Shown here one piece after another: positions 1-64,000 of a stretch of 64,000 nt of DNA. The translations under genes were made by a program, and so were the position numbers. The notes under the pieces were generated by a model, which saw nothing but the letters and a program-made list of their open reading frames with translations, did not search any database and had not been told where the DNA came from. Within the stretch, counting starts at the first letter, position 1, and every line of letters starts with the position of its first letter. Source of the DNA: an uncultured Granulosicoccaceae bacterium (GTDB lineage: Bacteria > Pseudomonadota > Gammaproteobacteria > Granulosicoccales > Granulosicoccaceae); assembly GCA_938003855.1 (NCBI GenBank), contig CALKXD010000049.1, positions 1-64,000 of the forward strand. Reading direction: 5' to 3'.

Positions 1-108
1 CTTTGGTGTCACATAATTTTTTTGCGGGTTAATGGAATGGTACTGTCGATCCCGTATCAATCTATAGTAAACGCCGGACAGTTAGCGCTACTCAACGGAG
101 AGTATATT

Positions 109-861
109 ATGCGGTTTAAAGGCAGGAAGGTATTGGTAACCGGTGGTACTCGCGGAATCGGGCGAGCTGCCGCGCTGGCATTTATCGAGGAGGGTGCTAA
201 CGTCGTTATTTCCGGCAGTAGTGCCGGCAGTATTGCTGAGGCGTTGGCCGGATTCCCAAGCGCACTGGTGGCTGCGGTGTGTGGAGATATTGCCTGTGCT
301 AATGACTGTAAGCGCATTGTGCAGGAAGCCGTAGAGGGTTTACATGGTCTCGATATACTGGTTAACAGTGCCGGAGTGTTTCAACATGCAACGATGTCTG
401 AAACCAACGAAGCCGTGTGGGATCGAATTATCGATACCAATCTTAAGGGCAGTTATTTTTGCTCGCGTGCGGCACTTGATGAGCTGCGTAAAAATGCCGG
501 GGTCATTATTCATCTTGGCTCTGAGTCCGGCATTAATGGCTATGCGGGGAGTACCGCTTATTGCGCTTCCAAAGGGGCTATTGTCAATCTCACCCGATCT
601 ATGGCCATGGAGCTGGCCCCGAAGGTTCGCGTTAACGCTGTGTGTCCCGGTGTCGTTGAGACGGATATGGCACGGGTGGGTTTTGCGATTGATGGTGACG
701 AAGAACGCGGCATGCAACAACAACGCGATAGCTATCCGTTAAAGCGGGTTGCATCAGTTGAAGAAATCGCTGCTGCCATTCTCTATCTGGCCGGTGATGA
801 TGCGCGTTTTATAACCGGAGAATCGCTGGTCATCGATGGCGGAGCCACTGTCGGTAAGTAG
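109..861 (+). CDS. SDR family NAD(P)-dependent oxidoreductase
   Basis: This is a classical short-chain dehydrogenase/reductase of 250 residues, the usual family length, acting in the cytoplasm on an unknown alcohol or ketone. The Rossmann motif TGGTRGIG is at residues 11-18, NSAG at about 86-89, the structural Asn of DTN at 111, and the catalytic Ser138, Tyr151 and Lys155 (YCASK) are all present. I start it at the ATG at 109 because a GGAG ribosome-binding site lies a few bases upstream and the Rossmann fold begins at once; an in-frame upstream extension looks non-coding. Its operon partners, if any, lie left of the window. The substrate cannot be read from the sequence. Confidence 0.9.
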   Translation: MRFKGRKVLVTGGTRGIGRAAALAFIEEGANVVISGSSAGSIAEALAGFPSALVAAVCGDIACANDCKRIVQEAVEGLHGLDILVNSAGVFQHATMSETNEAVWDRIIDTNLKGSYFCSRAALDELRKNAGVIIHLGSESGINGYAGSTAYCASKGAIVNLTRSMAMELAPKVRVNAVCPGVVETDMARVGFAIDGDEERGMQQQRDSYPLKRVASVEEIAAAILYLAGDDARFITGESLVIDGGATVGK

Positions 862-1026
862 AGATTCTATAAACCGAATGCACAAGAAGCAGTTAACGGG
901 TAGTGTCTGCGGACCTGCACTTGCGTTTTCAGTTACCAACGCACGATATGCGTCGCTCCCGCCGGCATCGGGGCTTGTGCAGCGGTGTTGTAGTCGCGCG
1001 GACGCTGGCGACTGTGGTGCTGCTGA

Positions 1027-2190
1027 TCAGCGTTCATCAAGAACATCGGCTATTTCCCTGACCCAGGGATCAAGCCGGCCTTGCTGCTTGATTTCGCGTG
1101 CACGATTATAGGCTTCCGTGTCACTGCCAAACGGCCCGTACAGGGCGGCATAACCCGGGTCATTGCGTAGCATAAGCGGATAGATATGAATCTCTTGCAG
1201 ATCGAATCCCGCCAGGCGCAGTTCATCTTCCATGGAATTTAAATTCCGCCCTATCGATAACTGTAGCACATACTGATAACCCGGGAGAGTTCTCAGCCAT
1301 TGGCCAGTGTCGCTTGCCAGTGATTGTCTGCGGCGATCAGTAATGAGTGAGTCATCAGCAACATCCGCCACTAACACCGGTACTGGTACCGCGGCGACGG
1401 TTGCGCTATTGGGATCGATTAGTTCACGTCGTTGCCGGTTGGCTGTTACTTCAGGTTCGGTAGGTGTTTTTTCTGCACCTGGCAACAAGGCACTAGCCGT
1501 TGTGGTGTTGGAGCTCATGTCGGAGTCAGTACTATAAGTAATACCCGCGGTGCGTTTGGCTGATCTGTCGATGGCAATTGCCCCGGGGGCCGGTGCATTG
1601 GTCTGGTCTGACGCGGCGCTGTTGATCTGCATCTCTATGGATTCGGTTTCCGTCAGTGCACGTATGCTTTCTGCGAGTACGGATGGTTCAGCCTGCAGCA
1701 CTTGTGCGCCGGTTTGAGCGGGCCTTGCTGTTATTTGCGCCTCCGCTTGAATGCCTGTTAGATTGCGCGCTGCTGCTGTTGAATTTACTCCGGGCTCGCT
1801 TACTTCTATAGAAGCTGTACTCACGGTGTCGGTGACAGCCCCGGCACTGTTAAGTGCTGTGGGTGGTGATGTGGTTTTAGCCAGTGCGTCGTCTGTACTA
1901 TCAAGGGCCGGGGGTGTGGTTTCTTCGGTATCAGTGCTGGTTGTTGCGGGTGTGTAAGGGATCTGTGGGTCGAAATTCGGACGCATGACCAGAAACAGGC
2001 AAAGGCAGGCAACCGCAGCACTGGCAGCCAGTGGCGGCCATCCCGGTAGCCAGGCTTGACGGCGGCCAGCGCTATTATCTCTGCGGTAAAGCTGTGCTTT
2101 GTGTTCAGCGTGTGCAAGTATTTTCGCGTCAAGTGACTCTGGCGATTTTCGTTGCGGGGTGTCGCTGTATTGTTGTTGAAGGTCAGTCAC
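1027..2190 (-). CDS. SPOR-domain membrane protein, putative anti-sigma factor
   Basis: 387 residues. A cytoplasmic N-terminus of about 50 polar residues is followed by one membrane segment at about 52-69, then a long Ser/Thr/Ala-rich periplasmic linker of low complexity, and a C-terminal SPOR-like domain at roughly 310-387. SPOR domains bind denuded septal peptidoglycan. The ATG overlaps the stop of the ECF sigma gene by four bases, so the two are translationally coupled. Position and topology suggest an anti-sigma factor that senses the cell wall; that role is inference, because the N-terminus has no zinc-binding anti-sigma signature. It is the last gene of a three-gene minus-strand operon with the VWA lipoprotein. 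Confidence 0.75.
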   Translation of the reverse strand: MTDLQQQYSDTPQRKSPESLDAKILAHAEHKAQLYRRDNSAGRRQAWLPGWPPLAASAAVACLCLFLVMRPNFDPQIPYTPATTSTDTEETTPPALDSTDDALAKTTSPPTALNSAGAVTDTVSTASIEVSEPGVNSTAAARNLTGIQAEAQITARPAQTGAQVLQAEPSVLAESIRALTETESIEMQINSAASDQTNAPAPGAIAIDRSAKRTAGITYSTDSDMSSNTTTASALLPGAEKTPTEPEVTANRQRRELIDPNSATVAAVPVPVLVADVADDSLITDRRRQSLASDTGQWLRTLPGYQYVLQLSIGRNLNSMEDELRLAGFDLQEIHIYPLMLRNDPGYAALYGPFGSDTEAYNRAREIKQQGRLDPWVREIADVLDER

Positions 2191-2735
2191 GATAATGCCC
2201 CCATACGTTTGCGCGTCGTGCTCTTCGCATAGCGTAAGCGACTTTTTACAGTTTCGGGCCCAACGTCGGTAATGTTGGCGATCTCCTTGTTTGAGAAACC
2301 CTGCTGCTGTAATAGAAAGGTATCTCTTTGTTCTGCAGGTAGCTCATCGAGGGCAACGATGAGTTCGGCCAACAGGGTTTGGTCTTCGGCCGTCATATCT
2401 GTGCTGCGATGTTGTTCCAACAGGCTGTCGTCCAGTGCAGGCTGGTTGTTTACTTTACGCCTTTGGTGATCAATAAGACGATTTCTGCCGATGGTAAACA
2501 ACCAGGTGCGGAACGCGGCCAATGGTTTGTAGGTGGGAGCCTGCTCGATAACGGTGATCCAGGTATCCTGGGCAATTTCCTCGACAATGGCGGCATTGGG
2601 CATGCTGCAATAGAGAAAATGGAATAACGCGTCTTTGTGTCGTTGGTATAACATATCGAAGGCTGTAGCATCGCCACTGGCGTATTTGCGCAGTAGCGAT
2701 GCATCGCTTGAGAGAAGCTGTTTTAGTTTACCCAC
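2187..2735 (-). CDS. ECF-type RNA polymerase sigma factor
   Basis: 182 residues, typical of extracytoplasmic-function sigma-70 factors. Region 2 lies at about residues 22-90, with the EEIAQDTW core-binding and -10 recognition helices and the FRTWLFTIGRN segment. Region 4 is at about 125-175 with a helix-turn-helix around FSNKEIANITDVGPETVKSRL. There is no region 3, as expected. Translation starts at GTG (base 2735), inside the last codons of the VWA gene (8-base overlap), and the stop overlaps the next start (ATGA). It probably directs transcription of its own operon or an envelope regulon; no target promoter could be identified by eye. Confidence 0.9.
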   Translation of the reverse strand: MGKLKQLLSSDASLLRKYASGDATAFDMLYQRHKDALFHFLYCSMPNAAIVEEIAQDTWITVIEQAPTYKPLAAFRTWLFTIGRNRLIDHQRRKVNNQPALDDSLLEQHRSTDMTAEDQTLLAELIVALDELPAEQRDTFLLQQQGFSNKEIANITDVGPETVKSRLRYAKSTTRKRMGALS

Positions 2736-4467
2736 CGTGAACCGTAAATGTGGAAAGTCCGGAGGCTAACTCTACCAGTGAAAGCAGTTCGCTGCGATAG
2801 CCATGCGGGTCAATACCACGGGCATTGCGCATTACAGTCAATGCATCGTTGTAACCGAAATTGTCGGTATACACACCACCGCTGAGCAATTGACCAAATG
2901 CGGCGACACCACTGGCGAATCGAAAATCTTCGCTGGCGGCGCTGAAGGTGTCGATCAGAGTGTCAGTGGCAATCGCCTGTTTAATTTCGGTGCTGGTGTT
3001 CTCATCCGGTAGTTTATAGCGCAACTTGACGAATGCCAGTTCTGCCAGTTCTGCTGGATCGACTGTCAGCGGTTCAGGGGGGGCATACCGTAGCGGTGAC
3101 AGGCGCTTTTCTGCGGAGTCTGACAGAGTCAGTTCATAGAAGGCTGTGACCGTGTGTCCAGCGCCAATGTCACCGGCGTCGATTTTGTCGTTGCTGAAAT
3201 CCTCACGTCTAAGCGTGCGGTTTTCATAACCTATCAGGCGATACTCGGCAACCACGGCCGGATTGAATTCAACCTGAATTTTCACATCACGCGCAATCGT
3301 CAGTAATGTGGATTGCGCTTCTTTTACAAGTACTTTCTGTGCCTCTGTCAGGCTGTCTATATAGCTGGCATTGCCGTCGCCGGTATCTGCCAGTTGTTCC
3401 ATTAATGAGTAGTTATAGTTGCCTGCACCAAAGCCGAGCGTTGTCAGTGCAATTCCGGATTGACGTTTGTTGGCGATCAATTCTTTAAGTGCGGTAATAC
3501 TGACCGTGCCGACATTCATGTCGCCGTCGCTGGCAATCAGTACGCGATTGATACCCTCTTCGATGAGGTTCTGAGCAGCTACCTGATAGGCTAGATGAAT
3601 TCCCGCGCTACCGTGCGTGCTGCCGCCTGCCTGCAGTTGATCTATAGCGGCTCGGATCGTTGCTTTTTGGTTGCCTGGCGTCGAATCCAGAACCAGACCG
3701 GCAGCGCCGGCATAGACAACAAGGGCAATACGGTCTTTTTGGTCCAGGGTGTTGACCAGCAGGTTCAATGACTTTTTTACTAATGGCAGTTTATTGTGAT
3801 CGCGCATGCTGCCCGACACATCAATCAGAAAAACCAGGTTCGCGGGAGGGCGTTGCTGGTGTGTGGGCTGGTAGCCTTTCAGTCCGATCTGCAGTAATTT
3901 GCGCCCGGCATTCCATGGAGACGGGGCTAGTTCGGTATTCACTGAAAATGGGCGCTGCGTGTTGTCAGGGGTGTCATAGTGGTAGGAAAAATAATTGATC
4001 ATCTCTTCAACGCGAACCGCATCGTGTGGCGGCAGTCGACCCTCACGGGCCAGCATACGTCGTACGTTGGAGTAGCTGGCGGTGTCAACATCAATGCTGA
4101 AAGTAGAGACAGGAGTGACCGATGTCTGTTTGATACTGTCCTGCTCTATCGGCAGGTAATTCTCCCGATCGGTCACTGGTTTCGGTGGCGGATAGTGAAT
4201 ACCGTGGGTGGCAACCTTTGATCTGACTCCGGCCTGATGCCTCATTAATTTGGCGGGAGCCATGGCTACCTCCGTGGTGATCAATGCGTCGTTTTTGCTG
4301 TGGCTGCCGTTGGTCGGCCGGGCTTGCGGGTTGTTCTGCCCGGTTGAGTGCAGGACGGAATTATTCAACGGGACGCTTGCTGTCACCGTTTCAGTTTGTG
4401 GTTGTGTGCAGGCGCTAATGGACACCGCCAGAGTGGTACAAATTACCAGTGTTTGCACAGGGTTCAT
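2728..4467 (-). CDS. VWA-domain lipoprotein (YfbK-like)
   Basis: 579 residues. The signal peptide ends in a lipobox (SISAC, Cys20), so it should be a lipoprotein facing the periplasm. A YfbK-type N-terminal region precedes a von Willebrand factor A domain with an intact MIDAS motif DVSGS at 216-220 and a further acidic loop (SDGDMNVG) near 312. The C-terminal part resembles the DUF3520 domain of YfbK-like proteins. MIDAS domains bind metal and mediate protein contacts. It is the first gene of the operon with the ECF sigma factor and SPOR protein, so it may be the signal-receiving or effector part. The partner is unknown. Confidence 0.85.
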   Translation of the reverse strand: MNPVQTLVICTTLAVSISACTQPQTETVTASVPLNNSVLHSTGQNNPQARPTNGSHSKNDALITTEVAMAPAKLMRHQAGVRSKVATHGIHYPPPKPVTDRENYLPIEQDSIKQTSVTPVSTFSIDVDTASYSNVRRMLAREGRLPPHDAVRVEEMINYFSYHYDTPDNTQRPFSVNTELAPSPWNAGRKLLQIGLKGYQPTHQQRPPANLVFLIDVSGSMRDHNKLPLVKKSLNLLVNTLDQKDRIALVVYAGAAGLVLDSTPGNQKATIRAAIDQLQAGGSTHGSAGIHLAYQVAAQNLIEEGINRVLIASDGDMNVGTVSITALKELIANKRQSGIALTTLGFGAGNYNYSLMEQLADTGDGNASYIDSLTEAQKVLVKEAQSTLLTIARDVKIQVEFNPAVVAEYRLIGYENRTLRREDFSNDKIDAGDIGAGHTVTAFYELTLSDSAEKRLSPLRYAPPEPLTVDPAELAELAFVKLRYKLPDENTSTEIKQAIATDTLIDTFSAASEDFRFASGVAAFGQLLSGGVYTDNFGYNDALTVMRNARGIDPHGYRSELLSLVELASGLSTFTVHGG

Positions 4468-4623
4468 ATTGTCAGCTCGTAGATGAAGGCTTATGGGTTA
4501 AACGCACCGGCGGCAATTTTGGGGTTAAGCAGACACAAAATGCTATCCGGGGGGGATTTTGATCGATCCGGGACTGGGGTGGATTGTGGCTGGTGCAATG
4601 GTGTGAGGTGATGGGAAAAGCTA

Positions 4624-5040
4624 TTGACAGATTCACTATCACGCGGTTGTTCTCGTGTCTGTAACGAGGATGATCTGGTTGATATACTGGTGATTTGCGC
4701 TGGAGCGAACCCGATCACAATTCATGTGCAACGAGACAATGAAGGCTATTTGCTTGATCCCTCCCAATGGACAATCGCGCTGGCACACGAGATTGCCGCC
4801 GGAGAAGACATTAATCTAACTGATGAACACTGGGTGGTGATTACTTTTGTCAGGGATTATTTCGAGCAGCAGCAAACCGTACCCATCGCTCGAACGCTGT
4901 TGCAACACTTGCAGGAATCGCTTGGCAGCAGGAAAGCATCGCGCCGTTATTTGCATGCGCTGTTTCCGTATGGCTATGGACAGCAGGCCTGCAAGATTGC
5001 CGGCATGCGAAAACCGCTAAAGCTCATGCTGGACGTATAG
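4624..5040 (+). CDS. TusE/DsrC-like sulfur-carrier family protein, atypical C-terminus
   Basis: The fold is recognisable from NEGYLLDPSQW (39-49), the EHWVVITFVRDYF segment (68-80) and the C-terminal LFPYGYGQQACKIAGM. TusE and DsrC carry sulfur on a conserved penultimate cysteine in a KPxxC(V/I) tail. Here the equivalent position, eleven residues after Cys123, is Leu134 and the tail is four residues longer; only the inner cysteine (Cys123, next to KIAG) remains. No frameshift restores the usual ending. Relay of sulfur to tRNA 2-thiouridine or to DsrAB is therefore doubtful and a regulatory role is possible. The start is uncertain: TTG at 4624 or GTG at 4690. No tusBCD or dsr genes are nearby. 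Confidence 0.75.
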   Translation: MTDSLSRGCSRVCNEDDLVDILVICAGANPITIHVQRDNEGYLLDPSQWTIALAHEIAAGEDINLTDEHWVVITFVRDYFEQQQTVPIARTLLQHLQESLGSRKASRRYLHALFPYGYGQQACKIAGMRKPLKLMLDV

Positions 5041-5136
5041 CGTGCTTTGGCAAGCCAGCGACACGCGCGGGTTGCCAGAATTATTGATCCATTACGCAAG
5101 ACAGCTATACTGCAGCTTGTTTCCATGGAGAGTGCA

Positions 5137-5715
5137 ATGACTGCTGAATCTGCCGCAGGTCGGGGTTGTTGTAAGTGGGTAAGACGGATAGCCGGTGGGG
5201 TTGTAGCTGGACTGTTTATCCTGTTGAGCACATCTGTGCAGGCTGCATCGGTAATTTATGTCAGCAACGAAACGCTCTACCCGATCATCGTTTCAGATAT
5301 TACAGTGAGCGGTGCCAGGCTGAGCAAGAAGGCCTGGAAGCGCGCCGCCGGGACGATTTTGCCCGGAGAGCGACTGGCCGTCCTATCTATAAGCCGCACC
5401 GGTAAGTTCAACTGGATGGATCCGACACCGCGTTTTGTCGAGCCGGGTAAAACGGTCTTTTTTAACAGTACTTTGGTACTGGCTGATTTCAGTAAAACGC
5501 TGACATTGAATCAAAAACTTCTCGGCACTGGTTCTGGCAGCAAAATGTGGTATCGGCTTCAGGGGGTCACCGAGCCGGTCGAGTGGTCAATGGAAAACAA
5601 CTCATACTCGGCGGTTTGGCAAGTGCTGGACGATCTTTCACTGGCAATTGATTATCGCGCTTATCGCGATAAAAAAGACACGCATGTTGAGTATGTTGTG
5701 TCCAGTCCTCAATAG
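5137..5715 (+). CDS. Secreted protein of unknown function
   Basis: I do not recognise the family. From the ATG at 5137, preceded by GGAGAG, the product has 192 residues with a basic N-terminus, a hydrophobic core (GGVVAGLFILLSTSV) and a likely signal-peptidase site after VQA. The mature part is rich in beta-forming and polar residues, with no cysteine and no obvious catalytic motif, suggesting a small periplasmic or secreted beta-sandwich. It lies about 100 bases after the TusE/DsrC-like gene and is followed by the convergent M20 peptidase. An in-frame ATG at 5125 is an alternative start. Confidence 0.6.
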   Translation: MTAESAAGRGCCKWVRRIAGGVVAGLFILLSTSVQAASVIYVSNETLYPIIVSDITVSGARLSKKAWKRAAGTILPGERLAVLSISRTGKFNWMDPTPRFVEPGKTVFFNSTLVLADFSKTLTLNQKLLGTGSGSKMWYRLQGVTEPVEWSMENNSYSAVWQVLDDLSLAIDYRAYRDKKDTHVEYVVSSPQ

Positions 5716-5734
5716 CGCACGAAGTTCGTGAATA

Positions 5735-7156
5735 TCAACGCGCTGTGATTGCCTGCGGTATTTTGCCATCGCCGATATCCCAGTACAGTCCAGTCATAAC
5801 CGGCAGAGCCGACCGGGTAAGCGACAGTAAGATATGTTCATCCGGTGCGTGCTGTGAGCAGGCAGCGTAGGAGTGTGGAATCCAGATAGCCGGCAGATCC
5901 AGTAAGTCGGTAAAAAGATCGTTGCATATAGATCCACCCATGCTCGGTATGATGGCCGGTTTTTCGTTAATGGTAGTTTGCACAGATGCAGCGATGCACT
6001 CAACCCACGGATGATCGGGTTCAGTCCGCGATGCGGCAAAACCCGCGGCGTTTTCAGCGGGTGTGGAGATCTCGACTTGCGAGAAACCGTTTTTATCAAG
6101 GTGTTTGCGTAGAGCGGGGAGAATATTGTCGGCATTGGTACCGGCAAAAAACCGCAACTGACAATGCGCGCGCGCAGTCGGGGCGATTGCGTTGACCGGG
6201 TGCTGCGGGTTGCCGGCCGTCATGGCGAGCACCGCAAAACTGTTCCAGCCATAGACTTTGGCCGCTGGTGTCATTGCGGGTTCACCCCAGTGCGGGTCAA
6301 TGGTGGGTGCACCGGGGCCGGTTTCGATCTCCAGCCCGTCGAGTACCTGTTGCACGGACGGTGGTGTGGCCGGCGGCAGCCAGTCAGCAATCTGAATTTG
6401 ACCGCTGGCTGAGGTAATAGAGGCAATGGCATGGCTGAGGATGATCGCGGGGTCAGCAATCAGGCCGCCCCAGTTGCCGGAGTGATGCCCCCCGTCGCGC
6501 AGGTTCAGTACCAGATCAAAGTTCACCGCGCCGCGGGAACCCAGTGTTATGGTAGGTTTAGCGGGTGACATACGCGGTCCGTCAGAACCAATAAAGACAT
6601 CGGCACTGAACGCGTCGCGGTGCTGTTGAAGAAGCTCTCGCAAACCGGCAGAGCCGGCTTCCTCGCCCATCTCCAGTAGAAATTTTGCGTTGAAACCCAG
6701 GGCACCGCGCTCTTCAATGACTGCGCGTAAGGCTGCGATATTGATCGTGTGCTGTGCTTTATTGTCGGCAGTGCCTCGTCCGTAGAGACGATCACCGTCG
6801 CGCTTAATCTGCCACGGACCGAGTCCTTTCGTCCAGTGTTCGTCCTGGCCGAGGATCACATCGCCGTGGCCATAGCCAAGTACTGTAGGCAGGCTGCTGT
6901 CTTCAATGCGTGTCGCCAGTAAGACCGGACCGGCGTGGGGCAGGGGGTTGTCATATTTTGTGCAGTCAAAGCCGCACTGTGTCAGCGCTGGAATGATGTT
7001 TTCGTCAAGGTAGCGGTGTAACTCCGGCAAGCTGTTTTGTTTCTGGCTTTCGGTGCGGTAGGTTACCCGCTGGCCGAGCTCTTCATCAAAGCCACCGTCG
7101 TCAAAGTATCGCAGTATCCGCTCAATTGCACCGTTGCGAGAGCCTGGCTGTGTCAT
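5735..7156 (-). CDS. M20 family metallopeptidase (dipeptidase or deacylase)
   Basis: 473 residues, as usual for M20 di-zinc hydrolases. The ligand motifs are GHGD (His97, Asp99), GRGTADNK with the bridging Asp131, and MGEEAGS with the catalytic Glu165 and ligand Glu166; the GSDGP motif and a C-terminal His ligand near SYAACSQHAPDE are also present. The lid/dimerisation domain occupies the middle. It should hydrolyse a peptide or N-acyl amino acid in the cytoplasm. The remnant of a peptide ABC ATPase ends about 90 bases upstream on the same strand, so this enzyme may once have belonged to a peptide uptake operon. Confidence 0.85.
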   Translation of the reverse strand: MTQPGSRNGAIERILRYFDDGGFDEELGQRVTYRTESQKQNSLPELHRYLDENIIPALTQCGFDCTKYDNPLPHAGPVLLATRIEDSSLPTVLGYGHGDVILGQDEHWTKGLGPWQIKRDGDRLYGRGTADNKAQHTINIAALRAVIEERGALGFNAKFLLEMGEEAGSAGLRELLQQHRDAFSADVFIGSDGPRMSPAKPTITLGSRGAVNFDLVLNLRDGGHHSGNWGGLIADPAIILSHAIASITSASGQIQIADWLPPATPPSVQQVLDGLEIETGPGAPTIDPHWGEPAMTPAAKVYGWNSFAVLAMTAGNPQHPVNAIAPTARAHCQLRFFAGTNADNILPALRKHLDKNGFSQVEISTPAENAAGFAASRTEPDHPWVECIAASVQTTINEKPAIIPSMGGSICNDLFTDLLDLPAIWIPHSYAACSQHAPDEHILLSLTRSALPVMTGLYWDIGDGKIPQAITAR

Positions 7157-7248
7157 ATCTCTGGAACCTTATGTCTGTGACTAATAGACGTGCTGTTAAT
7201 TACGGAAGTATCTATAGGGCATCGTAGTTTCAGCGGGCGGGTGTGTGG

Positions 7249-7897
7249 TTAGTTTTTTTCATCGAACAAATGACACTCTACCCGTACTCCGCCGGACAGG
7301 CACGTTTTGGGTGCCGTGTTATTGCACCGGGGCAGTAATGCCGGGCAGCGCGGGTGGAACGTGCAACCGGGCGGCATGTTGAGCGGGTTGGGGTAGGCTG
7401 CACCGAGGTGTGTATCCGGCACCCCCAGGTCGGGGTCGGGAGTGAGTACGGATTCCAGTAGTGCACGGGTATAGGGATGACGTGGGTTTCGGAAACATTC
7501 AGCGGCATTGCCGTACTCGACAATGCGTCCCAGGTACATCACAGCGAGCTCGGTAGCCATGTGCTCGACCACCGCCAGGTTGTGGCTGATGATCAGGTAG
7601 GTGAGGCCCAGTTCTGTGCGCAGTTCCTGCAGCAGGTTAAGTATCTGCGACTGCACCGAGACATCCAGCGCTGATGTTGGCTCATCACAGATCACTACTT
7701 GCGGGCGGTTGATGAGCGCGCGTGCTATCGCCACGCGTTGACGCTGGCCGCCTGACAGCTGCGATGGATAATTGTTGTAGACGCGTTTTGGCAAGCCGAC
7801 CAGTTCCATGATCTCTTCGGTACGTCGCCGCCAGGTGTGCGGCTCGGGATCACCCTGTACTTTGAGAGGCAGGGAGATAATGCTGCCCAGTGTTGAC
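7249..7897 (-). pseudogene. 5'-truncated oligopeptide/dipeptide ABC transporter ATPase
   Basis: The C-terminal part of a DppF/OppF-type ATPase is intact: signature LSGGQRQR, Walker B VVICDEP, switch His in ISHNLAVVEH, and the Cys-containing oligopeptide-transporter tail (CTFHPRCP, CHLF). Upstream of the internal ATG at 7809 the same frame still reads as ABC sequence (GSIISLPLKVQGD, then WRRRTEEI), but homology ends near 7885-7900 where an RTX gene begins on the other strand. Walker A and the Q-loop are missing, so the product cannot bind ATP normally. None of the permease or binding-protein genes of such a system is here. Confidence 0.85.
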
Positions 7898-8278
7898 CAT
7901 CTGTACGGGGAGGACGGTGATGATCGCGGCTACGGGGGCAAAGGTAAGGACTACCTGTCCGGTGGTGCCGGCAAGGACGGGCTGGATGGTGATGATGTAT
8001 CCAGATTTCCAGAGCAGACAGGCGATGACATTGTGCTCGGTGGCGACGGTGATGATCCGTGGCTTTATGGCGGGCCTGGCAACGATAAAGTATACGGCCA
8101 GTCGGGTAACGATCTGGTGCGCGGCAATGACGGCGCCGATAAAGTCTATGGCGGGCCCGGCAATGATACGGTTAAGGCCGATGGCGGCGATGATCTTGTG
8201 ATCGATGGCGGCAATGGCACCGACAGTTGTCGAACCGGAACCGGAAACGATGTGCTTCCGATAAACTGCGAAAGCTAG
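7895..8278 (+). pseudogene. N-truncated RTX-type calcium-binding repeat protein
   Basis: The reading frame consists of glycine/aspartate nonapeptide repeats of the GGxGxDxL type (YGEDGDD, YGGKGKDYL, LGGDGDD, YGGPGNDK, YGGPGNDT), which fold into a calcium-binding beta-roll. It ends in a two-cysteine tail (DSC ... NCES) that I recognise as the natural C-terminus of some small secreted calcium-binding proteins. No signal peptide or upstream domain remains: the frame opens directly inside the neighbouring truncated ABC gene. An ATG at 7880 could still start a 132-residue product, but with no visible export signal. I regard it as a remnant. Confidence 0.7.
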
Positions 8279-8326
8279 TTGAACTGACATTACAACAGGT
8301 AGGTGCAAGGCAGGGCCGTTGCTTGA

Positions 8327-9346
8327 ATGGCCTGCAGATGCACGATACGTGATCAGCGCCTGCATTGTGCCTGGGTATTTGCAAAACTGCGCTGGTACTG
8401 GCAAACGCTGGTAGCATGGGCGGCTTTGTTCGCCGTGGTCTGTGTATCAGTGACATCGCCTATTAAAACCGATTATCGATCCAATCTGATCGGCAGCTTC
8501 TGGATGGTCACCGCAATGGCTGCATTTGCGATTGAAGACGGGCTTGTGAAAGCGGCTTCCGGAACTGTTCCTGTCGGTCAGATACTAGTTGTGTTCGGGC
8601 TTGGCGGGGCGATGGTTTTTGCCGCTGTGGCACGCCTTAACGGTGAACCGTTGTACAGCGCGGCGGTGATTTCCCCACCAATGCAGGTGCGGGGGTTGTT
8701 CGAGATTTTCGGGCGGCTTTTTTACCTATTGGCGATCACGCTGTCACCGTTGTCGACGGCCACCGTGATCCTGCAGGCGACACCGATAGTGGTGGTCGCC
8801 GGTGCGGCTGTGGTCTTTCGGGAGCCGGTCGGGTGGCAGCGCTGGTTTGCGATTCTGGTTGGCTTATCGGGTGTGTTGATAATACTCGCACCGGGGAGTT
8901 CCGGGTTTTCACTATTGTCGGTGTTTGCGGTGCTCGGCATGCTGGGCTTTGCCGGTCGTGATCTGGCAAGCCGCGCCGCACCGGCTTCATTGAGCACATC
9001 GATTCTCGGGTTGTACGGTTTTTTATCGGTTTTCTGCGCCGGGTGCATTTATTCGTTGTGGCAGCCGCAGCCGTTTGTCTGGCCGGGTGCTGTCAGTGCC
9101 GTTTTATTATCGGGCGCTGTGTTGGCAGGTGTTGCAGCCTACGCTTGTCTGATGAAGGCCATGCGTACAGGCGAGGTGTCTGCAGTTACGCCGTTTCGTT
9201 ACTCACGGTTGTTGTTCGGCGTCGCTTTTGGCGTGCTGGTGTTTGGTGAGCAGTTAACTGCTTCAATGATCACAGGCTGTAGTCTGATTGTACTGTCGGG
9301 CCTGTTTATCCTGTGGCGTGGAAAACAGAAAATGATGCCGCAGTAA
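8327..9346 (+). CDS. EamA/DMT superfamily transporter
   Basis: A ten-helix drug/metabolite transporter with two EamA repeats. The first begins at about NLIGSFWMVTAMAAFAIEDG and ends at the typical STATVILQATPIVVVAGAAVVFREP region; the second ends with PFRYSRLLFGVAFGVLVFGE. It sits in the inner membrane and probably exports a small metabolite. The start is unsure: the ATG at 8327 gives about 45 extra residues that do not resemble the family, while the GTG at 8450 fits the domain better. It lies just after the RTX remnant. The substrate is unknown. Confidence 0.8.
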   Translation: MACRCTIRDQRLHCAWVFAKLRWYWQTLVAWAALFAVVCVSVTSPIKTDYRSNLIGSFWMVTAMAAFAIEDGLVKAASGTVPVGQILVVFGLGGAMVFAAVARLNGEPLYSAAVISPPMQVRGLFEIFGRLFYLLAITLSPLSTATVILQATPIVVVAGAAVVFREPVGWQRWFAILVGLSGVLIILAPGSSGFSLLSVFAVLGMLGFAGRDLASRAAPASLSTSILGLYGFLSVFCAGCIYSLWQPQPFVWPGAVSAVLLSGAVLAGVAAYACLMKAMRTGEVSAVTPFRYSRLLFGVAFGVLVFGEQLTASMITGCSLIVLSGLFILWRGKQKMMPQ

Positions 9347-9468
9347 ATCACAGAGGGGGTATGGACCGCCGCTGTCATGACGAGTACAGTCCACTACTTC
9401 AGTTGCTGTTATCTGCTTGATCGCTGATGACAGGGTGCTGTGCACAACAAAAAAACAATGGATACTCC

Positions 9469-10482
9469 ATGCCTTTTGCTGCTGACAAGCAACTAGTTCT
9501 CGACCATTACGCTGCACTCGACAATGCCAGTCCCGCTACGGTCGCGGACGTGCTTTCTGTGCGTACCAGTGATCAGTGGCATTGGCGTGGTGTACATCCG
9601 TTCAACGAGCAACACGGTGCGGGTGCGGTTGCCCGGACATTCTGGGCGCCGTTACTCACATCATTAAATCGCCTGCAACGGCGGCAGGATATTTTCTTCG
9701 CCAATCAGAACTCACTTGACGGGGAAGCGGGCACCTGGGTGGTGTCGATGGGTCATCTGATGGGCTTGTTTGATCAGCCGCTTCTGGGCATTCCGGCCAC
9801 GCGCAAAATTGTTATGTTGCGTTATGCTGAGTTCAACCGGGTACTTGACGGTGAAATAATAGAGACAGCGCTGTTCTGTGATCTGGTGCATCTGATGCAC
9901 CAGGCAGGCTTACAGCCATTGCCGCCGCAGACCGGTGCGCATCTGGTGCAGCCCGGTCCGGCCACACACGACGGATTATTGTTTGACGAACAAGACCCCT
10001 CAGAAGGTCTGAAAACAATGAACCTGATCAACGATATGATCGGCGACATCAACGCCAACTCCAATACTGCCGAGCGCAAGCCGCCCAGAGATGCTACCCC
10101 GCAGGACGAACTTTCGCGTTGCTGGCACGATGATATGCTGTGGTGGGGACCGGACGGTATCGGTGCTACCTATACCATCGACCGCTATATTGAACAGCAT
10201 CAGCGCCCGTTTCGAACCCAGCTTGGTGATCGCAGTTTTAATGGTCATGTTGCCCGCCTGGCAGATGGCAAATACGGCGGTTTTTTTGGCTGGGCAAACC
10301 TATCGCTGACACCACTGGGCGGGTATATGGGGTTGCCGAGCGGACCACGGGCCGACATGCGTGTGGTGGATATCTACCGGCGTGACGGAGACAAGCTTGC
10401 CGAAAACTGGGTTTTTATAGATATTCTGCATTTTCTGCATATGCAGGGGCTGGATGTTCTGGGCCGCATGGCACCACCCTGA
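9469..10482 (+). CDS. Tandem NTF2-like (SnoaL-type) protein
   Basis: 337 residues that seem to hold two NTF2-fold (SnoaL-like) domains. The halves share a pattern of a Trp-rich entrance strand (DQWHWRGVHPFN; WHDDMLWWGPDGIG), an inner helix and a closing strand (IETALFCDLVHLMHQAGLQ; LAENWVFIDILHFLHMQGLD). Such proteins are polyketide-cyclase-like enzymes or small-molecule binding proteins; no catalytic residue can be named with confidence. I start at the ATG at 9469; an upstream in-frame ATG at 9427 looks non-coding. The convergent IlvD/Edd gene follows about 200 bases on. Confidence 0.7.
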   Translation: MPFAADKQLVLDHYAALDNASPATVADVLSVRTSDQWHWRGVHPFNEQHGAGAVARTFWAPLLTSLNRLQRRQDIFFANQNSLDGEAGTWVVSMGHLMGLFDQPLLGIPATRKIVMLRYAEFNRVLDGEIIETALFCDLVHLMHQAGLQPLPPQTGAHLVQPGPATHDGLLFDEQDPSEGLKTMNLINDMIGDINANSNTAERKPPRDATPQDELSRCWHDDMLWWGPDGIGATYTIDRYIEQHQRPFRTQLGDRSFNGHVARLADGKYGGFFGWANLSLTPLGGYMGLPSGPRADMRVVDIYRRDGDKLAENWVFIDILHFLHMQGLDVLGRMAPP

Positions 10483-10678
10483 AAACACCGTCGGGTTTAT
10501 CAATGACTGATAGCGTTGAGCGGTGCAGTCGGCCCCTGTGCCTGGGCCGCATAAGGCACTTGATATCATAGAGTCTAACGGCAAATTTACCAGCAGCGCT
10601 TAAAACGTGACGGGTGTATTTTCAGTGCCCGGCTGCTGTTGGTAGGCCACCTGGATGATGCAGCGGATTTAAATACGC

Positions 10679-12412
10679 TTACTGCACACAGCCGTAGTGC
10701 GCTGATGATACAAGCTTCATATATTTATTCATCACTGACCCCGGTTTGGTGTCAGGTCGGTGCAGGTTGTCCGGCAATTGCTGCAGTCGCTTAGTGTAGT
10801 CGTCGTCGCTGAGTAAAATATCAAGAGATCGCGCAGCGGGGTTGATCACAACAGTATCCCCGTCCTGTACTATCCCGATCGGCCCGCCTTTTGCGGCTTC
10901 GGGGCTGATATGCCCAACCAGTATGCCGTGAGATACGCCTGAAAAACGACCATCGGTGATCAGTGCTACGTCTTTGCCGAGACCGCGCCCCTGCAACTGA
11001 ATGGTCAGGTGAATCATCTCCGGCATACCGGGTGCACCGACCGGGCCGACATTGCGAACCACAATGACATCCCCGGGCTGTATTGTGCCGGACCGTATTG
11101 CGGCCATGGTGTCGGCTTCGCTGTTGAATACTTTTGCAGGCCCCCGGAATTCACCATTCTGTAGTGTTTTACCGCCGAGTTTTAACAGGCAACTCTCGGG
11201 TGCCAGGTTGCCGGTGAGTACCGAGATATGGTTATTCGCCGCAGCCAGCGGCCTGTCTACCGGATAGACGATGTCCTGATCAGGCAGGGCGCTGAGTGCA
11301 GCGGTATCGCGCAGATTTTCGGCGAGTGTTTTTCCGGTGACTGTCATGGCATCGGCGTGCAGCAGGCCGGCGTTGAGCAGTTCTTTCATTACCACTGGCA
11401 CGCCGCCGATCTGATGCAGCGACAGCATGGCATACGGGCCGTGTGGTTGCAGGTTGGTGATCAGCGGCACGCGTTCACCGACAGACTGAATATGCTCGAT
11501 GGTCAGGTCCACCTCTGCCTCGCGTGCAATGGCAAGCACATGCAAAAACAGATTCGTTGATCCCCCCATCGCGTAAGCCACGGTAATGGCATTTTCAAAA
11601 GCCTTGATGGTCATAATATCGCGTGGGCGAATATTGTGTTTGATCAGGTGATCCAGTGCGTCGATACTGGCCTTGACCTGAGCAATAACATCGCTGTGAA
11701 TGTCGCTGTCAGCATCGTAGTCGGCAGGATGGGATGCGCCTTTCGGCAGCATCATACCGATGGCTTCGGTTATGGTGCTCATGGTGTTGGCGGTGAACAT
11801 GGCACCGCAGGTGCCGCTGCCCGGCATGACTGATTTTTCCAGTTGGTTGAGTTCGTCGTCACTGATCAACCCGGCTTCCTGTGCGGCGCTGCCTTCAACG
11901 TAGTCCATGATGGTAAGGTTTTTTCCCTTGCCGGCCCACTGCCCGAAATCCACCGCCCCCGGTGAACTCGTCCCGGGGTAGATCACCAGTCCCGGGGCAT
12001 TGGTGCGTGCCAGTGGCATCATTGCAGCGGCGCCGGTTTTATCGCAGCCGGACACGACTATCATGGCTTGTGCATGGTGCGCGTAGTGCCCGGTTTCAAA
12101 GCAATCGGCCATCAGGTCGCGTGACACCAGGCTGTAGCCCGCATTGGCAGTGCCCTGGGTTAAGGCATCAGAGACTGCCGGTGCGCCGACCAGTAAGCCC
12201 TGACCACCACGCTGCGACAAGGTATCAACAAGCAGGTCAGAGATACGCTTAACCCGGTTGTTACAGCGGTGGGCGTTGGTGTAGGGACTTGCGATAGTGA
12301 CGATAGGGCTGCGGGCACTGGCATCGGTGGGGTCGAAGCCGGCTGCGCGTAATTCAACCTTACGCAATCCTTCGCTGGTATTGTTCCAGTAACTGGCATT
12401 GTCATCTGCCAT
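10679..12412 (-). CDS. IlvD/Edd family dehydratase (probable sugar-acid dehydratase)
   Basis: 577 residues from the ATG at 12412, chosen for the AGGAA site eight bases before it; a longer frame to 12508 adds a Pro/His-rich tract unlike the family. Iron-sulfur ligands appear as Cys50, Cys123 (GCDKT) and Cys202 ([12 protein letters not shown]); the C-terminal DGRFSG and GAPGMPEM motifs are intact. Family members dehydrate dihydroxy acids or aldonates to 2-keto acids. The sequence looks more like the sugar-acid (arabonate, xylonate or 6-phosphogluconate) branch than true IlvD, and no branched-chain biosynthesis genes are near. The exact substrate is open. Confidence 0.85.
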
Positions 12413-12827
12413 GGCGGGTTCCTGTGTTTTTGCGTGTGCCTGGTGTGCGGACAATGGTAACTGATTCGATGGTGTTTTGTTGTTGGTCGGCGGGTGGTGG
12501 GCAGTCACGCAACGGCGGTGCGGCGTAACGCGCTTAGCTGCTGGAGTTCCGGCACGGCTTTCGTGGCATTAAAACCGTTAGCGAAGACGCCGCAGGATTC
12601 GGTGCGGTTCGCAGTCTTCACGGTGAATAGCGATTGCGTTAGCCGCCAACTATGCACATAATCACTCCTCATTCAGCGTTGATGTTAAGGCTTACGCCGA
12701 TGCGCAAAAAAAACCAGTATGGCACTGCCCCGGATTGCCGCAGGCGGCTTGATGCGCGGTGTGCCGCAGGTGGCTGGTGCCAGCTGTGCGGCGGTTGTCA
12801 CCACAATAGTGCGGACTAGGAGCGGGC
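12413..12827. promoter_or_regulatory. Divergent intergenic region between dehydratase and amino-acid ABC operon
   Basis: 415 bases with no convincing gene. It must hold the promoters of the minus-strand dehydratase and the plus-strand ABC operon. I see a possible stem-loop whose outer arms are GAAGAC (12583-12588) and GTCTTC (12613-12618), with CCGCA and TGCGG pairing inside it. No clean -10/-35 pair stands out. Confidence 0.35.
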
Positions 12828-13586
12828 GTGGAGAAACAGGCGGGAACTGATTCGCCCATCATTGAAGCACAGAATCTGGATAAATTTTTCGGCACTTTTC
12901 AGGCCTTGAAAAACATCAGCCTGACGGTAAAGCAGGGTGAGCGGGTGGTGATATGCGGGCCGTCCGGGTCGGGTAAATCAACCCTGATCCGGTGTTTTAA
13001 CGGACTTGAAAATCATAACAGTGGCAAACTGGTGGTAGACGGCATCGAGGTCTACGAAGGATCTCCGGAGATCCGCAAACTGCGCCAGGAAGTCGGCATG
13101 GTGTTTCAGCAGTTCAATCTGTTTCCGCACCTGACGGTATTGGAAAATCTCACCATCGGTCCGGTGCGCGTTCGCAAGGTGAGTAAAAGTGCGGCCGAAG
13201 AAAGTGCGCGACGCTACCTTGAGCGAGTGCAGATACCGGATCAGGCTGATAAATACCCAAGCCAGTTATCCGGCGGACAACAGCAGCGTGTTGCCATTGC
13301 AAGGTCGCTGTGTATGGACACACGAGTCATGTTGTTTGATGAGCCTACCTCGGCACTTGATCCTGAAATGATCAACGAGGTACTCGACGTCATGGTGTCA
13401 CTGGCAGAGTCCGGTATGACAATGGTGGTCGTTACCCACGAAATGGGCTTTGCCCGCAAAGTAGCCGACACCATGGTGTTTATGGATGAGGGCCGGATTG
13501 TCGAAAAAGCCCCGCCGGAGAGGTTCTTTACCGAGCCCGAAACCGAACGCTGCCGGGCATTTCTAAACCAGATTCTGGTGCACTGA
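12828..13586 (+). CDS. Polar amino-acid ABC transporter, ATP-binding protein (GlnQ/AapP type)
   Basis: 252 residues. Walker [11 protein letters not shown]-loop [10 protein letters not shown], signature LSGGQQQR, Walker [14 protein letters not shown] and the H-loop VTHEMGF are all intact and closely match GlnQ/AapP/BztD proteins. It energises uptake from the cytoplasmic side of the membrane. The GTG start has an AGGAG site about 5 bases upstream. It is the first gene of a four-gene operon (ATPase, permease, binding protein, permease). Confidence 0.93.
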
Positions 13587-13589
13587 GCC

Positions 13590-14417
13590 TTGAGTGCTGC
13601 ACCTGTGACCTATACGCCACCGAAAGCCCCGGCAATGGCGCGCTTTTTTGCCTCAACGCCGGTGTCGGTCGTGATCTATTTATTGGCGGTCGGGGCGGTA
13701 GCGTACTCTGCGTACAGCGGTTCACAGGCGATGGGCTACAACTGGCAGTGGTATCGAGTCCCAAAATATTTTTACACTTTTACCACTGACGGTTTTCAGT
13801 GGGGCGAGATTTCAATCGGACTGGTAAAGACACTGGTTTTATCAGTGAAGGCATTTTTACTGGCGGTGGTGCTCGGGATTGCAGTGGCACTGCTGCGTTT
13901 GTCAGGCCTGGTGGTCGGGTCCGCCATGGCGACAGTCTTCCTTGAGATCGTGCGCAATACACCGCTGCTGGTTCTGCTGTATCTGTTTTATTATGTGCTG
14001 GGTCCGATTTTCGACCTGGATCGCTTCACCGCCAGCATACTTTGCCTGGCGGTCTATCACGCAGCTCTGATTTCAGAGATTTTTCGTGCGGCAATCAACG
14101 CGGTACCGGTCGGCCAGTGGGAGGGTGCTAAATCAATCGGTATGTCGACCGGTCAGGCCTATCGCTATATTGTTTTGCCGCAGTCTGTTCGTTTTATGCT
14201 GCCACCATTGACCGGAGAGGCCGTTAACCTGATCAAAAGCTCGGCGATTGTCAGTGTCATTGCGGTGGCAGAACTGACCACAATCGGACGTAATATAATT
14301 TCTGAAACCTACATGAGCTTTGAAATCTGGTTCACTATTGCAGCGGTTTATCTAGTGGTCACACTGTTTCTTTCTGTTGGTGTGTCGTTGGTCGAGCGAC
14401 GATACGCCGACAAATAA
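13590..14417 (+). CDS. Polar amino-acid ABC transporter permease (HisM/GlnP type)
   Basis: 275 residues with a long N-terminal part carrying a membrane segment (VSVVIYLLAVGAVAYSAY) and a periplasmic loop before the five-helix BPD_transp_1 domain. The EAA-type coupling motif is at about EGAKSIGMSTGQAYRYIVLPQ. It follows the ATPase by three bases, so translation is coupled; the start is a TTG at 13590, with a GTG at 13605 as an alternative. It pairs with the second permease of the operon to form the heterodimeric channel. Confidence 0.88.
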   Translation: MSAAPVTYTPPKAPAMARFFASTPVSVVIYLLAVGAVAYSAYSGSQAMGYNWQWYRVPKYFYTFTTDGFQWGEISIGLVKTLVLSVKAFLLAVVLGIAVALLRLSGLVVGSAMATVFLEIVRNTPLLVLLYLFYYVLGPIFDLDRFTASILCLAVYHAALISEIFRAAINAVPVGQWEGAKSIGMSTGQAYRYIVLPQSVRFMLPPLTGEAVNLIKSSAIVSVIAVAELTTIGRNIISETYMSFEIWFTIAAVYLVVTLFLSVGVSLVERRYADK

Positions 14418-14463
14418 CTCGGCCCGTCAGGGCATCAATTCTATCCAGGAGAGGTCTACCACC

Positions 14464-15297
14464 ATGAATCTAACAAGAAGACTTTGCACCACCGCTATGG
14501 CGCTGGTACTTGCAGGGTCATTTGCAGCACCTGCGGTGGCACAGCAGGCAAGCAAGGCGTTGTCATCCGAGAGCGTTATTGAAACCATCAAGAAGCGTGG
14601 CGCGGTGAAGATCGGGCTGTCAATTTTCAAGCCCTGGTCGATGCGGGATAAAAACGGTGAGCTGATCGGTTTCGAGCTCGATGTCGGTCGCAAGTTGGCA
14701 GAAGACATGGGTGTTGAAGTCGAATTCATCCCGACCGCATGGGACGGCATCATTCCGGCGCTGGTTGCCGGCAAGTTTGATGTGATCATCAGTGGTATGA
14801 CCACAACGCCGCAACGTAACCTGACGGTTAATTTCTCTAATCCCTATGCGTATTCCGGTATGACCATTCTTGCTAACACAAAAATGACTGACGGAATGGC
14901 ACTCGATGATTTCAACAGCCCGGATGTCACCTTTGCGGCGCGACGTGGTGCTACACCTGCCACGATCATAGCCAATATGTTTCCCGAAGCAGAGCTACTG
15001 TTATTTGACGAGGATGGTGCTGCAACGCAGGAGGTTCTCAATGGCAAAGCGCATGCAACCATGGCGTCAGAGCCCACCCCATCGTCCGAGGCGCGTCGTT
15101 ATCCTGAAGTGCTCAGTGTGCCTTATGACACGGCATTTGCCGCCACCGGTGAAGCGTTTGCCATGCGCAAGGGTGACCCGGATGCAACCAACTACTTCAA
15201 TAACTGGATCAACATCCAGACCCGTAATGGCTGGTTGAAAGATCGCAATGATTATTGGTTCCGTGGTAACGATTGGGCTGATCTTGTTCCTGAGTGA
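14464..15297 (+). CDS. Polar amino-acid ABC transporter, periplasmic binding protein
   Basis: 277 residues with a clear signal peptide (basic NLTRRL, hydrophobic core, cleavage after AVA) and an SBP_bac_3 fold: the VKIGLSIFKPWSMRDKNGELIGFELDVGRKLAEDMG opening, shown here across several segments, is typical of cluster-3 proteins that bind polar amino acids. Gly-Met-Thr-Thr (SGMTTTPQRN) forms part of the ligand site. The start has a strong AGGAGAGGT site. A hairpin directly after the gene may stabilise this part of the mRNA so that the binding protein exceeds the membrane parts. Confidence 0.9.
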   Translation: MNLTRRLCTTAMALVLAGSFAAPAVAQQASKALSSESVIETIKKRGAVKIGLSIFKPWSMRDKNGELIGFELDVGRKLAEDMGVEVEFIPTAWDGIIPALVAGKFDVIISGMTTTPQRNLTVNFSNPYAYSGMTILANTKMTDGMALDDFNSPDVTFAARRGATPATIIANMFPEAELLLFDEDGAATQEVLNGKAHATMASEPTPSSEARRYPEVLSVPYDTAFAATGEAFAMRKGDPDATNYFNNWINIQTRNGWLKDRNDYWFRGNDWADLVPE

Positions 15298-15319
15298 TCA
15301 TCGTCGTCGATCTATGCTT

Positions 15320-15346
15320 ACGTTACCGTGGTGCTCACGGTAACGT
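15320..15346 (+). promoter_or_regulatory. Intercistronic stem-loop in amino-acid ABC operon
   Basis: Perfect inverted repeat: CGTTACCGTG at 15321-15330 and CACGGTAACG at 15336-15345, five-base loop GTGCT, extended by one A-T pair. No T-run follows, so it is unlikely to be a full terminator. Its place between the binding-protein gene and the second permease fits an mRNA stabiliser or partial attenuator, as seen in other binding-protein operons. Confidence 0.7.
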
Positions 15347-15367
15347 TCTGCGGTACTTATTATAGAG

Positions 15368-16258
15368 ATGAGACATAAGTCGAAAAAACTGCACTGGCTC
15401 GATGTGCTGCTTCTTATCGGGCTGGTGCTGGTCGCTGCCGTTATCTGGTATCGCATAGACGGTACCCTCAACTATAAATGGCGATGGGAGATCATTCCCA
15501 ACTACATTCTGCGCTGGGACGCAGAGAATGAACGCTGGGTAGCTAACCTGCTCCTGCAGGGTGTGATCAACACGATACGCATTAGCCTGTACGCCAGTAT
15601 TCTTGCGCTGGTGCTGGGAACCTTACTCGGTATAGCGCGCTGCTCGCAGAATCTGGCGGTTCGCATGCTTGCCAGAACCTACCTTGAATTACTGCGCAAC
15701 ATTCCCCCCGTTGTGGTCATTTTTATCTTTTTCTTTTTTCTCTCTGAGCAGGTAATCAGTGCTTTTGGTATTGAGGACTGGGCGCGGGCTATCGCACGCA
15801 GTGAAGACAAAGCCGTGTGGGAGTTTTTCTTTGGCGATATGCGTCGCTTCCCGTCGCTTATTTCGGGTGTGCTGGTGCTGGCTCTGTTCGAAAGTGCTTT
15901 TGTCGGGGAGATTGTCAGGGCAGGCATACAGTCAGTGGGTAAGGGGCAGCATGAGGCTGCTCAGTCTATTGGCATGAGCAAAACAGATCAGATGCGTTTT
16001 ATTGTATTGCCTCAGGCGATGAAAAAAGTGGTACCTCCAATGGCGAATCAGTTTATATCGCTGATTAAAGACAGCTCGATTATCTCACTGATTTCAGTGC
16101 AGGAACTGACTTTCAAGACGGTCGAACTGGTGGCGTCTACCAGGGCAATCTTTGAAGCGTGGCTGACGACCGCCGCCTTTTATTTTCTGATCTGTTTTAG
16201 TTTGTCGGTGTTGTTCCGGTGGCTTGAGAAAAAACCGGACACTGCTAAATCCCGTTAA
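15368..16258 (+). CDS. Polar amino-acid ABC transporter permease (second subunit)
   Basis: 296 residues, of the AapQ/BztB kind with an N-terminal membrane segment (VLLLIGLVLVAAVIWYRI), a periplasmic stretch and the BPD_transp_1 core. The coupling motif is GQHEAAQSIGMSKTDQMRFIVLPQ across two helices, with the typical LIKDSSIISLISVQELT after it. The start is the ATG at 15368. It completes the four-gene uptake operon and is probably expressed less than the binding protein because of the hairpin upstream. Confidence 0.9.
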   Translation: MRHKSKKLHWLDVLLLIGLVLVAAVIWYRIDGTLNYKWRWEIIPNYILRWDAENERWVANLLLQGVINTIRISLYASILALVLGTLLGIARCSQNLAVRMLARTYLELLRNIPPVVVIFIFFFFLSEQVISAFGIEDWARAIARSEDKAVWEFFFGDMRRFPSLISGVLVLALFESAFVGEIVRAGIQSVGKGQHEAAQSIGMSKTDQMRFIVLPQAMKKVVPPMANQFISLIKDSSIISLISVQELTFKTVELVASTRAIFEAWLTTAAFYFLICFSLSVLFRWLEKKPDTAKSR

Positions 16259-16295
16259 ATACGCGTAGGACTTCTGACTGCACTGGAGCTTTTAC

Positions 16296-16886
16296 ATGAG
16301 TGATCAGCAAACAATCGGTGTCTACGATGCGCAGGTAAATAAATACGTCGAGTGTATCGACCGGCCTGATGCGGACCCGACGCTGCTGCGTTTCATCGCT
16401 GACGTGACGGCCGGTGGGACCGTCCTGGATCTTGGCTGCGGGCCGGGCTTCGATGCCGGCTTCATGCAGGATCAGGGGCTGAAGGTTGATGCCGTGGATG
16501 CATCCTCTGAGATGGTAAAGCTTGCAAACGACAAATATAATCTAGGTGCCCGGGTCGGTCTTTTTGAAGACATCAATCAGGTACACATCTACGATGGTGT
16601 CTGGGCCAATTTCAGTTTGCTACATGCACAGGCGGATGATTTGCCGGATATTCTGCTGGCAGTTCATCGGGCCTTGAAACCTGCCGGAGTGTTTCACCTT
16701 GCGATGAAAACCGGCCATGGTTCGGTGCGTGATAAGCTGGGGCGTTATTATGCCTACTACACGCAGCAGCAACTGCTTGATCAGCTGGCCACTGCCGGAT
16801 TTACGGCGGGTGGTACAGAAACCGGTCAGGCACTGGGTATGGCGGGTGATATGGAGCCCTGGATCGCAATCCGCAGTACGGCCTGA
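16296..16886 (+). CDS. Class I SAM-dependent methyltransferase
   Basis: 196 residues. Motif I for S-adenosylmethionine binding is clear (VLDLGCGPGFDAGFM), followed by the acidic motif II (VDAVDASSEMVKLAN) and a later HLAMKTGHG strand. It is close to UbiE/Methyltransf_11 and Methyltransf_25 small-molecule enzymes. It follows the ABC operon by 37 bases in the same direction and may be co-transcribed, but nothing links its substrate to amino acids. The gene is convergent with the MFS gene, only eight bases away. Confidence 0.82.
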   Translation: MSDQQTIGVYDAQVNKYVECIDRPDADPTLLRFIADVTAGGTVLDLGCGPGFDAGFMQDQGLKVDAVDASSEMVKLANDKYNLGARVGLFEDINQVHIYDGVWANFSLLHAQADDLPDILLAVHRALKPAGVFHLAMKTGHGSVRDKLGRYYAYYTQQQLLDQLATAGFTAGGTETGQALGMAGDMEPWIAIRSTA

Positions 16887-16894
16887 TCAGCAAT

Positions 16895-18130
16895 TCACTG
16901 GTTTCTTATGGTGCGGGCCGCTGGCACCAGCAACATGGCCGTCACCCCGATTGCAACCATCACGGCACTGTTTATCAACAGTGCCGTCGTGGTTCCCAGC
17001 TGGCTCATGAGATAGCCGAGTTCCAGATGCCCGATAGGTCCGAGGCCCAGCGCAAATACCCAGGCGCCCATGGCGCGGCCGCGTAGCTCAGGGGGCACTG
17101 AAATCTGCAGCATACCTTGAGCCAGTATATCGATACAGCTGGCACATAAGGCGATGAGCATAATCGCCACCAGCACCCAGACCATTTGCGTGGCAATGGC
17201 CAGGCTGAACAACGCTGCGCCAAATCCGATGATTACCAGCAGAAAGAGCAAGCCGATTTTCTGCGGCAGTACAAAACTCAGCAGCAATGCACCCGCCAGA
17301 CCACCGGCCGCTCGCATGGCGTGCATGGTGCCCAGTCCGGCATCGCCGACGGCGAGCCGCTCGACAGCAATTTCAGGCAACGCAGTAGCAAATGAAAAAC
17401 CAAACACTTCGACCAGTGAGATCAGTAGCACCAGCATCAACAGGACGGTGTGGGTGCGCATGGCTGTGAGACCGCTGGTAAGCGCGTGAACAATGCCGCT
17501 TTTGCTTGACTGGTTAACAGACGTTGATGACTGATTGGCTTGCGTTTTATAGAATGCCAGCAGTGCCAGCATATGGCCGAAGGCGAGTGCCGCGTATGCG
17601 GCGCCGGCGCCGCTCTGCTGACTGATCGTTCCTGCAGCGACCGCCCCGATCAGTTGCCCGAACCGGCTGGTGATACTTAACATACCGAGTGCGGCCAGCA
17701 GCCCTTGCGGGCCGGCGATGCTACCGGCATAGCTTAATCGGGCGGGTTGATGAATCGAGCGCAGCGAGCCGGACAAAGCACTCATGACTAACGCACCGGT
17801 GAGAGCAATCTGTTCAAGCCATAGCAGAACTGCGAAACCGGCCAGCAGGGTCAGCAGTGCTAATTCAGTGCAAACCAGCACGTAGCGTTTGTCGAAGCGG
17901 TCGGCGATAGCACCGGCCGGTACGCCGATAAAAAGCATTGGTGCAAAAAAAAGTGCCAGTGACACACCCACCCAGGCTGATGAACCCGTCAGCTGATAGA
18001 TCATATAGCCGAGCACGACCTGCTCGCCCTGCATACCAGCCGAGTTTAGCGCCGCACCGAGCGACAGCCTGCGGAAATTTTCTGACTTGAACGCCGCACT
18101 ACCGTGCAGAATACGTGTGCTAAACCGCAT
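16895..18130 (-). CDS. MFS transporter (MFS_3/EntS-like)
   Basis: 411 residues with twelve predicted hydrophobic segments. The cytoplasmic loop 2-3 motif is GVPAGAIADRFDKRY, typical of major-facilitator carriers. The N-terminus (FKSENFRRLSLGAALNSAGMQGEQVVLGYMIYQLTGS) has the pattern of the MFS_3/enterobactin-exporter-like group. It probably exports a small molecule across the inner membrane. It is a single gene converging on the methyltransferase. The substrate is unknown. Confidence 0.83.
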   Translation of the reverse strand: MRFSTRILHGSAAFKSENFRRLSLGAALNSAGMQGEQVVLGYMIYQLTGSSAWVGVSLALFFAPMLFIGVPAGAIADRFDKRYVLVCTELALLTLLAGFAVLLWLEQIALTGALVMSALSGSLRSIHQPARLSYAGSIAGPQGLLAALGMLSITSRFGQLIGAVAAGTISQQSGAGAAYAALAFGHMLALLAFYKTQANQSSTSVNQSSKSGIVHALTSGLTAMRTHTVLLMLVLLISLVEVFGFSFATALPEIAVERLAVGDAGLGTMHAMRAAGGLAGALLLSFVLPQKIGLLFLLVIIGFGAALFSLAIATQMVWVLVAIMLIALCASCIDILAQGMLQISVPPELRGRAMGAWVFALGLGPIGHLELGYLMSQLGTTTALLINSAVMVAIGVTAMLLVPAARTIRNQ

Positions 18131-18291
18131 CTAACGACAACAGCCTGGATGAGCAATCATGTGCCTCAAAGGATTATTAAACTACGGTTTCGATGCTGCA
18201 ATCACACCGACCGGAAACAACCCGCGTCGGGTCCCGGGGGCATTGCCGTAGCCGTGTTGTGGCCGTGTTTGTGAGGTAGGTTTCCATACGC

Positions 18292-19335
18292 TTAACTGAA
18301 GTCGGTAATGACGGATATGCCAGAGCGTTTGTGCTTGTCAAAGCCGGCCAGTGCATCGATGGATGCCTGCAGGGTCAGTTCTTCGAAGATAAGCTTGTCC
18401 GGCGATAGTTGGCCGTTTTGGATCATCTCGATCATGGTGCCATAGCGGTGTGCCTGCATACCGTGGCTGCCGATGATTTCGAGTTCATGGCCCATCACCA
18501 GATCCATTGGGATCGGTGGCGTACTTTGGTCTCCCAGCATCCATCCCAGTTGAATGTGGCGACCGCGTTTTTTCAGGTTGCGTACCGAGTTGATGCAGGT
18601 GGACTCTATACCCAGTGCGTCTATGGAAACATCAGCGCCGCCATCGGTCAGGGATTTAACGGCCGCGACAATGTCAGCGGTGTCACTTGCGTTGATGGTA
18701 TGTTCAGCGCCGACAGCGCTGGCGAGTTCAAGGCTTGCGGCAGAGATATCTATAGCGATGGGACGCGCCCCCATTGCCCGTGCGATCATGATCGCAGACA
18801 GGCCCACGCCGCCACAACCATGCACCGCAATCCATTGACCGGGGCCAACGCGCCCCTGATCCACCACCGCTCTGAAGGATGTGACAAAGCGGCAGCCGAG
18901 ACTTGCCGCTGTTGCGAAATCCATGTTGTCTGGCAACCCCACCAGGTTGAGATCGGCGTGCTGAACCTCTACATACTGGGCAAAAGATCCCCAATGCGTA
19001 AACCCGGGCTGGAATTGATTGTCGCAAACCTGCTGGTTGCCCGTGTGGCACTGTGCACACGCACCACAACCCCCGACAAACGGGACGGTGACTCTGTCGC
19101 CGCGTTGCCATTGTTTTACATCGCGACCGGTCGCCTCAACGACGCCTGATAACTCGTGACCCGGGACGTGCGGCAATTCAATAACCGGGTCATGGCCCTT
19201 CCAGCCTGAAAAGTCACTTCGGCAAACACCGGATGCTTCAACTTTAACGACGACCCCGTGGTTTTCCGGTGTGGGATCGGGCACAGTCTGCAGGGTAGGG
19301 GCTTCACCGAATCTCTCATAGACGACTGCTTTCAT
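18292..19335 (-). CDS. Zinc-dependent alcohol dehydrogenase (MDR family)
   Basis: 347 residues from the ATG at 19335, which has a GGAG site six bases upstream; a GTG twelve bases earlier is less likely. Catalytic zinc ligands are in CRSDFSGWKGHD and PGHE; the structural zinc site is CGACAQCHTGNQQVC; the NAD(P) fold is GCGGVGLSA. This is a complete medium-chain dehydrogenase, cytoplasmic, oxidising an alcohol or reducing an aldehyde. It is a single gene on the minus strand, with about 465 bases to the next gene upstream. Confidence 0.88.
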   Translation of the reverse strand: MKAVVYERFGEAPTLQTVPDPTPENHGVVVKVEASGVCRSDFSGWKGHDPVIELPHVPGHELSGVVEATGRDVKQWQRGDRVTVPFVGGCGACAQCHTGNQQVCDNQFQPGFTHWGSFAQYVEVQHADLNLVGLPDNMDFATAASLGCRFVTSFRAVVDQGRVGPGQWIAVHGCGGVGLSAIMIARAMGARPIAIDISAASLELASAVGAEHTINASDTADIVAAVKSLTDGGADVSIDALGIESTCINSVRNLKKRGRHIQLGWMLGDQSTPPIPMDLVMGHELEIIGSHGMQAHRYGTMIEMIQNGQLSPDKLIFEELTLQASIDALAGFDKHKRSGISVITDFS

Positions 19336-19622
19336 GATTATCTCCACGGGCGTTCAGGCAGGAGTGGTTGAGTATACGTTAGCGTTGTACGACGGCCAGG
19401 GTTTCGATTCATGGCCGGTAAAGAGCTAAACCGGTCGGTCAATCAACGGTCAATCACAACGTGACATAAATCGGCATCGACCGACTGCCGTAGGAAGTGA
19501 TTTTCTGTTACAGCGTTGGTGGGATCGATTGATTTAAGGTACCAGCATAAAAATTAACCGACAGCACTTTAAGCATAACAGCACGGCAAATTTACGGTAC
19601 AGGCTATTGAGCACATCGTAAG
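19336..19622. other. Intergenic stretch between alcohol dehydrogenase and MITE-like element
   Basis: 287 bases with no gene I can support. It presumably includes the promoter of the minus-strand alcohol dehydrogenase. No tRNA-like or strong hairpin structure is visible. Confidence 0.4.
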
Positions 19623-19784
19623 TAGTGCCCATCCAGAAACAAGCGCTACTGCGTACCACTCAGGCACGCCATCTTTTGCCGACCACAGGTAGTTACTTAA
19701 GAACAACTAAGCGCCTCCCTGTGGTAGGCAAAATCCCACGCACCTGAATGATCCTCGCGACATCCTGTTTCCGGGTAGGCACTA
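19623..19784. mobile_element. MITE-like 162-bp palindromic element, copy 1
   Basis: A non-coding 162-base element bounded by TAGTGCC and GGCACTA. The outer arms are imperfect inverted repeats (TAGTGCCCATCCAGAAACA against TAGTGCCTACCCGGAAACA on the other strand). An inner hairpin has TTTTGCCGACCACAGG on the left and a mildly mutated complement on the right, around CTTAAG. A second copy of the same length lies at 50853-51014 in the opposite orientation, with about nine differences by eye. Both copies end in TA, compatible with TA target duplication, as for IS630/Tc1-type elements; that assignment is inference. It starts 28 bases downstream of the MoxR-like gene. Confidence 0.85.
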
Positions 19785-19812
19785 ATTATATTTTGCAGCA
19801 GTGGCACCATGA

Positions 19813-20859
19813 TTAGTCTTCGTAGAGCAGTACATCGGAAATCAGATTGGCCCAGTCTTTAAACTGCGACAGCGAGAAGAGCTTTTCACCGACGGCCCGG
19901 TACATATCAGAGACCAGCATCACACCCATCTCGCGTTGCGGAAACTGCGAGGCATAGTTAAGAATGTTGCCTAGTGTTGACTCGTACTGAGGTGTTTGTG
20001 CCGCCACAACTGCTTGCCCAACCAGTGACGATGCCAGCGCGTATTGCAGATCGATCGATTGCGGAACGGGGACGTCTTCACCGGCAATAATGGCAGCAAT
20101 ATCGGGCAGGTTATCCATATTGTCTATAAATGCGTTGAGCTCGACGCCGGCGGCATCGCCTACGCAGGCTTGCAGGGCACCGGGTAGTATGGCACTGCCT
20201 GATGCAAATTTCTGCAGGGCGTGGTGAGCAAATTCCCACGAGCGCGGTGTTGGAAAAGCTACCGGGTCCAGCGCCGGATCGAAGTCAAAAAGCAACTCAG
20301 GTCGAAAGCGCAGAAAAGCAATAATGCGCTCATCAATACCTTGTTGATAGGCCCACAGCACCCAGTCGTCGAGGTTGGCGTCAAAGCTGTAGTGGCTGAA
20401 CCGGTTTGCCAATGGTGTTGCCATAGAGTAGGTGACACCCCGATCGCCCTGGCGGTTTCCGGCGGCAAATATGACCCAGCCTTGCGGTACTTGATAGTCG
20501 CCGAGGCAGCGATCCAGAATCAGCTGATAGGCGGCCGCTGATACCGCCGGTGTCGCGGAGGTAATTTCATCGAGGAACAGGATTCCGGCGCTTCCGTGTC
20601 GCTGTGCATCCGGCAGCATACGAGGCACCGCCCACTCCACCATACCGTCAACGCGAAAAGGAATGCCGCGAAGGTCAGTGGGTTCAAGCTGCGACAAACG
20701 AATATCGATTAACGGCACTGAATGACGGGCCGCCACCTGCGCCACCAACTGCGATTTACCGACACCGGGTGGTCCCCAGATCATTACCGGTGTGTGGTGC
20801 CCGTTGAGCGTACTTGAAAACTCGTTTTCTAACACAGACTGCAAATGGATGGGGCGCAT
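19813..20859 (-). CDS. MoxR-type AAA+ ATPase
   Basis: 348 residues. Walker A is GPPGVGKS at about 29-36, Walker B ILFLDEITSA, sensor 1 in FAAGNRQ, and the arginine-finger region in ATPLANRF. This is the AAA_5/MoxR arrangement; such ATPases usually act as chaperones or metal insertases together with a VWA-domain partner encoded next to them. No VWA gene follows here: the downstream side holds only the MITE-like element and then an alcohol dehydrogenase. The partner may be elsewhere or lost. Confidence 0.85.
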   Translation of the reverse strand: MRPIHLQSVLENEFSSTLNGHHTPVMIWGPPGVGKSQLVAQVAARHSVPLIDIRLSQLEPTDLRGIPFRVDGMVEWAVPRMLPDAQRHGSAGILFLDEITSATPAVSAAAYQLILDRCLGDYQVPQGWVIFAAGNRQGDRGVTYSMATPLANRFSHYSFDANLDDWVLWAYQQGIDERIIAFLRFRPELLFDFDPALDPVAFPTPRSWEFAHHALQKFASGSAILPGALQACVGDAAGVELNAFIDNMDNLPDIAAIIAGEDVPVPQSIDLQYALASSLVGQAVVAAQTPQYESTLGNILNYASQFPQREMGVMLVSDMYRAVGEKLFSLSQFKDWANLISDVLLYED

Positions 20860-20958
20860 AGGTCGGGTTCGTCGATTAACAGGGTGGACATATTGCTGTG
20901 AGACTGCAGCTGTCGGTTAGCGGAAGTCTGCCGCGGTGGTGCCCCACACTATCACTAC

Positions 20959-21129
20959 GTGGCAAAGGAAAATATAGATCTTAATCCGCGCCGGGTGTGC
21001 GGGATGGCAGCGTTGCGTGACACGCGGTTAAGTGACATCTGCTGCTTAGTCAGAGACGAACAATACCCACTGACCAGTGCCGCCCGACGCGCCGCCGAAT
21101 TTCACGGTGTCCTGCCACTGATCGCCTAG
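20959..21129 (+). CDS. Possible small protein of 56 residues
   Basis: The open frame from GTG at 20959 to TAG at 21129 lies in an otherwise empty 371-base gap. Its product is basic and helix-prone (NPRRVCGMAALRD, then LTSAARRAAEFHGVLPLIA) and its composition looks like coding sequence. There is no clear ribosome-binding site and I recognise no family. It could be a gene remnant. Confidence 0.25.
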   Translation: MAKENIDLNPRRVCGMAALRDTRLSDICCLVRDEQYPLTSAARRAAEFHGVLPLIA

Positions 21130-21204
21130 TCGTTGGTGATGGTATTCGCTACGGCTGCCGCAGGCGTGGCGAGGTGACTTTTGTAAAATGACTGTTGATC
21201 TTTC

Positions 21205-21219
21205 AAACATCACATGTTT
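21205..21219. promoter_or_regulatory. Candidate GntR-family operator
   Basis: A 15-base inverted repeat AAACAT-CAC-ATGTTT lies 11 bases before the ATG of the FCD/GntR regulator. A TAAAAT sequence at 21184-21189 could be the -10 box just upstream. FadR-subfamily proteins bind short inverted repeats near their own start, so autoregulation is likely; this is inferred from position. Confidence 0.5.
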
Positions 21220-21230
21220 ACATACATGCC

Positions 21231-21974
21231 ATGACTGAAGCGATTTTCTACGACCTTAAGCAACTGACCGGATTAGCACCCAGCCTGTCTGCGCAGGTGG
21301 CCAGAGCCATTGGTACCCGAGTAGTTACCGCAAAGCTTCTGCCCGGTGACCTGCTGGAAGATGAAGTAGCGCTGGCGACTCGCTATCAGGTCAGCCGTTC
21401 GGTCATCAGAGATGCGGTGAAGACGCTGGTCGGCAAAGGATTGCTTGAAGTGCGTCGCGGCATCGGAACGCGGGTGCGACCGCGAGCTAACTGGGGGTTG
21501 CTGGATGACGATGTACTGGCCTGGCAGCAAACTGCACCGGCTGACTCCAGGCAACTGCAGCAATTGATGGAGGTGCGTCAGATCTTTGAGCCGAAAGCGG
21601 CGCGCTGGGCCGCTGAGCGTGGCTCTGATGCCAGCCATCTAATTATTAAGGCGGCGGTTGAGCGCATGGAAGCGGAAAAAGGTGCGGTGGAAGATTTTAT
21701 CTTTGCCGATGCGACGTTTCACCGTGCAATCCTGCGTGCAACGGACAACGATTTTCTGGTGGCGCTGGAGGGGGTGATTTTCTCTGCGTTGCTAAGTTCT
21801 ATTCGGCTGACCAACGACGACCCGCGCAAAAATGAAAAATCACTGCCGTTTCACCGGGAGGTTTATGAAGCCATTGCTGCACGCGATGGTGATCATGCCG
21901 AGCAGGTGATGAGCTATCTGCTTGGCGATACGAGCCAGCGTCTGAGGGGTAAGTGGACCAACGCTGACCCGTGA
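21231..21974 (+). CDS. FadR-subfamily GntR transcriptional regulator
   Basis: 247 residues. The N-terminal winged helix-turn-helix has the GntR signature (LPGDLLEDEVALATRYQVS, RSVIRDAVKTLVGKGLLEVRRGIGTRV); the C-terminal all-helical FCD domain at about 95-235 carries the metal/effector ligands Asp (FADATFHRAI) and two His residues (FHREVYEAI, GDHAEQV). FCD proteins bind organic acids. It lies directly before a sugar uptake and oxidation operon and very probably represses it. The start is the ATG at 21231 after the operator-like repeat. Confidence 0.9.
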   Translation: MTEAIFYDLKQLTGLAPSLSAQVARAIGTRVVTAKLLPGDLLEDEVALATRYQVSRSVIRDAVKTLVGKGLLEVRRGIGTRVRPRANWGLLDDDVLAWQQTAPADSRQLQQLMEVRQIFEPKAARWAAERGSDASHLIIKAAVERMEAEKGAVEDFIFADATFHRAILRATDNDFLVALEGVIFSALLSSIRLTNDDPRKNEKSLPFHREVYEAIAARDGDHAEQVMSYLLGDTSQRLRGKWTNADP

Positions 21975-22082
21975 CCACTTCTAGCGTTTAATCGGGTCAG
22001 CCGCACAAGGCGGTTCACTTGAACATCTATAAAGGGGGAAAAATAAAACAGAGAAATACCACAGAGTGTTTGCGTTTTTCGT

Positions 22083-22098
22083 GCGGGACTTAGCCCGC
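22083..22098 (+). other. Small stem-loop after the GntR gene
   Basis: GCGGG (22083-22087) pairs with CCCGC (22094-22098) around a six-base loop; one flanking T-A pair extends it. No T-run follows, so termination is doubtful. It separates the regulator from the promoter of the transporter operon. Confidence 0.3.
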
Positions 22099-22138
22099 AT
22101 GATGGTGGGCTCTGCCTGCCGTTGTACCACCAGCGGGG

Positions 22139-22186
22139 TTGGTAGTTGCTCCGCGACAGGAATTTAATTTCATAGGATAACCCTAT
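22139..22186 (+). promoter_or_regulatory. Candidate promoter and operator of the sugar uptake operon
   Basis: A -35-like TTGGTA (22139-22144) and -10-like TTTAAT (22163-22168) are spaced by 18 bases. Immediately after, at the expected transcription start, is an inverted repeat ATAGG-ATAAC-CCTAT (22172-22186). It differs from the repeat before the regulator gene, so a second regulator or a looser site is possible. A GGAG site precedes the first ATG at 22211. Confidence 0.4.
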
Positions 22187-22210
22187 CAACAGTCTAATCT
22201 GGAGAATATT

Positions 22211-23284
22211 ATGTCTGGTCTGGAAATAGTTAACCGTTTAAAGGTTCGTGTGGGCGCTATCGCCGTCGCCACTGCACTGGCGGTTGGTGGCAGTGTACAT
22301 GCGGCGGACGTCGCGCTGCTGCTGCCGGAAAATGTTAATCCGCGCTGGGAGAGTCAGGACGCGGCGTTTTTTCTGGACGCTATGAAAAAATACGCACCGG
22401 AAGCCTCGGTAGAAGTACTGAATGCGAACAACGACACCGCCGCGCAGCAGCGTCAGGCAGAGCAGGCGCTAACCCAGGGGGCGAAGGTGTTAGTGGTCAT
22501 TCCAATTGATGGTGAAAGCTCTGCGATTATTGCTGACAGCGCCAAGGAGGCTGGTGTTCCCACTATCGCCTACGATCGCATGATCAACTCTGAGAACACC
22601 ACCTTCTGGGTACAGGCGGATCTAGAGGGCATGGGCTATGACCAGGCCATGCATGTTATAGAGAATACCAAAGACGGTGATACGCTGGTGATGCTGAAGG
22701 GATCGCCGACTGACCCCAACGCAGCCGTTATTCACAACGGGCAATTGCGTGCGCTGACACCTCTTTATGAATCCGGCAAGCGAATCATGGGCTACGAAAA
22801 CTGGACTCAGGGTTGGGACCCCGCTATCGCCCGCCGTTCGATGGATCAGGCGCTGACTAAACTCGACAACAACATACAGGGCGTGGTGTCATCTAACGAT
22901 GGCAATGCCGGTGCCGCAATCGCATCTATGGAAGAGCAGGGCATGGCCGGCACGGTACCGGTGTCGGGTCTCGACTGCACGATTCAGGCGCTGCAACTGA
23001 TGCTGCTGGGTAAGCAGACCCAATGTGGCTGGCGTCCGCTTGCTGATATGGCCGATGCCACCGCACAGGTAACAGCGCGCTTGCTGGAAGGCAAAGGTGT
23101 TGATGATCTTGCGCCGAATACAGTCAAAAACGGTGTGGGCGCAGAGGTAAATTATGTCGCGGTAGGGTCTTATTCTGCGGTCGGTGAAACCGGTGTCGGC
23201 TATGTGATCGACAACGATACTTCTATCGCAAAAGAAGCGGTCTGCGAAGGCGTTGCCGCTGATACCGGTTTCTGCAAAAACTGA
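22211..23284 (+). CDS. Sugar ABC transporter, periplasmic binding protein (XylF/ChvE-like)
   Basis: 357 residues with a signal peptide ending near VHAAD. The mature protein has the Peripla_BP_4 fold of pentose/hexose binders: VALLLPENVNPRWESQD, VEVLNANNDTAAQQRQAEQAL, the IPIDGESS and PTIAYDRMI segments and the ligand Asp in SNDGNAGAA. It most resembles XylF/ChvE-type proteins that bind xylose, arabinose, glucose or galactose. It is first in the operon with its ATPase and permease. The two C-terminal cysteines (AVCEG, GFCKN) may form a disulfide. Confidence 0.9.
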   Translation: MSGLEIVNRLKVRVGAIAVATALAVGGSVHAADVALLLPENVNPRWESQDAAFFLDAMKKYAPEASVEVLNANNDTAAQQRQAEQALTQGAKVLVVIPIDGESSAIIADSAKEAGVPTIAYDRMINSENTTFWVQADLEGMGYDQAMHVIENTKDGDTLVMLKGSPTDPNAAVIHNGQLRALTPLYESGKRIMGYENWTQGWDPAIARRSMDQALTKLDNNIQGVVSSNDGNAGAAIASMEEQGMAGTVPVSGLDCTIQALQLMLLGKQTQCGWRPLADMADATAQVTARLLEGKGVDDLAPNTVKNGVGAEVNYVAVGSYSAVGETGVGYVIDNDTSIAKEAVCEGVAADTGFCKN

Positions 23285-23289
23285 TCAGT

Positions 23290-24108
23290 ATGATATCCGA
23301 AGCAGCAGACAAGGCGGGGCGTTCGGCTCCGCCTGCACACCTTTCGGTGGGCAACATCAACAAGCGCTTTGGTGGTGTGCAGGCGCTGGATGGGGTGGCG
23401 TTTGAAGTAGCGCGTGGCGAGGTAATGGCGCTGGTTGGTGACAACGGGGCTGGCAAGTCCACCTTAATGAAAATACTGGCCGGTGCTTATGTTGCAGATG
23501 AAGGTGATTTTTCCCTCGACGGCAATCGCATTTCTATAAACAGCCCGCAGGACGCCACCGCCCTGGGTATTCAGATTGTCTATCAGGACCTGGCCCTTTG
23601 CGAAAACCTTGATGTCGCGGCCAATCTGTCGTTGGGGGCTGAGCCGGTCAAGCCGGGCTGGCGCTTTCTACCGCGCTTTCTGCGACCGATAGACGATCTC
23701 CTGATGGAGAAGAAAGCACTACAGGCTATCGATCAACTGGAAGTACGCACGTTGAAATCGGTGCGCGCCAAAGTGGGGGGACTGTCCGGCGGGCAGCGAC
23801 AGGCGATAGCGATTGCACGAGCGGTGGGTGCGGACTCATCGGTCGTGTTGCTCGATGAACCAACAGCAGCACTCGGCGTTGTACAAACCAGGCAAGTGCT
23901 GGATGTTGTAAAGCGATTGCGGGATACCGATCACGCCGTTGTTTATATTTCGCACAATCTGCGCGATATCTTCGAGGTGGCGGATCGCATAACCGTGTTA
24001 CGGCATGGCGCAAATGTCGGTACCTGGCAAACCAGTCAAACCACCCCCGATGAGATAGTCGTCGCGATGACGGCGGGTGTTACGACCGGGTCGAATCATG
24101 CAGCCTGA
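23290..24108 (+). CDS. Sugar ABC transporter ATPase, single-domain
   Basis: 272 residues with Walker A GDNGAGKST, signature LSGGQRQ, Walker B VVLLDEPTAAL and switch His in YISHNL. Sugar ATPases of the RbsA/XylG/MglA type are normally about 500 residues with two ABC domains; this one has a single domain, like FrcA of rhizobial fructose transporters, so the working transporter should use it as a homodimer. It starts five bases after the binding-protein stop and overlaps the permease start. Confidence 0.9.
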   Translation: MISEAADKAGRSAPPAHLSVGNINKRFGGVQALDGVAFEVARGEVMALVGDNGAGKSTLMKILAGAYVADEGDFSLDGNRISINSPQDATALGIQIVYQDLALCENLDVAANLSLGAEPVKPGWRFLPRFLRPIDDLLMEKKALQAIDQLEVRTLKSVRAKVGGLSGGQRQAIAIARAVGADSSVVLLDEPTAALGVVQTRQVLDVVKRLRDTDHAVVYISHNLRDIFEVADRITVLRHGANVGTWQTSQTTPDEIVVAMTAGVTTGSNHAA

Positions 24109-25279
24109 TACTAGCTTATCCCTGATCGAGCGATTCCGGATAATGCGGGAAACGCGCTTTGGTTCATTTGTCCCTGTACTGTTTGCGCTGGTTGCCATCT
24201 GGCTTTGGTTTGGTATCACAGAGCCCGCTTTTCTGAGTCCGCGCAATTTCTATTTTCTATTTATGCAAAGTGCCGTGGTAGGAACCCTGGCGGTTGGTAT
24301 CACGGTTGTGCTGCTGTTGGGCGACATCGATCTATCCGCGGCCGCTACCGCCGGTGTCTGTGCCGCCTTGATGGCTGTGTTGATTGTCGCTGGTGTGCCG
24401 GGGATTCCGGCGGCGTTAATTGCTATGGCGCTTGGGGTGGTAATGGGGCTTTGCCAGGGTATGCTTGTGTCGTATGTGGGCATACCGTCTTTTGTGGTCA
24501 CTCTTGCCGGACTGTTGGGTTTTCAGGGGCTGATGCTGAAAATTCTGGGCATACAGGGGGCCGTTAATATGCGTGACCCGATCATACGTGGCATTACCAC
24601 CGTTAGTTTGCCGCCGCTGTTGGGCTGGCTGATCGGCAGCGCCTGTGTACTGATATTTATTACCGTAATATTGACGATCCAGCGTCGTCGTAAAGCACAG
24701 CAACTGGAGCTGGAGTCAACGGGGGCACTGTTTGGTCAGATTCTATTTTTTGCGGTTCTGGTGCTAGGGACTGTAGCTATGCTTAACAGCTACAGAGGCG
24801 TACCACTGCTGGTGATTCTATTGCTAAGCCTGACGGCGTTGCTTGGCTGGATAACCACATCGACACCGTTCGGCCGCGCACTGTTTGCGGTGGGTGGTAA
24901 TGCCGAGAGCGCACGCCGTGTCGGCATTAATGTTAAACGCATCCGGGTCGCGGCGTTTGCGATAGTCGGCCTGATGGCGGCCATCGGCGGTATTGTCGGG
25001 GCATCGCGCTACGCGTCTGTTTCGTTTAACGCATTTGCCGGCGGGCCTTTGCTGCTGGAGGCTATTGGTGCTGCGGTGATCGGTGGTACGTCGTTGTTCG
25101 GTGGACGTGGCTCGGTCTGGAACGCGATTCTAGGCGCATTGGTCATCGGCTCACTGGGTAACGGCCTCGATCTGTCCGGCGCCAGTGCGGCAGATAAACT
25201 GATGTTCTCTGGCGCTATCCTGCTTCTGGCCGTCGCCATCGATGCGGTGTCCCGTAACGGTGCCAATCAGTCTACTTAA
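24098..25279 (+). CDS. Sugar ABC transporter permease (XylH/FrcC-like)
   Basis: 393 residues with eight to ten hydrophobic segments of the BPD_transp_2 family. Typical motifs are the LLGDIDLSAAA segment and GGNAESARRVGINVKRI, which contacts the ATPase, followed by GGPLLLEAIGAAVIGGTSLFGGRGS split over the last helices. The ATG at 24098 overlaps the ATPase gene by 11 bases, showing translational coupling. The long middle section with a charged loop (IQRRRKAQQLELES) is a feature of XylH-type permeases. Confidence 0.9.
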   Translation: MQPDTSLSLIERFRIMRETRFGSFVPVLFALVAIWLWFGITEPAFLSPRNFYFLFMQSAVVGTLAVGITVVLLLGDIDLSAAATAGVCAALMAVLIVAGVPGIPAALIAMALGVVMGLCQGMLVSYVGIPSFVVTLAGLLGFQGLMLKILGIQGAVNMRDPIIRGITTVSLPPLLGWLIGSACVLIFITVILTIQRRRKAQQLELESTGALFGQILFFAVLVLGTVAMLNSYRGVPLLVILLLSLTALLGWITTSTPFGRALFAVGGNAESARRVGINVKRIRVAAFAIVGLMAAIGGIVGASRYASVSFNAFAGGPLLLEAIGAAVIGGTSLFGGRGSVWNAILGALVIGSLGNGLDLSGASAADKLMFSGAILLLAVAIDAVSRNGANQST

Positions 25280-25292
25280 CGGGGATCACTAA

Positions 25293-25775
25293 ATGAATGC
25301 TGACGCATCAACATTGCTGTTCAGTTCTGACAGGGCCTTGATCGACGTAATACTCGATCAACTGATACCGGCCAACCCCGACAAAGGAATCCCCGCTGCC
25401 GGCGGACTGGGCATTGCAGACTACCTGGGTGATGTTGCCGCTCGCGATCCTGCTGTTGCCAAAGCGCTGGAAACTCTGTTTACCGGGGCGAGGGACTGGT
25501 TGTCTGGTTCGGGTCAGTCCTTAGAGGCGCTGGCACTGGCGGATCAAACCGCACTGGTCAGCTGGCTTCAGCAAACGCATGCAGATCACTTTGAAGTGCT
25601 GCTGAGCAATACCTACATGGGTTACTACAGCCGCCCCGATACACGGGAATTACTCGGTTTATCAGCGCTGCCAACGCAACCGAATGGCTACGCCGTACCG
25701 CTGGAGTCCCGTGAGGAAATATCCGCTCTGACCCGAACCGTCAGGGAGCGCGGCCCCTGTTATCGCAGCTGCTAA
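25293..25775 (+). CDS. Gluconate 2-dehydrogenase subunit 3-like protein
   Basis: 160 residues resembling the small (gamma) subunit of membrane-bound gluconate/sorbitol dehydrogenases: an opening helix with IDVILDQLIPANPDKGIPAAGGLG, and a later NTYMGYYSRPDTRELLGLSALPTQPNGY region, both given here in part. In characterised enzymes this subunit carries a Tat signal that exports the flavoprotein. Here no signal peptide or twin-arginine is visible. It lies 13 bases after the permease and 17 before the GMC flavoprotein, its expected partner. Confidence 0.75.
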   Translation: MNADASTLLFSSDRALIDVILDQLIPANPDKGIPAAGGLGIADYLGDVAARDPAVAKALETLFTGARDWLSGSGQSLEALALADQTALVSWLQQTHADHFEVLLSNTYMGYYSRPDTRELLGLSALPTQPNGYAVPLESREEISALTRTVRERGPCYRSC

Positions 25776-25792
25776 TCGGTAGGTAAGAACCT

Positions 25793-27406
25793 ATGAACGA
25801 AGAACCGGTTGATGTATTGATTATAGGCGCAGGTGCATCAGGTGCGGCGATTGCGTGGTCCCTGACTGACACGAGAATGCGTATACTTTGTCTGGAACAG
25901 GGGCCGCATCTGCATGATGCCGATTTCCCCAGCCGTAACCCGGACTATGAATTAAGTCGCTACGCAGAGTTCAGCTGTGATCCCAACGTGCGGCAATTGC
26001 CACAGGATTACCCGATCAACTCTGCCGGGTCAAAAATTACCCCGGTTAATTTTAATGCGGTGGGCGGGTCTACGATAAATTTTCTAGGCCATTGGCCACG
26101 CATGCGTCCGTCGGACTTCAAAACCCGTTCACTGGATGGCGTTGGCACCGACTGGCCGCTGGACTATGCCACGCTGGCTCCGTTCTACGACATCAACGAC
26201 CGCAACATGGGGGTGTCCGGTCTCGGCGGCAATCCGGCTTATCCCCACTATGTGCCACCACTGCCGCCGATACCCATTGGTAAACTGGGTAAGCGGCTGG
26301 CAGGGGGCTTCAATAAACTGGGCTGGCACTGGTGGCCGTCCGATGTTGCCATTCTCAGTGAGGATTATGACGGCCGCTCAAAGTGCGTAAACGCCGGCAC
26401 CTGTGACCTTGGTTGCGCTGCTGGTGCCAAAGCCAGTGTCAGTTTCAGTTACTGGCCGATGCTGCAACGCATGGGGGTTGAGCTCAAAACCCACTGCCGC
26501 GTGGCAGAAATTACCGTGGGGGATGACGGCATGGCCAGTGGTGTGCTGTACCACGATGAAAACGGCCAGGTGCAGCAACAGAAGGCCGAGATTGTCGTGG
26601 TGGCGTGCAACGGCGTGGGAACCCCCCGGCTGCTGTTAAACTCGACATCAAAGCAGTTCCCTGATGGTCTGGCAAACCGCAGTGGCATGGTTGGCCGCAA
26701 CCTGATGTTTCATCCGTTGACTGGTGTAACCGGAGTTTTCGATGAGCCAATGGAGGGTTTCAAAGGCCCAATGGCCTGTAGCATTTTAAGTCAGGAGTTC
26801 TACGAGACCGACCCCACCCGTGACTTTGTTCGCGGTTATGGCTTACACAGTGGCCGTTATGTCACCCCGATGACGTATGCTCTGGGTGGCTATGGCGTCG
26901 ATAACCCAGTGCCCTGGGGCACAGAACACCGGCATCTTTTTGATAACGTGTATCCGTATTCGGCTGGCCTGACGGTGGTCACTGAAGATCTGGCGCATGA
27001 GTCAAACTGCGTAACGCTTGACCCTGATCTTACCGACAGTGATGGTATTCCCGCCCCGAAAATTCATTATCAGGTTTGTGATAACACCAGAAAGATGATT
27101 GCACACGGTGAAGACCGGGCAGAAGAGGCATTGCTGGCTGCGGGTGCCAGGCAGATACTGGGCAAAGGTGGTGATGTCTGGTGGCGTGCCGGCTGGCATC
27201 AGATGGGAACAGCCCGCATGGGCGATGACCCCGAAAAATCAGTGGTTAACGCCTGGGGGCGCAGCCACGATGTAAAAAACCTTTTTATTGTTGATGGCAG
27301 TATTTTTGTCACATCCGGTGCGGTAAACCCGACATCCACCATACAGGCATTGGCTCTCTATATTGGTGACAATATTAAAAAAAATATTGCGAACCTGTTT
27401 GACTGA
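25793..27406 (+). CDS. GMC family FAD-dependent oxidoreductase
   Basis: 537 residues. The FAD-binding motif GAGASGAA is at about 11-18; GGSTINFLGHWPR follows the GMC pattern; the C-terminal catalytic region has WWRAGWHQMGTARMG and NPTSTIQALALYIGD with the conserved His and Asn. This is the gluconate-dehydrogenase-like branch (large subunit), oxidising a sugar or aldonate. The Cys-containing segment CVNAGTCDLGCAAGAK is also typical of this branch. There is no signal peptide, no cytochrome subunit gene, and the stop overlaps the next start by one base. Confidence 0.88.
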   Translation: MNEEPVDVLIIGAGASGAAIAWSLTDTRMRILCLEQGPHLHDADFPSRNPDYELSRYAEFSCDPNVRQLPQDYPINSAGSKITPVNFNAVGGSTINFLGHWPRMRPSDFKTRSLDGVGTDWPLDYATLAPFYDINDRNMGVSGLGGNPAYPHYVPPLPPIPIGKLGKRLAGGFNKLGWHWWPSDVAILSEDYDGRSKCVNAGTCDLGCAAGAKASVSFSYWPMLQRMGVELKTHCRVAEITVGDDGMASGVLYHDENGQVQQQKAEIVVVACNGVGTPRLLLNSTSKQFPDGLANRSGMVGRNLMFHPLTGVTGVFDEPMEGFKGPMACSILSQEFYETDPTRDFVRGYGLHSGRYVTPMTYALGGYGVDNPVPWGTEHRHLFDNVYPYSAGLTVVTEDLAHESNCVTLDPDLTDSDGIPAPKIHYQVCDNTRKMIAHGEDRAEEALLAAGARQILGKGGDVWWRAGWHQMGTARMGDDPEKSVVNAWGRSHDVKNLFIVDGSIFVTSGAVNPTSTIQALALYIGDNIKKNIANLFD

Positions 27407-28572
27407 TGAAAATTACCCGTGTAATCAGCCATGTGATCGGCTACGATTTACCCGAAGAATTAGGGTACTCACAACAATACTACGCTCGACGCACCGCGCA
27501 TCTTGTCGAGGTGCAAACCGACGAGGGGATCAGTGGCTGGGGTGAATGCTTCGGCCCCGGTAATGTGGCGCTGGCCAACAAGGCTATAGTCGAGCGCGTT
27601 ATAGCGCCAATGATCATCGGTCATGATCCACTGGACCGGGAGGTGATCTGGCATAAAATCTATAATCTGCTGCGCGACCATGGTCAGAAAGGCATGCCGT
27701 TGCAGGCCCAGTCAGGGGTGGATATCGCGCTTTGGGATCTCACCGGTAAAATCACCGGACAGCCACTGTGCAAACTGATCGGCGGGAAATTTCGCGAGCG
27801 CGTACCAGTCTATGGCTACGCGATGATGTTAAAACGTCAGGATCTGGCCTCTCAGGTCGCGCGTTTTAAAGACGAAGCCGCGTCCATAAGGCAGGCCGGA
27901 TTTGTCGCCACTAAAATGAAGGTGGGTCTCGGTGTTGCCGCTGATACAAAACTTGTCACTGCTGTGCGCAGCGGCGTTGGTGAAGACTATAGATTTATGG
28001 TTGATGCAAACCATTGCTACAGTGTTGATGATGCTCTTGAGATCGGGCGGGTGCTCGACGACCTAAACGCCTACTGGTTTGAAGAACCGGTCGCCCCGGA
28101 AGATCATGCCGGCTACAGAATCTTAAGACAAAATCTAAAGACCAGAATTGCCGGTGGTGAAGCAGAGTTTACCCGTTGGGGCTGGCAGAAACTACTACAG
28201 GCCGATGTGCTGGATATTGCTCAGCCGGAAGTATGTGCGCTAGGGGGTATTACAGAGTATCTCAAAGTGCTGTCACTGGCCCATACCCATTTTACCCGGG
28301 TCATTAATCATGTCTGGGGATCGGCAGTGGCCTTGAGTGTCAACCTTCATCTGATTGCAGCAATGCCACCGATGCCAGGTGGCTTGCATCCCGCGGAGCC
28401 GATGCTCGAGTGCGACACAACGCATAACCTGTTCAGGGATAAATTGCTGGAAAAACCGCTGGATCTGATGGCACAGGTTGCGCGAAACAGTGGTACTGTT
28501 GCAGTCCCCGGGGGACCTGGTCTGGGGGTCGAGCCTGACAGAGAGTTTATCCGACACTACACAATCACCTGA
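27406..28572 (+). CDS. Enolase-superfamily (mandelate racemase/muconate lactonizing) sugar-acid dehydratase
   Basis: 388 residues. The capping domain is at 1-125, and the barrel carries the catalytic KMK motif (FVATKMKVG), metal ligands in DANHCY, EEPVAP and GGEAEF, and the general acid/base His in INHVWGS. This set fits acid-sugar dehydratases or racemases of the MR/MLE groups. The ATG overlaps the GMC stop (TGATG). In context it would dehydrate the aldonate made by the upstream oxidase into a 2-keto-3-deoxy acid. No aldolase or kinase for that product is in the operon. Confidence 0.87.
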   Translation: MKITRVISHVIGYDLPEELGYSQQYYARRTAHLVEVQTDEGISGWGECFGPGNVALANKAIVERVIAPMIIGHDPLDREVIWHKIYNLLRDHGQKGMPLQAQSGVDIALWDLTGKITGQPLCKLIGGKFRERVPVYGYAMMLKRQDLASQVARFKDEAASIRQAGFVATKMKVGLGVAADTKLVTAVRSGVGEDYRFMVDANHCYSVDDALEIGRVLDDLNAYWFEEPVAPEDHAGYRILRQNLKTRIAGGEAEFTRWGWQKLLQADVLDIAQPEVCALGGITEYLKVLSLAHTHFTRVINHVWGSAVALSVNLHLIAAMPPMPGGLHPAEPMLECDTTHNLFRDKLLEKPLDLMAQVARNSGTVAVPGGPGLGVEPDREFIRHYTIT

Positions 28573-28612
28573 CTCTGGATCGGTAGCGAGTGCGTATCCG
28601 GATGCGTGCAAA

Positions 28613-29806
28613 CTAGTTACGCAAATGCCATAGCAAGCTTATACCTGCGCACAGAGACAGCACCGGTAACAGTATAAACGCCAGCCAGTAGCTGCCGCTT
28701 AGCGACACACACAGACTGAAGATGACCGGGCCCGCCATAGCGCCGCCAAAAGTGAAAAACTGCATGCCTCCGGTGACGGTGGCGAGTTCGTCCTGATTAG
28801 AGATTCGCACCAGCTCTGCGTAGAACACACCGTTCCAGGCGACTGCCGTGATCGAGCATAACGTCGCGGTGAAAAAATACAGCCATGCATCTGACCCCGC
28901 CGGCACCGAAGCCATAAGTATACAGGCCACAAACATAGCAATGCCCAGCAACCCGAGGAGTCTGCCGGGCCGGCCCCATTGATCAGCCACCCAGCCCCAG
29001 AAGGGGCGAGCCACAACACTGGCCACCTGCGCCGCTGCCAGTACCGATGCGGCAAAGGTAAGTGTGAGATTGTGTTCCTGTGTTAAGTAGGTCACCAGAA
29101 ACACAAGAAAGCACACCTGGGTAGACCCGTAAGCCAGTGACGTCAGCGCCAGTCGTCGCTGCGACTGGTTATGCCATACCTTGAACAATGGCGTTAGCAG
29201 TGCCCGTACCGGCGGTGTCTGCTGTCGGTTGATCTGCTTATCAAAGATATTGATGGTCGGTTGCAGGCCTACCGCGCAGACCAGGCACAGGACAGCGCTG
29301 CACAATAGAGCGGCTTTCCAGCCATGTGCGATAAGTACGGCTGGCACGATCAGCCCGGCGGTGGCAATGCCCAGTGGAACGCCGGTTTGCTTGATCGAAA
29401 AAAGTAAGCCCCGATTTTGCGCACCAACGTGCCGGCCCAGAATTGCCGCTGCGGTCGGGTTGGCCAGCCCATAGCCTGCACCGATAGCGATAGCACCGAT
29501 GGCGATAGCGATGATGTTTCCTGCCGTGCAGGCCAGCAGGCCGACTGCGCACAAAAGCATTGCCACCTGGCTGAATCGCAGTGCTCCGAAGCGACCGATA
29601 TAACCGCTGAGCAACAGGCCCGATAACATGGCAAAAACATACAGTAAGCCGGTAAAGTTGCCGATTTGCTGTGCGCCCACGCCAACCTCAGCCGCCAGTA
29701 CCGGGGCCAGAACGGCCGGTGTGCTCTGCGTAAAAGCGGCGAGAGTCTGTACCGCAAGGGTTACTGACAGTGCCAGCCAGGGGCGTCTGTGATCAGGGGC
29801 GTTCAA
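28613..29806 (-). CDS. MFS transporter
   Basis: 397 residues, twelve hydrophobic segments, with the loop 2-3 region SGYIGRFGALRF and the mid-protein loop GWVADQWGRPGR typical of MFS_1 carriers. It converges on the sugar-acid operon and might import or export a related acid, but no motif shows the substrate. The first codon is TTG at 29806 with only a weak ribosome-binding site; the protein needs this start, since the first membrane helix begins within ten residues. Confidence 0.82.
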   Translation of the reverse strand: MNAPDHRRPWLALSVTLAVQTLAAFTQSTPAVLAPVLAAEVGVGAQQIGNFTGLLYVFAMLSGLLLSGYIGRFGALRFSQVAMLLCAVGLLACTAGNIIAIAIGAIAIGAGYGLANPTAAAILGRHVGAQNRGLLFSIKQTGVPLGIATAGLIVPAVLIAHGWKAALLCSAVLCLVCAVGLQPTINIFDKQINRQQTPPVRALLTPLFKVWHNQSQRRLALTSLAYGSTQVCFLVFLVTYLTQEHNLTLTFAASVLAAAQVASVVARPFWGWVADQWGRPGRLLGLLGIAMFVACILMASVPAGSDAWLYFFTATLCSITAVAWNGVFYAELVRISNQDELATVTGGMQFFTFGGAMAGPVIFSLCVSLSGSYWLAFILLPVLSLCAGISLLWHLRN

Positions 29807-30361
29807 GCGTTGGTGGTCCGGCGAATATCAGGTTGTTAATAATGGCACAATCAGTATCGGAGGGTATTGGCGGCGGGTAACTGCAAGGGCTGCTGTCAGT
29901 GTTGTTTTCTGTCGCAGAACGCAATGTTAAGTGTCACGTTGATACGCCGGTCCGGCCGTGCCGGGTCAATCTTCACCAACCCGGTGAGCAGTATCAACGA
30001 GTAGATGATCTACTTGTTTGCGCGGGGTAGTGCCGTACAGATTTGTGCAAGCTTTTAACCTGAACAGTCTGTCGAGGGTTGGCAGCTACCCGCAGATCAT
30101 CGGTTTGGCAGATCAGTGTTGTTCGCTGCAGCACCAAAGGGGATGACAGTCACCACACTGGAGAAAACGGCAGAGATTGCATTGCACCGTACAACGACAT
30201 ATTCGGATACAATAAAATCCGGTTGCCCACCGCATGTCGATCTCGCCGGGTGCTTTATGCGCATTGCTGCTTGCAGCTGGCGGCAATTGAGAAAATAGAC
30301 TTTGCGGACTCCTGTGGGAAATAACCACCTGCCAGTAGCAGCGATTCGGGTTGGGGATGTC
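29807..30361. other. 555-base region without a supported gene
   Basis: Short open frames exist on both strands but none looks coding or has a ribosome-binding site. The region separates a minus-strand MFS gene from a plus-strand lone permease, so it should hold two promoters. It could also hold remains of the missing partners of the MalG-type permease, but I could not recognise any ABC motif in it. Confidence 0.4.
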
Positions 30362-31192
30362 ATGATGCGCTTTAAAATAATAACCTGCCTGCGATATACC
30401 GCTGCCGGTTTTGTTGTTAGCGTATTTATGTTTCCGATATTGTGGTTCGGACTCACCGCCATTAAACCGCGTTGGGCCATCTTTAATAAAGATCAGGTGG
30501 TCTGGTTTGATTTTGCACCAACACTCGACAGCTTTTCGACTGTCTGGTTCGGGCCGGCTGTTTTCCAGATACGTGACTCGATGTTGTCGTCGATATTTGT
30601 GGCCACGGGGTCAACGTTTCTTGCGCTAGTGATTGCAGTGCCCGCAGGCTTCGGGTTATCCCGCTTGTGCTTTCGCGGCCGCCGCTGGGTTTTGGCGGGC
30701 GCGCTGGCACAGCGCTTTCTGCCTCCGATTGCCATCATTATTCCCCTGTTTTTGATCTTCCATCATTATGGACTGCGCGATACCCATGCGGGAGTCATAC
30801 TGGCTCATGCAGTGATAAACAGTCCACTTGCGGTATTGCTGATGAAGTCGTTCTTTGACGATATACCGGGAGAGATCGATTCGATGGGTATCATTGATGG
30901 TGCGACGCGATTTCAGGTGTTCTGGCACTTGCTGTTGCCGACCGTGCGTGGTGGTGTGGCGGCAACCGCGGTGCTGTGCTTTATATTTTCCTGGACGGAA
31001 TTTCTATTGTCACTGTTCCTCACCAGTTCGATACGAACCATGCCGGTCAGGATTGCGCTGTTTGATGCCGGATCACAAGTGAATCTGATCGCGGCGACCG
31101 GCATGTCAGCAATTATCCCCGGTTTTTTATTTATCCTGCTGGTGCAAAGGTATCTGGTGCGGGGATTGACGATGGGCGCTTTGAAATACTAG
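30362..31192 (+). CDS. Orphan carbohydrate ABC permease (MalG/UgpE type)
   Basis: 276 residues with six hydrophobic segments and an intact EAA coupling loop (EIDSMGIIDGATRFQVFWHLLLPTVRGG, over two segments). The N-terminus, with WFGLTAIKP, and the PIAIIIPLFLIFHHYGLRDTHAGVIL region are typical of MalG-family carbohydrate permeases. These work only with a MalF-type partner, a binding protein and an ATPase, none of which is within reach on either side. It may be the survivor of a lost operon or use components made elsewhere. The start is ATG 30362 after a GGGGA stretch. Confidence 0.82.
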   Translation: MMRFKIITCLRYTAAGFVVSVFMFPILWFGLTAIKPRWAIFNKDQVVWFDFAPTLDSFSTVWFGPAVFQIRDSMLSSIFVATGSTFLALVIAVPAGFGLSRLCFRGRRWVLAGALAQRFLPPIAIIIPLFLIFHHYGLRDTHAGVILAHAVINSPLAVLLMKSFFDDIPGEIDSMGIIDGATRFQVFWHLLLPTVRGGVAATAVLCFIFSWTEFLLSLFLTSSIRTMPVRIALFDAGSQVNLIAATGMSAIIPGFLFILLVQRYLVRGLTMGALKY

Positions 31193-31269
31193 CTGCCGTG
31201 CACCAGGACAGAACGGAATCACTGGCCTGCGCCGAGTGGTAATCGGGCTCTGTTCCTGTCGCACAGCGT

Positions 31270-32154
31270 TTATGCCGCGACTAGATTTTTTATCTTTGCA
31301 AAGGTCTGGCTGCCCTCGATAAACGCCTCACACGACACGGTAAAATGATCCGTGTCATTTACTACGTAAAACTCATTGTTGTATCCAGCGGCGTTGACGG
31401 TCTCTGCATAGAGACGCGACTGCTCGATCCATCCGGCGGGTTCATTGCCACCGGCCACAATCAGGTAGTCGGCTCTGCCTTGTGGCGGGTTGGTCAGGCA
31501 GTCGTTGCGGCGCGCGGTATTGACATCGATTTGCGCTTCGTCGTTTACGGTTATCTGTGTAATGACTTCGGGTTCGTAGATGCCGCTGATAGCGATAACA
31601 GCGCTGACCAGATCGGCGGCCAGTCCGTGTGTGTCTGCTTTTTCGTTCATGACTCTGGCAGCCAGGTGCGCACCGGCGGAATGGCCGATCAGAGTCAACC
31701 GTTCCGGGTCTGCCTGCCAACCGCCGGCGTGTTGATGGCAAAAGCGGGTAGCGCGGATAATCTGTGCAACCATGGTGTCCAGGGTAATTGACGGGCACAG
31801 ATCGTAGTTGATGTTGGCGACCACGGCGCCGGCGTTGAGCAATGGGGGTACCACCAGAGTGGAGTCATGTTTGTCACCGGCTCGCCAGTAGCCGCCGTGG
31901 ATAAAAAGTACCAGTGGCGCGGGCAGGTTGGTTGGTGCTATTGGCCGGTATAGATCAAAACGTTCCTCGCTGCCGTGTCCGTAGCGCAAGTCCGCGCTGG
32001 ACCGGCTGCTTTGGCGCAGGTGCTCCCGGGCCTGTGCTGATTCTGATAGTCGGCGTGCCCGCCCGGCCTCGACATCGGGTCCGGCGGCACTCGGGTTATA
32101 TATCGCTTCCAGGGCTGTGGCTGGCAGATCCTGCCATCGTGGTAGTGCATGCAT
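31270..32154 (-). CDS. Alpha/beta hydrolase, kynurenine-formamidase-like
   Basis: 294 residues from the ATG at 32154; an upstream extension overlaps the Rieske gene in another frame and is not credible. The oxyanion-hole motif HGGYW (in FIHGGYWRAGDK) is the hallmark of arylformamidase-type enzymes; the nucleophile elbow is GHSAGAH and the catalytic His is in NDTDHFTV. It probably hydrolyses an N-formyl amide or an ester. It is 49 bases downstream of, and presumably co-transcribed with, the Rieske oxygenase, which suggests the two act in sequence. Confidence 0.83.
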   Translation of the reverse strand: MHALPRWQDLPATALEAIYNPSAAGPDVEAGRARRLSESAQAREHLRQSSRSSADLRYGHGSEERFDLYRPIAPTNLPAPLVLFIHGGYWRAGDKHDSTLVVPPLLNAGAVVANINYDLCPSITLDTMVAQIIRATRFCHQHAGGWQADPERLTLIGHSAGAHLAARVMNEKADTHGLAADLVSAVIAISGIYEPEVITQITVNDEAQIDVNTARRNDCLTNPPQGRADYLIVAGGNEPAGWIEQSRLYAETVNAAGYNNEFYVVNDTDHFTVSCEAFIEGSQTFAKIKNLVAA

Positions 32155-32203
32155 GATCGTTGACCGGAGTCCTGTTGTTTTATGGCTGATGATATAGCGA
32201 GAG

Positions 32204-33325
32204 TTATCGGGCGTTGAGCACACGGTCCATATAGTGGTAAAAATCCAGTACCGTTCCTTCGTAGTTGGCGTTTGCCAGCACAGCCGGCTTATAGAAGCGA
32301 GACGACAAACCCTGGTACAGGCGAGTGAGTTGCGTTTTGTCCTCGGACATGACGCGCTCGAAGAATGCCCCGATTTCCTCTTTGCGCTGCTCACTGACTG
32401 AATCATCAAACACAGCCGCTCCCAGCTTCACGTGGACCGCGTCCACACCCATCGGCTGCAACAGCAGATACATCACTGCGTGGGCGGCTACACCTGCGAC
32501 ATGCGCCGGCATCACACTGAACATAGGCGATACTTGTTTCTCTGCATCGGTGAGATCCTCGTGACCGGTGCCGCGTTGCGACGCTGAGTCCGGATAGCGT
32601 GAGTAGTAGCCAAGGTATCCGGGCCCCGGCGGAAAATGCTCGCAGAGATGGGTTGGTGTCGTCGCGTGCAGGGTTTGCTGGTGCACATGTGACAAGTGGT
32701 AACCTTCCATAAAATTCTCTGCCAGGCACTTCCAGTTGACCGGCCATGTTTGCTCGGCGCTATAGCACAGCGTCATTTGTTCCATGTGATAATTGGTGAC
32801 CAGTGTGGTGAGTCCGGTTAGTTGGGGTGCCAGACTTTCCGCGTTGTGATCGAGGTTGACATAGATAAAGCCACCCCAGACTTCGCAGCGGAATTCGGTC
32901 AGTTTCAGGTTTTGACACTCAGCCCGTTCAACCAGTGGTGTGCGCAATAGTTTACCGGCCAGGTCATAGGTCCAGGCGTGGTAGGGGCAGACCAGTTTCT
33001 GTGCATGGCCGCTTCCTTCGGCAATGGTGGTGCCGCGATGCAGGCATACATTGGAGAGCGCCCGAATACGGTGGTTGTCGCCGCGCGTCAGCAGGATGGA
33101 TTCACCGGCAAGGTCACAGACCAGATAGTCACCGGTAGTGGGGATTTCCTCAGCCCGTGCCAGACAGATCCATTGTTTGCGGAACAAGTGTTCGAGCTCA
33201 AGCTCAAGGATGTCGGGTGACCGGTAATAGGCCGTCGGCATCGGTCGTGCCGTGCCGTAGGATTGATGACGGCTTGCACGTAATGCATCGAGAACAATCT
33301 CTGTATCGGACGCCGGGATACTCAT
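32204..33325 (-). CDS. Rieske non-heme iron oxygenase, alpha subunit
   Basis: 373 residues. The Rieske [2Fe-2S] cluster ligands are Cys94-His96 (CLHRG) and Cys113-His116 (CPYHAWTY). The mononuclear iron site is in NWKCLAENFMEGYHLSHVH, with the two histidines. The sequence resembles the group that includes glycine-betaine and other quaternary-amine demethylases as well as aromatic oxygenases. A reductase is required, and none is encoded next to it. I use the ATG at 33325; a TTG six bases earlier is possible. It is divergent from a PhyH gene with a 193-base shared promoter region. Confidence 0.88.
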   Translation of the reverse strand: MSIPASDTEIVLDALRASRHQSYGTARPMPTAYYRSPDILELELEHLFRKQWICLARAEEIPTTGDYLVCDLAGESILLTRGDNHRIRALSNVCLHRGTTIAEGSGHAQKLVCPYHAWTYDLAGKLLRTPLVERAECQNLKLTEFRCEVWGGFIYVNLDHNAESLAPQLTGLTTLVTNYHMEQMTLCYSAEQTWPVNWKCLAENFMEGYHLSHVHQQTLHATTPTHLCEHFPPGPGYLGYYSRYPDSASQRGTGHEDLTDAEKQVSPMFSVMPAHVAGVAAHAVMYLLLQPMGVDAVHVKLGAAVFDDSVSEQRKEEIGAFFERVMSEDKTQLTRLYQGLSSRFYKPAVLANANYEGTVLDFYHYMDRVLNAR

Positions 33326-33518
33326 ACGCAAATGACCTGTAGGAACGCCGGTTTACACCAGTGACGTTCTTGATTCTAAGCGAAAAAAAACGCCTGTAGT
33401 AGTTTTCCGATGTCAGGCAGTGGTAGCGATACGATTGAGATATACTGAAAGCCGGCCTGAGAGCTTGGTTTTTTGACACAGCTGTTTGCGAATAACGGCA
33501 ATCCGGAGAACAGTACTG

Positions 33519-34349
33519 ATGCACTATCCATTAACTGATCAACAGCGTGCGGCCTTTAACCGGGACGGAGCGGTAGTGCTGCCGGGGTTGATTTGCGACC
33601 AGCAGCTGGACACCGGTCGGGTTGCTATAGACAGGGCAATGCAGCAGTCGGATAACTATTTTCGTCGACTGCGCGCCTGGGAGAACGATTCGACCTTAAA
33701 AGCCCTGTGCTGTGACTCGCAATTGCCTGCGGTGGTTGCGCAGTTGCTCGATACTGAGCAGGTCAATCTATTTTACGATCAGGTGTTTACCAAGGAACCC
33801 GGTAGCGCGTCACCGACGCCATGGCATAATGATCAGCCTTACTGGCCGGTCAGAGGGGCGGGCGTGATGACTCTGTGGCTGGCCCTTGATGACATCTCCG
33901 TAGACAGCGGGCCACTGGAATTTATAGCCGGATCACATCAATGGGACCGATGGTTTCAACCGTTTGTTGCAGCAACCGACGGCAGTGCAGAAAGTAACTA
34001 CGACCCAGAGCCTGCCTTTGAACCGCTGCCGGACTTTGAGTCTCAACGCGGTCAGCATAATATCCTCTGCTGGGAGCTTCAGGCAGGAGATGCGATTGCG
34101 TTTCATGCGCTGACTGTGCATGCAGCAAAGCCTAACGTCAGTTCGACTCGGCGGCGCAGGGGCTATGCGATTCGCTATACCGGTGCCAATGTCACCTATC
34201 ACGAGGGACCCGCTAACAACCCGCGATTGATCAATCCGGACCTTCAGCATGGTGATCAGCTGGATAGCGCGCAATACCCGGTTGTTTTCCCCGCGACACC
34301 AGGGCTGGGTAACCACGCTGCTGAAAACAAACCCGTGTCTGCAACATAG
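33519..34349 (+). CDS. Phytanoyl-CoA dioxygenase (PhyH) family protein
   Basis: 276 residues from the ATG at 33519, which follows GGAGA. It is an Fe(II)/2-oxoglutarate oxygenase: the HxD iron ligands are in PWHNDQPYWP, the distal His in FHALTVHAA, and the 2-oxoglutarate-binding Arg is in the RRGYAIRYTG strand. It hydroxylates an unknown small molecule. It opens a three-gene plus-strand group (PhyH, AMDase/maleate-isomerase-like, TIM-barrel isomerase), divergent from the Rieske/hydrolase pair. Confidence 0.85.
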   Translation: MHYPLTDQQRAAFNRDGAVVLPGLICDQQLDTGRVAIDRAMQQSDNYFRRLRAWENDSTLKALCCDSQLPAVVAQLLDTEQVNLFYDQVFTKEPGSASPTPWHNDQPYWPVRGAGVMTLWLALDDISVDSGPLEFIAGSHQWDRWFQPFVAATDGSAESNYDPEPAFEPLPDFESQRGQHNILCWELQAGDAIAFHALTVHAAKPNVSSTRRRRGYAIRYTGANVTYHEGPANNPRLINPDLQHGDQLDSAQYPVVFPATPGLGNHAAENKPVSAT

Positions 34350-34367
34350 ATTCAGGAGCTTCGACGT

Positions 34368-35198
34368 TTGAATAACGTATCCGGGATGAGTCGGGATAAC
34401 TGGGGCTGGCGAGCCCGCTTTGGTTTGTTCATTGTGGCCAGTGAAGCGGTGCCCGAGGCAGAGTGGTGGGCGATGCTGCCAGCAGGTGTATCAGTCCATA
34501 CATCCCGCGTTGATGCGGGCGCCCCCTGGGCTGTCGGGCAGGGCCACAACCCCCGTAATCTGACACTTGCCGATGACCTGCAGCGCGGTGCCGGTCAGTT
34601 TGCTGCCATGCGCCTTAATGCGGTGGTGGTCGGGCACAGTTCAAGCAGCTTTCTAGGCGGGCCCGGTTGGGATGACGCTGTAGTCAACGTGCTGCAATCG
34701 ATACTACCGGCTGGTGTCAGCGTGACCACCAACGGCCTCGATTGCCTGGCAGCGTTACGTGCCTGCGGCATCGAGCGACCGTTTCTGGTTTTCCCGCCGT
34801 GGTTTAACGCTACTGTGGTTGAAGCAGGCGTCGAGTATTTTGTATCGCACGGATCATCACCGGCGGGTGCATTGAGTGTCGACCCGGGACGGCAATGGCG
34901 GGATGTGCCCTCGGGTCAGCTCTACGCACAGGGCATGGGCTTTGAGCAGGATGTTGAATCTCTGTATCGTCAGATCCGCAGTCACTGTCCGAAAGATGCT
35001 GACGGTGTGCTGATCGCAGGGACCGGATTCCGTTGTGTTGGCATAGCCGGTGTGCTTGAGGACGACCTGTCCCGACCGGTGATCACCGCCAATCAGGCCA
35101 GTCTGTGGCACAGTCTGCGTTTGACCGGCGTGAGCGGATCAGTGACAGGGTATGGCCGTTTGCTGAGCGCAGATGGACCGGGCCTGGCGTCGCACTGA
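34368..35198 (+). CDS. Asp/Glu racemase superfamily: arylmalonate-decarboxylase/maleate-isomerase-like
   Basis: 276 residues. Two similar alpha/beta domains carry the superfamily pattern. The first active-site loop is VVVGHSSSSFLGG (90-97), which matches the cysteine-free loop of arylmalonate decarboxylase more than the Cys-bearing loop of maleate isomerase; the second loop holds Cys223 (GTGFRCVG), followed by RPVITANQASLW. It may therefore be a decarboxylase or a one-cysteine racemase. The TTG start at 34368 has AGGAG nine bases upstream; ATG 34386 is the alternative. It lies 18 bases after the PhyH gene. Confidence 0.78.
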   Translation: MNNVSGMSRDNWGWRARFGLFIVASEAVPEAEWWAMLPAGVSVHTSRVDAGAPWAVGQGHNPRNLTLADDLQRGAGQFAAMRLNAVVVGHSSSSFLGGPGWDDAVVNVLQSILPAGVSVTTNGLDCLAALRACGIERPFLVFPPWFNATVVEAGVEYFVSHGSSPAGALSVDPGRQWRDVPSGQLYAQGMGFEQDVESLYRQIRSHCPKDADGVLIAGTGFRCVGIAGVLEDDLSRPVITANQASLWHSLRLTGVSGSVTGYGRLLSADGPGLASH

Positions 35199-35311
35199 CG
35201 CAGAGAATTACTGCGACCGGACCACTGGCGGAAATTCTGTGCCTAGAGCGTTCGTTGCTTTCCAGTTAAGGGCTGGTAGGATTCATTATTAATCATTGCG
35301 GGCAGCAAATC

Positions 35312-36304
35312 ATGACATCAACTTTATTAATCGGTATAACCGAAGGCGGTGTGATGAATACCGACCAGCACCCGCGTCCCGATCTGGACACCCGCTTTCG
35401 CATGGTGAAAGAGTCCGGGGTTTATGACTACTACGATAAAACACCGCCGCCAGACGAGGTAGACGCCTACCTGGCCGCCAGTGAAAAATACCAGGTACCA
35501 ATCAGGGCGGGAGGATGGTTTTACTGTCTGGGACAAGACGAAGCATTGCTGAAGCAAAATCTGCAGATCGGTGCCCGACTCGGATCCACCGTGCACAACA
35601 CGCAGGTTCTTTCTCAGCACGCTGAGGGTAGACCGGTTAGCGATGATGAAGTCGCGGCGTTTTATCTGCAAGCGGCTGAGTGGGGTGAGCAAACCGGGTG
35701 TCTGCCAACGTTTGAGGTACATATAAATATGTGGTCAGAGCAATTCCTGCGTGTGAATCGCGTTGCTGACCTGGTTGAGCGACACGGCGTGCCGTTCCGT
35801 ATGACCCTTGATCATTCACATGTCATCTATAAAATGGACAACCCAGAAGAACAGGCACGCTGCGGCATTCAGCAGGACGTTGAAAACGGCAAGCTGGTCC
35901 TTGATCCTTTTAAGCAAGGTAATATCTGCTCGCAATGGATAGAACGTGGCCTGATCTGGCATACACATGCACGGGCTGCAGTGCCGGATAATCCTAAAAA
36001 CCTGCGTGCCAGACACCCTGACGGCAGTGTCGGGCGCGGCGTACAATACCCGTTTATCGAACCCGCGCCGGGTCAGATGGATGAGCCCTGGGTGGAGTCG
36101 CGCCTCGAGCCATGGAAGCAGGTGGTTAGAGCGTTACTGCAGTATCACGCCACCACCAAGCAGTCTCCGCTCAAGCAGATCTCCACAGAATTTATACCGA
36201 ATACCGATTACGGTGAAGGCTATGGCTATTCCCTGTTTGACAACTCGGTGGCGTGTGCCAAATGGTTGCGAAGTAGCTGGGACGAGGCTGTACAGCTGGC
36301 TTGA
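35312..36304 (+). CDS. Sugar phosphate isomerase/epimerase-like TIM-barrel protein
   Basis: 330 residues resembling the xylose-isomerase-like barrel (AP_endonuc_2). Probable metal ligands are the Glu in TFEVHINMWSE, the Asp and His in TLDHSHVIY, His in IWHTHARAA and a late Glu in STEFIPNTDYGEG. It could isomerise or epimerise a sugar-like compound, or cleave a ring as in related inosose dehydratases. It is last in the PhyH group, 113 bases after the racemase-like gene. The long insert with VGRGVQYPFIEPAPGQMDEPW is unusual compared with small IolE-type proteins. Confidence 0.72.
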   Translation: MTSTLLIGITEGGVMNTDQHPRPDLDTRFRMVKESGVYDYYDKTPPPDEVDAYLAASEKYQVPIRAGGWFYCLGQDEALLKQNLQIGARLGSTVHNTQVLSQHAEGRPVSDDEVAAFYLQAAEWGEQTGCLPTFEVHINMWSEQFLRVNRVADLVERHGVPFRMTLDHSHVIYKMDNPEEQARCGIQQDVENGKLVLDPFKQGNICSQWIERGLIWHTHARAAVPDNPKNLRARHPDGSVGRGVQYPFIEPAPGQMDEPWVESRLEPWKQVVRALLQYHATTKQSPLKQISTEFIPNTDYGEGYGYSLFDNSVACAKWLRSSWDEAVQLA

Positions 36305-36505
36305 TCGGTTTCTCCGTGCCGAATCATTTTATTTGAACATGCGCGGTGCGGGTGCGCAGTGACGGTCAATCAGCGATACTCCACTTGTGCCGGCACCTGG
36401 TGCCTACTCAGATTTTGACCCATGCCGTTGTTCGTGTGTCGGGCGGCTTGATGCAGTAAAACCAACCTGGCAGACACACGATAGTTGCAATCCTAAAGGA
36501 TCACT

Positions 36506-37198
36506 TTGATAAAACTACATTACTTTGCCGGGCGCGGTCGCGCAGAAACAACTCGCTGGATGCTGGCTGCCTGTGAAATCGCATTTCAGAACGCTGTGGT
36601 TCAGTCACCGGCTGAACTCGCGGCGTTGCGTGTGTCCGGCAAACTGCCATTCGATCAATTACCCCTGCTCGAGATTGACAATCAGTGCATCAGTCAGTCC
36701 ACAGCGCTTATTCGCTATCTGGCGCGGCGTGGTGATTTTTATGGTGACAACAATAACGACGCACTGTGGTGTGACATGGTGGCCGGTACCGTCGCCGATC
36801 TGGCCGAAGCCGCGATGCAGGCAGCATTTCAGGCGGACACAGGTCTGGCCGTGTCGATGATGCAATCGCGTCTGGATAAGTTCGGCCCACGATTCGAGTC
36901 GCGCCTCGGACAGGTTGGTACCGGCTTTATTGTCGGCAGTCGCGTAACCTTTGCGGATATTGTGCTGGCGTCGGCTCTGACAGATTATCTGGAACTGGCA
37001 CCGTCCTGTCTGCAGGGTTATCCGCTGCTGACCCAACTTCAGACCCGCATCACCGGGTTGCCCGGCATCGCGAGATACCTTGATTCACCAGAACGCTATC
37101 CAGTACCTGGGGATGAGTATGTCATGAGCGTTGCCCGGGTACTGCAACGGCCACTGCCGTCGCACATGGCTGACCCGAACCAATTTGTTGTCGGGTAG
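36506..37198 (+). CDS. Glutathione S-transferase
   Basis: 230 residues with an N-terminal thioredoxin-like domain (KLHYFAGRGRAETTRW, with the catalytic Tyr at residue 6), the cis-Pro in LPFDQLPLLEIDN, the glutathione contact QSTALIRYLAR and a helical C-terminal domain. The YFAGRGRAE motif points to the sigma/alpha-like class. It conjugates glutathione to electrophiles or acts as an isomerase. The start is TTG at 36506 with AAAGGA six bases upstream. It is a stand-alone gene, possibly serving the oxygenase cluster to its left. Confidence 0.87.
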   Translation: MIKLHYFAGRGRAETTRWMLAACEIAFQNAVVQSPAELAALRVSGKLPFDQLPLLEIDNQCISQSTALIRYLARRGDFYGDNNNDALWCDMVAGTVADLAEAAMQAAFQADTGLAVSMMQSRLDKFGPRFESRLGQVGTGFIVGSRVTFADIVLASALTDYLELAPSCLQGYPLLTQLQTRITGLPGIARYLDSPERYPVPGDEYVMSVARVLQRPLPSHMADPNQFVVG

Positions 37199-37267
37199 TG
37201 TTTGAGCAAATAGCTCGGGCTGTTGGTGCTGCGCCCGACAGCCAATTCAGTCAATCATTGAGAGTAA

Positions 37268-37951
37268 CTAATCAGCCAGCTGAAAGGGACAGGGGCTGAC
37301 GCCCTTGATGGTTTCACCGGTGACAGGGTGGGTAAACTGCAGTGACTCAGCGTGCAGCATCAGTCGAGCAGCACTTCGATGGCTTAAGTCATTACCATAG
37401 AGGTCGCACCCGAGAATAGGATGACCTATGGCCTGGCTGTGGATTCTTAACTGATGTGCGCGGCCGGTTTCCGGCGTGAAGGTTACAAGCGTTCCCGCCG
37501 GCGAATCCAGCCGCGCCTCGACGCGGTAGTGTGTGAGTGCAGGTTTGCCGGTTGCAGCGCAGATTTTTAAACGCGGAAAAATAACCGGGTCTTTTGCTAT
37601 TGGAAAGTCGATCCTGCCATGGTCCTGCGCAAGGTGCCCCTGCAACAGCGCTTTATACTGCTTGAGTATTGTGCGTTGCTGGAATTGCCGGGTCAGATGG
37701 CCGTTCACCGGCTTGTTGAGCGCAACTACCATCATCCCTGAAGTACCGAAATCCAGTCGATGTGCCAGTGTCGCTGTCGGGAAATCCTGCGTCAGCCGGT
37801 AGTGAACCGAGTCTTTGTTGAGCGGGTTTTTACCCGACAGGCTCAGCAGTCCGGAAGGCTTGGCGATCAGAATCAGATCGTCGTCCTGATAAACGATCTC
37901 GATGTCGTCAGGGCAGGCAGGTGCTACAAAGGTGTCGGTAATTCTGGTCAC
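37268..37951 (-). CDS. RluA-family pseudouridine synthase
   Basis: 227 residues. The catalytic motif HRLDFGTSG carries the nucleophilic Asp; the ETGRAHQLRIHSQAIGHPILGCDLYG signature, over two segments, is intact. No N-terminal S4 domain is present, so it resembles RluA (23S rRNA/tRNA position 746/32 type) or small TruC-like enzymes. It isomerises uridine in RNA. The start is GTG at 37951. It converges on the GST gene. Confidence 0.88.
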   Translation of the reverse strand: MTRITDTFVAPACPDDIEIVYQDDDLILIAKPSGLLSLSGKNPLNKDSVHYRLTQDFPTATLAHRLDFGTSGMMVVALNKPVNGHLTRQFQQRTILKQYKALLQGHLAQDHGRIDFPIAKDPVIFPRLKICAATGKPALTHYRVEARLDSPAGTLVTFTPETGRAHQLRIHSQAIGHPILGCDLYGNDLSHRSAARLMLHAESLQFTHPVTGETIKGVSPCPFQLAD

Positions 37952-38293
37952 GTCGGGTGGCTGTGTACGATTGGATTAATGCGAGTCGCGCAACCCTCAG
38001 ATCCACGCCCATCAGTTACTATTGCCAATATCGCTACCGCTGTCAACATGGCAGCGTTTCGCGTTTACCAGAGACGGAGCGGCTGTGCTGACAGGAGGCG
38101 GGCGGCTGTGAGTGGTGCCTTTGACGCTTATGCAGATAATCCCGGTTGTGGCCTGGGATAGGTGCGGTGTGAGCACCAGGCAGAAGTCGATTTTCATAGT
38201 GCGGCAGGGTCGGCAACATCACCATGAGACTGGTAGACTTCGACTGGTGATTAACCCAAAATAGCCTTGCTCGTGTGAACCGGAGGTCTCTCT
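37952..38293. other. 342-base intergenic region
   Basis: No supported gene. It should hold the promoters of the minus-strand pseudouridine synthase and the plus-strand PhyH gene; the latter has a strong CCGGAGG ribosome-binding site at its right end. No hairpin or repeat stands out. Confidence 0.4.
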
Positions 38294-39247
38294 ATGCTGA
38301 ACGAATCTCAAGTCAGACAATTTGAAGAACAAGGCTATCTGGTGGTGCCTGATCTTCTCGACGCGGGACTGCTCGACGATATCAAGGCCGAGTACAAAGA
38401 CAAGCTGAGCAGCTTGTGCCGTGACTGGAGCGGCGAAGGGAAACTCCCGGACGTTGCCGACAGAAGCTTTAACGATCAGTTGCAGGCGGTGGTCGATGCC
38501 GGACTCGACTATTTTCAGCCGCTGGATATCTCGTGGCCGATTGCCGAGTTCCCGGACAATACACCGATTCACCTCGGTGAGAGTGTTTTCCGCATGACCC
38601 GCAACCGACGAACACTCGACGCACTCGAGTGTCTGATTGGCACGGAGATCACCAGCAACCCGATTCAGCATGTTCGCATAAAACCGCCACTGACTGATGT
38701 GGCCAGTGGCGAAAACCGCGCCCACATTGTCGGCACCGACTGGCATCAGGATCGCGCAGTGGCTCGTGAAGAAGCCGATACCACACGCATGGTGACAGTC
38801 TGGATTGCGATCACCGATGCAACACTCGACAATGGCTGCCTGCAGGTGATCCCCGGTTCACATAAAAACAGCATGCATACACATTGCCCCTCGACTCAGT
38901 TAGGCATACCGCATGATCGCATTAACCTGAATGACGCCACGCCTCTACCGGTGGCTGCCGGTGGTGCGGTGTTGTTTCATCCCTTAACTATTCATGGCTC
39001 ACGCGAGAACCACAGCCGGTCGATTCGCTGGAGTTTTGATCTTCGCTACAACGTAACCGGTGAGCCCACCGGTCGGCCTCAGTTTCCGGAATTTGTAGTG
39101 CGCAGCCAGACCGCGCCAGACACGGAACTGCATGACTACAACGCCTGGCGTGAGTTGTGGATGAATACAAAAAGCCGGTACGCCAATAAGTATCAGGATC
39201 CGCTGTCTTACCATCGATGGGACGGTGCAAGTTCTATTTGTGCGTAA
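38294..39247 (+). CDS. Phytanoyl-CoA dioxygenase (PhyH) family protein, second copy
   Basis: 317 residues. Iron ligands HxD in GTDWHQDRAV, distal His in FHPLTIHGSREN, and the 2-oxoglutarate Arg in WSFDLRYN identify an Fe(II)/2-oxoglutarate dioxygenase. It is only distantly similar to the PhyH protein at 33.5 kb and has a longer C-terminal part (YNAWRELWMNTKSRYANKY), so the two are probably not recent duplicates. It seems to be a single-gene unit. The substrate is unknown. Confidence 0.85.
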   Translation: MLNESQVRQFEEQGYLVVPDLLDAGLLDDIKAEYKDKLSSLCRDWSGEGKLPDVADRSFNDQLQAVVDAGLDYFQPLDISWPIAEFPDNTPIHLGESVFRMTRNRRTLDALECLIGTEITSNPIQHVRIKPPLTDVASGENRAHIVGTDWHQDRAVAREEADTTRMVTVWIAITDATLDNGCLQVIPGSHKNSMHTHCPSTQLGIPHDRINLNDATPLPVAAGGAVLFHPLTIHGSRENHSRSIRWSFDLRYNVTGEPTGRPQFPEFVVRSQTAPDTELHDYNAWRELWMNTKSRYANKYQDPLSYHRWDGASSICA

Positions 39248-39655
39248 CCGGCCGGTTGCAACAACCTGAGTCAGAATGACGCCTGTTTCTACATCAGATG
39301 CTCCGCACGTTGAAACGCAGGATCTTCTAACCGAACCTACCTAGGCTATTGACGCAATTGTCTCTCGGGCAGATGTGCCGTGTCGAAAATATGTATCCGG
39401 AAGTGCACTTGCTGTGCGGGCCGGCTTCTCATCTGCTCAGTGCACTGGGGCCGCCGATTGCGGTTGCCGATGCCCACAGGGTCAATGTGAGGTCATCGGT
39501 GTTTGGCCAAGTGAGTGCGTTTTTTGTCTAGTTGATGTTCGCACCCCGGTCGTTTTATTGCAGCGTGCCCGATTACCGCTGCTGCTGTGCACAGGACTGA
39601 ATATTGCGTGGTGTGGTGAATTTTGCATCGACGGTAAAGAGGTCAGCCGGTACCT
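39248..39655. other. 408-base intergenic region upstream of sulfotransferase
   Basis: Short open frames occur but none has coding character or a good ribosome-binding site. A TTGACG at about 39351 could be a -35 element, but no matching -10 is evident. No repeat or structured RNA was recognised. Confidence 0.4.
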
Positions 39656-40423
39656 ATGTTAGAAGAAGACAAATCGTTCCTGTTTGTGTGCGGGTGTCCG
39701 CGCTCCGGAACCACCGCACTCTGGCAGATGCTGATGGGCAGTGCGGATATCTTTCTCGGTGTTGAGCGATTCGGCGGCTACATGACGAGGCACAATATTG
39801 GCACACTGGAGGCGGCAAACTATGAAAAAAAACGCTTCTTCGATATGCAGGATGGCGATACCCACTACAACGACCTGGCTTCATTTCATATGTTTAAGCC
39901 CTGGTTTCCCACCGCAGAGAAAGACTACGACGCAGCGTCACTGATTGGCGATAAGATCCCCAGATTGTATTGGGACTTTGATCGATTTGCTGAACGTTTC
40001 CCGGGTGCCAAAGTAATTTTTATCGTTCGCAATGTGTTTGATGTATGTCTGAGCTATCAACGGCGAAAAGAGAACCAGCAAGATCCCTGGAGTCTCGATT
40101 ACCGCAAAGCTGTCGAGGAGTGGAATCAGAGCATTCACTGTTTTTTGGAATCAGCAGGCAAAGAGTTTTCCGGCCTGGTTGTGAATTACGAAGACCTATT
40201 CCCGGTTGATGAATCCCCGGCGGCAGCAGCGGCAGTTGAGCGGATTATTAGTTTTACCGGCGTCACAGATGGACACCGCCTGGTGCAGTCGCATGATGCA
40301 CTGATTAGGAAAGCACCGGGGGTTGAGGGCAATCGCCTAGGTGACAAACTCGGGGCACAGGCCAAGCGACATATACTGCTGGAAGCTGATGTCGATAGTT
40401 ACCGGCAATTATCCCGTATTTAA
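39656..40423 (+). CDS. Sulfotransferase family protein
   Basis: 255 residues. The 5'-phosphosulfate loop is near the N-terminus (CGCPRSGTTALWQML), and the 3'-phosphate-binding segment is VIFIVRNVFDVCLSYQRR. These are the PAPS contact sites of Sulfotransfer_3-type enzymes. It transfers sulfate from PAPS to an unknown acceptor such as a carbohydrate or lipid. The ATG at 39656 lacks a strong ribosome-binding site. A rho-independent terminator follows 34 bases after the stop. Confidence 0.83.
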   Translation: MLEEDKSFLFVCGCPRSGTTALWQMLMGSADIFLGVERFGGYMTRHNIGTLEAANYEKKRFFDMQDGDTHYNDLASFHMFKPWFPTAEKDYDAASLIGDKIPRLYWDFDRFAERFPGAKVIFIVRNVFDVCLSYQRRKENQQDPWSLDYRKAVEEWNQSIHCFLESAGKEFSGLVVNYEDLFPVDESPAAAAAVERIISFTGVTDGHRLVQSHDALIRKAPGVEGNRLGDKLGAQAKRHILLEADVDSYRQLSRI

Positions 40424-40457
40424 AGATACCCCGTAACCTGTGTGACAACCGGCCCCT

Positions 40458-40477
40458 GCACACGCGGGTGTGCTTTT
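40458..40477 (+). terminator. Rho-independent terminator after sulfotransferase
   Basis: GCACAC (40458-40463) pairs with GTGTGC (40468-40473) around the tetraloop GCGG, followed by TTTT. It ends the sulfotransferase transcript and isolates the PspA locus downstream. Confidence 0.75.
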
Positions 40478-40736
40478 AATTCTGTGATCATATCAGGTCA
40501 GAAGGACTCCGTTGCGGCAGATTAACACTGCACATCGTGTGGTCCATAGGGGGCGACCACCGCATTGAGGCAGGTAATGTCATGGCCTGCGGTAGCGTTC
40601 GGTGCGTTAACTATCGTTGTACAGTTGAGCGCTGGTTATAGATCTGCCGGGGTATGTGGTCACACTCTCTGTGAACCCGCTAAAGCTGGTACACCCGATG
40701 CCGCTAAGTGCGGCGATAAAACGGAGGGGATTACCG

Positions 40737-41396
40737 ATGGCAGGACTACTACGGCGGTTAAAAAACGTGATCAGTGCAGAGGCGCACGATATCATCGACA
40801 GCCACGAATCGCCTGATCGGATCGCACGGCAGCTGGTTAGAGAAGCCACTGACAAAGTAGCCGCTGCGCAGAAGCTGACGATCAATGCGGTTGCCAGTGA
40901 AAAGCAACTCGCACAGCAACTTAAAGATCACTCAGAGAAGGCCGCAAAGGCGCAGTCCATTGCCGCCAGAGCGCTTAGCCATCAGGATGAAGTCGGTGCC
41001 CGTCGCGGGCTCGAAGATAAGCTTCATCATCAGAAGCTGGTAGATACACTAACACCGCAACTCGCGAGCGCAAGGTCTAACAGTGACAGCCTGAAGAAGC
41101 AGCTGCTATCGCTTCAGCAGCAGCTGAACACCTTAAAGACCGAGCAACTGGCTATTGAGGCCCGCTTCAACGGTGCCAAAGCCACCGGAAAAATAGATCA
41201 GATGAGTGCTGATCTGGCTATGGCAGACGACACAGACAGTCGTTTACAGCGCGCCAATTCCATGGTGTCTGTCATGGAAGCGCGTAATCAGGCGGTAGCA
41301 GAAGTCAATGCGGTCACCCATCCCGATGCCAGCATGGATAGTAACGCTGATCTGGAGATGGAAATGGAAAACCTGCGCAAGCAAGTCGGCGGGTAG
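40737..41396 (+). CDS. PspA/IM30 family membrane-stress protein
   Basis: 219 residues from the ATG at 40737 with a strong GGAGGGG site. The N-terminal amphipathic helix and start of helix 1 (GLLRRLKNVISAEAHDIIDSHESPD) match PspA; nearly the whole protein is coiled-coil (KQLLSLQQQLNTLKTEQLAIEARFN), ending in an acidic tail. PspA proteins form scaffolds that bind and mend stressed inner membrane. No PspF, PspB or PspC is nearby; instead three small membrane proteins of unknown function follow in the same direction, which suggests a different partner set. Confidence 0.87.
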   Translation: MAGLLRRLKNVISAEAHDIIDSHESPDRIARQLVREATDKVAAAQKLTINAVASEKQLAQQLKDHSEKAAKAQSIAARALSHQDEVGARRGLEDKLHHQKLVDTLTPQLASARSNSDSLKKQLLSLQQQLNTLKTEQLAIEARFNGAKATGKIDQMSADLAMADDTDSRLQRANSMVSVMEARNQAVAEVNAVTHPDASMDSNADLEMEMENLRKQVGG

Positions 41397-41668
41397 ACCG
41401 ACTGCGTCATCGGGACGGCTTTTGCCATCAGCGCAAGACCGAAGCGTCGGTTGGACGGCAAAACATGCCCGCTGCAGGGGCGGGCTCAGTGGCTGCCCTG
41501 TGCGGTAGGATTGCGGGGTGTGCTGAATATATCGCTTGGCGGTAGCTGTCCTGCAAACCGGGCGCTCACGCCGTTGTGGCGACCACGCCAAACCTGAAGC
41601 ACCTGCGTCGGCTCGCTGCTAAGTCGGGCCGGTCATCATGCAATGCTAAGGCAGTAACGGAGACGTTT

Positions 41669-42013
41669 ATGGATAACAGGCACCGTTTTATCGTCGGCGG
41701 GTTATTCCTGTGTCACGGGATGGTTCGTGTCGGACTGGGGTTTATGATACTAGCCGCTCATACAGAATTGAATTTCAGTGCCGTGATGATACTGTTTGCC
41801 ATGGCCGTCCCGTCGCTTTTCGGTGGCTACAACCTTCTCGCTGGTAACGCTTCGGCACACAGCATTTTGTCCATTGCAGCGGTGGTTAATCTGTTTGACT
41901 TTCCGTTTGGCACGGTGCTGGCGGTCTATTATTACTGGTTCTGGAAATATCAGTGTGCCGCGCCACACCCCTTCAAACACAACTCCGCGTCAAACACCGC
42001 GGTGTCAGGGTAG
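41669..42013 (+). CDS. Small multi-pass membrane protein, unknown function
   Basis: 114 residues from the ATG at 41669 (GGAG upstream). Three or four hydrophobic segments can be seen: FIVGGLFLCHGMVRVGLGFMI, FSAVMILFAMAVPSLFGG, SILSIAAVVNLFDF and FGTVLAVYYYWFW (given separately and in part). The polar tail is cytoplasmic or periplasmic. I recognise no family. It lies 272 bases after pspA and six bases before the first of two paralogous single-pass proteins, with which it is surely co-transcribed. Confidence 0.7.
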   Translation: MDNRHRFIVGGLFLCHGMVRVGLGFMILAAHTELNFSAVMILFAMAVPSLFGGYNLLAGNASAHSILSIAAVVNLFDFPFGTVLAVYYYWFWKYQCAAPHPFKHNSASNTAVSG

Positions 42014-42019
42014 CGCAAC

Positions 42020-42688
42020 ATGCCTGTCTCGGAAAACTCAGGCTCGCTGTTGCACGAAGAGCTGGTAGCTCGTGTGGCGGCGCTCGATGGTAAGCAAAGC
42101 ATCATCGACGGCAACCGGAAAACACTGGCGGCAACAGTCGAGGCGTTGGCTGAATGCACCACTGTTGATCGGACGGCAATTGAGGCAATTGCCGATCAGC
42201 TGTCGGTGCAATCCCGGTTTGTAGGTAATAACCAGTTATCCACTGAACAACAGCGAAAGCTTGCGAAAAAAACACGTCTGGCGAAGTACATCGCCATTGC
42301 CGCTGTCGTTTTGTTTTCCCTGAGTATGTTGAAGTGGCTTAACGTAAACAGCACCCTGAAAGCGGTGCTGCACGATATCTCGTCGGTGCAGAGTCGTACC
42401 GCAGATTTTCGTCTTCGCACGGGGCGCTACCCGCACGGCTTCGAGATGATTGGTTATTCTAGCGGTGCGCCGCAATTTCCTACTGTTCAAGCCATGGAGA
42501 TGGGGCCACAGGGACAACTGCTGATAAGTACCGCCGGCTTTTTCGGTAGCCAGGTGCTATTAACTCCGGTGGCCTCAAATGATGGTTGGTCGACGTGGCA
42601 GTGTAGTACCAATGCAAGCTGGCTGTTTACCATCAGCGGCTGGTTATGTGAGTATCAATCATCTATGCAGTTCAGCCATCTAAAGTGA
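42020..42688 (+). CDS. Single-pass membrane protein with pilin-like periplasmic domain, paralogue 1
   Basis: 222 residues, no family recognised. A helical cytoplasmic domain (1-85) contains ALAECTTVDRTAIEAIADQL; the basic KLAKKTRLAK precedes one membrane segment (YIAIAAVVLFSLSMLKWL), giving an N-in topology. The periplasmic part starts with a helix, then RTGRYPHGFEM, and ends with two cysteines, CSTNASWLF ... WLCEY, a spacing like the disulfide loop of type IV pilins. The next gene is a paralogue with the same layout. It is not a true prepilin, since the membrane helix is internal and there is no leader-peptidase site. Confidence 0.7.
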   Translation: MPVSENSGSLLHEELVARVAALDGKQSIIDGNRKTLAATVEALAECTTVDRTAIEAIADQLSVQSRFVGNNQLSTEQQRKLAKKTRLAKYIAIAAVVLFSLSMLKWLNVNSTLKAVLHDISSVQSRTADFRLRTGRYPHGFEMIGYSSGAPQFPTVQAMEMGPQGQLLISTAGFFGSQVLLTPVASNDGWSTWQCSTNASWLFTISGWLCEYQSSMQFSHLK

Positions 42689-42738
42689 CTACAGCGTGAG
42701 TCGCTCTAATTTTTTGCAGGTCGATAACAGAGTCAGAG

Positions 42739-43443
42739 ATGGCAAAGCTTCAACAAACGTTGTGCGAAAAAGTTCTTGAGCAAGAGCAATGCGATGAGCA
42801 GAATCGTCAGGTACGGGATCGGATTGATGCGGTAGGCAGTGCATTGCTTGAGACTACCTCACTCAACCGCCGGCAAATCAATGCCGTCGTCGTTAACCTG
42901 CAGGAAGAAGCGGCGACGCTTTCGGGCAGTGTTAACCCGCCACTATTCAAGCGGCCGTCGATTAATCCGCAAATATTGCGTATCGTTGGCTATATTGCAC
43001 TTGGGTTGCTGGCATACAGTGCGTTCAAATCGGCGCAAATAAACACCCTTAAGCTTGAGCAATCCTATAACACGTCACAACACTCCCGCATCGATTTGCA
43101 GATTGGTGTCTCCAGATTCAGAGGCATGGCAGGGAGCATCTATCAAAATTTCTATAAGCAGCACAAAAAGTTTCCGGACACAGTAGACCTGATTAGCGGT
43201 GGCGATGGTACTGGCGGGTTGCAATATACGTCAACAGTTGTCGACAGGGTCCAGTTGTCGGGTAACGGCAATATCAGACTCGAACTAACCGAATCGTATG
43301 GCTATAACCGCTGGGTAGAGCTGACGCCACGTTTGCAGGATCACCCGTTGTCAGTGGTAGTGAATTTCGACTGCCGCTCAAACGCCGAGAACAACCTATT
43401 GCATAACAACGGCCTATACTGGTGCGAGTATTCACCTGACTGA
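42739..43443 (+). CDS. Single-pass membrane protein with pilin-like periplasmic domain, paralogue 2
   Basis: 234 residues. Its cytoplasmic helical domain carries ALLETTSLNRRQINAVVVNL, which aligns residue by residue with the equivalent stretch of the preceding protein. One membrane segment (ILRIVGYIALGLLAYSAF) follows, then a periplasmic domain with KKFPDTVDLISGGDG and a C-terminal cysteine pair, FDCRSNAEN ... LYWCEY. The shared (L/W)CEY ending and the cytoplasmic motif show tandem duplication and divergence. The 50-base spacing implies one transcript. The function is unknown; PspA context suggests envelope sensing or repair. Confidence 0.7.
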   Translation: MAKLQQTLCEKVLEQEQCDEQNRQVRDRIDAVGSALLETTSLNRRQINAVVVNLQEEAATLSGSVNPPLFKRPSINPQILRIVGYIALGLLAYSAFKSAQINTLKLEQSYNTSQHSRIDLQIGVSRFRGMAGSIYQNFYKQHKKFPDTVDLISGGDGTGGLQYTSTVVDRVQLSGNGNIRLELTESYGYNRWVELTPRLQDHPLSVVVNFDCRSNAENNLLHNNGLYWCEYSPD

Positions 43444-43615
43444 TATCGGTATTGGTTGCCCGTACTGATAAACAGGTAGCGCGGTCCGCTACAGGGCCCG
43501 GGGTATAAAGCAGCAGTGACGCACTGTCGCTTCACCGCGCAACGCAGGCGACCTCTTGATGACCCCTGGATGCTGGTATCATTGGCCAGCCAACCGAATC
43601 CAGGACCCTTCAACA

Positions 43616-44704
43616 ATGACGCGACCCGCGAGTCACTCTGCAACACAACCCTTGATACTGGACGGCCACAACGATTTGCTGTCACGGCTGTATGTCGATG
43701 GCGGTGTACCGGCGGCTGAGTCATTTGTTACCGGTCGATCCACGCATCTTGACCTCGCACGTTGCAAGTCAGGAGGCTTTGGCGGTGGCTTTTTCGCGAT
43801 CTATGTGCCGTCGCCCGGCGGGCGGGCAGGGCGCGATCAGCAAATGCAAAGTCTGCATTACGATTTACCGCTGCCCGACCCGATCAGCGTCGGCGATGCA
43901 CTGCCGGTAGCGCTGCAACAGGCGGCAATACTGGTCCGGCTGGAAGAACTTGCCGCACTGAAAATCTGCACGACCACAGCCGATATTCGCCGTTGCATGA
44001 ACGACGGTATGATCGCCGCCATTATGCATATAGAAGGTTGCGAAGCGATAGATCCGGACTTCCATTCACTGGAGATATTGTATCGAGCCGGCCTGCGATC
44101 ACTAGGGCCGGTATGGAGCCGCCATACCCTGTTTGCCGAAGGGGTACCGTTCCGGTTTCCTTCGTCACCGGATACCGGTAATGGTCTTACCGCGCTGGGT
44201 GTTGAGCTGGTCAGGCGTTGCAACCGACGCGGCATACTGATTGATTTATCTCACATCAACGAAGCTGGCTTCTGGGATGTTGCAAAGCACTCGAGCCACC
44301 CGCTTGTTGCCACGCATTCCAATGCTCATCAGTTGTGCGAGCATGCGCGAAACCTGACTGACAGGCAACTCGCCGCTATTGCCGAAAGTGACGGCATGGT
44401 GGGGGTCAATTTCGGTACGGCGTTTCTGCGCGAGGATGGTCGGAAGTTACCGGATGTCGAGCTCGAAGTCATGTTGCGGCATTTTGATCACCTGATTTCT
44501 ATTCTCGGTGAGGACCGTGTCGGTTTCGGCTCTGATTTTGACGGTACGGTTGTGCCTGACGCGATCGGTGATGTCGGCGGTTTGGCGTCGCTTCGGCAAG
44601 CGATGGTTGAGCATGGCTTTAATGAGGCGCTTATGCAAAAGCTCTGTCATGGTAACTGGCTGCGCGTGCTTGATTATACCTGGGGTGTGGCCACTACGGA
44701 TTAA
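43616..44704 (+). CDS. Membrane-dipeptidase-type peptidase (M19, renal dipeptidase family)
   Basis: 362 residues from ATG 43616, with AGGA upstream. Di-zinc ligands are in LDGHND (His, Asp), the bridging Glu in MHIEGCEAI, and histidines in VATHSNAH and the DLSHINE strand; the conserved GFGSDFDGT ends the active site. Bacterial members cleave dipeptides, including D-residue ones, or related amides. No signal peptide is seen, so it is cytoplasmic. It is a single gene after the PspA locus and probably independent of it. Confidence 0.88.
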   Translation: MTRPASHSATQPLILDGHNDLLSRLYVDGGVPAAESFVTGRSTHLDLARCKSGGFGGGFFAIYVPSPGGRAGRDQQMQSLHYDLPLPDPISVGDALPVALQQAAILVRLEELAALKICTTTADIRRCMNDGMIAAIMHIEGCEAIDPDFHSLEILYRAGLRSLGPVWSRHTLFAEGVPFRFPSSPDTGNGLTALGVELVRRCNRRGILIDLSHINEAGFWDVAKHSSHPLVATHSNAHQLCEHARNLTDRQLAAIAESDGMVGVNFGTAFLREDGRKLPDVELEVMLRHFDHLISILGEDRVGFGSDFDGTVVPDAIGDVGGLASLRQAMVEHGFNEALMQKLCHGNWLRVLDYTWGVATTD

Positions 44705-45067
44705 CCGGTCTCCTGCCCGTGGCCGGGGTTGCAGGCAGCAGTAATACGGTGATTGGTGTGCTGTCAGCGTGGCAGGTTCAGGCAGTTTCGGGCGGTTGTT
44801 TGCGGGGCGGTGATCGCAAAGTAACGGGCACTGCTGGCAGTGTGTGTCCCGGGAGGTGGTATGTACCGCCGGTAAACCCGTTAAAGCCGTGTTGTGTCCG
44901 ATTGCTTTGGCAGAGAACTTGCGTTTGATGTTTATTCGTCTACCCGAGTCCGCCAGAAAACACTGTTCTGTGTTGGCGCTCCACAAGCTGTACTAACTTA
45001 AGAATAATATCCTGATGGTGAGGCTGGTGACGGTAGAAAACAACAAGCAGTGTGGAGAAAATTAGCT
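44705..45067. other. 363-base intergenic region
   Basis: No supported gene. Weak inverted repeats (for example CTGCC ... GGCAG just after the dipeptidase) may act in termination, but there is no T-run. No promoter can be named with confidence. Confidence 0.35.
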
Positions 45068-45316
45068 ATGGTGTTTTGCCGGTCATGCAAGGCTAAGATA
45101 ACGCAAATGGCGACCACTTGCCCCAAGTGCGGGGCGTCTACCAGTCGGGCCATACCGATCATAACCTGCGTTATGCTATACGCTATTGCGGTCGTTCTTT
45201 TTGTTGCGTTTCAGGACGACGATAGCGGTCCTCCCACGGTGGCATCCTCAAGCAAAACTGAAGTCAGCTCGTCTCGCGCACCGGATCAAATGCATTCCGG
45301 GTTTGACGACAACTAG
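45068..45316 (+). CDS. Small zinc-ribbon membrane protein
   Basis: 82 residues. The N-terminus is a zinc ribbon with two CxxC pairs (FCRSC and TCPKCGA), followed by one membrane segment (IITCVMLYAIAVVLFVAF) and a Ser-rich acidic tail outside. Zinc-ribbon membrane proteins of this size are common, and their role is mostly unknown. The ATG at 45068 is chosen because the ribbon begins within four residues. Confidence 0.65.
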   Translation: MVFCRSCKAKITQMATTCPKCGASTSRAIPIITCVMLYAIAVVLFVAFQDDDSGPPTVASSSKTEVSSSRAPDQMHSGFDDN

Positions 45317-45817
45317 TTGCGCGTACAAAGCCAGCTCTGACATCGGGGCAAAAACAGGTCGTGCTCAAGCTCGATCGTGTCCCGGTAGTATCACGCCGAC
45401 ATCGCCATCGACAAGATGGCTGAACTCATTAAAGTTGTCGTAACCGTTATCTCGCAAAAATCATCAGACGTCCGACTTCCAGCGCTTTGAAAACCCCGCG
45501 GCTGGATGAAGTCATAGACTGCGTGAGCACGGGTGGCGGCTTTGACTCTGTGGTGATCTTTATCTCGTGAAGCGTGGCTACCTTTCAGCAGTTAATTGAA
45601 CAATTGCTGCTGGCTGACCTTGGGATCGAGCGCTATTTTACCTGTTTGTTACGCGTGGGATTAAGTCCACTCAGCCTAATATTGCGACAATTCAAAAAGA
45701 CCGGGCACTCTGATGTCGGCTGAAGTGCCTGTGCGACTGCTGTTGCAGCAGTTGCCGGTGGTATCCATAAGTGGCCAATACGTAGACTGATAAGCCACAG
45801 ACCAACAATTTTTGCGC
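45317..45817. other. 501-base region with short, broken open frames
   Basis: No full gene. Several short frames have coding-like composition, for example a plus-strand 49-residue frame from GTG 45574 to the stop at 45723 (ATFQQLIEQLLLADLGIERY, then leucine/arginine-rich), and a minus-strand open stretch around 45390-45560. They may be remains of a decayed gene. No family was recognised. Confidence 0.3.
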
Positions 45818-46969
45818 ATGAATAAAAACAATAATACTAATTTCGGATTTGGCACTCAAATTCGAAAGTCACCGTTTTTCGAGGCCACGGTACGTTGGGG
45901 GGCGCAGGGTTTTTCTGTTTATAACCACATGTACATCCCGCGTGACTTCGGTGATCCGGTGCAGAACTTCTGGAACCTGGTTGGCAATGCCATTTTGTGT
46001 GACGTCGCGGTCGAACGTCAGGTTGAGATCACTGGTCCTGATGCGGCCAGATTCACTCAATTACTTACCCCGCGTGATTTGAGTAATTGTGCGGTCGGAC
46101 AATGCAAATACGTACTGATAACCAATGCAGATGGCGGCATATTGAATGACCCGGTGTTACTGCGTCTTGGCGAGAATCATTTCTGGCTGTCTTTGGCAGA
46201 TAGCGATGTCCTGCTATGGGCGCAGGGCGTTGCCGTGCATTCGGGGCTGGATGTGCAGATTACCGAGCCTGATGTCTCGCCATTACAATTGCAGGGCCCG
46301 AAGTCGGGTCACATCATGAAATCACTGTTCGGTGACAGTGTCGCTGATCTGCGTTACTACTGGCTCGAGGAAAAAGAGCTCGACGGCATCCCGCTGATCG
46401 TTTCGCGTACCGGCTGGTCGAGTGAACTCGGCTACGAAATCTACCTGCGGGACGGTTCCCGTGGTGATGAACTGTGGGAGAAAATAATGGCAGCCGGTGC
46501 AGATCACGGTCTGGCGGCCGGACATACCTCTACAATCAGGCGCATTGAAGGCGGCATGCTTTCCTACCATGCCGATATGGATAGCCAGACCAACCCCTAT
46601 GAACTCGGTCTGGACCGGCTTGTGAATCTGGACGCCGATGCCGATTTCATTGGTAAAGCCGCACTGCGAAAAATCAGCCGGCAGGGCGTGACTCGCAAGC
46701 AGGTAGGGCTGGAGATTTCCGGGCCGCCATTGGCTGGACCCAATACGACGTTCTGGCCGGTACTTGTCAAGGGCGTGTCAGTTGGCAAAGTGACATCGGC
46801 TGTCTTTAGTCCGCGCCTTGAGCGCAACATCGCGTTGGCTATGGTGTCGTCGACAGCCGCAGAACCGGGCACAGAGCTTAGCGTGAAGCTAGCGAACGGG
46901 GCAGCCACAGCTACCGTGGTTGAGAAGCCATTTTATGACCCGAAAAAAAACCTGACCACCGGCAGCTAG
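45818..46969 (+). CDS. DmdA-like aminomethyltransferase (GcvT/DMSP-demethylase family)
   Basis: 383 residues with the GcvT fold: tetrahydrofolate-binding N-terminal domain and C-terminal barrel. Many segments match dimethylsulfoniopropionate demethylase DmdA as I recall it: SVYNHMYIPRDFGDP, CDVAVERQVEITGPDA, LTPRDLS, the ADSDVLLWAQG stretch and EPDVSPLQLQGPKS. The later RTGWSSELGYEIYL is closer to ordinary GcvT than to DmdA. It would transfer a methyl group from a sulfonium or amine to tetrahydrofolate. It is not in a glycine-cleavage operon. Whether the substrate is DMSP cannot be settled here. Confidence 0.8.
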   Translation: MNKNNNTNFGFGTQIRKSPFFEATVRWGAQGFSVYNHMYIPRDFGDPVQNFWNLVGNAILCDVAVERQVEITGPDAARFTQLLTPRDLSNCAVGQCKYVLITNADGGILNDPVLLRLGENHFWLSLADSDVLLWAQGVAVHSGLDVQITEPDVSPLQLQGPKSGHIMKSLFGDSVADLRYYWLEEKELDGIPLIVSRTGWSSELGYEIYLRDGSRGDELWEKIMAAGADHGLAAGHTSTIRRIEGGMLSYHADMDSQTNPYELGLDRLVNLDADADFIGKAALRKISRQGVTRKQVGLEISGPPLAGPNTTFWPVLVKGVSVGKVTSAVFSPRLERNIALAMVSSTAAEPGTELSVKLANGAATATVVEKPFYDPKKNLTTGS

Positions 46970-47322
46970 CCTAGAGCCCTCATATGGCTCTGATGCCCCT
47001 GACCGGTGTCGCCACACAGGCGTGTCGATCGCCCGGCCTGCGTTAATGCTTACGCTGCACTGGAATGGCTGAGCGGTCGCTGCCTGCGATTTAAGACGCC
47101 GTGGGATCAGCTGCGCAATTGTGCTGAAGATTCATCGCAGAGTCGCACACGCACCTATGAGCCAGTCTGTACGGCAGCCTGCCTGAGCGCCGTGCAGGCG
47201 ACTGCGATACCTGACCCGTGATGATACTATTCGAGGTTTAGCGTGGTGCCTGCCAATGGTTCGGTGCTGTGTTTTTATAATCGTAATTGCGAACACCCCA
47301 CTATGCATGACTCCCGTCACCG
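46970..47322. other. 353-base intergenic region with promoter-like TATAAT
   Basis: No gene. A six-base-pair stem AGAGCC (46973-46978) / GGCTCT (46986-46991) follows the DmdA-like gene but lacks a T-run. A perfect -10-like TATAAT at 47276-47281 precedes the TauE/SafE gene by about 40 bases; its -35 is poor. Confidence 0.4.
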
Positions 47323-48120
47323 ATGACTGAACTCGATTCCGGCATCCCGCTGCTCGGGCAACTCGACTGGCTGACACTGGTGCTGGTTGCTCTGGCGGCA
47401 TTCGCGACCGCATTATTTCACTCCGTTGCGGGCTTCGCCGGAGCACTGCTGTTGTCGGTGTGTCTGGCTCCATTGATCGGGGTGCGTGCGGTGGTACCGG
47501 TGGTGGCACTGGCGATGATTATTAGTAACTCAAATCGCATACTGCTGTTCCGTGAGCAAATTGACTGGTCGGCGTACCGGGCAATCATGATAACCGGGTT
47601 CCCCGGTATTCTGGTCGGAGCGGTGGTGTATCTGTATCTGCCGGTCAGGGCGATTGCGTTTGTGATGGGGTGCTTCCTGTTGATATCTATACCGCTTAGA
47701 CGGCTATTTAAGAAACGCAATTACAATGTCGGTTACAGAGGCCTGTCTGCGGTGGGTATTGTCTACGGCGTGATCTCGGGGACGGTGTTCGGCGGCGGCA
47801 TGATACTCGGTCCGTTTCTGCTGGGTGCCGGAATTGTCGGGCAGGGCCTGGTGGGGATCATTGCGGCACTCGGGCTAACCCTCAACATTACAAAATCAAT
47901 TGTTTTTGGTGTTGGAAATCTGCTGGACCGGGAACTTATATCGCTTGGGCTGGTGGTGGGGGTATGCACGATACCGGGAGGAATGCTCGGTAAATGGATA
48001 GTGAAAAACTCCAGTATTGAAGTACATACGCTAATCGTCGAGACACTGATGTTTGCCGGGGGGTGTTACTTTATCTATCAGGGGTTCCACCTGCAGTCGG
48101 TGGGCGCTCTTGCCGGATGA
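47323..48120 (+). CDS. TauE/SafE family sulfite/anion exporter
   Basis: 265 residues with seven to eight hydrophobic segments in two repeats. The family pattern is visible in FHSVAGFAGALLLSVCLAP and VYGVISGTVFGGGMILGPFL. Characterised members export sulfite, sulfoacetate or other organosulfur anions produced in sulfonate breakdown. It lies after the DmdA-like gene, which would make sense in an organosulfur context, but has its own promoter-like sequence. The start is the ATG at 47323. Confidence 0.83.
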   Translation: MTELDSGIPLLGQLDWLTLVLVALAAFATALFHSVAGFAGALLLSVCLAPLIGVRAVVPVVALAMIISNSNRILLFREQIDWSAYRAIMITGFPGILVGAVVYLYLPVRAIAFVMGCFLLISIPLRRLFKKRNYNVGYRGLSAVGIVYGVISGTVFGGGMILGPFLLGAGIVGQGLVGIIAALGLTLNITKSIVFGVGNLLDRELISLGLVVGVCTIPGGMLGKWIVKNSSIEVHTLIVETLMFAGGCYFIYQGFHLQSVGALAG

Positions 48121-48220
48121 TTCGAAGCCTGCCGTCTGGCGATTTGTAAGCAACGTTGCAGCGGGCGGGTTCGTTTGTCAGACGGTACAGTTAGTCACGG
48201 GGCTACCCGGTTTGCCGCAG

Positions 48221-48250
48221 TTGCGACGATAAAGCACTGTTTGCTATATT
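48221..48250 (+). promoter_or_regulatory. Candidate promoter of the copper-type gene cluster
   Basis: TTGCGA (48221-48226) and TATATT (48245-48250) are spaced by 18 bases. Transcription would begin at about 48257, exactly at the GTG I use as start of the Cys-rich protein, so either that mRNA is leaderless or the protein starts further in. Confidence 0.4.
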
Positions 48251-48256
48251 CGGCAG

Positions 48257-48697
48257 GTGAAATACGCAACAGCATCTAGACGTGCGGCAGAAACATCAGG
48301 TCTCTGGTGGTGCTTAGTTTGCGTGTGCCTGCTTTTATCGTCCACTGTTCTGCCGGTACTTACTGCCCAAATGGAACTGTCCGGATATTCACTGCCCCGT
48401 GGCGGTCCGCACCAGGCACATTTATCGATGGCTGGTGATACCATGGCGCCAACAAGCACGCCAGCCGGCAGTGATAGCAGAGCGAGCGCTATGTGTGATC
48501 AGCCTGCTTGTGGTACTGCCGCTGATTGTGCTGACAGTTGCACCGTACCGGCATGCTGTGCTTTTCATGCCATCGCTGTAGCGGCGGTCGAGCGGCTGCA
48601 TAGTGTTACATTAAGCGCAGGCGAGCCTCTACCGACCGACGAGCCTGTCGTGATAATCCGGCGTTCAGAGCCGTTGTTCCGCCCCCCGATTAGCTGA
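48257..48697 (+). CDS. CopL-like Cys-rich exported protein
   Basis: 146 residues with an N-terminal hydrophobic segment (LWWCLVCVCLLLSSTVLPVL) that is a signal or anchor, a Ser/Met-containing linker and a cysteine cluster (CDQPACGTAADCADSCTVPACC). The end LFRPPIS matches the RPPI-type ending I recall from small CopL/DUF2946-like proteins encoded before copA multicopper oxidases in copper-resistance operons. A copper-binding or sensing role in the periplasm is likely but inferred. The GTG start is uncertain. The multicopper oxidase gene follows after 92 bases. Confidence 0.6.
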   Translation: MKYATASRRAAETSGLWWCLVCVCLLLSSTVLPVLTAQMELSGYSLPRGGPHQAHLSMAGDTMAPTSTPAGSDSRASAMCDQPACGTAADCADSCTVPACCAFHAIAVAAVERLHSVTLSAGEPLPTDEPVVIIRRSEPLFRPPIS

Positions 48698-48789
48698 TTC
48701 TATTAGCCTTTTCCCGTAGTGCCGGAGTGCTGCTTTTGCCTGGACGCAAGGTGGCCGCAGGTCTTAAGTGTTATTAATCGAGAGGTCAC

Positions 48790-50187
48790 ATGAACAGGCG
48801 TTTCTTTCTTAAGCGAAGCGGTGCAATTGCATTGTTTCCAACGCTGCCACACAAACACGCAATGGCGGCGGCAGAACCGATAAACATTACCGCCAGAACC
48901 GGCAAAATACCGATTGTCGGGCCGGACTTTCCATCCACCGATGTGTGGGGGTTCAATGGTCAGGTGCCGGGTACGCCAATCCGCATCATTCACGGGCAGT
49001 CTGTGCAGGCTACCGTCCACAATGAACTGCAAGTGCCAACCGCCGTACACTGGCATGGCATTCGGCTGCCCAATGCCATGGATGGTGTTGCCGGGCTTAC
49101 CCAGCCGGCCATCAAATCCGGCGAGTCCTTTCTGTATGAGTTTACACCACCGGATGCTGGTACCTATTGGTATCACTCACACGTAAACGCCTATGAGCAA
49201 GTAGGGCGGGGCCTTTATGGTCCGTTAGTGATTGAAGAGAAAGAACCGCCGATAGTCGACCGTGATCTTATCTGGATGATCGACGACTGGCGCTTGCGTG
49301 ATGATGCGTCGATCACCGACGACTTCGGTGACGGTCATGATCGGTCCCACGCCGGTCGTATAGGTAACGTTCCCACGGTTAACGGGCGCTTCCGCGATGT
49401 TGTCAGGGTACGCACCGGGGAGCGCATTCGATTGCGCCTGATCAATGCGTCCAACGCCCGAAACTTCGCGTTGTCATTCGGCGCTTTGAGTCCGTCGGTA
49501 ATCGCCATTGACGGTCAGGCGGTGACACCTTACAAGCCGGACGCCCCGATAGTGGTTGGTGCGGCCGGACGCGTCGACCTGATGCTCGATATGAATGGTG
49601 ATCCCGGGTCACTGCTGCCTGTGGTCGATAGCTTCTACCGACAGAATTTTGATCTGGTAAAATTTGTCTACGACGACAAGCCGCTGAGAGAGTCGGCACT
49701 CGACAGCAACATCCACCTGCCACCCCCGACACTACCCGAACCTGATCTTACCGCGGCACTGAAAACCGAAGTAACGATTGCCGGTGGTGCCATGGGTGGA
49801 TTGCGGCGAGCAAAATTCAATGGAGAGTGGATGCCGCTTGGCGACATTGCCCGACAAGGCTATGTGTGGGCGTTGAATGATGTTGTCGGTAGCAGGCTCG
49901 ATATGCCACCGCTTATCGATACCCCTGGAGGCACGTCCGTTCACCTGACGATACACAACCAGACAGCGTTTCCTCATCCGATGCACTTGCATGGCCACCA
50001 TATGAAGCTTCTGTCCATTGACGGCGTTGCGCTGGCCAGTCCCCGTTGGGTAGACAGCCCGCTTGTGATGCCGCGGCAGACAGTGGAGCTTGCCTTTGTT
50101 GCTGATAACCCGGGTCAGTGGTTATTTCATTGCCACGCACTGGAGCATCATGCCTCCGGGCTCGGCACGCTGGTGCGAATCAGCTGA
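48790..50187 (+). CDS. Multicopper oxidase (Tat-exported)
   Basis: 465 residues with a Tat signal (NRRFFLKRSGAIALF). Four copper-binding motifs are intact: HWHG (87-90), WYHSH (127-131), HPMHLHGHH and HCHALEHHASGL (447-458). The position of the axial type-1 ligand, Met in CueO and CopA, is Leu458, as in some high-potential laccases. Length and three cupredoxin domains fit a periplasmic CueO/CopA-like or laccase-like enzyme that oxidises Cu(I) or organic substrates with O2. There is no methionine-rich insert. It sits between a CopL-like gene and a cytochrome c gene, supporting copper handling. Confidence 0.9.
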   Translation: MNRRFFLKRSGAIALFPTLPHKHAMAAAEPINITARTGKIPIVGPDFPSTDVWGFNGQVPGTPIRIIHGQSVQATVHNELQVPTAVHWHGIRLPNAMDGVAGLTQPAIKSGESFLYEFTPPDAGTYWYHSHVNAYEQVGRGLYGPLVIEEKEPPIVDRDLIWMIDDWRLRDDASITDDFGDGHDRSHAGRIGNVPTVNGRFRDVVRVRTGERIRLRLINASNARNFALSFGALSPSVIAIDGQAVTPYKPDAPIVVGAAGRVDLMLDMNGDPGSLLPVVDSFYRQNFDLVKFVYDDKPLRESALDSNIHLPPPTLPEPDLTAALKTEVTIAGGAMGGLRRAKFNGEWMPLGDIARQGYVWALNDVVGSRLDMPPLIDTPGGTSVHLTIHNQTAFPHPMHLHGHHMKLLSIDGVALASPRWVDSPLVMPRQTVELAFVADNPGQWLFHCHALEHHASGLGTLVRIS

Positions 50188-50286
50188 CTACCCCGATGAA
50201 ACAGGGACTGAAGACAGGTGCGGTGGCAACACGGCCAGTGTTGCCAGCGGCGCTATGTTACCTATGAACACACAGGTAAAAAGAAA

Positions 50287-50808
50287 ATGAGTCTACGGAC
50301 AAAAGCGGTGTTTGCTGTATTGGCTATGCTGGTTGCGGGTGGCGAACTGGCATCGGAGGGTACCGATGGGGTTCGCATGTCACTAACCCCTGATAATCTG
50401 GTTGTTGTTCAGGCCGGTGAAGAAGTCTACAAAGCGCAATGCGCCTCTTGCCATGGCGCACACCTTGAGGGGCAGCCGGAATGGCGCACCCGCGATGCTA
50501 ACGGGTATCTGCCGGCACCCCCGCATGACGCGACCGGCCACACCTGGCACCACGCCGACGATCTTCTTTTCGAGATCACCAAATACGGCCCGGCCGTGGT
50601 GATCAATGATCAGAGCTACAAAACGCTGATGCCGCGCTTCGAGGGTGTTCTAACCGATAAAGAGATAGTCGCTGTGTTATCGTTTATAAAAAATACCTGG
50701 CCCGAAGAGCAGCGCAACTGGCAGGACCAAGTCAACGGGACGGCCGTCAACGGGATAAAAGAAGTTCCGGCAGAAAAACCCTCGTTGCTTGAGAAGCTGC
50801 TGAAATAA
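50287..50808 (+). CDS. Class I-type monohaem cytochrome c
   Basis: 173 residues from the ATG at 50287. The signal peptide (KAVFAVLAMLVAGGELA) is followed by one haem-binding CASCH motif (52-56) and a probable Met ligand in LMPRFEG. The tail (KEVPAEKPSLLEKLLK) is amphipathic. It is a periplasmic electron carrier. It follows the multicopper oxidase by 99 bases, as in several copper-resistance clusters, so it may be its electron donor or partner. Confidence 0.87.
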   Translation: MSLRTKAVFAVLAMLVAGGELASEGTDGVRMSLTPDNLVVVQAGEEVYKAQCASCHGAHLEGQPEWRTRDANGYLPAPPHDATGHTWHHADDLLFEITKYGPAVVINDQSYKTLMPRFEGVLTDKEIVAVLSFIKNTWPEEQRNWQDQVNGTAVNGIKEVPAEKPSLLEKLLK

Positions 50809-50852
50809 TAGTGTTGCAGCCGTTGAGCTGTTTGCAGTTCCGGCCGGCGAAT

Positions 50853-51014
50853 TAGTGCCTGTCCGGAAACAGGGTGTCGCGAGGATCATTCAGGTGCGTC
50901 AGATTTTGCCGACCACAGGTAGGCGCTTAGTTGTTCTTAAGTAACTACCTTTGGTCGGTAAAAGATGGCGTGCCTGAGTGGTACGCAGTAGCGCTTGTTT
51001 CTGGATGGGCACTA
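50853..51014. mobile_element. MITE-like 162-bp palindromic element, copy 2
   Basis: Reverse-complement copy of the element at 19623-19784, same length. The inner stem is better kept here: left arm TTTTGCCGACCACAGGTAG (50904-50922), right arm CTACCTTTGGTCGGTAAAA (50945-50963), with the loop holding CTTAAG. Ends are TAGTGCC and GGCACTA. It lies in the gap between the cytochrome c and methyltransferase genes and ends 57 bases before the latter. It has no coding capacity and would need a transposase in trans. Confidence 0.85.
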
Positions 51015-51071
51015 ATTAACAACGATGCCGTTGCCACTTATAGCTGGCGTGAACGACAGGGATATACATTA

Positions 51072-51731
51072 ATGTCTGAAGATGCAAAAGCAACAGCCGC
51101 GACCCGCTTGCTGGCAGGTGCCTATAAGTTAAGTACGGCACAGGATAATATTGACTACTATCGGGATTTTGCCAAAATCTATGATGAGCAGTTTGCTGAC
51201 GGTATGGGTTATATGTATCCACAGGTTCTGGTGTCCGCCTATCGGTCGTATGCGAAACCTGACGATTTACCCGTGCTGGATATTGGCTGTGGCACTGGTT
51301 TGGTTGGCGCAATGCTGGAGTTGCCGTCAGATCAGATTGACGGTGTTGATGTCTCGCAGGAAATGCTTGATGCCGCACAGCAAAAGTCGATCTACGGTAC
51401 GCTGCATCGGGTTGATCTAACCACGGATGCTGCCGATGTACCGACCAGATACGGAGCAGTGGTGTCAGCCGGTACGTTTACCTTCGGGCATCTGGGCCCC
51501 GAAGTATTGCCGCAGTTGCTGTCACTGGGGCGTCAATCCACGCTGTATTGCATCGGCGTGAACAGTGAGCACTTTGGCCAGCAGGGTTTTTCGACGGTGC
51601 TTGATGCGATGGTGCAGGCCGGACAGATATCCGCGCCGGTTTTTGAAGAGCGCAGAATCTATCAGACCAGTGCCAGTGAGCATGCCGATGATACGGCTAC
51701 TATTCTGATCTACCGTAAATTAACGGACTGA
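51072..51731 (+). CDS. Class I SAM-dependent methyltransferase
   Basis: 219 residues. SAM motif I is VLDIGCGTGLVGAML, motif II GVDVSQEMLDAAQQK, and a GTFTFGHLGPE strand follows. An N-terminal helical part (AYKLSTAQDNIDYYRDFAKIYDEQF) is typical of small-molecule methyltransferases of the TPR-methyltransferase-like kind. I start at ATG 51072 with AGGGA upstream; a longer frame begins inside the MITE-like element and is an insertion artefact. Substrate unknown. Confidence 0.83.
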   Translation: MSEDAKATAATRLLAGAYKLSTAQDNIDYYRDFAKIYDEQFADGMGYMYPQVLVSAYRSYAKPDDLPVLDIGCGTGLVGAMLELPSDQIDGVDVSQEMLDAAQQKSIYGTLHRVDLTTDAADVPTRYGAVVSAGTFTFGHLGPEVLPQLLSLGRQSTLYCIGVNSEHFGQQGFSTVLDAMVQAGQISAPVFEERRIYQTSASEHADDTATILIYRKLTD

Positions 51732-51774
51732 CCGGTGGGTGCTGCTGCGACCCACAGCACAGGAATAATACACG

Positions 51775-52143
51775 ATGAGTAAAATGCTGGTAGTGGCCGC
51801 CGCGCTGGTCTGTCTGTGCACGGTAGCGCTGGGTGCCTTTGCGGCGCACTTACTCGACGGCTTGTTGCAAGGCAAGCAGGCCGGGTGGTACCAGACAGCG
51901 GTACAGTACCAGTTTATGCATGGCCTTGGCATGCTCGCCTGTGCGCTGCTGGCGTCTCAGCTTGGCGGTGGTGCCCGTCTGGCGGGCTGGCTGATGTTGG
52001 CTGGCATCGTGATATTTTGCGGATCACTGTATGTTATGGCGCTTGGCGGGCCGCGCTGGTTTGGCGCGATCACACCGATTGGCGGGTTGGCGTTTCTTGC
52101 GGCGTGGGCTGTACTGGCTCTGGCTGCCTGGCGAAAAATCTAA
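51775..52143 (+). CDS. DUF423 family membrane protein
   Basis: 122 residues with four hydrophobic segments. The family pattern is clear: GAFAAHLL near the start, then YQTAVQYQFMHGLGMLA, and GPRWFGAITPIGGLAFLAAW at the end. DUF423 proteins are widespread small inner-membrane proteins without a known function. It follows the methyltransferase by 43 bases and is probably on the same transcript. A GC-rich hairpin lies just after the stop. Confidence 0.88.
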   Translation: MSKMLVVAAALVCLCTVALGAFAAHLLDGLLQGKQAGWYQTAVQYQFMHGLGMLACALLASQLGGGARLAGWLMLAGIVIFCGSLYVMALGGPRWFGAITPIGGLAFLAAWAVLALAAWRKI

Positions 52144-52155
52144 TTACCGACATTG

Positions 52156-52175
52156 CCGGGCCGGTTGCGGCCCGG
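52156..52175 (+). terminator. GC-rich hairpin after DUF423 gene
   Basis: CCGGGCCG (52156-52163) and CGGCCCGG (52168-52175) form a perfect 8-bp stem with loop GTTG. No T-run follows, so it may only stabilise the 3' end or terminate weakly. Confidence 0.4.
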
Positions 52176-52389
52176 GCACACTTGCGTTCTGTGTAAAAAA
52201 AATCTGCCATAATGTTGAACCCGCCGGGCTGACGCTGTTACCGAAGTGCGTGTTGGTTTTGCCGGTAGAGAAACGGATAACGGTGCGAGTGAAGCACGCG
52301 GGCAGCGTGATAATAGTCCGGTTATGGCCGGTACTGAGTTAGTTTTGTAAAAGTGCCCGGGGCGGTAATTCAATAACAGAGGAAAGCGT

Positions 52390-53379
52390 GTGGATCATGT
52401 GAACTGGGGCGTGTTAAGCACTGCCAGAATCGGGGTAGAAAAAGTAATACCGGCAATGCAGCAATGTCAGTCAGGGTCAATTACGGGGCTGGCGTCCCGA
52501 TCACTCGACAATGCTCAGGCGGTGGCCGCACAACTGAATATCGAACGCAGCTACGGCAGTTACGAGGCAATGCTTGCCGACCCGGACATACACGCGGTTT
52601 ATAACCCGTTGCCTAATCACCTGCATGTCCCCTGGACCATTAAAGCCATTGAGGCCGGCAAGCATGTACTGTGTGAAAAACCGATTGCCCTTGATGTACA
52701 AGAGGCAATGCAATTGCAGCAAGTGATGCAGCAACACCCTGATGTAAAAGTGATGGAAGCCTTTATGTATCGCTTTCACCCCCAATGGCAGAGGGCGCTG
52801 GAGCTGGTAAAAAGCGGCGCGATTGGCGAGTTGCGTACTATTCAGACGTTCTTTTCCTATTTTAACGACGATCCGTCTAATATTCGCAATTCGGCTGAGA
52901 TGGGTGGCGGCGGTCTGATGGATATCGGTTGTTACCCGGTTTCGGTGGCGCGTTACCTGTACGGCCGAGAGCCACAGCGTATTATTGCCACACTCGATAT
53001 CGACCCGCGATTTGGTATTGATCGTACCGCCTCAGCCATCATGGACTTCGGCGGACCGACTGCGACCTTCAGTTGCTCAATGCAGCTGAGCCCGTATCAG
53101 CGAACCCAGATCGTTGGCACCGGTGGTCGTATCGATATAGAAATACCGTTCAATGCCCCGCCTGATGCACCCACCCGGCTGTGGCTGTTTACCGGGTCAG
53201 GTCGGGAGGAAACTGTCTTCCCGCTGTGTGATCAATACACTCTGCAGGCAGATGCATTTTCTGTGGCCGTGATTACGGATTCATCTGTGCCGACACCGTT
53301 AAGCGATGCCATCGACAATATGCGAGTGATTGATGCGGCGGTGGCGAGTCACAAGGCTGGCGACTGGGTGACGATTTAG
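52390..53379 (+). CDS. Gfo/Idh/MocA family oxidoreductase
   Basis: 329 residues. The N-terminal Rossmann domain contains WGVLSTARIGVEKVIPAM, then VYNPLPNHLH and the catalytic EKP motif (LCEKPIAL); the C-terminal domain has GGGGLMDIGCYPVSVARYL with the conserved Asp and His/Tyr region. Such enzymes oxidise or reduce sugars and inositols with NAD(P). The GTG start has AGAGGAA upstream. A terminator follows. It lies next to a sugar kinase and ABC genes but on a separate transcript. Confidence 0.88.
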   Translation: MDHVNWGVLSTARIGVEKVIPAMQQCQSGSITGLASRSLDNAQAVAAQLNIERSYGSYEAMLADPDIHAVYNPLPNHLHVPWTIKAIEAGKHVLCEKPIALDVQEAMQLQQVMQQHPDVKVMEAFMYRFHPQWQRALELVKSGAIGELRTIQTFFSYFNDDPSNIRNSAEMGGGGLMDIGCYPVSVARYLYGREPQRIIATLDIDPRFGIDRTASAIMDFGGPTATFSCSMQLSPYQRTQIVGTGGRIDIEIPFNAPPDAPTRLWLFTGSGREETVFPLCDQYTLQADAFSVAVITDSSVPTPLSDAIDNMRVIDAAVASHKAGDWVTI

Positions 53380-53405
53380 CACGCAGCGTGGCTTGTGACA
53401 GTTAT

Positions 53406-53435
53406 CGGGTCAGGGACGAGGGCCTGACCCGTTTT
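53406..53435 (+). terminator. Rho-independent terminator after Gfo/Idh/MocA gene
   Basis: CGGGTCAGG (53406-53414) pairs with CCTGACCCG (53423-53431) around an eight-base loop, followed by TTTT. It lies between two convergent genes and ends the plus-strand transcript. Confidence 0.8.
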
Positions 53436-53440
53436 ACCTT

Positions 53441-54085
53441 CTAGAAGCGATAGCCGATACCCAGCTGCAGAGTTACCGGCTGGTAGTCAATGTTGCTGAT
53501 CACGCCGCTACCGCCGCCTTCTTCGCTCAGCGTCAGGTCACGCAAATTGCTGTAGCGCAACTGTGATGTAAGATACCACTGATCATTGAGAGCACGATCA
53601 AGTCCAGCCATCAGTTGCAGGCCAAACGCGCCGCTGTCAGAGAAAGAGGTTTCAGCGGGGAGGGTCTCTGAATCGAGATCTATCTCTTGAATCCAGCTCG
53701 CACCACCACCGACCCAGGGCTGCCACCGGGCAACGGCCACCGGGAGGTGGTAGTGTGCATTAAGAAAAAATATATTTGATGCGTAGTTGCCCGACGGCCG
53801 GGTGTTACCGTCGGCGTCTGTAATGGTGCTGTCGTTGGAGCGATACTCCCAGCCAAATTCACCGCTGAGCGGTGAGCCGTCCCGGTAGTGCACGGATAGA
53901 CCCGCTGTGAATCCACTCTTTACGGCAATGTCGATCGATCCATTGCCGGTCTCGAGGTTGTTCGCCTGTGCCCGCTGGTCGCCTAGAATACTCAGTCCGA
54001 CGTAGGGTACAACTGACCACTGGGTATCAGCATGGCTGGTCATTGGCAGGAACAGCAAGATGGCTAGCGGAATTATTGCTTTCAA
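53441..54085 (-). CDS. Outer-membrane beta-barrel protein (OmpA/OmpW-like)
   Basis: 214 residues from a TTG at 54085, which has AAGGAG six bases upstream; an earlier TTG frame lacks such a site. The signal peptide (KAIIPLAILLFLPMTSHA) is clear. The mature part alternates polar and hydrophobic residues in short strands (WSVVPYVGLSILGD, SVHYRDGSPLSGEFGWEYRS, YYLTSQLRYSNL in part) and ends with LQLGIGYRF, a terminal aromatic residue as needed for barrel assembly. It is probably an eight-stranded barrel. The function is unknown. Confidence 0.8.
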   Translation of the reverse strand: MKAIIPLAILLFLPMTSHADTQWSVVPYVGLSILGDQRAQANNLETGNGSIDIAVKSGFTAGLSVHYRDGSPLSGEFGWEYRSNDSTITDADGNTRPSGNYASNIFFLNAHYHLPVAVARWQPWVGGGASWIQEIDLDSETLPAETSFSDSGAFGLQLMAGLDRALNDQWYLTSQLRYSNLRDLTLSEEGGGSGVISNIDYQPVTLQLGIGYRF

Positions 54086-54153
54086 TGGAGGCTCCTTTTC
54101 TATTGTCTGTGGATGTTGATGCAATGGCTATTTCGGTTGTGTTTTCCTGAGAC

Positions 54154-54183
54154 TTGGAATCATTTCGATAACTTCTTTATGAT
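54154..54183 (+). promoter_or_regulatory. Candidate promoter of the FGGY kinase operon
   Basis: TTGGAA (54154-54159) and TATGAT (54178-54183) with an 18-base spacer, ending 30 bases before the kinase ATG at 54214. Confidence 0.5.
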
Positions 54184-54213
54184 GGTGCCGGGTGTTTATT
54201 CGGTGACCGGACA

Positions 54214-55680
54214 ATGAGTGACGATTATCTGATTGGGATTGATGTTGGCACGACAGCGGTTAAGGCAAGTCTGTTCACTGACGGTGGCCGTATTGTTGAG
54301 CATAGAGCGATCAGCTACCCGACCCGGTATCCGGCCCCGACCCATGTGGAACAGAATCCGTCTGACTGGATTGATGCCATCAGCAAAGCGCTGGGCTCCT
54401 TTGTGGTAGCGGTGGGATCAAATAAGGTTTGTGCAATTGGCCTGACCTCACAGGTAAATTCTCACATTTTTTGTGATCGCGATGTGAACGTACTGGCCCC
54501 GGCTATTGTCTGGAAAGATGGCCGGGCAGCTCAGCAGGCACAGACCCTTGATGCGTTGATCTCTGATGAGCAGCGTATGGAGTGGTGGGGTGCACCTATG
54601 CCGATTGATGCCAGTCATGCAATGGCACGAATGAAATGGATGCAGGATCAGCAGCCGGAGGTATGGCAACGCACGCGTCATGTACTGCTGCCCAAGGATT
54701 ATTGTCTGTGGTATCTGACCGGGCAGCTTGTCAGTGACGCCTGGTCGAATATCGGTTTGGTTAATGCGCAGCTCGACTATATACCCGGGCTACTCGATCT
54801 GCTTGACGGCAGTCGATCGGTGTTACCACCATTGCAGGACATGGCATCCGTCGCAGGCGTTGTGAGAGAGACATTACCGTTTGCCGGTGTGCCGGTGGCG
54901 ACCGGTACAATGGACGCCTGGGCCGGTGTCTTTGGCACGGATGTCACGCGTGCTGGTGAGTGTGTTTATCTTAGTGGTACAAGCGAGGTTCTAGGAATCG
55001 TCTCTGAAGAGACCCATCCGACACCCGGGGTGTTGGTGATGCCGCGCAACCATGACATCACCATGCATATCGGTCCGACTCAATCCGGAGGAGCATCGCA
55101 GTTGTGGTTCTGCGATTTGTTTGGTGTCGCGCCGCAAGACATGGCCTTGCTCGCTGGCGAGCATCGCGCAACGGGCAAAACGGTACCGCTGTTTCTGCCA
55201 CATTTGCAAGGCGAGCGCGCACCAATCTGGGATTCTGCTGCCCGTGGTGTGTTAGTCGGGCTGGATGCTTCGACAGATAAAAGTGCGATCGCCTGCGCGG
55301 TCTACGAAGGCGTTGCCTACAGTGCCAGATGGTTGCTGGAATCATTGCAGCAATCTGCCGGTGTGCAGGTATCGCGAATCAATGTGGGTGGTGGTGGCTT
55401 TCGCAGTGATGTCTGGAACCAGATACGCGCTGATGTTCTGGGGGTAGCGTTGCATCGTGTGGCGGTGACTGATCCCGGTACTCTCGGGGCAGCAGGCATC
55501 GGTGCGGTGGCGGTCGGTATTCATGATTCTGTGCAGGAAGCGTTTGGCAGCCTGGTCAGCATCGATAAAATATACCGACCCGATGAGCGCTTATCCGACC
55601 AAACTGCTGAGCGAATGGCATTGTTCAGGGATACCTATCAGGCAACTTTCGCATTGAGTCATCGTTGGCTCAACGGCTGA
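54214..55680 (+). CDS. FGGY-family carbohydrate kinase (xylulokinase-like)
   Basis: 488 residues, the usual length. N-terminal phosphate-1 motif GIDVGTTAVKASLF, the WKDGRAAQQ substrate region, the catalytic-Asp segment TGTMDAWAGVFGT and the C-terminal adenosine-binding VGGGGFRSDVWNQIRADVLG stretch are present. It phosphorylates a sugar or polyol in the cytoplasm; xylulose is the best guess among FGGY kinases, but erythritol, ribitol or others cannot be excluded. It is followed by a sugar binding protein and a permease in the same direction, which presumably import its substrate. Confidence 0.87.
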   Translation: MSDDYLIGIDVGTTAVKASLFTDGGRIVEHRAISYPTRYPAPTHVEQNPSDWIDAISKALGSFVVAVGSNKVCAIGLTSQVNSHIFCDRDVNVLAPAIVWKDGRAAQQAQTLDALISDEQRMEWWGAPMPIDASHAMARMKWMQDQQPEVWQRTRHVLLPKDYCLWYLTGQLVSDAWSNIGLVNAQLDYIPGLLDLLDGSRSVLPPLQDMASVAGVVRETLPFAGVPVATGTMDAWAGVFGTDVTRAGECVYLSGTSEVLGIVSEETHPTPGVLVMPRNHDITMHIGPTQSGGASQLWFCDLFGVAPQDMALLAGEHRATGKTVPLFLPHLQGERAPIWDSAARGVLVGLDASTDKSAIACAVYEGVAYSARWLLESLQQSAGVQVSRINVGGGGFRSDVWNQIRADVLGVALHRVAVTDPGTLGAAGIGAVAVGIHDSVQEAFGSLVSIDKIYRPDERLSDQTAERMALFRDTYQATFALSHRWLNG

Positions 55681-55773
55681 CGACCCCCGTAGGCCGGATT
55701 GGACTGATGTCCTGATACAGGCAATAATCAAAACACAGGGTGGGGTCTGGCCCGCCTGCTTCGGAGAGTCGCT

Positions 55774-56700
55774 ATGTCCCGCATTGGTTTTAAGGTTCTA
55801 TTGTTTGTTGTCTTGTTCAGCACGTCATGGCTTGCGCACGCTGCAGCCAAAGTAGCGGTGATCACGCCCTACCTGGCGCAACCGGGCACGCAGTTTTACG
55901 TCGAGGGTTTTGAGGTTGCTGCCAAAGACCACGGTTGGGATGTAAACGTGATTGATACCAAGGGAGATGTCGCTGCGGTGATCAGCCGCCTCGAAGATGC
56001 CGTGACGCAAAACGTCGATGCGATTGTGATCAATGTCGATCCCGCCCAGATCACCGCCGGTTTAGCCGCTGCCGCTGATGCCGGAATACCCGTGGTGGGA
56101 ATGGATTCCGGGACCGATCCCATGCTGGTAACCAACGTCACCAGCAACGGCTACGCAATGGCTGCAGAGACGACATCGTATGTCGTCAACCGGCTTAACG
56201 GTGTTGGTAATGTGGTGATGTTTGTGTTTGATGCGTTCCCGCCGGTTCAGGCGCGTGGTGTTATTGCTGATGCTATTTTTGCAAACACGCCGGATATTAA
56301 GGTTGTTGAGAGAATCACGCCCGATGTGCAGGATGGAGGTATCGCAGATTCACGCGCGCAAATGGAAGCCTTGCTCGCCGCCAATCCTGAAAAGGGAAGT
56401 ATTAACGCCGTATGGGCTGCCTGGGATCAGCCAGCGCTGGGTGCTTTGCAAGCTATCGAGGCGGCGGATCGCAGTGACGAAGGTATTGTCATTGTCGGGA
56501 TTGATGCCAACCCTCAGGCGCGCGATGCGATCAAAGCGGATGGAAACTTTGAAGCGTCTATGGCGCAGGATTTCACCGGCATTGGCAGCACTGCGGCCAG
56601 TGTTGTTGCGCGTGTGCTTAGCGGCGAAAAAATCAAGCAGCCGGTGATCTACGTGCCCACCAGACTGGTTACTCTATCGAACGTAGATACTATGGATTAA
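55774..56700 (+). CDS. Sugar ABC transporter, periplasmic binding protein (ribose type)
   Basis: 308 residues with a signal peptide (IGFKVLLFVVLFSTSWLAHAA) and the Peripla_BP_4 fold: VAVITPYLAQPGTQFYVEGF, DAIVINVDPAQI, GIPVVGMDSG and the hinge/ligand Asp in GIDANPQARDAIK. It resembles RbsB-type binders of pentoses and polyols. The GGAGAG site is strong. It lies between the FGGY kinase and the permease, but no ATPase gene is part of this operon. Confidence 0.88.
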   Translation: MSRIGFKVLLFVVLFSTSWLAHAAAKVAVITPYLAQPGTQFYVEGFEVAAKDHGWDVNVIDTKGDVAAVISRLEDAVTQNVDAIVINVDPAQITAGLAAAADAGIPVVGMDSGTDPMLVTNVTSNGYAMAAETTSYVVNRLNGVGNVVMFVFDAFPPVQARGVIADAIFANTPDIKVVERITPDVQDGGIADSRAQMEALLAANPEKGSINAVWAAWDQPALGALQAIEAADRSDEGIVIVGIDANPQARDAIKADGNFEASMAQDFTGIGSTAASVVARVLSGEKIKQPVIYVPTRLVTLSNVDTMD

Positions 56701-56785
56701 CGATGGGACGGCCGCCTCCTGTTTGCCAGGTGTCGCTGGATAACAGCGGGCGCTACCGGCAAGCAGCGCGGTTGGCATTATAATT

Positions 56786-57757
56786 ATGTGGTCTGGCATG
56801 GCAAGGCGCTACGGCACACTGGCCGGCTTCATCGCGGTGGTGATGATGCTGTGGGTGTTGTTGCCTGATACCTTCATCACAGCGCGCAACCTGATCAACG
56901 TATCGCAGCAAATCAGTATGCTGGCGGTTGTCGCGTTTACCATGACCATTGTCATGGCTATGAATGACTTCGACCTGAGCGTTGGATCGCTGGCGAGTTT
57001 GTCGGGTATCACCGCTGCGGTACTGTTTACGTATGACTGGCCTGTCGCAGCCGCTCTGGCGGCGGCGCTGGTTGTTGGCTTGACTGGCGGGTTGCTCAAT
57101 GGCTGGCTGGTGAGCTATGTTGGCATTCTGCCATTTGTCGCAACGCTCGGGACCCTGACTATTTATAGTGGACTGGCGTTTTTAATCTCTGGTGGCAAAA
57201 CTGTTTTCGGCCGCGATATTCCCGACGCGTTTGGTGGTTTTTCACGCGGTGGTATTCCGCTGGACTGGCTGGGTGTAGAGAAACTGCGTATTCCGGCCTT
57301 AACCGTAATCGCGTTGTCCGTCTTGTTGCTTGTCTGGTATCTGCTGGAACGCCGCGTGTTTGGCCGCCATTTGTATGTAATTGGCAATAACAGGGAAGCT
57401 GCTCACTACGCGGGTATAGCAGTGAAGCGTTTACGACTGGCGGCGTTTGCCCTGACTGGCGTGGGCTCTGCGGCGGCTGGATTGATGCTGGCGAGTCGCG
57501 TGGCATCGGCCAACCCCACCCAGGGGGCCGGACTCATGCTTGACGGTATCGCTGCTGTTTTTCTAGGGATGTCTTTGCACCGTCGCGGTGAGCCGCACGT
57601 GATTGCCACTTTTGCGGGCGTCGTGATGCTGGGCCTGCTGGATAACGGCTTAACGCAGTTAAGCGTTGATTCGTATGTGCGTGAAATCATGGTGGGAATT
57701 ATTTTACTGGTCGCCGTCGGTTTTTCTGTGCTGAGTGCCCGGAGATTAACCGGGTAA
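56786..57757 (+). CDS. Sugar ABC transporter permease (RbsC type)
   Basis: 323 residues, BPD_transp_2 family, with eight to nine hydrophobic segments. Typical motifs are AMNDFDLSVGSLASLSG near the second helix, GNNREAAHYAGIAVKRLRL for ATPase contact, and the late GAGLMLDGIAAVFLGMSL. The start is ATG 56786 or 56798; neither has a clear ribosome-binding site. It needs an ATPase supplied from elsewhere; the single-domain sugar ATPase at 23290 is one candidate in this window. Confidence 0.87.
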   Translation: MWSGMARRYGTLAGFIAVVMMLWVLLPDTFITARNLINVSQQISMLAVVAFTMTIVMAMNDFDLSVGSLASLSGITAAVLFTYDWPVAAALAAALVVGLTGGLLNGWLVSYVGILPFVATLGTLTIYSGLAFLISGGKTVFGRDIPDAFGGFSRGGIPLDWLGVEKLRIPALTVIALSVLLLVWYLLERRVFGRHLYVIGNNREAAHYAGIAVKRLRLAAFALTGVGSAAAGLMLASRVASANPTQGAGLMLDGIAAVFLGMSLHRRGEPHVIATFAGVVMLGLLDNGLTQLSVDSYVREIMVGIILLVAVGFSVLSARRLTG

Positions 57758-57876
57758 ACTGACCAGCATGCAATCTGCCTGCTGGCGGTGTGAAACACAC
57801 CGGTAACGATGCTCTTACGGTAGCGATCACCAGTCAGCTGTCTAAGACCATCGTTTGGCGTCAAAGACCCTGCGGT

Positions 57877-58812
57877 CTAGCGCGGCAGAGCCGGCTTGTG
57901 CCTGATTCCGGTCAGGGCATTGAGGACGATGGCGAATATCACAATGCCGCCGCCAACCAGCACGGTAGAGCCGGGCACTTCATTGAGAAACAGCCAGGCC
58001 CAGATAGGTGCGAAGACGACTTCTGTCATGCATAGCAGAGTCAGTTCTGCTGCCGAAACTACTTTGGAACCCAGGGTACACAGGATCATGCCAATGCCTA
58101 GAAGGAAGGCGCCCAGCGCCAGTGCCAGAACGATTTCCGGTAGCGGTATACTGATGCCGCGACCAACAATAAAAGACAGGCAGAACGCCAGTATCAGTGC
58201 AAAGGTGCCGCCAAGAAAAACCACCGGCAGGCTATTGCGCAACTTGCCGGCACGCAGCGAGATAGCAAACACAGCGAAGCCGATAGCAGAGGTTATCGCC
58301 AGCAGATCACCCAGCCAGTTGCCTTGATTAATGCTGTCGGACACCATCAGATAAATGCCGGCCAGGGCAATCAGCAATGCGACAATAGTAACCCGCCGCA
58401 ACGGTTCGCGAAGAATGATCCACCCAAGCACTGCGGTTAAAAACGGTGCAGTGGCAAACAGGAATGCAGCATTAGCGATACTGGTCATACGCACCGCAGC
58501 AATTCCGCCGATATAGGCACATACCAGACCCAGCGCACCAAGCACCGCGGAGTAGCCTGATTGGCGAATGGTTTCTATTGCTCTACCGCCTGATTGATAG
58601 TGGATCAGCCAATAGGTGATTGGCAGCAGCCCCATCGAGCGGTAAAACAGGATCTGCCAGACATCGGCGTAGTCAAAGCTGCGCACGCCGACGGGTATAA
58701 TCGACCAGAACATACCGGCACAAAGCACCATAATTACGCCGTTGGAGTAGCTTGTGGTTGCCGGAGCTGGGAAGGTCGTCAAGAGGTTGTTCCAAACCGT
58801 ACACGGATGCAA
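57877..58812 (-). CDS. EamA/DMT superfamily transporter
   Basis: About 311 residues with ten hydrophobic segments in two EamA repeats: the first with SIIPVGVRSFDYADVWQILFYRS and MTSIANAAFLFATAPFLTAVLGWIILREP in parts, the second with VVSAAELTLLCMTEVVFAPIWAWLFLNEVP. It is an inner-membrane carrier, probably an exporter. The start is unclear: TTG at 58812 or ATG at 58731, which keeps all helices. It is convergent with the sugar permease and divergent from queC. Confidence 0.8.
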   Translation of the reverse strand: MHPCTVWNNLLTTFPAPATTSYSNGVIMVLCAGMFWSIIPVGVRSFDYADVWQILFYRSMGLLPITYWLIHYQSGGRAIETIRQSGYSAVLGALGLVCAYIGGIAAVRMTSIANAAFLFATAPFLTAVLGWIILREPLRRVTIVALLIALAGIYLMVSDSINQGNWLGDLLAITSAIGFAVFAISLRAGKLRNSLPVVFLGGTFALILAFCLSFIVGRGISIPLPEIVLALALGAFLLGIGMILCTLGSKVVSAAELTLLCMTEVVFAPIWAWLFLNEVPGSTVLVGGGIVIFAIVLNALTGIRHKPALPR

Positions 58813-59148
58813 GGGCGAATGGCCTGTGCGGGAAACAGGGTGGCGAACTGCTCATCGCTGCGGTGGCCGGTGCGGGCTGAGCACCGGTCATCCGGTGTCT
58901 GTTTCTGCTGCGGTGACCAATGCTTTTACAGTGTGTATTTCGACAACACAAGTGTTGTCGCACAGAGGCAGCGCTGTGGTGATGGTATTGGTCGGCTGAC
59001 GTATCAGAAGTGCTTAGAGCGGCGTTCGCGATCCACTGCAGAGGTTGTGCGCACAATCGCGTCGCGATACTGGCAGGTTGCGATGTAACCACTGTGAAAC
59101 GGTATAATACCGGGGGCTACCGATACCGGAATTAAAGCGAAAGTTACT
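58813..59148. promoter_or_regulatory. Region upstream of queC with palindrome and promoter
   Basis: No gene in 336 bases. A perfect 12-base palindrome TTGTGCGCACAA lies at 59045-59056. A promoter fits downstream of it: TTGCGA (59078-59083), a 19-base spacer and a perfect TATAAT (59103-59108). The TATAAT is itself inside the inverted repeat CGGTAT/AATACCG. I see no preQ1-riboswitch-like structure that I can defend. Confidence 0.5.
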
Positions 59149-59847
59149 ATGAATGCAGAAAAAAAAGCCGTTGTGTTACTCAGCGGTGGCCTCGATTCCA
59201 CGACGGTTCTGGCGATAGCGAGAGATCAGGGATACCGTCCCTATGCGCTGTCGTTTCGCTATGGGCAGCGAGCGGTCGCTGAACTGGAAGCTGCCAGCCG
59301 CGTGGTCAGCGTATTGGGTGCCGAGGAGCATGTGATCGCCGACATCGATCTGCGCGTGTTTGGCGGATCTGCCCTGACGGCAGATATTGATGTGCCGAAA
59401 AATGCACACGATAACACTGAGAACAGCGGCATTCCGATTACCTATGTGCCTGCGCGCAATACCGTGTTTCTATCCTTTGCGCTGGCCTGGGCGGAAGTGC
59501 TGGGGGCGCAGGATGTATTCATAGGAGTCAATGCACTCGACTACAGTGGTTACCCGGATTGTCGTCCGGAGTATATTGATGCCTACGAAAAGATGGCAAA
59601 TCTGGCGACCAGAGCAGGGGTTGAAGGTACGCAACAACTTAAGATACATACGCCACTGATGGAGATGAGCAAGGCTCAGATTATTACCACCGGCCTGTCT
59701 CTGGGGGTGGACTATGCGCTGACATTGAGTTGCTACGATCCCGACGACTCCGGGTCAGCCTGTGGTGCTTGTGACTCCTGTGTGTTGCGATTGAAAGGAT
59801 TTGCACAGGCGGGGTGTACTGATCCGGTTCGCTACCGTCAAACCTGA
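59149..59847 (+). CDS. queC: 7-cyano-7-deazaguanine synthase
   Basis: 232 residues, as expected. The PP-loop SGGLDSTT (12-19) binds ATP; the C-terminal zinc site is [17 protein letters not shown], with four cysteines; the [17 protein letters not shown] and [17 protein letters not shown]-like segments (here [18 protein letters not shown]) are characteristic. It converts 7-carboxy-7-deazaguanine to preQ0 for queuosine in tRNA. queD and queE are not adjacent. The gene has its own promoter-like sequence upstream. Confidence 0.95.
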
Positions 59848-59954
59848 TTCCTGACGAGCCCTGCTGGAAAAAGAGCACTGCCTGTGATCCCCGCCATGTG
59901 TGGATGGTCGTTGTTGTCGGGTGAGATGTTGCTGTAAATAAAGGGAGTAAAGAG

Positions 59955-60410
59955 ATGATAAAAGCACGACATGTGAAGCCACGAGCGCTGTTCTGGTTTG
60001 TCGCGATACTCGCACTGCTTTGGTATTTGTTCGGTGTGTTGCAGTGCTATAACACCTGGACGATGACCGCGGATAGTCTCGCACCGATGGTCAGTGATGG
60101 TCGGGTCACTCAGGATTATGTGGATTATTTGCTGATCATGCCAGCGTGGGTGAAGGTGTTGTTTGCAGTAGCCACCGGTGGTGGGGCTGTCGGCGCGCTG
60201 TTGCTGCTGCTAAGGCGATCGTCTGCAATACTGCTGTTTGCGATGTCGTTGCTGGCGGCGCTGGCCATGTACAGTCAAATTTATATATTCAGTGGTCAGG
60301 CCGGTATCATTCCAGTGTCCGACTATGTGATAGCCTCGGTGGTTACCAGTGTCACTATCGTCATGATCGTCTTTGCGTTGAAGATGAAGCAACGTGGAGT
60401 TCTGGCCTAG
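59955..60410 (+). CDS. Four-helix membrane protein, unknown function
   Basis: 151 residues, ATG 59955 with a GGGAG site. Four hydrophobic segments are visible: ALFWFVAILALLWYLFGVLQ, VKVLFAVATGGGAVGALLLLL, ILLFAMSLLAALAMYSQIYIF in part and VIASVVTSVTIVMIVFAL. The first loop (MTADSLAPMVSDGRVTQDYVDYL) is polar. I know similar small proteins only as hypothetical. It lies 107 bases after queC; co-transcription is possible, functional linkage unlikely. Confidence 0.7.
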   Translation: MIKARHVKPRALFWFVAILALLWYLFGVLQCYNTWTMTADSLAPMVSDGRVTQDYVDYLLIMPAWVKVLFAVATGGGAVGALLLLLRRSSAILLFAMSLLAALAMYSQIYIFSGQAGIIPVSDYVIASVVTSVTIVMIVFALKMKQRGVLA

Positions 60411-60429
60411 GCACTTTAGATTGCACAAT

Positions 60430-60449
60430 TGCACAATTGCAATTGTGCA
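60430..60449. promoter_or_regulatory. Perfect 20-base palindrome
   Basis: TGCACAATTG followed by CAATTGTGCA, preceded by a direct repeat of TTGCACAA. It lies 19 bases after the membrane-protein stop and 200 bases from the end of the convergent dehydratase. There is no T-run. It could be a protein-binding site or a weak bidirectional terminator. The half-site TTGTGC also occurs in the palindrome before queC. Confidence 0.5.
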
Positions 60450-60652
60450 GATATCTGGTATTTCAGACGATTCAGCTGGCAGATGATCGCTCTGCACAGG
60501 ATGTTATGCGTCGTGGTTGATGTCTGCCGTCAGGGGAGCGGTAACGGGCGACATTATTTTTAGCGTGGGAGTGCGGCGACTGAACCGTTGCAGTCGCCGC
60601 AATACCGTTGCTTTCCAGTGCTGTAATTGACCACCGCCCCTCAGGCAGGTTG

Positions 60653-62524
60653 CTAGAACGCTTTTTGCGATCCGGGACGCCACTTGTTGCCGGGCACAAA
60701 TCCGCTTTTTTCTGCTTTGCGTTCCTGCGGCACCCACAGTTGCCGGTCGGGGTGCATGCCGGCGCCATACACTGCCGATACCGCCGACAGACGCATTCGA
60801 TTCAGCAGGCGCGTATCGACTTCACCGCAGGATGGATGAATGCCGTTGTTGTCGGCAACGACTTTTTCCCAGGCTGATTTACGTGCCTGCAAGGTAGCGG
60901 GGTCAGCGAGCTCTGTGCAATTGAGTTCATTGGAATTTAGATCAACGATGATCTCGTCACCATTTTCAACGAAGGCGATTGGCCCGCCGAGGGCGGCTTC
61001 CGGTCCAACGTGTCCGATCACCAGGCCGACTGAGCCTCCGGAGAATCTTGCATCGGTCATGAGGCCGACGACAATGTCTTTCTCGCGACACAGGGTGGTG
61101 ATGCGCGAGGTGGAGTCGAGCATCTCCGGCATACCAGGTGCGCCACTCGGGCCCTCATAGCGGACGATGACCATGTCGTGGTTTTTAAAACTCTCCGGCT
61201 GATCTTCCAGTGCGTCGAGCAAGGCCTGCTCGCCGTCAAACAATCGTGCGCGACCCTTGAACAGATTATCTTCCAGGCCGCCTTCAACACCGGCCAGTTT
61301 CAGCACTGAACTGAATTCCGGTGATAGGTTGCCACCGAGTACTCGCAGACCGCCGGTGGGCTTATAGGGTTTTTCCACGGTGTAGATGACGGTGCCATCG
61401 GGGGCAGGCGGGTTCAGTCGCTCGACTTGCTCGGCCAGTGTTTCTCCGGTGCAGGTTAATGTGTCACCGGTCAGCAGACCGGCCTGCATTAGTTCTTTGA
61501 CAATAGCCTGCACGCCGCCTTGCTCGTCTATATCGACCATAGAATACAGGCCGTAAGGGCGGGCGTCGGTCAGTACCGGTACTACGTTTTGCGACAGGTG
61601 GTTGAATTCTTCAGGTGACATGATGTCGTCGGCAAAGCTTCGAAAGCCTGCTGCGCGGGCGATTTCCGGTGCGTGCAGCAGAACATTGGTAGAACCACCG
61701 ACTGCCATTGATACGATAACCGCGTTGCGGATTGCATCACGGGAGACGATATCGCGGGGTGTGTGGCCGCGTTCTATCATGCCCTGCAAATAGGTGATCA
61801 GTTCATCGGGGAAGACTTCCAGTCGCCGTTTGTCGTCTGATGGTGGTGCGACCATGTGCAGTGGCTGCATTCCGACCACACCGATGAATGTCTGCATGGT
61901 GTTGTAGGTGAACATGCCGCCACAGCTACCATAGCCGGGGCAGGCTTCACGGGCAATGCGCTTGCGGTAGTCGATGTCGGGATTGGCGGCCACCTGAAAG
62001 CCGGTAACGATATCAATCGGTTGCTCGGTGACCGAGTCCCGGCCGGGATGAATCGGCCCGTCAGACATAATGATTGCCGGCTGATTGTGCTCAAGGACGC
62101 CAGCCAGTGTGCCGACCGGCGGTTTGTCACAGGCGACTACCGCAATAGTGCCGGCCAGACCGGTGGCGCTGAGATGTTCGCAAACGGTGTCGTGAGTGAC
62201 CTCGCGTCCAATCAGTGAGTAGCGCATTTCACGGGTACCGTTGCGCATGCCGTCAGAGGTGGCGACGGTGTACTCGGGTTGTACCAGACGCATCGGGATC
62301 TGGCCTTCGCCCCGTCCCAACCGTTGGCGAAGGTGCTCGTGGATGGCTTCCACTTTGCGCTGTACACCAAGGTAGCACTGGCTGTCGCCCTTGGTGCCAA
62401 TCACACCGACGGAAGGTTCGTGCACCAGGTCGATATCGGCGCCGAGTTCCCGCGCAATTCCATAGGGTTGCGCACTGCGACCCGGATTGGTATCAATTAA
62501 AACCGATTTTTTCTTGTTGGCCAT
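60653..62524 (-). CDS. IlvD/Edd family dehydratase, second copy
   Basis: 623 residues. Cluster-binding cysteines occur in GDSQCYLG, VVACDKPP and GSCGGMFTYNTMQ; the C-terminal ARFSGGSVG and [10 protein letters not shown] motifs are intact. It has a longer N-terminus than the dehydratase at 10.7 kb and belongs to a different branch; identity looks low. The substrate is probably a sugar acid. It is a single gene with its own promoter, whose -10 box is the centre of a perfect palindrome, so it is likely to be regulated tightly. Confidence 0.85.
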   Translation of the reverse strand: MANKKKSVLIDTNPGRSAQPYGIARELGADIDLVHEPSVGVIGTKGDSQCYLGVQRKVEAIHEHLRQRLGRGEGQIPMRLVQPEYTVATSDGMRNGTREMRYSLIGREVTHDTVCEHLSATGLAGTIAVVACDKPPVGTLAGVLEHNQPAIIMSDGPIHPGRDSVTEQPIDIVTGFQVAANPDIDYRKRIAREACPGYGSCGGMFTYNTMQTFIGVVGMQPLHMVAPPSDDKRRLEVFPDELITYLQGMIERGHTPRDIVSRDAIRNAVIVSMAVGGSTNVLLHAPEIARAAGFRSFADDIMSPEEFNHLSQNVVPVLTDARPYGLYSMVDIDEQGGVQAIVKELMQAGLLTGDTLTCTGETLAEQVERLNPPAPDGTVIYTVEKPYKPTGGLRVLGGNLSPEFSSVLKLAGVEGGLEDNLFKGRARLFDGEQALLDALEDQPESFKNHDMVIVRYEGPSGAPGMPEMLDSTSRITTLCREKDIVVGLMTDARFSGGSVGLVIGHVGPEAALGGPIAFVENGDEIIVDLNSNELNCTELADPATLQARKSAWEKVVADNNGIHPSCGEVDTRLLNRMRLSAVSAVYGAGMHPDRQLWVPQERKAEKSGFVPGNKWRPGSQKAF

Positions 62525-62555
62525 CGAACTGGGAGGCTCCCGAGTTTAAAGTGTC

Positions 62556-62577
62556 GAGCGAGTATTATAACTCGCTC
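62556..62577 (-). promoter_or_regulatory. Operator overlapping the -10 box of the second IlvD/Edd gene
   Basis: GAGCGAGT (62556-62563) and ACTCGCTC (62570-62577) are perfect inverted arms around six bases that read TATAAT on the minus strand, the direction of the dehydratase. The box lies about 40 bases before the ATG. A dimeric repressor on this site would block RNA polymerase directly. Confidence 0.65.
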
Positions 62578-62740
62578 CGGAGGTCGACCGCATTATTGAT
62601 CGACGATGGGACAAGCGCCCGGACCTGAATATTGCGGGTTTAGTCAAAGTCTGCAGGCAGCAAGCCGGTAAACCGCCATCCATTAACCGACTCAATAGAC
62701 GTTATGACCCCAGTCGCCAGTCAGATAGGAATCGCACGCC

Positions 62741-64000
62741 GTGTCGCTTGATCAGGAAAGCCTGCCAACTGCGGTGCGGCAGTTGCCGATCTTTGCCATG
62801 CTCAGTGAGTTGCTGGCTACACTCAATAATGCCGGTACGGCGGTCTTACAGGCGCCACCGGGGGCAGGTAAAACCACAGCGGTACCACTGGCGTTGCTGG
62901 CAGCGTCATGGCTCGGTCCCGGCACCATCGTCATGCTGGAGCCGCGACGATTGGCCGCTCGCGCGGCTGCGTCACGGATGGCCTCGTTGCTCGGTGAAAG
63001 CACCGGTCAGCGCGTTGGATTTCATATCAAAGGCGAGCGTCGCAGCAGTGCCGATACGCGGATTCTTGTTGTCACCGAAGGAGTCCTGACGCGCATGCTG
63101 CAATCAGATCCGGCGCTTGAATCGATTGCCGTGGTGATTTTTGACGAATTCCATGAGCGCAGCCTGCACGCCGATACCGCGCTTGCTTTTACGCTGCAGT
63201 CACGCGAGTTACTGCGCGACGATCTGAAACTGCTGGTGATGTCTGCCACGCTCGATACGGACGCGGTAGCAGGGTTGCTTGGCAACGCACCGGTGTTGCA
63301 AAGTGAGGGGCGCAGTTATCCGGTAGAGACGTTCTATGCCGGTGGAATAGAATCCAGCGCTGACACTCGCGGGCTTACCGATGTGGTGGCACAAAAGGTC
63401 ATTGAGGTGCTTGCTGAGCACAGTGGCAGTGTGCTTGTGTTTTTACCCGGGGCGGGTGAAATCAGACGCTGTCAGCAGGCACTTGGCAAGTTGCTGAACG
63501 AAGACCGATACCGTGCATTGAGCAACGGTTTGCATCTGGCGCCATTGTACGGGGATCTTGCCCGGTCCGATCAGGACAATGCGATTGCTGCGGTGAAGCC
63601 GGGGCAGCGCAAGGTGGTGCTGTCGACAAATATCGCCGAAACCAGTATCACCATAGACGGGATACGCATTGTGATCGACAGCGGTCTGATGCGTGAGACA
63701 CGCTTTAACCCGGGGCGTGGCATGAACCGCCTGGAAACAGTGTTTGTCTCACAGGATTCCGCGGACCAGCGGCGTGGTCGCGCGGGCCGCGTGGAAGCCG
63801 GTATTTGCATCCGGCTTTGGCAGGCAAGCCGGTCACTGGAAAAAAACCGCCGTGCTGAAATACTCAACAGTGACCTGTCTCAACTGGCGCTGGAGTTGGC
63901 GCAGTGGGGGGTCACTGATGCCGGGCAATTGCTTTGGATAGATACACCGCCGAGGTCTGCGATGGCACAGGCCACGGAGCTGTTGCAGCGCCTAGGTGCG
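62741..64000 (+). CDS. hrpB: ATP-dependent helicase HrpB, partial (3' end outside window)
   Basis: 420 codons are open to the right edge. The helicase motifs are Walker A GAGKTT after LQAPP, motif Ia LEPRRLAARAAA, DEFHE (DExH box), SATLD, the motif IV region VFLPGAGEIRR, NIAETSITI and the motif VI QRRGRAGR. The order and the opening LPIFAMLSELLATL match HrpB DEAH-box proteins, whose role in the cell is poorly defined. It starts at GTG 62741, divergent from the dehydratase. The HrpB-specific C-terminal domain is beyond the window. Confidence 0.92.
   Translation, partial: MSLDQESLPTAVRQLPIFAMLSELLATLNNAGTAVLQAPPGAGKTTAVPLALLAASWLGPGTIVMLEPRRLAARAAASRMASLLGESTGQRVGFHIKGERRSSADTRILVVTEGVLTRMLQSDPALESIAVVIFDEFHERSLHADTALAFTLQSRELLRDDLKLLVMSATLDTDAVAGLLGNAPVLQSEGRSYPVETFYAGGIESSADTRGLTDVVAQKVIEVLAEHSGSVLVFLPGAGEIRRCQQALGKLLNEDRYRALSNGLHLAPLYGDLARSDQDNAIAAVKPGQRKVVLSTNIAETSITIDGIRIVIDSGLMRETRFNPGRGMNRLETVFVSQDSADQRRGRAGRVEAGICIRLWQASRSLEKNRRAEILNSDLSQLALELAQWGVTDAGQLLWIDTPPRSAMAQATELLQRLGA

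Follow-up and report, generated by a model that had tools for sequence, protein, structure and literature searches.

The 64,000-nucleotide stretch of DNA analyzed here, referred to below as the window, contains two 162-bp repeats in opposite orientation, and the locus raises the question of what these repeats are, where exactly they end, and what could have moved them. Copy 1 was delimited by an earlier note at positions 19623-19784 of the forward strand, and copy 2 lies at positions 50853-51014, inverted relative to copy 1 (reverse strand). The two had been described as reverse complements with about nine differences, and a gapless alignment gave exactly nine, at element positions 56, 64, 95, 104, 114, 115, 141, 153, and 154; a search with copy 1 as the query retrieved copy 2 with an E-value of 1.5e-67, which is not a chance match. 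Their description as near-palindromes was likewise confirmed: each copy folds as a near-complete hairpin, with a folding z-score of -5.6 for copy 1 (RNA parameters) and -6.1 for copy 2 (DNA parameters), and none of 200 shuffled sequences was equally stable.

Copy 1 is overlapped by six open reading frames of 22-45 aa, none of which is a notable coding frame. Both of its neighbors are on the reverse strand: it lies downstream of the AAA-ATPase gene (19813-20859), at a distance of 28 bp, and upstream of the gene for a zinc-type alcohol dehydrogenase (18292-19347). Copy 2 occupies the gap between a cytochrome c gene (50218-50808, forward strand), which ends 44 bp before it, and a methyltransferase gene on the forward strand, which follows immediately. 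The methyltransferase open reading frame, as listed, starts inside copy 2 (50931-51014); its true start may be situated further in, or copy 2 may supply its leader. Inversion of the 31 kb between the two oppositely oriented copies, an idea of the earlier note, would be conceivable.

These repeats form a large family in the genome to which the window belongs (G000; 6.84 Mb in 312 contigs, 98% complete). A search with copy 1 listed 45 matches with 91-100% identity, nearly all of full length. The 20-base element end, with up to three mismatches, was found 151 times, compared with no matches for the reversed control, and the element centre was found 84 times. The earlier note had allowed for the case that no further copies exist; at least 82 copies were delimited in this genome from 76 stretches. 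Full flanks are available for 74 of these 82 copies, and both ends are recognisable in 67 of the 74. Comparison of the flanks among the loci yielded only six cross-matches, indicating that the sites are mostly unrelated. Thus, the 162-bp repeats are copies of a MITE: they are short, carry no gene, have terminal inverted repeats, are accompanied by a target duplication, and occupy many unrelated sites.

The near-identity of the two window copies had been taken as a sign of recent mobility, a view that the whole family does not bear out. The 60 intact ungapped copies of this genome differ pairwise by 7.9% on average (1.3-19.6%) and from their consensus by 4.5% on average. A mean pairwise difference of 7.9% implies that most copies are not very recent, no pair being closer than 1.3%, and a transposase was not found in this genome either (see below). 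Two copies, near positions 8178-8374 of contig C238 and 25115-25311 of contig C84 (L149 and L187), are 197 bp long and have their centre repeated at a 35-bp spacing. Two pairs of loci, L134 and L159 (contigs C168 and C262) and L143 and L161 (contigs C210 and C264), share 98-99% identity in one flank only, starting at the element, which suggests segmental duplication, recombination bounded by the element, or assembly joins; about 217 bp are absent from the version of the gene fragment at L159.

Alignment of the G000 copies demonstrated that conservation stops on both sides of the element at a TA(GC|AT)TA hexamer; the flanking hexamers belong to the conserved block, which therefore exceeds 162 bp. 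The duplicated target is a 6-bp TANNTA site, mostly TAGCTA or TAATTA, and the element proper, from GTGCC to GGCAC, is 158 bp long. The TA duplication proposed earlier was therefore corrected to a 6-bp one, the terminal TA being the inner third of the hexamer; the 162-bp limits include the inner TA of both target hexamers. With the boundary set by direct-repeat analysis of the flanking hexamers, copy 1 proper extends over 19625-19782 (158 bp, forward strand) between the hexamers TAAGTA (19619-19624, forward strand) and TAATTA (19783-19788, forward strand), and copy 2 proper over 50855-51012 (158 bp, reverse strand). The left terminal inverted repeat of copy 1, TAGTGCCCATCCAGAAACA (19623-19641, forward strand), is common to ISNCY-family insertion sequences, and its right counterpart is at 19766-19784 (reverse strand).

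Palindromic hexamers cannot tell direct from inverted flanks, and only informative central dinucleotides were counted. By this count, the flanks are direct in four and inverted in one of the 67 copies of G000, direct in 14 and inverted in two of 38 elements from named genomes (neither in eight; a few pairings are doubtful), and direct in ten and inverted in none of 55 copies from two genomes of the same genus, G012 and G013 (neither in ten). Pooled, 28 of 31 informative flanks are direct (p = 5e-6). The inverted pair of the G000 copy (L153) counts against a duplicated target, as do the unequal hexamers of copy 1, the left of which we regard as a duplicate that has diverged from the right. Simple TA duplication was ruled out by the hexamer conservation together with the direct flank repeats, and a longer terminal inverted repeat in place of a target duplication by the 28 direct versus three inverted flanks. 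Targeting of sequences resembling the element's own end was also rejected: flanks that closely match the terminal repeat mostly proved to be genuine tandem copies, the exceptions being L171 and L122, which look decayed.

At five places in G000, two MITE copies follow each other head to tail at a 164-bp period. This period equals 158 + 6, as would be expected if one copy inserted into the hexamer that a previous one had left behind. As for empty sites, proposed earlier as a check, three orthologous neighborhoods of copy 1 are indeed free of the element; the intergenic DNA there, however, is non-collinear with that of the window. At ten loci that match the gene preceding copy 2, no complete pair of element ends is present either, and none of the loci compared provided an exact empty site.

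The earlier note also suggested looking for a transposase gene flanked by such ends, and genes of this kind were found outside G000. The terminal repeat TAGTGCCYATCCRGAAACA has exact matches in at least 72 stretches of named genomes, with about seven expected by chance in a collection of that size according to our own arithmetic. Hits that lack a second end, in Paenibacillus and in Hymenobacter (at most a far-off candidate with five mismatches), may be such chance matches. Inverted pairs of ends about 1.68 kb apart were identified in Vreelandella rituensis (L040), an uncultured Cellvibrionales bacterium (L043), and Halomonas (L109). These partner insertion sequences are about 1.67-1.69 kb long and encode a transposase of 446-465 aa with a DDE_Tnp_1 domain, and their NF033593 (ISNCY family transposase) scores are 429.6, 415.9, and 448.1 bits, respectively, at a cut-off of 325. 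The same cut-off is exceeded in two of the 14 genomes of the window's genus, G010 and G012, and insertion sequences with MITE-type ends were found within the genus as well (L193 and L194). The flanking hexamers are TAGCTA on both sides in Vreelandella, TAATTT on both sides in Halomonas, and TAGTTA on both sides of L193 in G012, directly before which is the end of a related element; those of L043 and L194 are unequal.

The homology of the MITE to these insertion sequences is terminal, covering 17-23 bp in L040, L043, and L109 and 12-17 bp per end in L193 and L194; no homology of its interior to any of the five was found. Lack of interior homology argues against derivation by internal deletion of an insertion sequence, which was ruled out on this ground, and does not argue against the MITE being moved by the same enzyme. 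Thus, the MITE took over the ends of an insertion sequence, rather than being a shortened copy of one. Within the 312 contigs of G000, no NF033593-type transposase was found; many of these contigs end in or near the repeats, so an ISNCY copy may be missing from the assembly.

On a plasmid of Marinobacter sp. M3C (L335), on a plasmid of Rhizobium sp. T136 (L336), and at L193 in G012, an ISNCY element adjoins the end of another element with a single TANNTA between them, and in the two plasmids the junction is a perfect palindrome, GGGCAC-TAGCTA-GTGCCC. Both insertion into an earlier target hexamer and a tandem-dimer intermediate would fit this adjacency. The NF033593-type elements presumably correspond to the ISDol1 group of ISfinder, which the 6-bp duplication fits. 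The name ISNCY stands for "not characterized yet", and in the available text of PMC10132070 the IS1202 group has been moved from it to its own family; the duplications given there for IS1202 are of 3-5 bp or 16-28 bp, or none, so the 6-bp duplication observed here fits another ISNCY group.

The best explanation of these data, to which we assign a probability of about 0.92, is that the MITE was supplied in trans with an ISNCY (NF033593) DDE transposase, was inserted at TANNTA sites, and is now present as drifting copies. The proposed mechanism would comprise the following steps: (i) an insertion sequence of about 1.67-1.69 kb would provide the ISNCY DDE transposase in trans, (ii) the transposase would recognise the common terminal repeat GTGCCYATCCRGAAACA, (iii) the 158-bp element would enter TANNTA, with a preference for TAGCTA or TAATTA, and the hexamer would be duplicated, (iv) the two good target hexamers left by the insertion would permit further insertion alongside, giving head-to-tail arrays with the 164-bp period, and (v) the copies would gather between convergent genes by losses in genes and promoters, with stop codons in the hexamers helping. 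That the ISNCY transposase moves the MITE is suggested by comparison of sequences, and most copies are probably old and drifting.

Among the 40 genomes searched, G000 included, element matches were detected in 12, all from the window's genus, where they are present in 12 of 14 genomes; the search gave no match in the other 11 genomes of the family or in the 15 of the class. Elements sharing the interior of the window element are nevertheless present in MAGs that carry the labels Alteromonadaceae and Oceanospirillaceae. Those from Sulfidibacter, Desulfobacterota, and Spongiibacteraceae have the common ends and different interiors: the elements of Sulfidibacter corallicola (L054, L078, L088), Desulfobacteraceae and Geobacter (L103, L107), and Spongiibacteraceae (L048, L075, L083) combine the same ends and TANNTA-type flanks with unrelated inner palindromes. 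It seems that one type of transposase yielded several MITE families independently, and the patchy distribution suggests either transfer from lineage to lineage or repeated capture. No match to the element was found in the plasmid and phage collections searched at the DNA level, and none to the terminal repeat in viral contigs.

To describe the placement of the copies relative to genes, we used a gene caller of the codon-usage type, which placed 43 of the 67 intact G000 copies and left 24 unplaced. Among the placed copies, 25 are located between convergent, 16 between tandem, and two between divergent genes. The background in 464 kb of this genome is 61 convergent gaps of 366 (p = 1.5e-8 for the enrichment), and only two of the 22 TAGCTA or TAATTA sites outside genes in the same 464 kb are in convergent gaps (p = 1.4e-4). 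A cruder method based on open reading frames gave 30 convergent, 25 tandem, and no divergent positions for 55 copies. The bias is weaker in G012 and G013 (p = 0.013 against the G000 gaps), where 45 copies were placed, 15 convergent, 23 tandem, and seven divergent, with ten unplaced. Many copies are abutted by a stop codon in or across the hexamer. The simplest reason for the excess in convergent gaps is that insertions hitting genes or promoters have been lost.

Such placement is also known for REPs, which according to the available text of PMC3733652 are found mainly in convergent or unidirectional gene gaps, and the repeats could be imagined as REP/BIME-type palindromes moved by a RAYT (Y1) transposase, being palindromic, intergenic, paired, and present in high copy number. 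However, REPs are described in the same source as sequences of 20-40 bp tied to RAYTs of the IS200/IS605 type, whereas the element of the window has 158 bp, terminal repeats of 17-19 bp, and a 6-bp target duplication, the latter two in common with an element encoding a DDE transposase. A REP/BIME origin is thus extremely improbable.

In a set of 19 elements drawn from several lineages, both bases of a pair have changed without loss of pairing in 49 cells of the hairpin, compared with a shuffled mean of 15.7 (none of 500 shuffles reached 49), and 95.5% of the cells are paired; the structure was derived from these same 19 sequences, so that the sliding control favours it, and the shuffle control ignores relatedness. 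Most alike between species is the apical segment GTTAYTTAnGAAnnACTAARCGCC (19692-19716 of copy 1, forward strand; element positions 70-94), which is shared by three bacterial families, a likeness that a bare MITE would not need and that counts against the preferred explanation. The same is true of its lower variability within G000: rare variants per column per copy among the 60 intact copies amount to 0.015 in the apical segment, 0.022 in the terminal repeats, 0.0209 in the stems, and 0.0233 in the unpaired interior.

The between-species covariation, the conserved apical segment, and the excess of copies between convergent genes would suit a conserved structured RNA or a 3'-end regulatory hairpin that is selected at each site and was mobile only in the past. 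The smaller RNAalifold set of pairs, which includes the target hexamers, points the same way in G000, with 51 G.U versus 28 A.C cells. This signal of RNA-level selection in G000 was overruled by the full stem outside the hexamers, with 64 G.U and 70 A.C cells in the 60 copies. Moreover, stems vary nearly as much as unpaired positions, compensation outside the hexamers within G000 is weak (19 versus 13.5 shuffled, a value reached by 41 of 1000 shuffles), and the elements duplicate their target. An Rfam scan of the whole window gave no family match, and no terminator-like or promoter-like sites were found around copy 1. Hence we consider selection for an RNA or hairpin at each site very unlikely. 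From the earlier suggestion of a conserved RNA gene with compensatory changes, the covariation between species is retained, whereas within G000 the variants are spread almost evenly and G.U is about as frequent as A.C.

Under the preferred reading of a MITE moved by an ISNCY transposase, individual copies in G000 drift almost freely, and pairing is kept over longer times. Template switching can correct imperfect palindromes. The long-term pairing is perhaps explained by such switching, or by amplification of well-folded copies only. Doubtful, though less so than a site-selected RNA, is the idea that the interior is a functional module, whose hairpin with its near-invariant apical segment (GTTAYTTAnGAATGACTAARCGCC) was kept by compensation during spread between families of marine Gammaproteobacteria and would act at amplification, for instance as a fold in transposition or replication or as a site for a host protein, and would not be needed after landing.

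Thus, the window element itself is real, of an ordinary kind, and well resolved, being a MITE in high copy number whose boundaries are exactly known and whose type of partner has been identified. What is unusual about it is the interior, conserved and covarying, that several bacterial families have in common. A repeat that is among the most abundant in these uncultured marine bacteria thereby gains a probable origin, an exact boundary, a duplicated target, and a candidate transposase type. The covariation among species, as opposed to near-neutral drift in one genome, raises the question of whether the fold of a MITE is selected during transposition and not after it, and the excess in convergent gaps provides a usable example of selection shaping where elements persist.

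Comparison with known systems revealed both common and distinct features. No description of an ISNCY-derived MITE was found in the available parts of the literature on ISNCY elements and bacterial MITEs. The named relatives of the partner elements by annotation, ISRsp17 and ISRm17, and their kin share with the MITE the terminal repeat GTGCCC(A/G)TCCA(G/T)AAAC and TANNTA-type flanks; for a copy of ISRsp17 on a plasmid of Sinorhizobium, the duplication seems to be 7 bp long (TAGTCTA). ISNCY elements on the Rhizobium and Marinobacter plasmids resemble the MITE arrays in being in tandem with one hexamer between copies. Unlike the window element, these insertion sequences carry a transposase of 446-465 aa, and only the outermost base pairs are common to both. 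RUP of pneumococcus and Correia/NEMIS of Neisseria are, as far as PMC2229807 is available, similarly short, coding-free or nearly so, and TA-ended, with a strong stem-loop. RUP is thought there to be mobilised in trans, the source being an insertion sequence whose ends match its own; it is associated with IS630 and with TA sites, whereas the window MITE has an ISNCY partner and a 6-bp target. In the accessible portions of PMC6382973 and PMC11448079, MITEAba12 with ISAba12 and the 187-nt Microcystis MITE with ISL3 are likewise matched to a proposed parent, and each is present in a number of related species or strains; the parents differ from that proposed here, and in the Microcystis MITE the ends are 9 nt and the duplication is 8 nt long. 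MITEPye1 of Paracoccus yeei (PMC11578231, available text) also has terminal and direct repeats, a long stem-loop, and a parent inferred by its ends, but that parent is of the IS1182 type and there are one to three copies per chromosome, compared with more than 80 copies and an ISNCY parent for the MITE of the window.

Follow-up and report, generated by a model that had tools for sequence, protein, structure and literature searches.

An earlier note on this DNA described a PspA homologue followed by membrane proteins with pilin-like domains and proposed that they form a PspA-linked system, which raises the question of what these proteins are and whether they have a functional connection with PspA. 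The window (the whole stretch of DNA that was analysed, 64,000 nucleotides) was subjected to ORF calling, and four ORFs on the + strand span positions 40737-43443, in agreement with the earlier description of a PspA homologue, a small multi-pass protein and two proteins of common layout and motifs. The first encodes a divergent homologue of PspA/IM30 of the ESCRT-III superfamily (219 aa, 40737-41396), recognized by its match to PF04012; the second encodes a small membrane protein of 114 aa (41669-42013) with three hydrophobic segments in the hydropathy profile and no family in Pfam/NCBIfam scans, referred to here as the three-helix protein; and the last two encode p3 (222 aa, 42020-42688) and p4 (234 aa, 42739-43443). 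A gap of 272 bp separates pspA from the three-helix gene, and 6 bp separate the three-helix gene from p3. Between p3 and p4, a consensus scan gave weak evidence of a terminator-like hairpin with a T-run on the + strand (42684-42711).

The two proteins p3 and p4 have the same architecture: 80-90 cytoplasmic residues are followed by a single membrane segment and then by a periplasmic domain with a cysteine pair at its end. In p3, the cytoplasmic part (42020-42280), mainly helical according to a low-confidence prediction, contains ALAECTTVDRTAIEAI (residues 42-57, 42143-42190) and is followed by a membrane helix starting at residue 88 (42281-42343) and a head (42350-42655) with the paired cysteines C195/C210 in a WQC...LCEY arrangement. 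The cytoplasmic part of p4 (42739-42972), predicted to be mainly helical with similarly low confidence, contains ALLETTSLNRRQINAV (residues 35-50, 42841-42888), which is identical to the p3 stretch at 7/16 positions; its membrane helix starts at residue 79 (42973-43029) and its head (43051-43431) carries C212/C229 in an FDC...WCEY arrangement. Neither helix is of the prepilin type. The membrane segment of p3 is strongly hydrophobic (Kyte-Doolittle 1.95) and that of p4 is weaker (1.52), with K/R counts on the N-terminal versus C-terminal side of 5 versus 1 in p3 and 2 versus 1 in p4. Judged by hydropathy and charge bias, both proteins are probably single-pass with the N terminus in the cytoplasm, and the C-terminal cysteine pair of each may form a disulfide. 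Compared over their full length, p3 and p4 are 22% identical, a score equalled by 2/1000 shuffles (0.2%), so the relationship is real but weak, and their status as distant paralogues is supported. The earlier reading of the two as tandem, single-pass paralogues thus holds.

Scans of Pfam and NCBIfam, with PspB, PspC and LiaF among the families, gave no match for p3, p4 or the three-helix protein, which bears out the earlier observation that none of them matches PspB, PspC, PspD or LiaF. For the three-helix protein, only a marginal match, with stops, was detected elsewhere in 48 genomes of the family. Single-sequence AlphaFold2 models reached a pLDDT of 45 for p3 and 39 for p4 and were unusable; Foldseek with the low-pLDDT p3 model returned no E below 0.001, and a sequence search against solved structures returned chance-level matches only. 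No relatives were found in plasmid records queried with p4 or in phage records queried with p3.

The heads alone gave no match to PF00114 (Pilin) up to E 10, short of the family cut-off, and an HMM built directly from true pilins did not find p3 or p4. The link to pilins therefore runs through intermediates and profile-profile comparison. A weak p4 match in a sister species enabled a first profile (A1) with three rows of heads. The sister-species gene (L008, 4972-5476) encodes a secreted pilin-head protein and has an apparent frameshift between the signal-peptide part and the head. Among the 48 family genomes, A1 matched L068 and L069, both heads that lack a cytoplasmic part, L068 being truncated by a contig end and L069 being secreted. 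It also matched the membrane-anchored proteins L070 and L071 and seven proteins composed of a membrane helix, a head and long repeats (L072-L077 and L079). Two of these seven, L075 and L073, scored 36.9 and 32.2 bits against PF00114 over the head stretch (cut-off 22), and both contain ankyrin repeats.

An independent profile was then built from nine relatives (L070, L071, L072-L077 and L079), with p3 and p4 left out. Searched against the six-frame window and the PspA loci, it detected only p3 (E 2.6e-6) and p4 (E 2.9e-6) besides copies of its own genes, and the score of p3 or p4 was equalled by 0/20000 shuffles of either. In hhalign, five heads compared with 29 true pilins gave a probability of 93% and an E of 5e-7, with 0/60 column shuffles as high. 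A further hhalign comparison with a mixed ankyrin set was not relied on, as 1/60 column shuffles with the two-row query gave an outlying score (140 vs 61). A seven-row profile (A2) searched class-wide matched L199, a DUF4124-Pilin protein that itself exceeds the PF00114 cut-off, with an E of 8e-12, and also reached ordinary prepilins, M48-peptidase-pilin proteins and multi-pass-pilin proteins, the M48-type and multi-pass descriptions being read from sequence. Taken together, the results with A1, the independent profile, hhalign and A2 indicate that the p3 and p4 heads are divergent pilin-type domains, and the pilin-like character ascribed to them earlier is confirmed. They resemble the PF00114 globular domain in the helix end, the P/Y-P turn, the GxxxI strand, the LTP strand and the WxC...C loop, but differ from PF00114 pilins in falling below the family cut-off, in lacking a prepilin leader and in having a cytoplasmic domain.

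The explanation that we favor, and regard as reasonably probable, is that p3 and p4 are lineage-specific (Granulosicoccaceae-like), duplicated bitopic inner-membrane proteins that carry a degenerate pilin-type head and act as envelope-facing receptors or scaffolds. Each would have a helical region in the cytoplasm and a single N-in membrane helix. The head on the periplasmic side would be a degenerate version of the globular domain of type IV pilins, comprising a helix that continues the membrane helix, a beta meander and, at the C terminus, a disulfide loop. The head may bind something in the periplasm, and the helix and cytoplasmic part may pass on or anchor that interaction. A receptor or scaffold role is most likely in view of this predicted anatomy, and the duplication suggests that p3 and p4 could form a hetero-pair.

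The distribution of the cluster bears on whether PspA is part of this picture. Among the genomes searched (the 48 family genomes included), the cluster is known from one genome only. Full-length p3 had no relative in the other genomes of the family, p4 was absent from all 368 other class genomes sampled, and a scan of the genome contigs with a query that joined p4, p3 and the three-helix protein yielded no relatives. The M19 dipeptidase gene downstream has counterparts with 68-83% identity in genomes named uncultured Granulosicoccaceae, and the pspA cluster was absent upstream of it in both relatives with upstream sequence (L118, 80%; L120, 68%). That related MAGs hold the dipeptidase orthologue without the cluster, and that sister species hold no full-length relatives of the cluster genes, is consistent with p3, p4 and the three-helix gene being lineage-specific genes that landed by chance beside an extra copy of pspA, with no common function. 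Against this reading, all genes lie on the same strand and are tightly packed, and the base composition and GC3 of the cluster match those of the neighboring genes, so there is no sign of a recent foreign origin. We give such a chance adjacency somewhat less than an even chance of being correct; it is compatible with the favored identity of p3 and p4 as lineage-specific, pilin-headed membrane proteins.

A pilin head within approximately 1.5 kb of PspA was found at 0/47 other PspA places, three of which fall below Pfam's cut-off. One pilin-profile match near PspA (L052, E 0.015) was discarded as a low-complexity reverse-frame reading. The relatives of the heads adjoin genes other than pspA, in two genera a hybrid histidine kinase and a ChaN-like protein. 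The earlier note had named, beforehand, homologues lying mostly away from pspA as the finding that would speak against its proposal; this is what was found for the head domain, since its relatives sit beside other genes, and there were no full-length orthologues to judge by. A conserved PspA-associated system requires a pspA neighborhood that recurs in independent genomes, and no such recurrence was observed. With the head relatives away from pspA, no pilin head at the other PspA places and the cluster in a single genome, the proposed PspA-linked system is not supported, and a functional link of p3 and p4 with PspA, which adjacency in one genome suggests, is doubtful.

The PspA of the window belongs to the PspA/IM30 family (PF04012, 92 bits, 5.5e-26, cut-off 33.9, profile positions 1-206 of 220), and its score against NCBIfam TIGR02977, the equivalog of the classical phage shock PspA, was 60.9 bits, short of the 242.95 bits needed. 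The closest relatives sampled share 30-35% identity with it, and their neighboring genes are unrelated to the cluster; within the 48 family genomes, the nearest was one weak match only. A further PspA-like gene elsewhere in its own genome is 22% identical to it over part of the length. The window PspA is not the PspA-like gene found family-wide but an additional paralogue.

This extra paralogue, together with same-strand, directly adjacent genes and the 6-bp gap between the three-helix gene and p3, would fit an envelope-stress module formed by PspA with p3, p4 and the three-helix protein, in which the heads monitor the periplasm and the helices in the cytoplasm recruit or release PspA, replacing PspB/PspC. 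The phage secretin pIV is known to induce the Psp response (PMC3128695), and for that reason a pilus-related sensor for PspA would make sense. Small membrane proteins likewise stand beside a pspA-family gene in the psp operon (PspB/PspC) and the lia operon (LiaI/LiaF), but p3, p4 and the three-helix protein have no sequence match to these, and the cluster has neither PspF nor LiaRS. Nor does the cluster contain any other regulator gene, and a single operon is not evident, given the gap after pspA and the terminator-like site before p4. These features, the occurrence in one genome, the absence of a pilin head at the other PspA places and the different neighbors of the nearest PspA relatives argue against such a module, which we consider unlikely. 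If the link to PspA were true, it would reveal a new kind of envelope sensor for PspA and establish a connection between pilin-type domains and the PSP response.

Less probable again is a PSP variant specific to this lineage, with two pilin-headed sensors that have replaced PspB/PspC and tie the recruitment of PspA to the state of a pilus or secretion machinery. No study linking PspA to pilin-type partners was found in the open-access literature searched, and the main text of the PSP-partner survey by Ravi et al. (2024; PMC11237479) does not refer to any partner of pilin type.

Two other PspA neighborhoods were observed in the course of the searches. A family-wide trio consists of a divergently transcribed Cro/C1-type HTH gene, a second PspA-like gene and a gene for a protein of approximately 450-500 aa with 10-13 membrane segments (L009, 4742-7695, G000:C109; also L013, L015, L018, L020, L021, L022, L025 and L028); the multi-membrane-segment protein in L009 has no Pfam match. 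Because it recurs across the family, this trio is more likely than the cluster in the window to represent a genuine PSP-like system. In L010, L011 and L012, a conserved protein of approximately 200 aa, PspA and a three-helix membrane protein are followed by a protein resembling band-7, and this neighborhood looks like the known PspA/band-7 kind.

Finally, the possibility that a type IV pilus or a type II secretion filament incorporates p3 and p4 as unusual minor pilins or pseudopilins is remote: both proteins have pilin-type heads with a C-terminal cysteine loop and their own genome encodes a true prepilin with GFTLIELM (G000:C73), but in contrast to that prepilin neither contains a GFTLxE cleavage motif, each begins with a cytoplasmic part of 80-90 residues that in p3 ends in a strongly basic pre-membrane stretch, and no pilus genes adjoin them. 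With a cytoplasmic domain in place of the prepilin signal, p3 and p4 cannot be ordinary pilins.

The favored bitopic, pilin-headed proteins p3 and p4 belong to a broad theme of pilin heads on non-pilin membrane or secreted proteins. The class-wide A2 matches indicate that such heads are not rare. The fusions of pilin heads to ankyrin, DUF4124, M48 peptidase and multi-pass proteins resemble p3 and p4 in that a membrane-anchored or secreted protein bears this head, but their partner domains differ and none was seen beside pspA. In Gammaproteobacteria, many membrane proteins that are not pilins thus reuse the pilin head, some in forms too divergent for Pfam to recognize, and this holds even without a link to PspA.

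In several species of the family, proteins of approximately 470-640 residues have a membrane helix and a Pilin-type head followed by long (ankyrin) repeats (L072-L076 and L079, and L077); if the head lies in the periplasm, so would the ankyrin part. Heads fused to apparent M48-type peptidases (L203 and L217), in multi-pass proteins (L211, L215, L218 and L219) and with DUF4124 (L199 and L200) were found in several gammaproteobacterial families. In two genera of the family, the gene for a membrane-anchored pilin-headed protein is convergent with that of a hybrid histidine kinase, and a ChaN-like protein is encoded nearby (L082, 5494-8011; L083, 4383-6943).
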